Positions 1-10,083 of a DNA stretch of 10,083 bases are shown piece after piece. The number at the start of each line of letters is the position of its first letter. Within the stretch, counting starts at the first letter, position 1. Below the pieces are notes generated by a model. That model had not been told where the DNA came from and searched no databases. It saw nothing but the letters and a program-made list of their open reading frames with translations. The position numbers and the translations under genes were made by a program. Source of the stretch: Oscillospiraceae bacterium (GTDB taxonomy: Bacteria; Bacillota; Clostridia; Oscillospirales; Oscillospiraceae). The stretch is from assembly GCA_017936205.1 (NCBI GenBank), contig JAGBGB010000084.1, positions 1 to 10,083 of the forward strand. The letters are read 5' to 3'.

Positions 1-1640
1 CCGATATTGCCTCTGCCTACCGCAGCCGTATGAAGACTGCCGACCTGTCCAGCGGTGAGGAAGTTGCTATCTTCCAACAGCTTTTGGAGGGCGTACAGGA
101 GGCAGGGATCTCTCTGGGTAACAGCTTCCGTGCTGTGGATCTGGAGCTGGAGGAGCCCACTCTGGACGATACCATGCCCGACAATGAGCGGCTGGAAAGA
201 GCCCTGCAGGAGACTCTGAATTGTGAGATCGATCTTCCCTTCGCGGCCCTGCGAGAGCTGCCTACTGCCCTGCGAGAGAATGGCTTCCGCATCCGTGTAT
301 GGGGAGAGGAAACAGACCGTGGCTTTACGGTCTATACCTTCGCACCCTATGGGGATGAAAGCCCCCTGTGCGGCATCGGCATGGATATCGGCACCACCAC
401 GGTCTCTGCTGTGCTGTTCGATCTGAAGGACGGAAAGCTCCTTGCCAAGGCATCCGGCGGCAACGGTCAGATCCGCTACGGTGCGGATGTGATCAACCGT
501 ATTATCGAACAGGGCAAGCCCGGCGGCAGAGAGAAGCTCCAGAAGGCGATCATTCAAGAAACGGTTCTGCCCCTGTTTCAGACTCTGAGCAAGGAAGCAG
601 GGGTCCCTGCACAGCGGATCCTTCGTCTGGCCATCGGTGCCAATACTACTATGAATCACCTGCTCTTAGGTGTAGAGTCCGATCCCGTCCGCACGGAGCC
701 ATATATTCCTGCCTTCTTCCATTATGAGAACCTGCGGGCAGGGGATCTGGGTCTGCCCATCCATCCCAATGCACAGGTCCGCATCGCTCCCAATATCGGC
801 TCCTATGTGGGTGGGGATATTACTGCAGGTACCTTTGCAGGTATGATCTGGAATAAGGAAGAAATGTCCCTGTTTATTGACCTGGGTACCAACGGCGAGC
901 TGGTATTCGGTAATTCTGATTTTTTAGTATCCTGTGCCTGTTCCGCAGGCCCTGCCTTTGAGGGTGGCGATATTTCCTGCGGCATGCGTGCCACGGACGG
1001 TGCGATCCAGGCATGTACCATTGATCGGGACACCATGGAGCCTACCTATGATATTATCGGCGGCGGTAAGCCCGTGGGCCTGTGCGGCAGCGGCATCATT
1101 GACATGATCGCAGAGCTGTTCCGCTGCGGCATCATCAATGCCAAGGGCATCTTCGTCCGAGAGGGCAGCCGTGTGGCTCGGGATAAGCACGGCATCGGCA
1201 GATACATCCTCGCCAAGGCTTGCGAATCTGCCACAGGCAGAGAGATCGCACTGAACGAGGTAGATATTGATAACTTCATCCGTGCCAAGGGTGCCATTTA
1301 TTCCGCCATTGATACCCTGCTGTCCGCTATGGATATGGACGAGTCCGTCCTTGAGGGTATTTATGTTGCCGGCGGCATCGGCAGCGGTATTAATATGAAG
1401 AATGCCGTCCGTATCGGCATGTTCCCCAATGTGCCCCTTGAGCTGTTCCACTACATCGGCAATTCCTCCCTTGCAGGGGCCTACACCATGGCACTGTCCG
1501 ACGAGGCAAACCAAAAGACCGCAGAGGTGGCACGGAACATGACCTACATGGAGCTGTCCACCCATCCGGGCTATATGGACTCCTTCGTCGCCGCCTGCTT
1601 CCTCCCCCACACCGATGCCAACCGCTTTGTGATGGAGTGA
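1..1640 (+). CDS. RACo-like corrinoid protein reductive activator (DUF4445/ASKHA), 5' truncated
   Basis: The frame is open from base 3 with no stop before the first ATG at 30, so the gene enters from outside the window; 545 codons are visible. The protein is the ASKHA-ATPase part of the RACo/RamA family, which uses ATP to reduce inactive Co(II) corrinoid cofactors of methyltransferases back to Co(I). Counting from the ATG at 30, phosphate-binding motif GMDIGTTT is at residues 117-124, LFIDLGTNGE at 281-290, CSAGPAFEGGDI at about 304-315 and GLCGSGIID at 350-358. The C-terminal stretch ending in LPHTDANRF is typical of the family. Known members are about 600-640 aa with an N-terminal 2Fe-2S ferredoxin domain; that domain must lie upstream and is not visible here. 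The physiological partner cannot be read from this window; a corrinoid methyltransferase or a MetH lacking its activation domain are the obvious candidates. The family call is secure. Confidence 0.9.
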   Translation, partial: DIASAYRSRMKTADLSSGEEVAIFQQLLEGVQEAGISLGNSFRAVDLELEEPTLDDTMPDNERLERALQETLNCEIDLPFAALRELPTALRENGFRIRVWGEETDRGFTVYTFAPYGDESPLCGIGMDIGTTTVSAVLFDLKDGKLLAKASGGNGQIRYGADVINRIIEQGKPGGREKLQKAIIQETVLPLFQTLSKEAGVPAQRILRLAIGANTTMNHLLLGVESDPVRTEPYIPAFFHYENLRAGDLGLPIHPNAQVRIAPNIGSYVGGDITAGTFAGMIWNKEEMSLFIDLGTNGELVFGNSDFLVSCACSAGPAFEGGDISCGMRATDGAIQACTIDRDTMEPTYDIIGGGKPVGLCGSGIIDMIAELFRCGIINAKGIFVREGSRVARDKHGIGRYILAKACESATGREIALNEVDIDNFIRAKGAIYSAIDTLLSAMDMDESVLEGIYVAGGIGSGINMKNAVRIGMFPNVPLELFHYIGNSSLAGAYTMALSDEANQKTAEVARNMTYMELSTHPGYMDSFVAACFLPHTDANRFVME

Positions 1641-1653
1641 TTTTTTCCTTAGT

Positions 1654-1683
1654 TTGATGGGCTTTCCCTTAAATTGCTATATA
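1654..1683 (+). promoter_or_regulatory. possible sigma-A promoter for the 159-aa gene
   Basis: TTGATG (1654-1659) and TATATA (1678-1683) are 18 nt apart. A TG at 1675-1676 gives an extended -10. Transcription would start near 1690, leaving a short leader with the ribosome site. The -10 lies in the loop of the 1662-1696 hairpin. AT-rich matches like this arise by chance, so this is tentative. Confidence 0.3.
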
Positions 1684-1696
1684 TTTTAAGGGAAAG
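1662..1696 (+). other. 12-bp perfect inverted repeat between RACo-like gene and next gene
   Basis: CTTTCCCTTAAA (1662-1673) pairs perfectly with TTTAAGGGAAAG (1685-1696) across an 11-nt AT-rich loop. The right arm ends 2 nt before the GGAGG ribosome site of the next gene. There is no T-run after it; the only T-run (1641-1646) comes before it, directly after the RACo stop codon. It is therefore not a standard forward intrinsic terminator. It could be an operator, an RNA stability element, or a structure limiting access to the ribosome site. Confidence 0.5.
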
Positions 1697-1711
1697 TTGG
1701 AGGTAGTTTAT

Positions 1712-2191
1712 ATGATCGCATTTGGAGAAACCTATTTTTCGCAGCCTGCATCTGCACCGTTCCTAATACGCACTGAGGACGAAGGGGACCTTTTTGTTTC
1801 CTTTGTAATTGCATTTCCCCGGCGCGAAGCCGTTCCGGAGAGCAGCGTGGGGAATGAAAAAGTAGATGCCATTCTTGGGGATGCAGTTGCCCTATGCCCC
1901 GGAGAGGAACAATACGAGATCCTGTTTGAGAGCTATATTCTCTATTTGGTTCGCGATGAATCCTATGCTGCTGTAGGGCCTGAAGAGGTTTCTGAAGGGG
2001 GCTTCCTGTGTATTTATGAGAAATCACACCTATTGGATGTACTTCCTCTTATAACAGATTGTCAGATTCTTGAAGACGGCGAACCTTATCCCGGGAAATG
2101 GAAGCACTACGGCATCTTCTGCCTGGATCACATCATCGATGTGATCACCTGCAAAGAGCCCACGATCCGCAAGCTTACAGGAGCTTCCTAA
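1712..2191 (+). CDS. uncharacterised 159-aa protein
   Basis: I do not recognise this family. The ATG at 1712 is chosen over an in-frame TTG at 1697 because a clear GGAGG ribosome site (1699-1703) lies 8 nt before it. The protein is acidic, with no signal peptide, no membrane segment and no obvious catalytic motif. It starts MIAFGETYFSQP and has a C-terminal block with a WKHYGIFCLDHIIDVI-type strand pattern, suggesting a small alpha/beta soluble protein. It sits between the RACo-like gene and the first RAYT module, with a 71-nt gap upstream. It may be lineage-specific accessory cargo. No function is proposed. Confidence 0.7.
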   Translation: MIAFGETYFSQPASAPFLIRTEDEGDLFVSFVIAFPRREAVPESSVGNEKVDAILGDAVALCPGEEQYEILFESYILYLVRDESYAAVGPEEVSEGGFLCIYEKSHLLDVLPLITDCQILEDGEPYPGKWKHYGIFCLDHIIDVITCKEPTIRKLTGAS

Positions 2192-2268
2192 TTTGAGTAT
2201 CGGGTTACCTCCATGATACACAAGGGTGAGTATACCATGGCAGTTCAAATATCGAAAGCACCTTCTCT

Positions 2269-2312
2269 GTAGGGCAAGATGACCCCATCTTGCCGTCCGC
2301 GAAGCGGCAGAC
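2269..2312 (+). repeat. REP-like element A1 (forward), left of RAYT-A
   Basis: The element starts with GTAG, followed by stem GGCAAGAT, loop GACCCC and stem ATCTTGCC (8 bp perfect). A second small hairpin follows, CCGC-GAA-GCGG. Its reverse complement recurs at 3051-3094 with 42 of 44 positions identical; the two differences are compensatory changes in the 8-bp stem. A leading GTAG tetranucleotide plus hairpin is the known signature of REP elements mobilised by RAYTs. Confidence 0.85.
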
Positions 2313-2328
2313 AGTACAAGTTATCGAG

Positions 2329-2398
2329 TTTGTGCTGACATGGTAGTTCCTGCAACGGCAAGCTGAGGTTAGCTTGCCCTACGGACGGCCAGCACAAA
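2329..2398 (-). repeat. REP-like element A2 (inverted) inside a longer stem, left of RAYT-A
   Basis: The core at 2356-2382, read on the - strand, is GTAG, GGCAAGCT, loop AACCTC, AGCTTGCC (8-bp perfect stem). It lies inside a longer inverted repeat: TTTGTGCTG (2329-2337) pairs with CAGCACAAA (2390-2398). With A1 it forms a head-to-head REP pair just upstream of RAYT-A, like the BIME arrangement known from enterobacteria and pseudomonads. Confidence 0.75.
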
Positions 2399-2419
2399 GA
2401 CGAAGGAGATACCTCGAAA

Positions 2420-2884
2420 ATGGATAATCCAAAACGGAAGAGAATAAGATTAACGAACTTTGATTATTCATCTCAGACAGCTTATTATTTAACCATATGC
2501 ACTAAAAACAGAACTCCGAGCTTGTCTCGTATCTGTGTAACCGAGGATCGAAGAATTGTCGTAGATCTATCCCCAAAGGGGCAAAAAGTACAAGAGTATA
2601 TTTTGGGAATACCTAAGCACTATACCGATTTTTCCCTCCTTTCATATATCATTATGCCGGATCACATTCATCTGATCGTTGGTATAGAACAGGGCGATAA
2701 ACCATCCTCTATTCCCAATGCGATTAAGGCATTCAAACGACTTACCACGAAGGAATTTGGAGAGCAAATATGGCAGGAGCGGTACTACGACCATGTTATT
2801 CGCAATGAGGCAGAACTACAAACCAAAATAGAATACATAGAAACAAATCCCTTGCGAATGTTGCTCAAGACAGGCTGCCTATGA
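2420..2884 (+). CDS. REP-associated tyrosine transposase (RAYT-A, Y1 HUH family)
   Basis: This 154-aa protein belongs to the Y1/IS200-like HUH single-strand nucleases of the RAYT type, which cut and rejoin single-stranded DNA at REP hairpins. The metal-binding H-x-H motif is MPDHIHL (H82 and H84). The likely catalytic tyrosine is Y123 in WQERYYDHVIRN (residues 118-129), matching the RAYT W-Q-x-x-x-Y-x-x-x-I/L-R motif. The N-terminal block RKRIRLTNFDYSS and the ETNP block near residue 142 are also typical. An AAGGAGA ribosome site at 2403-2409 supports the ATG at 2420. REP-like elements A1-A4 flank it on both sides. Codon use is more AT-rich than in fhs, with AGA, ATA and TTA codons, consistent with acquisition. 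It appears intact. Cutting of the flanking repeats is inference. Confidence 0.88.
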   Translation: MDNPKRKRIRLTNFDYSSQTAYYLTICTKNRTPSLSRICVTEDRRIVVDLSPKGQKVQEYILGIPKHYTDFSLLSYIIMPDHIHLIVGIEQGDKPSSIPNAIKAFKRLTTKEFGEQIWQERYYDHVIRNEAELQTKIEYIETNPLRMLLKTGCL

Positions 2885-2919
2885 TATCTATTGTTATTTT
2901 GAAAGCCAATGCATCAATT

Positions 2920-2945
2920 GTAGGGTAAGCTGACTCCGGTTTGCT
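2920..2945 (+). repeat. degenerate REP-like element A3 (forward), right of RAYT-A
   Basis: GTAG followed by GGTAAGCT, loop GACTCC and GGTTTGCT. It aligns with elements A1 and A4, but the stem has decayed and pairs poorly. A further remnant resembling the right half of the element, CAGCTTGGGCTAC, is at 3008-3020. The rest of the 303-nt gap before the DUF3786 gene holds no ORF I can support. Confidence 0.55.
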
Positions 2946-3050
2946 GATGTAGGTACTTTCGCAAGGAGTTAGCGGAGTATGATGAACAGGGCTTACGAGC
3001 GAGAAAACAGCTTGGGCTACGAGAGTGGGAAATCGATGATTGCCGGTTCT

Positions 3051-3094
3051 GTCTGCCGCTTCGCGGACGGCAAGCTGGGGTCAGCTTGCCCTAC
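3051..3094 (-). repeat. REP-like element A4 (inverted), right of RAYT-A
   Basis: Read on the - strand this is GTAG, GGCAAGCT, loop GACCCC, AGCTTGCC, then CCGC-GAA-GCGG. It is the near-perfect inverted partner of 2269-2312. Similarity continues weakly outward (AAATACC-GCACC here against AAATATCG-GCACC near 2247), so the outer boundary of the module may be slightly wider than 44 bp. Confidence 0.85.
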
Positions 3095-3187
3095 AGAGGG
3101 TGCGGTATTTCTACTGTAAGCTGTTGCGATAATCCAACCGCAAAGAACCATATATTTGAAAAACACTTAGAACGGAGCAATGATTTT

Positions 3188-3784
3188 ATGCAAGTTGAGA
3201 ATCACAAGGAAGAAGTTCCTTTTGCACATTATTGTGAGAAATTTCAGGCAGCGGATCCCGCTGAGATGGCACTGCGGAGCGGAGCCAAGTGGGACGGGGT
3301 AGCCTTTACTCTGACCCTGTTGGGAACGTCGTACACCATTACCCATCCCGAATACAGCATTTCTCCTGCGGTGGGAAGCCTGCCCCTGCAGACCTTCCTT
3401 CTGCGCTTCTTGCTGGAAGGCAAAAAGGGGAGCTTTTCTGCCAACTTTAAGACCTTCCGTGAAATGCCCTGGGGGGAGCTGTACATTCAGCCCTTTACCG
3501 GCCGTGTGCTGACCAGAGCAGCTTTTACCTTCGGCACCCGAATAGAGGCATTCCGTAAGGGTGCAGAGGCTCTGGGGGGCTTGCCTCTGAAGCATGGGGA
3601 TGCCGCCTATGAGTTTGAGCTGCTGGATCAGTACCGTTTGCGGCTGCTGGTCTGGGAAGGAGACGAGGAATTCCCTCCCAATGCCCAGTTACTGTATACC
3701 GATAACTTTGAGACCGGCTTCTCCGCAGAGGATCGGGTTGTAGCCGGTGACCTGCTGATCGGGGCAGTAAAGGCTGCTATGTAG
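3188..3784 (+). CDS. DUF3786 domain protein
   Basis: This 198-aa soluble protein carries recognisable DUF3786 blocks: KWDGVAFTLTLLGTSYTI near residues 32-49, an FREMPWGELYIQPF segment near residue 95, and LLVWEGDEEFPPNAQLLY near residues 155-172. The frame stays open to an ATG at 3086, but that would put the N-terminus inside REP element A4. The ATG at 3188, with CGGAG 10 nt upstream, gives a family-like length. The function of DUF3786 is unknown. As I recall, family members occur in anaerobes and can be linked to the Fe-S domain found in corrinoid Fe-S proteins. Its place between a RACo-like gene and fhs fits a role in corrinoid/C1 metabolism, but this is inference from context. No cysteine cluster for an Fe-S centre is present in this protein. 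Confidence 0.75.
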   Translation: MQVENHKEEVPFAHYCEKFQAADPAEMALRSGAKWDGVAFTLTLLGTSYTITHPEYSISPAVGSLPLQTFLLRFLLEGKKGSFSANFKTFREMPWGELYIQPFTGRVLTRAAFTFGTRIEAFRKGAEALGGLPLKHGDAAYEFELLDQYRLRLLVWEGDEEFPPNAQLLYTDNFETGFSAEDRVVAGDLLIGAVKAAM

Positions 3785-3838
3785 ATCATATAGATTGGAT
3801 CTATAGTTTAAAACTATGAATATTTCATTTATAACTTA

Positions 3839-3866
3839 TTGATTTTCCTTTTTTCCGTGATATAAT
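3839..3866 (+). promoter_or_regulatory. probable upstream promoter of fhs
   Basis: TTGATT (3839-3844) and TATAAT (3861-3866) are 16 nt apart, and a TG at 3858-3859 gives an extended -10. The start would be near 3873, giving a leader of about 76 nt. I see no conserved riboswitch structure in that leader. Confidence 0.55.
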
Positions 3867-3888
3867 GCTGATGTAATGAGGATAAGGA

Positions 3889-3917
3889 TTGACAAAAATT
3901 TTTCGTAATGTTATAAT
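3889..3917 (+). promoter_or_regulatory. full-consensus sigma-A promoter of fhs
   Basis: TTGACA (3889-3894), a 17-nt spacer and TATAAT (3912-3917) match the sigma-A consensus at every position. The start is expected near 3924, about 25 nt before the ATG. The leader holds only the AAGGAGGA ribosome site (3935-3942). A perfect promoter, a near-perfect ribosome site and strongly biased codons in fhs all point to high expression. Confidence 0.85.
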
Positions 3918-3948
3918 AATCGAGAGACAAAATTAAGGAGGATTACCT

Positions 3949-5760
3949 ATGGCAATCGAATTCGTAAACGGCAAGTACACCGACCCCGAAACCGGCCGCG
4001 TCACTCTGGATCCTACCGTCTATAAGGATTGGCAGATCGCAGAGGAAGCAGAGAAGACTCTGCCCCCCGTAGAAGAGTTCCGTGAGAAGCTGGGACTGCT
4101 CCCCGACGAGATCATCCCCTACGGCAAGACCCCCAAGCTGGACTTCATCAAGATCATGAACCGTCTGAAGGACAAGCCCGACGGCAAGTTCATCGAGGTT
4201 ACCGCTATTACCCCCACCCCCCTGGGCGAGGGTAAGTCCACCACTTCCCTTGGCCTGATTGAAGGTCTGGGCAAGCTGGGCAAGAATGTCGGCGGCTGCC
4301 TGCGTCAGCCCTCCGGCGGCCCCACCATGAATGTTAAGGGTACCGCAGCAGGCGGCGGCAACGCTCTGCTCATGCCCATGACTGAGTTCTCTCTGGGTCT
4401 CACCGGCGACATTAACGACATCATGAACGCTCATAACCTGGCTATGGTCGCTCTGAACGCCCGTATGCAGCATGAGCGCAACTACGACGACGAGCAGCTG
4501 GCAAAGCGTGGCCTGAAGCGTCTGGACATCGACCCCAAGCGTATCGAGATGGGCTGGGTTCTGGACTTCTGTGCACAGGGCCTGCGTAACATCGTCATGG
4601 GCATCGGCGGCACCAAGGACGGCTTCCTCATGGAATCCAAGTTCGGTATCGCTGTTGGCTCCGAGCTTATGGCTATCCTGTCTGTCGCTCGTGACCTGCA
4701 GGATCTGCGTGAGCGTATTGGCAAGATCGTTGTTGCTTACAGCCGCAGCGGCGAGCCTGTTACCACCGAGGATCTGGAAGTTGCCGGTGCAATGACCGCT
4801 TGGATGCGTAACACCATCAACCCCACTGTTTGCTACTCTGTTGAGCATCAGCCTGTTCTCATCCATGCAGGCCCCTTCGCGAACATTGCTATCGGTCAGT
4901 CTTCCGTTATCGGCGACCGTCTGGCGCTGAAGCTCTTCGACTATCATGTAACCGAGTCCGGCTTCGCAGCTGACATCGGCTTCGAGAAGTTCTGGAATGT
5001 TAAGTCCCGTCTGTCCGGCCTGACCCCCAATGTTTCCGTTCTGGTTGCTACCATCCGTGCACTGAAGATGCACGGCGGCGGTCCCGCTGTTGTTCCCGGC
5101 CGTCCCCTGCCCAAGGAGTACACCGAGGAGAATCTGGAGCTGCTGGAGAAGGGCTGCGACAACCTGTTCCACCATGTTGCTACCATCCTGAAGTCCGGTA
5201 TCGTTCCCGTAGTCTGCATCAACCAGTTCTACACTGACACCGAGGCTGAGATCGCTCTGATCCGTAAGCTGTGTGCTGAGCGTGGCGTTCGTTGCGCACT
5301 GTCCAACCACTGGAGATACGGCGGCGAAGGTGCTATCGAGCTGGCCGAGGCTGTTATCGATGCTTGCGAAGAGAAGAACGAGATCAAGTTCCTCTATGAC
5401 CTGGAGCTGCCCCTGCGTGAGCGCGTAGAGCGTATCGCTAAGGAAGTTTACGGTGCTGAGGGCGTTGACTGGGCACCTCTGGCTCTGGAGAAGGCAAAGC
5501 GCTTCGAGACCGATCCCAAGTACGCTGACTACTGCACCATGATGGTTAAGACCCACCTGTCCCTGAGCCATGAGCCCAGCTGGAAGGGTGTTCCCAAGGG
5601 CTGGAGACTGCCCATCCGTGACATTCTGGAGTACGGCGGCGCTAAGTTCCTGTGCCCCATGGCAGGTACCATCTCCATGATGCCCGGCACCGGCTCCGAT
5701 CCTGCATATCGCCGTATCGATGTTGACACCGAGACCGGCAAGGTTCGCGGCCTGTTCTAA
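3949..5760 (+). CDS. fhs: formate--tetrahydrofolate ligase, long divergent form
   Basis: This cytosolic enzyme makes 10-formyl-THF from formate, THF and ATP. It has 603 residues against about 556-560 in typical bacterial enzymes. The extra length is an N-terminal extension of about 25 residues plus insertions such as [16 protein letters not shown] (377-391), which resemble the synthetase domain of eukaryotic C1-THF synthase. The P-loop [12 protein letters not shown] is at 88-99 and family signature [12 protein letters not shown] at 366-377 is intact. The folate-stacking Phe and Trp are probably F427 and W455. The first family signature, normally GxKGGAAGGGY, reads [11 protein letters not shown] (128-138). 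TGDIH reads TGDIN (152-156), and the usual histidine of NIAHG is I315. Codon use is strongly biased. The start is fixed by AAGGAGGA 6 nt upstream. The family is certain; whether activity and substrate are unchanged is open. Confidence 0.95.
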
Positions 5761-5823
5761 TACTTATTAGAAATTTCCCGCAGAGCTTCGGCACGCCCCT
5801 CTGTGAGGATCTATGAAACCACC

Positions 5824-5858
5824 AAAGCTCCGGCGGCACCCCCGTCGGAGCTTTTCCT
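5824..5858 (+). terminator. intrinsic terminator after fhs
   Basis: AAAGCTCCG pairs with CGGAGCTTT. The inner GCGG/CCGT extends this to about 13 bp (one G-T pair) around a 5-nt loop, and the stem runs into TTTTCCTT. It lies 64 nt after the fhs stop. It should end most fhs transcripts before the DUF6440, RAYT-B and fchA genes. Confidence 0.85.
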
Positions 5859-5911
5859 TAAGGGCACTTCCCGAAAGGCCCGGATAGGAGTTTTAAGGAG
5901 GGCAATTTATT

Positions 5912-6103
5912 ATGTCAAAGGAAAAGCGATTTGTCCGCATTCACACAGACGGTGCTTTCTCCGGCAATGAGATCTGGGTAGACACCGTCACGGGAGTAAA
6001 CTACTTCTACCATATTGCCGGAAATGGTGGCGGTCTGACCGTTCTGCTGGACCGGGACGGCAAGCCCATCATCAGCCCTCTTCCCATAACCGAGGCAGAC
6101 TAA
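5912..6103 (+). CDS. DUF6440 family small protein
   Basis: This 63-aa protein matches the DUF6440 pattern: RFVRIHTDG followed by a strand, VDTVTGVNYFYH (residues 24-35), GGLTVLLD (about 40-47) and a GKPII end. The family consists of small, mostly beta proteins of unknown function common in Firmicutes. A strong AAGGAGGG ribosome site (5895-5902) lies 9 nt before the ATG. It has no membrane segment or signal peptide. It lies between the fhs terminator and a REP module that begins only 2 nt after its stop codon. No promoter of its own is obvious, so read-through from fhs is one possible source of its mRNA. Confidence 0.8.
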   Translation: MSKEKRFVRIHTDGAFSGNEIWVDTVTGVNYFYHIAGNGGGLTVLLDRDGKPIISPLPITEAD

Positions 6104-6105
6104 CT

Positions 6106-6221
6106 GTAGGGGCGATGCCGTGTCATCGCCCGTGGCAGTCCGATTCGGAACCAACTACGATTGAATGCAAAACGGTTGCAGATTGCGACCCCTTCGGGCG
6201 ATGACACAGCATCGCACCTAC
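6106..6221 (+). repeat. paired REP module B1 (BIME-like), upstream of RAYT-B
   Basis: The forward unit is GTAG (6106-6109), stem GGGCGATG (6110-6117), loop CCGTGT and stem CATCGCCC (6124-6131), a perfect 8-bp hairpin. The inverted unit at 6196-6221 reads, on the - strand, GTAG, GTGCGATG, loop CTGTGT, CATCGCCC, with one stem mismatch. The spacer carries small hairpins such as CCGA-T-TCGG and TGCAA/TTGCA. The whole 116 bp recurs directly at 6769-6941. It begins 2 nt after the DUF6440 stop codon. Confidence 0.85.
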
Positions 6222-6261
6222 AGATCTTGACCAATAACTTTGATTTTTGGAGATGAGATCC

Positions 6262-6741
6262 GTGGAACATCCGAGTAGAAAAAATCTTCGTCTGCCGAAT
6301 TACGACTATTCATCGAGTGGAGCGTATTATGTTACTATTTGTACACATAATCAGACGTGTCTGTTTGGCAAAGTAAATAAGGCTACGGGAACCACACTAT
6401 ACAATGAAGCTGGGAAAATGGTTTTGCGATGGCTTCACAGTATACCTAATAAGTATAGTAATGTTTCCTTGGACTGCTGTGTAGCACTACCGAATCACGT
6501 TCATCTGCTTCTATTCCTGCATGAGTCGGATCACTCCCTGGGTGAAATCATCAAATGGTTTAAGGCTCAGAGCACAAATGAATACATCAAAGGTGTAAAG
6601 CAGGGACGCTTCCCACCTTTTGACAAAGCCATTTGGCAACGAAACTATTATGAACGGATTGTTCGTTCCGAATTCGAAATGAATCAAATTCGGCAATATA
6701 TCACATATAATTCACTGAAATGGAATATGGTTCGGGAATAA
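6262..6741 (+). CDS. REP-associated tyrosine transposase (RAYT-B, Y1 HUH family)
   Basis: This 159-aa protein is a second RAYT, clearly different from RAYT-A. The metal-binding motif is LPNHVHLL (H79 and H81) and the likely catalytic tyrosine is Y130 in IWQRNYYERIVRS (124-136). I choose GTG 6262 as the start. GGAG (6249-6252) lies 9 nt upstream, and the resulting N-terminus MEHPSRKNLRL aligns residue for residue with RAYT-A (MDNPKRKRIRL). The in-frame ATG at 6253 would directly abut the GGAG. Compared with RAYT-A it has a longer segment between the two active-site motifs (GVKQGRFPPFDKAIW). It lies between two direct copies of REP module B and separates fhs from fchA. Codon use is AT-richer than in its metabolic neighbours. 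It appears intact. Confidence 0.87.
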   Translation: MEHPSRKNLRLPNYDYSSSGAYYVTICTHNQTCLFGKVNKATGTTLYNEAGKMVLRWLHSIPNKYSNVSLDCCVALPNHVHLLLFLHESDHSLGEIIKWFKAQSTNEYIKGVKQGRFPPFDKAIWQRNYYERIVRSEFEMNQIRQYITYNSLKWNMVRE

Positions 6742-6768
6742 ATCTTCCTATTTCCGTTCCACCTGACC

Positions 6769-6941
6769 GTAGGGGCGATGCTGTGTTTGGGCAGCCGTCG
6801 GCGAGGAACGAGCCTTACGGATGCGGCATGCCCCTTGCGGGTACATCGCCCGTGGCAGTCTGATTCGGAACTAACTACGGTTGTATGTAAATCGGTTGCA
6901 GATTGCGACCCCTTCGGGCGATGACACAGCATCGCCCCTAC
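6769..6941 (+). repeat. paired REP module B2 with a 57-bp insertion in one loop, downstream of RAYT-B
   Basis: This copy aligns with 6106-6221 over all 116 positions with 8 substitutions. The only length change is a 57-bp insertion at 6787-6843, placed exactly between loop CTGTGT (6781-6786) and right stem CATCGCCC (6844-6851). The inverted unit at 6916-6941 has a perfect stem: GGGCGATG, loop ACACAG, CATCGCCC, CTAC. The module ends 13 nt before the fchA ribosome site and lies in the region expected to hold the fchA leader. Confidence 0.85.
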
Positions 6942-6967
6942 AAAAACTAAGATTGGAGAATACCATT

Positions 6968-7588
6968 ATGGATATGACAACAAAATCCTGCCGTGAATTT
7001 GTTACGGTGTTGGCTTCTAACGAACCCGCTCCCGGTGGCGGCGGTGCTGCTGCTCTGGTTGGTGCTCTGGGCACTGCTCTGGGCAACATGGTGGGCTCCC
7101 TCACCGTGGGCAAGAAGAAGTATGCCGATGTTGAGGCTGAGATCATTGCTCTGAAGGAAAAGTGCGATGCACTGCAGACCGAGCTTTTGGATCAGGTTCC
7201 TGCAGATGCAGAAGGCTTCATCCCCCTGGCAAAGGCCTACGGCATTCCCAAGGATGATCCCAACCGTGACACCATTATGGAAGATGCAACCATCATTGCC
7301 TGCAAGGTTCCTGTTCACATTATGGAGCTGTGCTGCGAGGCTCTGGATGCTATCGCTGTTTTTGCCGCTAAGGGCAGCCGTCTGGCTGTTTCCGATGCCG
7401 GCTGCGGTGCTGTCATCGTTAAGTCTGCTATGCAGGCTGCTTCCCTCAATGTGTTCATCAACACCAAGACTCTGAAGAACCGTCAGGTTGCAGAAGAGCT
7501 CAACGCAAAGTGCCTTGCCATGTTGGACAAGTACGGCAAGCTGGCTGACGAGATCTTTAACACCGTCAAGGCCGGCTTCGGTGTTTGA
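6968..7588 (+). CDS. fchA: methenyl-THF cyclohydrolase / formimino-THF cyclodeaminase family protein
   Basis: This 206-aa protein is a free-standing FTCD C-terminal-type domain (cyclodeaminase/cyclohydrolase). In formate-folate operons such proteins interconvert 10-formyl-THF and 5,10-methenyl-THF. The glycine-rich folate site APGGGGAAALVGALGTALG (21-39) is present, as are SDAGCGAVIVKSAMQAASLN and the following VFIN-TKTLKN block near the C-terminal third. ATG 6968 is chosen because GGAGA (6955-6959) lies 8 nt upstream; the reading frame is open further up but would run through the REP hairpin. A 40-nt gap to folD indicates one transcript. No histidine-degradation genes are present, so a cyclohydrolase role in C1 flow fits better than histidine breakdown. 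The FolD next door lacks cyclohydrolase residues, which strengthens this. Confidence 0.88.
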   Translation: MDMTTKSCREFVTVLASNEPAPGGGGAAALVGALGTALGNMVGSLTVGKKKYADVEAEIIALKEKCDALQTELLDQVPADAEGFIPLAKAYGIPKDDPNRDTIMEDATIIACKVPVHIMELCCEALDAIAVFAAKGSRLAVSDAGCGAVIVKSAMQAASLNVFINTKTLKNRQVAEELNAKCLAMLDKYGKLADEIFNTVKAGFGV

Positions 7589-7628
7589 TCGAAGCACTTC
7601 ACTTTTCATATTATAAGGAGATATCATT

Positions 7629-8501
7629 ATGGCTAAGAGATTACTGGGTAAGGAAGTCAACGAGGCTCTGGTAGCCGATCTGCAGGCTCGCAGTGCGGCT
7701 CTGAAGGAGAAGGGCATTGCCGCAACTCTGGGTATCATCCGTCTGGGCGAGAACCCCTCCGACCTAAGCTACGAGAAGGGTGCTACCAAGCGTGCTGAGG
7801 AAGTGGGCGTTGCTGTTAAGAACTTCGTCCTCCCTGAGACCGCTACCAAGGAAGAGGTTCTGGCTGTGATCGATGAGGTCAATGCGGATGCTTCCATCCA
7901 TGGCGTTCTTATGTTCCGCCCCCTGCCCAAGCACCTGAAGGCTGATCAGGACGAGATCTGCAACCGTCTGGATCCCAAGAAGGATGTGGACTCCATGACC
8001 CATATGTCCAATGCCGGCGTTTTCGAGGGTCAGAAGCTGGGCTTCGCTCCCTGCACCCCCGCAGCCTGCATGGAGATTTTAGATCATTACAATATCGACT
8101 GCACCGGTAAGAAGGCTGTTGTCATTGGCAGAAGCCTTGTGGTTGGTAAGCCTGCAGCTATGATGCTTATGGGCAAGAATGCCACCGTTACCGTTTGCCA
8201 TACCAGAACTGTAGATACCGCTGCCATCTGCCGTGATGCTGATATCATCATTTCCGCAGCTGGTGTTCTGGGCTCCCTGACCAAGGACTTTGTCCGTCCC
8301 GGACAGATTGTTATCGATGTTTCCATGAACTGGAACCCTGAGAAGATCACCTCCAAGGGCAAGGGCGGCATGAGCGGTGACGCCATCTTTGACGAGGTCG
8401 AGCCTATTGTTGCGGCGATCACCCCCGTTCCCGGCGGTGTTGGAGCTGTTACCACCTCCGTGCTTATGAAGCATGTGATCGAATCCGCCGAGCGTGGCTG
8501 A
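7629..8501 (+). CDS. folD: FolD-family methylene-THF dehydrogenase, predicted to lack cyclohydrolase activity
   Basis: This 290-aa cytosolic protein has the full FolD fold: a folate-binding N-terminal domain, Rossmann segment VVIGRSLVVGKP (164-175), CHTRT (190-194) and ITPVPGGVG (264-272). Y48 and D121 (in KKDVDSMT) match the conserved folate-site Tyr and Asp. The catalytic lysine of bifunctional FolD (K54 in E. coli, K56 in human) aligns with A52 in SYEKGATKRAEE. The conserved glutamine (Q98/Q100) aligns with F96 in GVLMFRPLP. The usual PGGVGP-M-T ending reads PGGVGAVT. The same two positions are changed in the monofunctional yeast MTD1 enzyme. I infer dehydrogenase-only activity, with FchA doing the cyclohydrolase step. 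The retained R168 after the glycine motif suggests NADP, but this is not certain. AAGGAG (7615-7620) fixes the start. Confidence 0.93.
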   Translation: MAKRLLGKEVNEALVADLQARSAALKEKGIAATLGIIRLGENPSDLSYEKGATKRAEEVGVAVKNFVLPETATKEEVLAVIDEVNADASIHGVLMFRPLPKHLKADQDEICNRLDPKKDVDSMTHMSNAGVFEGQKLGFAPCTPAACMEILDHYNIDCTGKKAVVIGRSLVVGKPAAMMLMGKNATVTVCHTRTVDTAAICRDADIIISAAGVLGSLTKDFVRPGQIVIDVSMNWNPEKITSKGKGGMSGDAIFDEVEPIVAAITPVPGGVGAVTTSVLMKHVIESAERG

Positions 8502-8529
8502 TTTTTTAAGGAAAAGAAAGATGGAAATG

Positions 8530-8565
8530 CCGATGAATCAAGGGAATTTTCCGTTGATTCATCGG
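8530..8565 (+). other. long hairpin between folD and the DUF1576 gene
   Basis: CCGATGAATCAA pairs with TTGATTCATCGG (12 bp perfect) around a 12-nt loop that contains a further GGAA/TTCC match. There is no T-run downstream, so it is not a standard terminator. It lies in the 85-nt gap between folD and the next gene, ending 6-7 nt before the GAGGAGA ribosome site. It could be an mRNA processing or stability element setting different expression of the membrane protein, or an operator. Confidence 0.5.
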
Positions 8566-8586
8566 GTGTAAGAGGAGAGAATTTAC

Positions 8587-9909
8587 ATGAAGCGTTTGTC
8601 CCAATGCCCCAAGCATGACTTTATTCGTTATTTCTTCGCACTGATCACCCTTGCCATGTTTGTGGCAGCAGTTCTGTGTCCTGATCGGGCAGAGATGTTC
8701 ACAGGACTTAAGAATCTGATTTGGAACACCGCTAAGGTTCCTACCAATGCCTTCGCAAACGGCGGCTATGCAGGCGCCTTCCTCAGTGGTGCACTGGTGT
8801 GCCTGGCTTGCACCTTGCTGTACTGCCTCCCCGGTGCCAAGGCTGCAGCCCCTTCTGTACTGGGCTTCCTGCTGACCATGGGCTTCACCTTCTGGGGGAT
8901 AAGCATTCTCAATATGTGGTTCGGTATTCTGGGTGTTCTCCTGTATTGCCTTGTAAAGAAGGAAGCTCCCGGCAAGCAAGCCAATGCCATGCTCTTTAGC
9001 ACTTCCCTGTCCCCTCTGTATGCAGAGCTGCTTCTGCGGTATCCTGCTGCAGAGTTCCGTGGCTTTAGCTGGGAAGGTCTTGCGTATGCAGTGGTAGTCG
9101 GTTTGGTGGTAGGCTTCCTGCTTCCTGCCAGCCTGTCCCATTCCCCCAAGACCCACAAGGGCTACAGTCTCTATTCTGCAGCCATGACTGTGGGCATGAT
9201 CTCCTTCTTCCTGCGGGCTGTTCTGTATAAGCTCCCCGGTGTGGCGCTGCCTGCGGCTCCCGGCGGTATGGAGATCGCCTCTTGGAATGTGGTAAATATT
9301 TTCTCTATTGTGCTTTTTGCCCTGTGTGTAGCAATTGCCATTGCTATGGGCTGCAAGCCCAAGGACTATTGGAGGCTTATGAAGCACTCCGGACATGGAG
9401 TAGATTTCATTGATGCCTTCGGCAATGGCTCCTTCCTGATGAATGTCGGCATCTATGGCTTGTTTATTGTTGCATATTACAACCTGATCGGTGCAAACTT
9501 CAATGCCGTGACCCTGGGCTGTATCTTCTGTATGCTGGCAGGCTGCTGCTCCGGCTCTCATCCTCGGAATGTGTGGCCCTGCATGGTAGGCTATGCCATT
9601 ATGTCCTTCGGCATGAAGGCTCTGATCGGTGCAGATTATGCCCTGACCATCAATGCACAGGCAATCGTCATCGGTCTGTGCTTCTGCTCGGCTCTGTCTC
9701 CCATTGCAGGCTCCTACGGCTGGTTCTGGGGTGTGGTCGCTTCTATGCTCCACTATTGCATCGTTACCTGCGTCCCCGACCTCCACGGTGGTTACCTGCT
9801 GTACAACGGCGGCTTCACTGCCTGCCTTGTCTGCGTGACATTTATCCCCGTGCTGGAGCACTTCTGCAAGACCAAGGAGCAGCGCTTGGCTGCCAAGGAA
9901 AGCAAATAA
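8587..9909 (+). CDS. DUF1576 multi-pass membrane protein
   Basis: This 440-aa integral membrane protein has roughly ten to thirteen hydrophobic segments, for example near residues 13-31, 61-81, 90-108, 111-123, 164-182, 197-214, 235-255, 283-301, 304-321, 329-345, 358-372, 377-396 and 409-424. The overall pattern matches DUF1576. Two halves look related: NGGYAGAFLSG followed by a GFLLTMGFTFWG segment (58-104), and GNGSFLMNVGIYG followed by a CIFCMLAGCCSG segment (279-323). Such a duplication is typical of transporters. The function of the family is unknown to me. It starts 85 nt after folD with a GAGGAGA ribosome site (about 8572-8578), so it may be co-transcribed with fchA-folD. Transport of a C1-related or folate-related solute is speculation from position only. 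It is rich in cysteine within membrane segments. Confidence 0.82.
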   Translation: MKRLSQCPKHDFIRYFFALITLAMFVAAVLCPDRAEMFTGLKNLIWNTAKVPTNAFANGGYAGAFLSGALVCLACTLLYCLPGAKAAAPSVLGFLLTMGFTFWGISILNMWFGILGVLLYCLVKKEAPGKQANAMLFSTSLSPLYAELLLRYPAAEFRGFSWEGLAYAVVVGLVVGFLLPASLSHSPKTHKGYSLYSAAMTVGMISFFLRAVLYKLPGVALPAAPGGMEIASWNVVNIFSIVLFALCVAIAIAMGCKPKDYWRLMKHSGHGVDFIDAFGNGSFLMNVGIYGLFIVAYYNLIGANFNAVTLGCIFCMLAGCCSGSHPRNVWPCMVGYAIMSFGMKALIGADYALTINAQAIVIGLCFCSALSPIAGSYGWFWGVVASMLHYCIVTCVPDLHGGYLLYNGGFTACLVCVTFIPVLEHFCKTKEQRLAAKESK

Positions 9910-9946
9910 GATATCGGATAGGAAAGTATTTTATACTGAGTTTCTT

Positions 9947-10072
9947 TAGAAAGTAGACATTTTTAATGGCTACTTTCTATAGCCCGAAAGGGCGTAGAAA
10001 CTCGTACAAGACGCCTTATGTGCCCAGCAGGGCACATAAGGTCCAATTAAAAGTGTCCACTTTTAATTGGAC
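9947..10072. repeat. array of perfect hairpins, possible mobile-element end
   Basis: The 174 bases after the DUF1576 gene hold no supported ORF. They contain, in order: a 10-bp inverted repeat (TAGAAAGTAG at 9947-9956 with CTACTTTCTA at 9970-9979); GCCC-GAAA-GGGC (9982-9993); a 12-bp perfect stem CCTTATGTGCCC/GGGCACATAAGG with loop AGCA (10014-10041); and a 14-bp perfect stem GTCCAATTAAAAGT/ACTTTTAATTGGAC with loop GTCC (10041-10072). No T-run follows, so this is not one simple terminator. The dense perfect pairing resembles the end of an insertion sequence or a MITE-like unit continuing beyond the window. Identity unknown. Confidence 0.6.
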
Positions 10073-10083
10073 AGTAGTATTAG

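Follow-up and report, generated by a model that had tools for sequence, protein, structure and literature searches.

Two RAYT-type genes with apparently distinct GTAG hairpins in a folate gene cluster of a probable gut clostridium

Introduction

In a probable gut clostridium, a folate/one-carbon gene cluster contains two intact RAYT genes, RAYT-A (2420–2884) and RAYT-B (6247–6741), within the 10,083-nucleotide stretch of DNA that was analysed (the window). This raises the question of whether each gene has its own cognate REP hairpins. The original prediction was that the two RAYTs had diverged together with their REPs, their unrelated stems marking two systems and their geometry being kept in common. 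Sequence comparison supports two different RAYT-type proteins, each with what appears to be its own hairpin. They share 35% identity and are distant from each other in RAYT trees. The genome carries one copy of each.

Anatomy of the two units

The RAYT-A unit (2265–3098; 826 bp from outer GTAG to outer GTAG) consists of the gene boxed by two REP pairs, whose outermost arms form a 53-nt inverted repeat with 94% complementarity. Upstream lie A-type REPs at 2269–2294 on the forward strand (GTAG followed by GGCAAGATG-ACCC-CATCTTGCC) and at 2357–2382 on the reverse strand (GTAG, GGCAAGCT-AACCTC-AGCTTGCC). Downstream, a degenerate forward copy that has lost its folding (2920–2945) precedes a reverse copy at 3069–3094 (GTAG, GGCAAGCTG-ACCC-CAGCTTGCC). 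RAYT-A, a Y1 HuH transposase of 154 aa on the forward strand, contains H82-I-H84, Y139, and the residues W118, Q119, D124, H125, and R128, and its YIETNP matches the class 2 motif Y---NP. It has no insertion between αC and β4. Near full-length homologues elsewhere are 87, 61, and 54% identical.

The RAYT-B unit (6106–6941) measures 836 bp between outer GTAGs, has outer inverted repeats of 28 nt (96%), and is flanked by a DUF6440 gene and fchA. A forward REP at 6106–6131 (GTAG, GGGCGATG-CCGTGT-CATCGCCC) forms a 116-bp dimer with a reverse copy at 6196–6221 that has one stem mismatch. Beyond the gene, a forward REP at 6769–6850 is split between loop and 3' arm by a 56-nt forward-strand insert (6787–6842), which, taken with its edges, matches at 78% across 58 nt a region lying upstream of the gene for FTHFS in a related genome (G003). 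The outermost reverse REP lies at 6916–6941 (GTAG, GGGCGATG-CTGTGT-CATCGCCC). RAYT-B is a forward-strand Y1 HuH transposase of 164 aa read from TTG (ATG at 6253), with an HVH motif and YITYNS at the tyrosine, which departs from Y---NP. It carries an insertion of the TTNxYIxxVKxxxxPPFxKxIWQ type, here STNEYIKGVKQGRFPPFDKAIWQ. From the start of αC to the next strand it is about 11 residues longer than RAYT-A.

Both proteins have the HuH motif and catalytic tyrosine and exceed the PF01797 cut-off, and inverted GT(A/G)G palindromes delimit both genes, as in RAYTs in the sense of Nunvar 2010. The 80-bit cut-off of the NCBIfam equivalog NF047646 (REP_Tyr_transpos) is reached by neither (A 73.3, B 71.6), nor by a further protein of this genome, RAYT-C (71.5).

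The predicted flanking of both genes by GTAG hairpins in forward/inverted pairs is borne out, with five perfect hairpins of GTAG, 8 bp, and a 6-nt loop in the window compared with none in 200 random sequences with its dinucleotide transitions. The A and B sets are alike in having three good units and one damaged unit each. Folding with DNA parameters rules out the common geometry. Of A's three good units, two form 9 bp with a 4-nt ACCC loop and the third forms 8 bp with 6 nt, whereas the three foldable B units all form 8 bp with a 6-nt loop and the mismatched one contains a bulge. A small secondary hairpin, expected throughout, takes the form of a 4-bp CCGC/GCGG stem in two of A's three good units, but the two arms of a B pair carry different ones.

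REP families in the host genome

A search of the genome (2.46 Mb, 73% complete) with the foot and loop pattern of the B-type REP returns 96 sites, with none for the reversed control. Matching to the GATG form with up to one mismatch gives 17 sites, and 39 of the 40 B-type sites checked lie outside ORFs. B's hairpin is a genuine intergenic REP family, with the genome-wide copies and intergenic preference that the original prediction proposed to look for. Among the matches listed, this loop family has the stems GGGCGATG, GGGCGAAG, and GGAACGGC, and GATG and GAAG units are partners in two dimers. As stems differ within one loop family, stem sequence is ruled out as the mark of a cognate pair, and the unrelated stems of A and B no longer indicate two systems. 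Many GAAG sites lie close to a contig end (within ~100 bp), and REP repeats seem to break assemblies of clostridial gut-type genomes.

A's stem has three perfect sites, all at the RAYT-A locus, and one truncated copy on another contig (C127), the remaining four matches being these sites seen from the other strand, apart from one that is due to chance. It is present in no other genome among the matches listed for 119 relatives. As the REP flanking RAYT-A is not over-represented in this 73% complete genome, the gene is classed only as a REPtron-like relative of RAYTs that lacks a REP family in this genome. Confinement of the hairpins to these loci had been named in advance as evidence against cognate pairing, and for A this is what the genome contains. 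The idea of two diverged RAYTs with cognate REPs thus stands as to the different proteins, a hairpin for each, and a real intergenic family for B, but not as to any spread of A's stem.

We consider it probable that two REPtrons of different RAYT lineages were acquired independently in one C1/folate gene cluster, with the B-type seeding the CYRTGT family and A remaining separate. A single RAYT, either B or a lost relative, might instead serve all CYRTGT stem families, leaving RAYT-A as a functionless passenger. This appears rather unlikely. It would accommodate the mixed GATG/GAAG dimers and the restriction of A's stem to its own locus, but RAYT-A is intact, retains the expected catalytic and GTAG-contact residues, and has the near full-length homologues described above. 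Furthermore, among the matches listed, same-genus genomes such as G008 and G013 contain 9-bp ACCC-loop REPs with other stems. The first half of this alternative is compatible with two independently acquired REPtrons.

Loop, stem, and protein across RAYT relatives

B's loop, CYRTGT, is combined with many covarying stems, and RAYTs with this loop have in common the insertion that follows the DNA-binding helix and precedes the GTAG-contact strand. Loop and protein therefore track each other while stems drift, which suggests that the loop, not the stem, may tell which transposase owns which repeat. The original prediction had proposed comparing REP type with RAYT clade, and loop type does follow the RAYT tree, with 38 changes over 114 RAYT loci where shuffling the labels gives 84 on average, using loop classes defined after the data had been seen. 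The loci named are the 80 best among 467. The tree has 122 rows, of which eight have no GTAG hairpin within reach, giving the 114 loci. Beforehand, 18 rows were left out as duplicates (L002, L120), long distant Y1 proteins of 20–33 bits (L064, L074, L087, L088, L106, L112), IS200 type (L117), or truncated or broken (L119, L094, L100, L104, L107, L108, L109, L114, L162); L066 and L121 yielded no RAYT frame.

The insertion, scored by pattern with L136 (missed) and L208 (false) set by hand, is associated with REP loops of at least 5 nt (Fisher p 3e-23), a value that overstates the independent evidence as only 3 changes of insertion state occur across the tree. Seven RAYTs have long loops without the insertion, including RAYT-C. 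RAYT-B itself has a long branch and falls outside the main CYRYGT group in a free quick tree. It is inside only in a constrained tree (19 rows, L118 left out), which has a log-likelihood higher by 71 (AU p 0.91).

About 100 of 116 classified RAYT frames (six of the 122 rows, without motif, being omitted) contain GTAG hairpins within the frame, although frames were taken stop to stop and a few such hairpins may precede the real start. The forward REP is before HuH and the inverted one between HuH and Y in 41 of the 116, and both are between HuH and Y in 25. Most related genes have such insertions, while none is found within RAYT-A, read from its ATG, or RAYT-B. External-only REPs occur in 5/9 genes of this genus, a count using the assignment by hand of RAYT-A and L073, first scored as preHuH on account of the stop-to-stop frames; it becomes 5/11 with the truncated rows L100 and L108, which have in-gene or near-gene REPs.

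The REPs, for which the counts of each genome are complete, are present in all four genomes that encode a CYRYGT-type RAYT. The reverse does not hold, as 12 of the 16 genomes order-wide with at least two B-loop REPs have no insertion-type RAYT by score, with at most 8 candidates scored per genome (e.g., 8 of 34 in G202). When all candidates were scored in the 119 relatives, an insertion-type RAYT was found in 4 of the 12 genomes with at least two B-loop sites. REPs in genomes without the matching RAYT clade, the other result named in advance as telling against the pairing, are thus seen for B. Published work describes such orphaned REPs as frequent and explains them by loss of the RAYT (PMC3686654).

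Origin of the two units

Under independent acquisition, each unit would be the gene of a RAYT, a TnpA-REP-like Y1 HuH nuclease, boxed by GTAG-hairpin dimers. By analogy with in vitro work on other RAYTs, the protein would bind its own hairpin on single-stranded (lagging-strand) DNA, read the GTAG foot and loop, and cut beside the foot with its tyrosine, after which the inverted dimer (REPIN) may be moved or copied. Either RAYT-B or a close relative that has since been lost, or is missing from the assembly, would have seeded the intergenic CYRTGT family, in which stems change in compensating pairs around a constant foot and loop. RAYT-A is of a separate lineage, and its hairpin, mostly 9 bp with 4 nt, has no spread family in this genome, which would make it a newcomer or one no longer amplifying. 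Counting against this proposal are the lack of over-representation of A's REP, B's YITYNS and long branch, and the 12/16 genomes without an insertion-type RAYT.

The RAYT-B unit is missing from the corresponding site in the sister genomes G008, G014, and G009, which we read as probable insertion rather than loss. This absence, and the 826–836 bp units with inverted ends, would also be expected of ordinary IS200/IS605-like insertion sequences with hairpin ends, the REPs being their decayed ends. Such an origin is improbable given that A and B are present in one copy each, that IS200 models score far below the RAYT model, and that PF01797 gives 138 bits for an IS200-type gene on contig C277 but 34–36 for A and B. 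In addition, the repeats are short GTAG-footed dimers without IS-length copies. Slightly less credible still are host regulatory elements (terminators or mRNA stabilisers) beside which the RAYTs merely landed, which would fit the intergenic placing and the conservation of stems through paired change, but not a GTAG foot and 6-nt loop kept while the stem changes, a loop that tracks RAYT lineage, or the hairpins inside most classified RAYT frames.

Relation to known systems

Genomes with several RAYT/REP pairs are already established, and multiple REP families with repeat-specific REPtrons in one genome are described by Di Nocera 2013 (PMC3733652). The original prediction regarded two cognate pairs a few kb apart in a probable Clostridia genome as much less described; outside Clostridia, more than one cognate pair per genome is established (PMC3733652, PMC6006769). 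The GTAG families of Di Nocera 2013 share the tagged hairpins and head-head dimers, and its REPtrons in species without GTAG repeats are near the situation of RAYT-A; neither 'Firmicutes' nor 'Clostridi' appears in its main text. Among the matches listed, no paper on REP/RAYT systems of Clostridia was found in freely accessible text, which is weak evidence of absence.

Judged by features only, A and B resemble TnpA-REP subclass 2.4/RAYT group 4 as described by Quentin 2018 (PMC6006769), in that the foot is GTAG, the base of the stem has three G-C pairs, and W, Q, and R are conserved close to the GTAG contact. However, the hallmark given there for subclass 2.4 is in-frame REPs in the RAYT gene, which most relatives of A and B have, while A and B have external REPs only, and RAYT-B has YITYNS in place of Y---NP. 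In-gene REPs are also described there as generally between HuH and Y, which differs from the 41/116 and 25/116 frames found here. E. coli TnpA-REP (PDB 4ER8) has the same fold and is the best sequence match among solved structures, but E. coli REPs are reported as bulged (Corneloup 2021) whereas the A and B REPs are perfect palindromes.

The Stenotrophomonas and fluorescent Pseudomonas pairs of Nunvar 2010 (PMC2817692) and Nunvar 2013 (PMC3686654) provide parallels in RAYT-REP coevolution, differing REP classes for orthologous RAYTs, and REPs that outlast RAYT loss. These systems are gammaproteobacterial, and the present analysis adds a quantified loop versus stem contrast across RAYTs of many phyla, together with a feature of the protein that accompanies loop length. 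Further useful additions are the clostridial setting and REPs that are external instead of in-gene.

Significance

It is possible, though we hold it tentatively and slightly doubt it, that RAYTs choose repeats by the hairpin loop. The ~10-residue insertion, which extends both the DNA-binding helix and the segment leading to the GTAG-contact strand, would then go with loops of at least 5 nt, leaving the stem free for compensatory drift and allowing one RAYT to run several stem families. If so, RAYT-B with its GATG, GAAG, and perhaps AACGGC repeats would be a natural example of loop choice, and the neighbouring RAYT-A, which lacks the insertion and whose loop is mostly of 4 nt, would be a built-in contrast.

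Discrimination of their own REPs by RAYTs is reported from in vitro tests on three gammaproteobacterial pairs (PMC8266576). Here, two intact RAYTs of different lineages lie a few kilobases apart with differing loop lengths, and the matching protein difference is seen in RAYTs of several phyla, so that the question of own-REP recognition becomes a small set of swap experiments. The locus also extends REP/RAYT biology to clostridial gut-type genomes.

Genomic setting and hairpins

RAYT-A (2420-2884, plus strand) and RAYT-B (6247-6741, plus strand) lie on contig C184 of a 2.46 Mb draft genome (364 contigs, 72.5% complete). The gene order is AcsV/RACo-type corrinoid activator, an ORF without assigned function, RAYT-A, DUF3786, formate-THF ligase (FTHFS), DUF6440, RAYT-B, FTCD_C/FchA, FolD and DUF1576. 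FTHFS scores above its model cut-off and the activator 788 bits against an AcsV cut-off of 800, while the names FchA and FolD are based on Pfam or NCBIfam matches below cut-off. Among the best 80 of 467 loci, the closest named relatives of RAYT-B are from uncultured Ruminococcus, Clostridiales and Oscillospiraceae genomes, which makes a clostridial host probable.

The original prediction that GTAG hairpins box both genes was correct and useful. The window contains five perfect hairpins (8 bp, 6-nt loop), a form absent from 200 first-order Markov sequences, and a sixth with one mismatch. A looser search (up to one mismatch, loops of 3-12 nt) found six against 0.22 expected from 100 random sequences. 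Between outer GTAGs the A unit spans 826 bp and the B unit 836 bp. The shared geometry that had been proposed does not hold: folding prefers 9 bp with an ACCC loop in two of three good A units, versus 8 bp with a 6-nt loop in all three foldable B units, one with a bulge. A 56-nt insert (6787-6842) separates the loop of one B-type REP from its 3' arm. Together with its edges it shows 78% similarity, across 58 nt, with a region upstream of the FTHFS gene in the compared genome G003 (L229:6442-6499), and is thus perhaps another dispersed repeat. Perfect or near-perfect hairpins lacking GTAG and unrelated to REPs occur at 8530-8565 (17-nt arms, 2-nt gap) and close to the contig end at 9944-10072 (arms of 18 nt around a 3-nt gap and arms of 15 nt around a 2-nt gap).

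Origin of the two units

The DUF6440 stop and fchA start are 864 nt apart in the window versus 16 nt in G008, whose FTHFS is 95% identical, and 2 nt in G014, and they overlap in G009. In G003, G010, G001, G006 and G012, fchA follows FTHFS within ~20 nt with no DUF6440 between. With tblastn, neither RAYT matched any of nine relatives' loci. Insertion in the window's lineage is the simplest reading for the B unit. Both neighbours of the A site are present in just one of the nine loci, that of G016, which lacks RAYT-A and the ORF preceding it and has an unrelated ATPase-like ORF instead.

REP families in the genome

The A-stem pattern (up to three mismatches) has eight matches, of which six represent three sites at the A locus read on both strands; the others are a truncated copy on C127 and a chance match on C265. 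The predicted cognate pair for A stands half-way; its stem is confined to its own locus and the truncated copy. The B-stem pattern has 70 raw matches, 17 with at most one mismatch; the remainder are mostly the GGGCGAAG variant, and some are opposite-strand readings. The foot and loop pattern GTAGGG-N6-CYRTGT-N6-CC has 96 sites, with none for the reversed control. Among the matches listed, stems GGGCGATG, GGGCGAAG and GGAACGGC all fall under this one loop, so that stems do not mark distinct systems as had been supposed.

Forty sites with at least 7/8 stem pairs were located in the window and 20 further stretches, and 39 lie outside ORFs of at least 120 aa although ORFs make up 84% of those stretches, which were picked for containing REPs, so that position rather than density is tested. 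The exception (6916-6941) is within an over-extended TTG start of fchA. The cognate interpretation for B stands. Adjacent inverted pairs number 18, with lengths of 114-116, 149-152 or 172-173 bp, and in two of them a GAAG unit partners a GATG unit. CT immediately precedes GTAG at 16/38 sites, which are partly non-independent through common longer flanks; two group-3 RAYTs cleave at CT, or at CT and CA (PMC8266576).

When all loci are pooled, the six free stem pairs are fully Watson-Crick in 99 of 113 distinct foot and loop sites, with 5/6 pairs in 10, 4/6 in three and 0/6 in one. The 5' arm is of 21 kinds, counting one-mismatch variants and singletons. A constant foot and loop with a variable stem is the outcome that would be expected of selection on a folded single strand.

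Other repeats were also observed. GAAG dimers at L052, L054, L056 and L057 are embedded in a longer repeat, starting GTTATAACCTTT and ending AAAGGT or at the contig end, which resembles a MITE carrying a REPIN. A further family, GTAG with GGGCGCGC-ATT-GCGCGTCC, forms dimers of ~147 bp (e.g. L044:1424-1570, L046:11-156, L034:1254-1401). None of the genome's four detected Y1 genes is a matching RAYT; the RAYT locus L113 has exactly this stem and loop.

In-gene REPs

Of the 116 RAYT frames sorted by REP position, 41 place a forward REP ahead of HuH and an inverted one in the HuH-Y interval; in 25, both orientations fall within that interval, and seven have no REP. External-only REPs number six as scored, or eight once the start codons of RAYT-A and L073 are corrected. 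Five of the nine rows from the window's genus (RAYT-A, RAYT-B, L063, L073, L076) are external-only versus 3/107 others (Fisher 4e-5), a lead rather than a test, given that L073 is the sister of L076 and that two genus rows were removed earlier as truncated. In-gene REPs were previously reported for TnpA-REP subclass 2.4 (PMC6006769). Relatives' genes carry REPs at two sites around HuH. The stem is often shared by both sites of a gene yet differs from one gene to the next, a pattern suggestive of concerted change within the coding sequence. The genome's third RAYT, RAYT-C (L004:259-939, minus strand; contig C51, L004/L043), has four in-frame REP units upstream of HuH at 39-bp spacing, encoding a PVAADVPVRPPYA-like peptide, and two additional REPs downstream; the stem is CGGCGGAC (mismatch at the first pair) and the loop GTCCCT.

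Co-occurrence of RAYTs and REPs

An order-wide survey covered 395 genomes, scoring up to eight RAYT candidates each, and 30 listed loci were inspected. Six encode a RAYT with the RAYT-B insertion (TTNxYIxxVKxxxxPPFxKxIWQ type; 165-250 bits), with CYRYGT loops in G000 (the window's genome), G052, G110 and G373, CTTGT in G259, and no hairpin found at the G183 locus. At least two CYRTGT REPs occur in 4/4 CYRYGT-RAYT genomes versus 12/391 others (Fisher 1.8e-6), the 12 being judged to lack an insertion-type RAYT by score (131 bits at most, where there was any match, within the eight candidates); the inspected loci do not extend to G385, G166, G329, G377 and G410. When candidates from 119 relatives were scored fully, 12 genomes had at least two CYRTGT sites. 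Of these, G000, G052 and G110 carry CYRYGT RAYTs, the RAYT of G118 is of the insertion type with a TCNAT loop, and eight have no insertion-type RAYT among those found, including G042 without any RAYT match and G002 and G016 with broken or partial RAYTs.

The RAYT thus predicts the REPs, but the REPs often occur without it, and the expectation that REP type tracks RAYT is not supported in this direction. REPs surviving RAYT loss are described (PMC3686654); other possible causes are incomplete genomes or a second type of RAYT. CYRTGT REPs with the GGAACGNC stem were seen in G000, G003, G016, G108, G113, G377, G385 and G312, from several families of the order, and the insertion-type RAYT only in G000 among these.

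Loop classes and the RAYT-B insertion

NF047646, the REP_Tyr_transpos model, matches in 46/119 related genomes. After 18 rows were dropped, the alignment comprised 122 RAYTs of relatives and named genomes, and a GTAG hairpin lies within 400 nt of 114 of them. REP loop class, as defined by us post hoc with the data in view, follows the RAYT tree, with 38 changes versus a mean of 83.9 (minimum 77) over 200 label shuffles. RAYT pairs 0.5-0.8 apart (n=33) share loop class in 88% and the 7-nt stem in 36%, against backgrounds of 8.7% and 3.8%.

The insertion is present in 20/20 CYRYGT-loop RAYTs (19 by pattern, L136 by eye) and also in RAYTs whose loops are TCNAT, CTTGT or one of a few further types. 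Loops of at least 5 nt accompany 37/37 insertion rows with a hairpin versus 7/77 rows without the insertion. Constraining the 38 insertion rows to one clade is not rejected (AU p 0.987), with a likelihood above that of the free tree; that quick tree sets RAYT-B and L118 apart from the other insertion rows, leaving the placement of both unsure.

In structure models (pLDDT 89.1 for RAYT-B, 90.1 for RAYT-A), helix alphaC covers residues 91-111 and 97-113, and the next strand begins at residues 128 and 123, respectively, making RAYT-B ~11 residues longer there. Helix alpha3, taken to be the same helix, touches a REP base left unpaired in the E. coli complex; for group 3 it was proposed, as speculation, to read the loop (both Corneloup 2021). 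The RAYT-B insertion may read the REP loop. This kind of RAYT/REP system is already known, and the additions are its setting and the link between loop and insertion.
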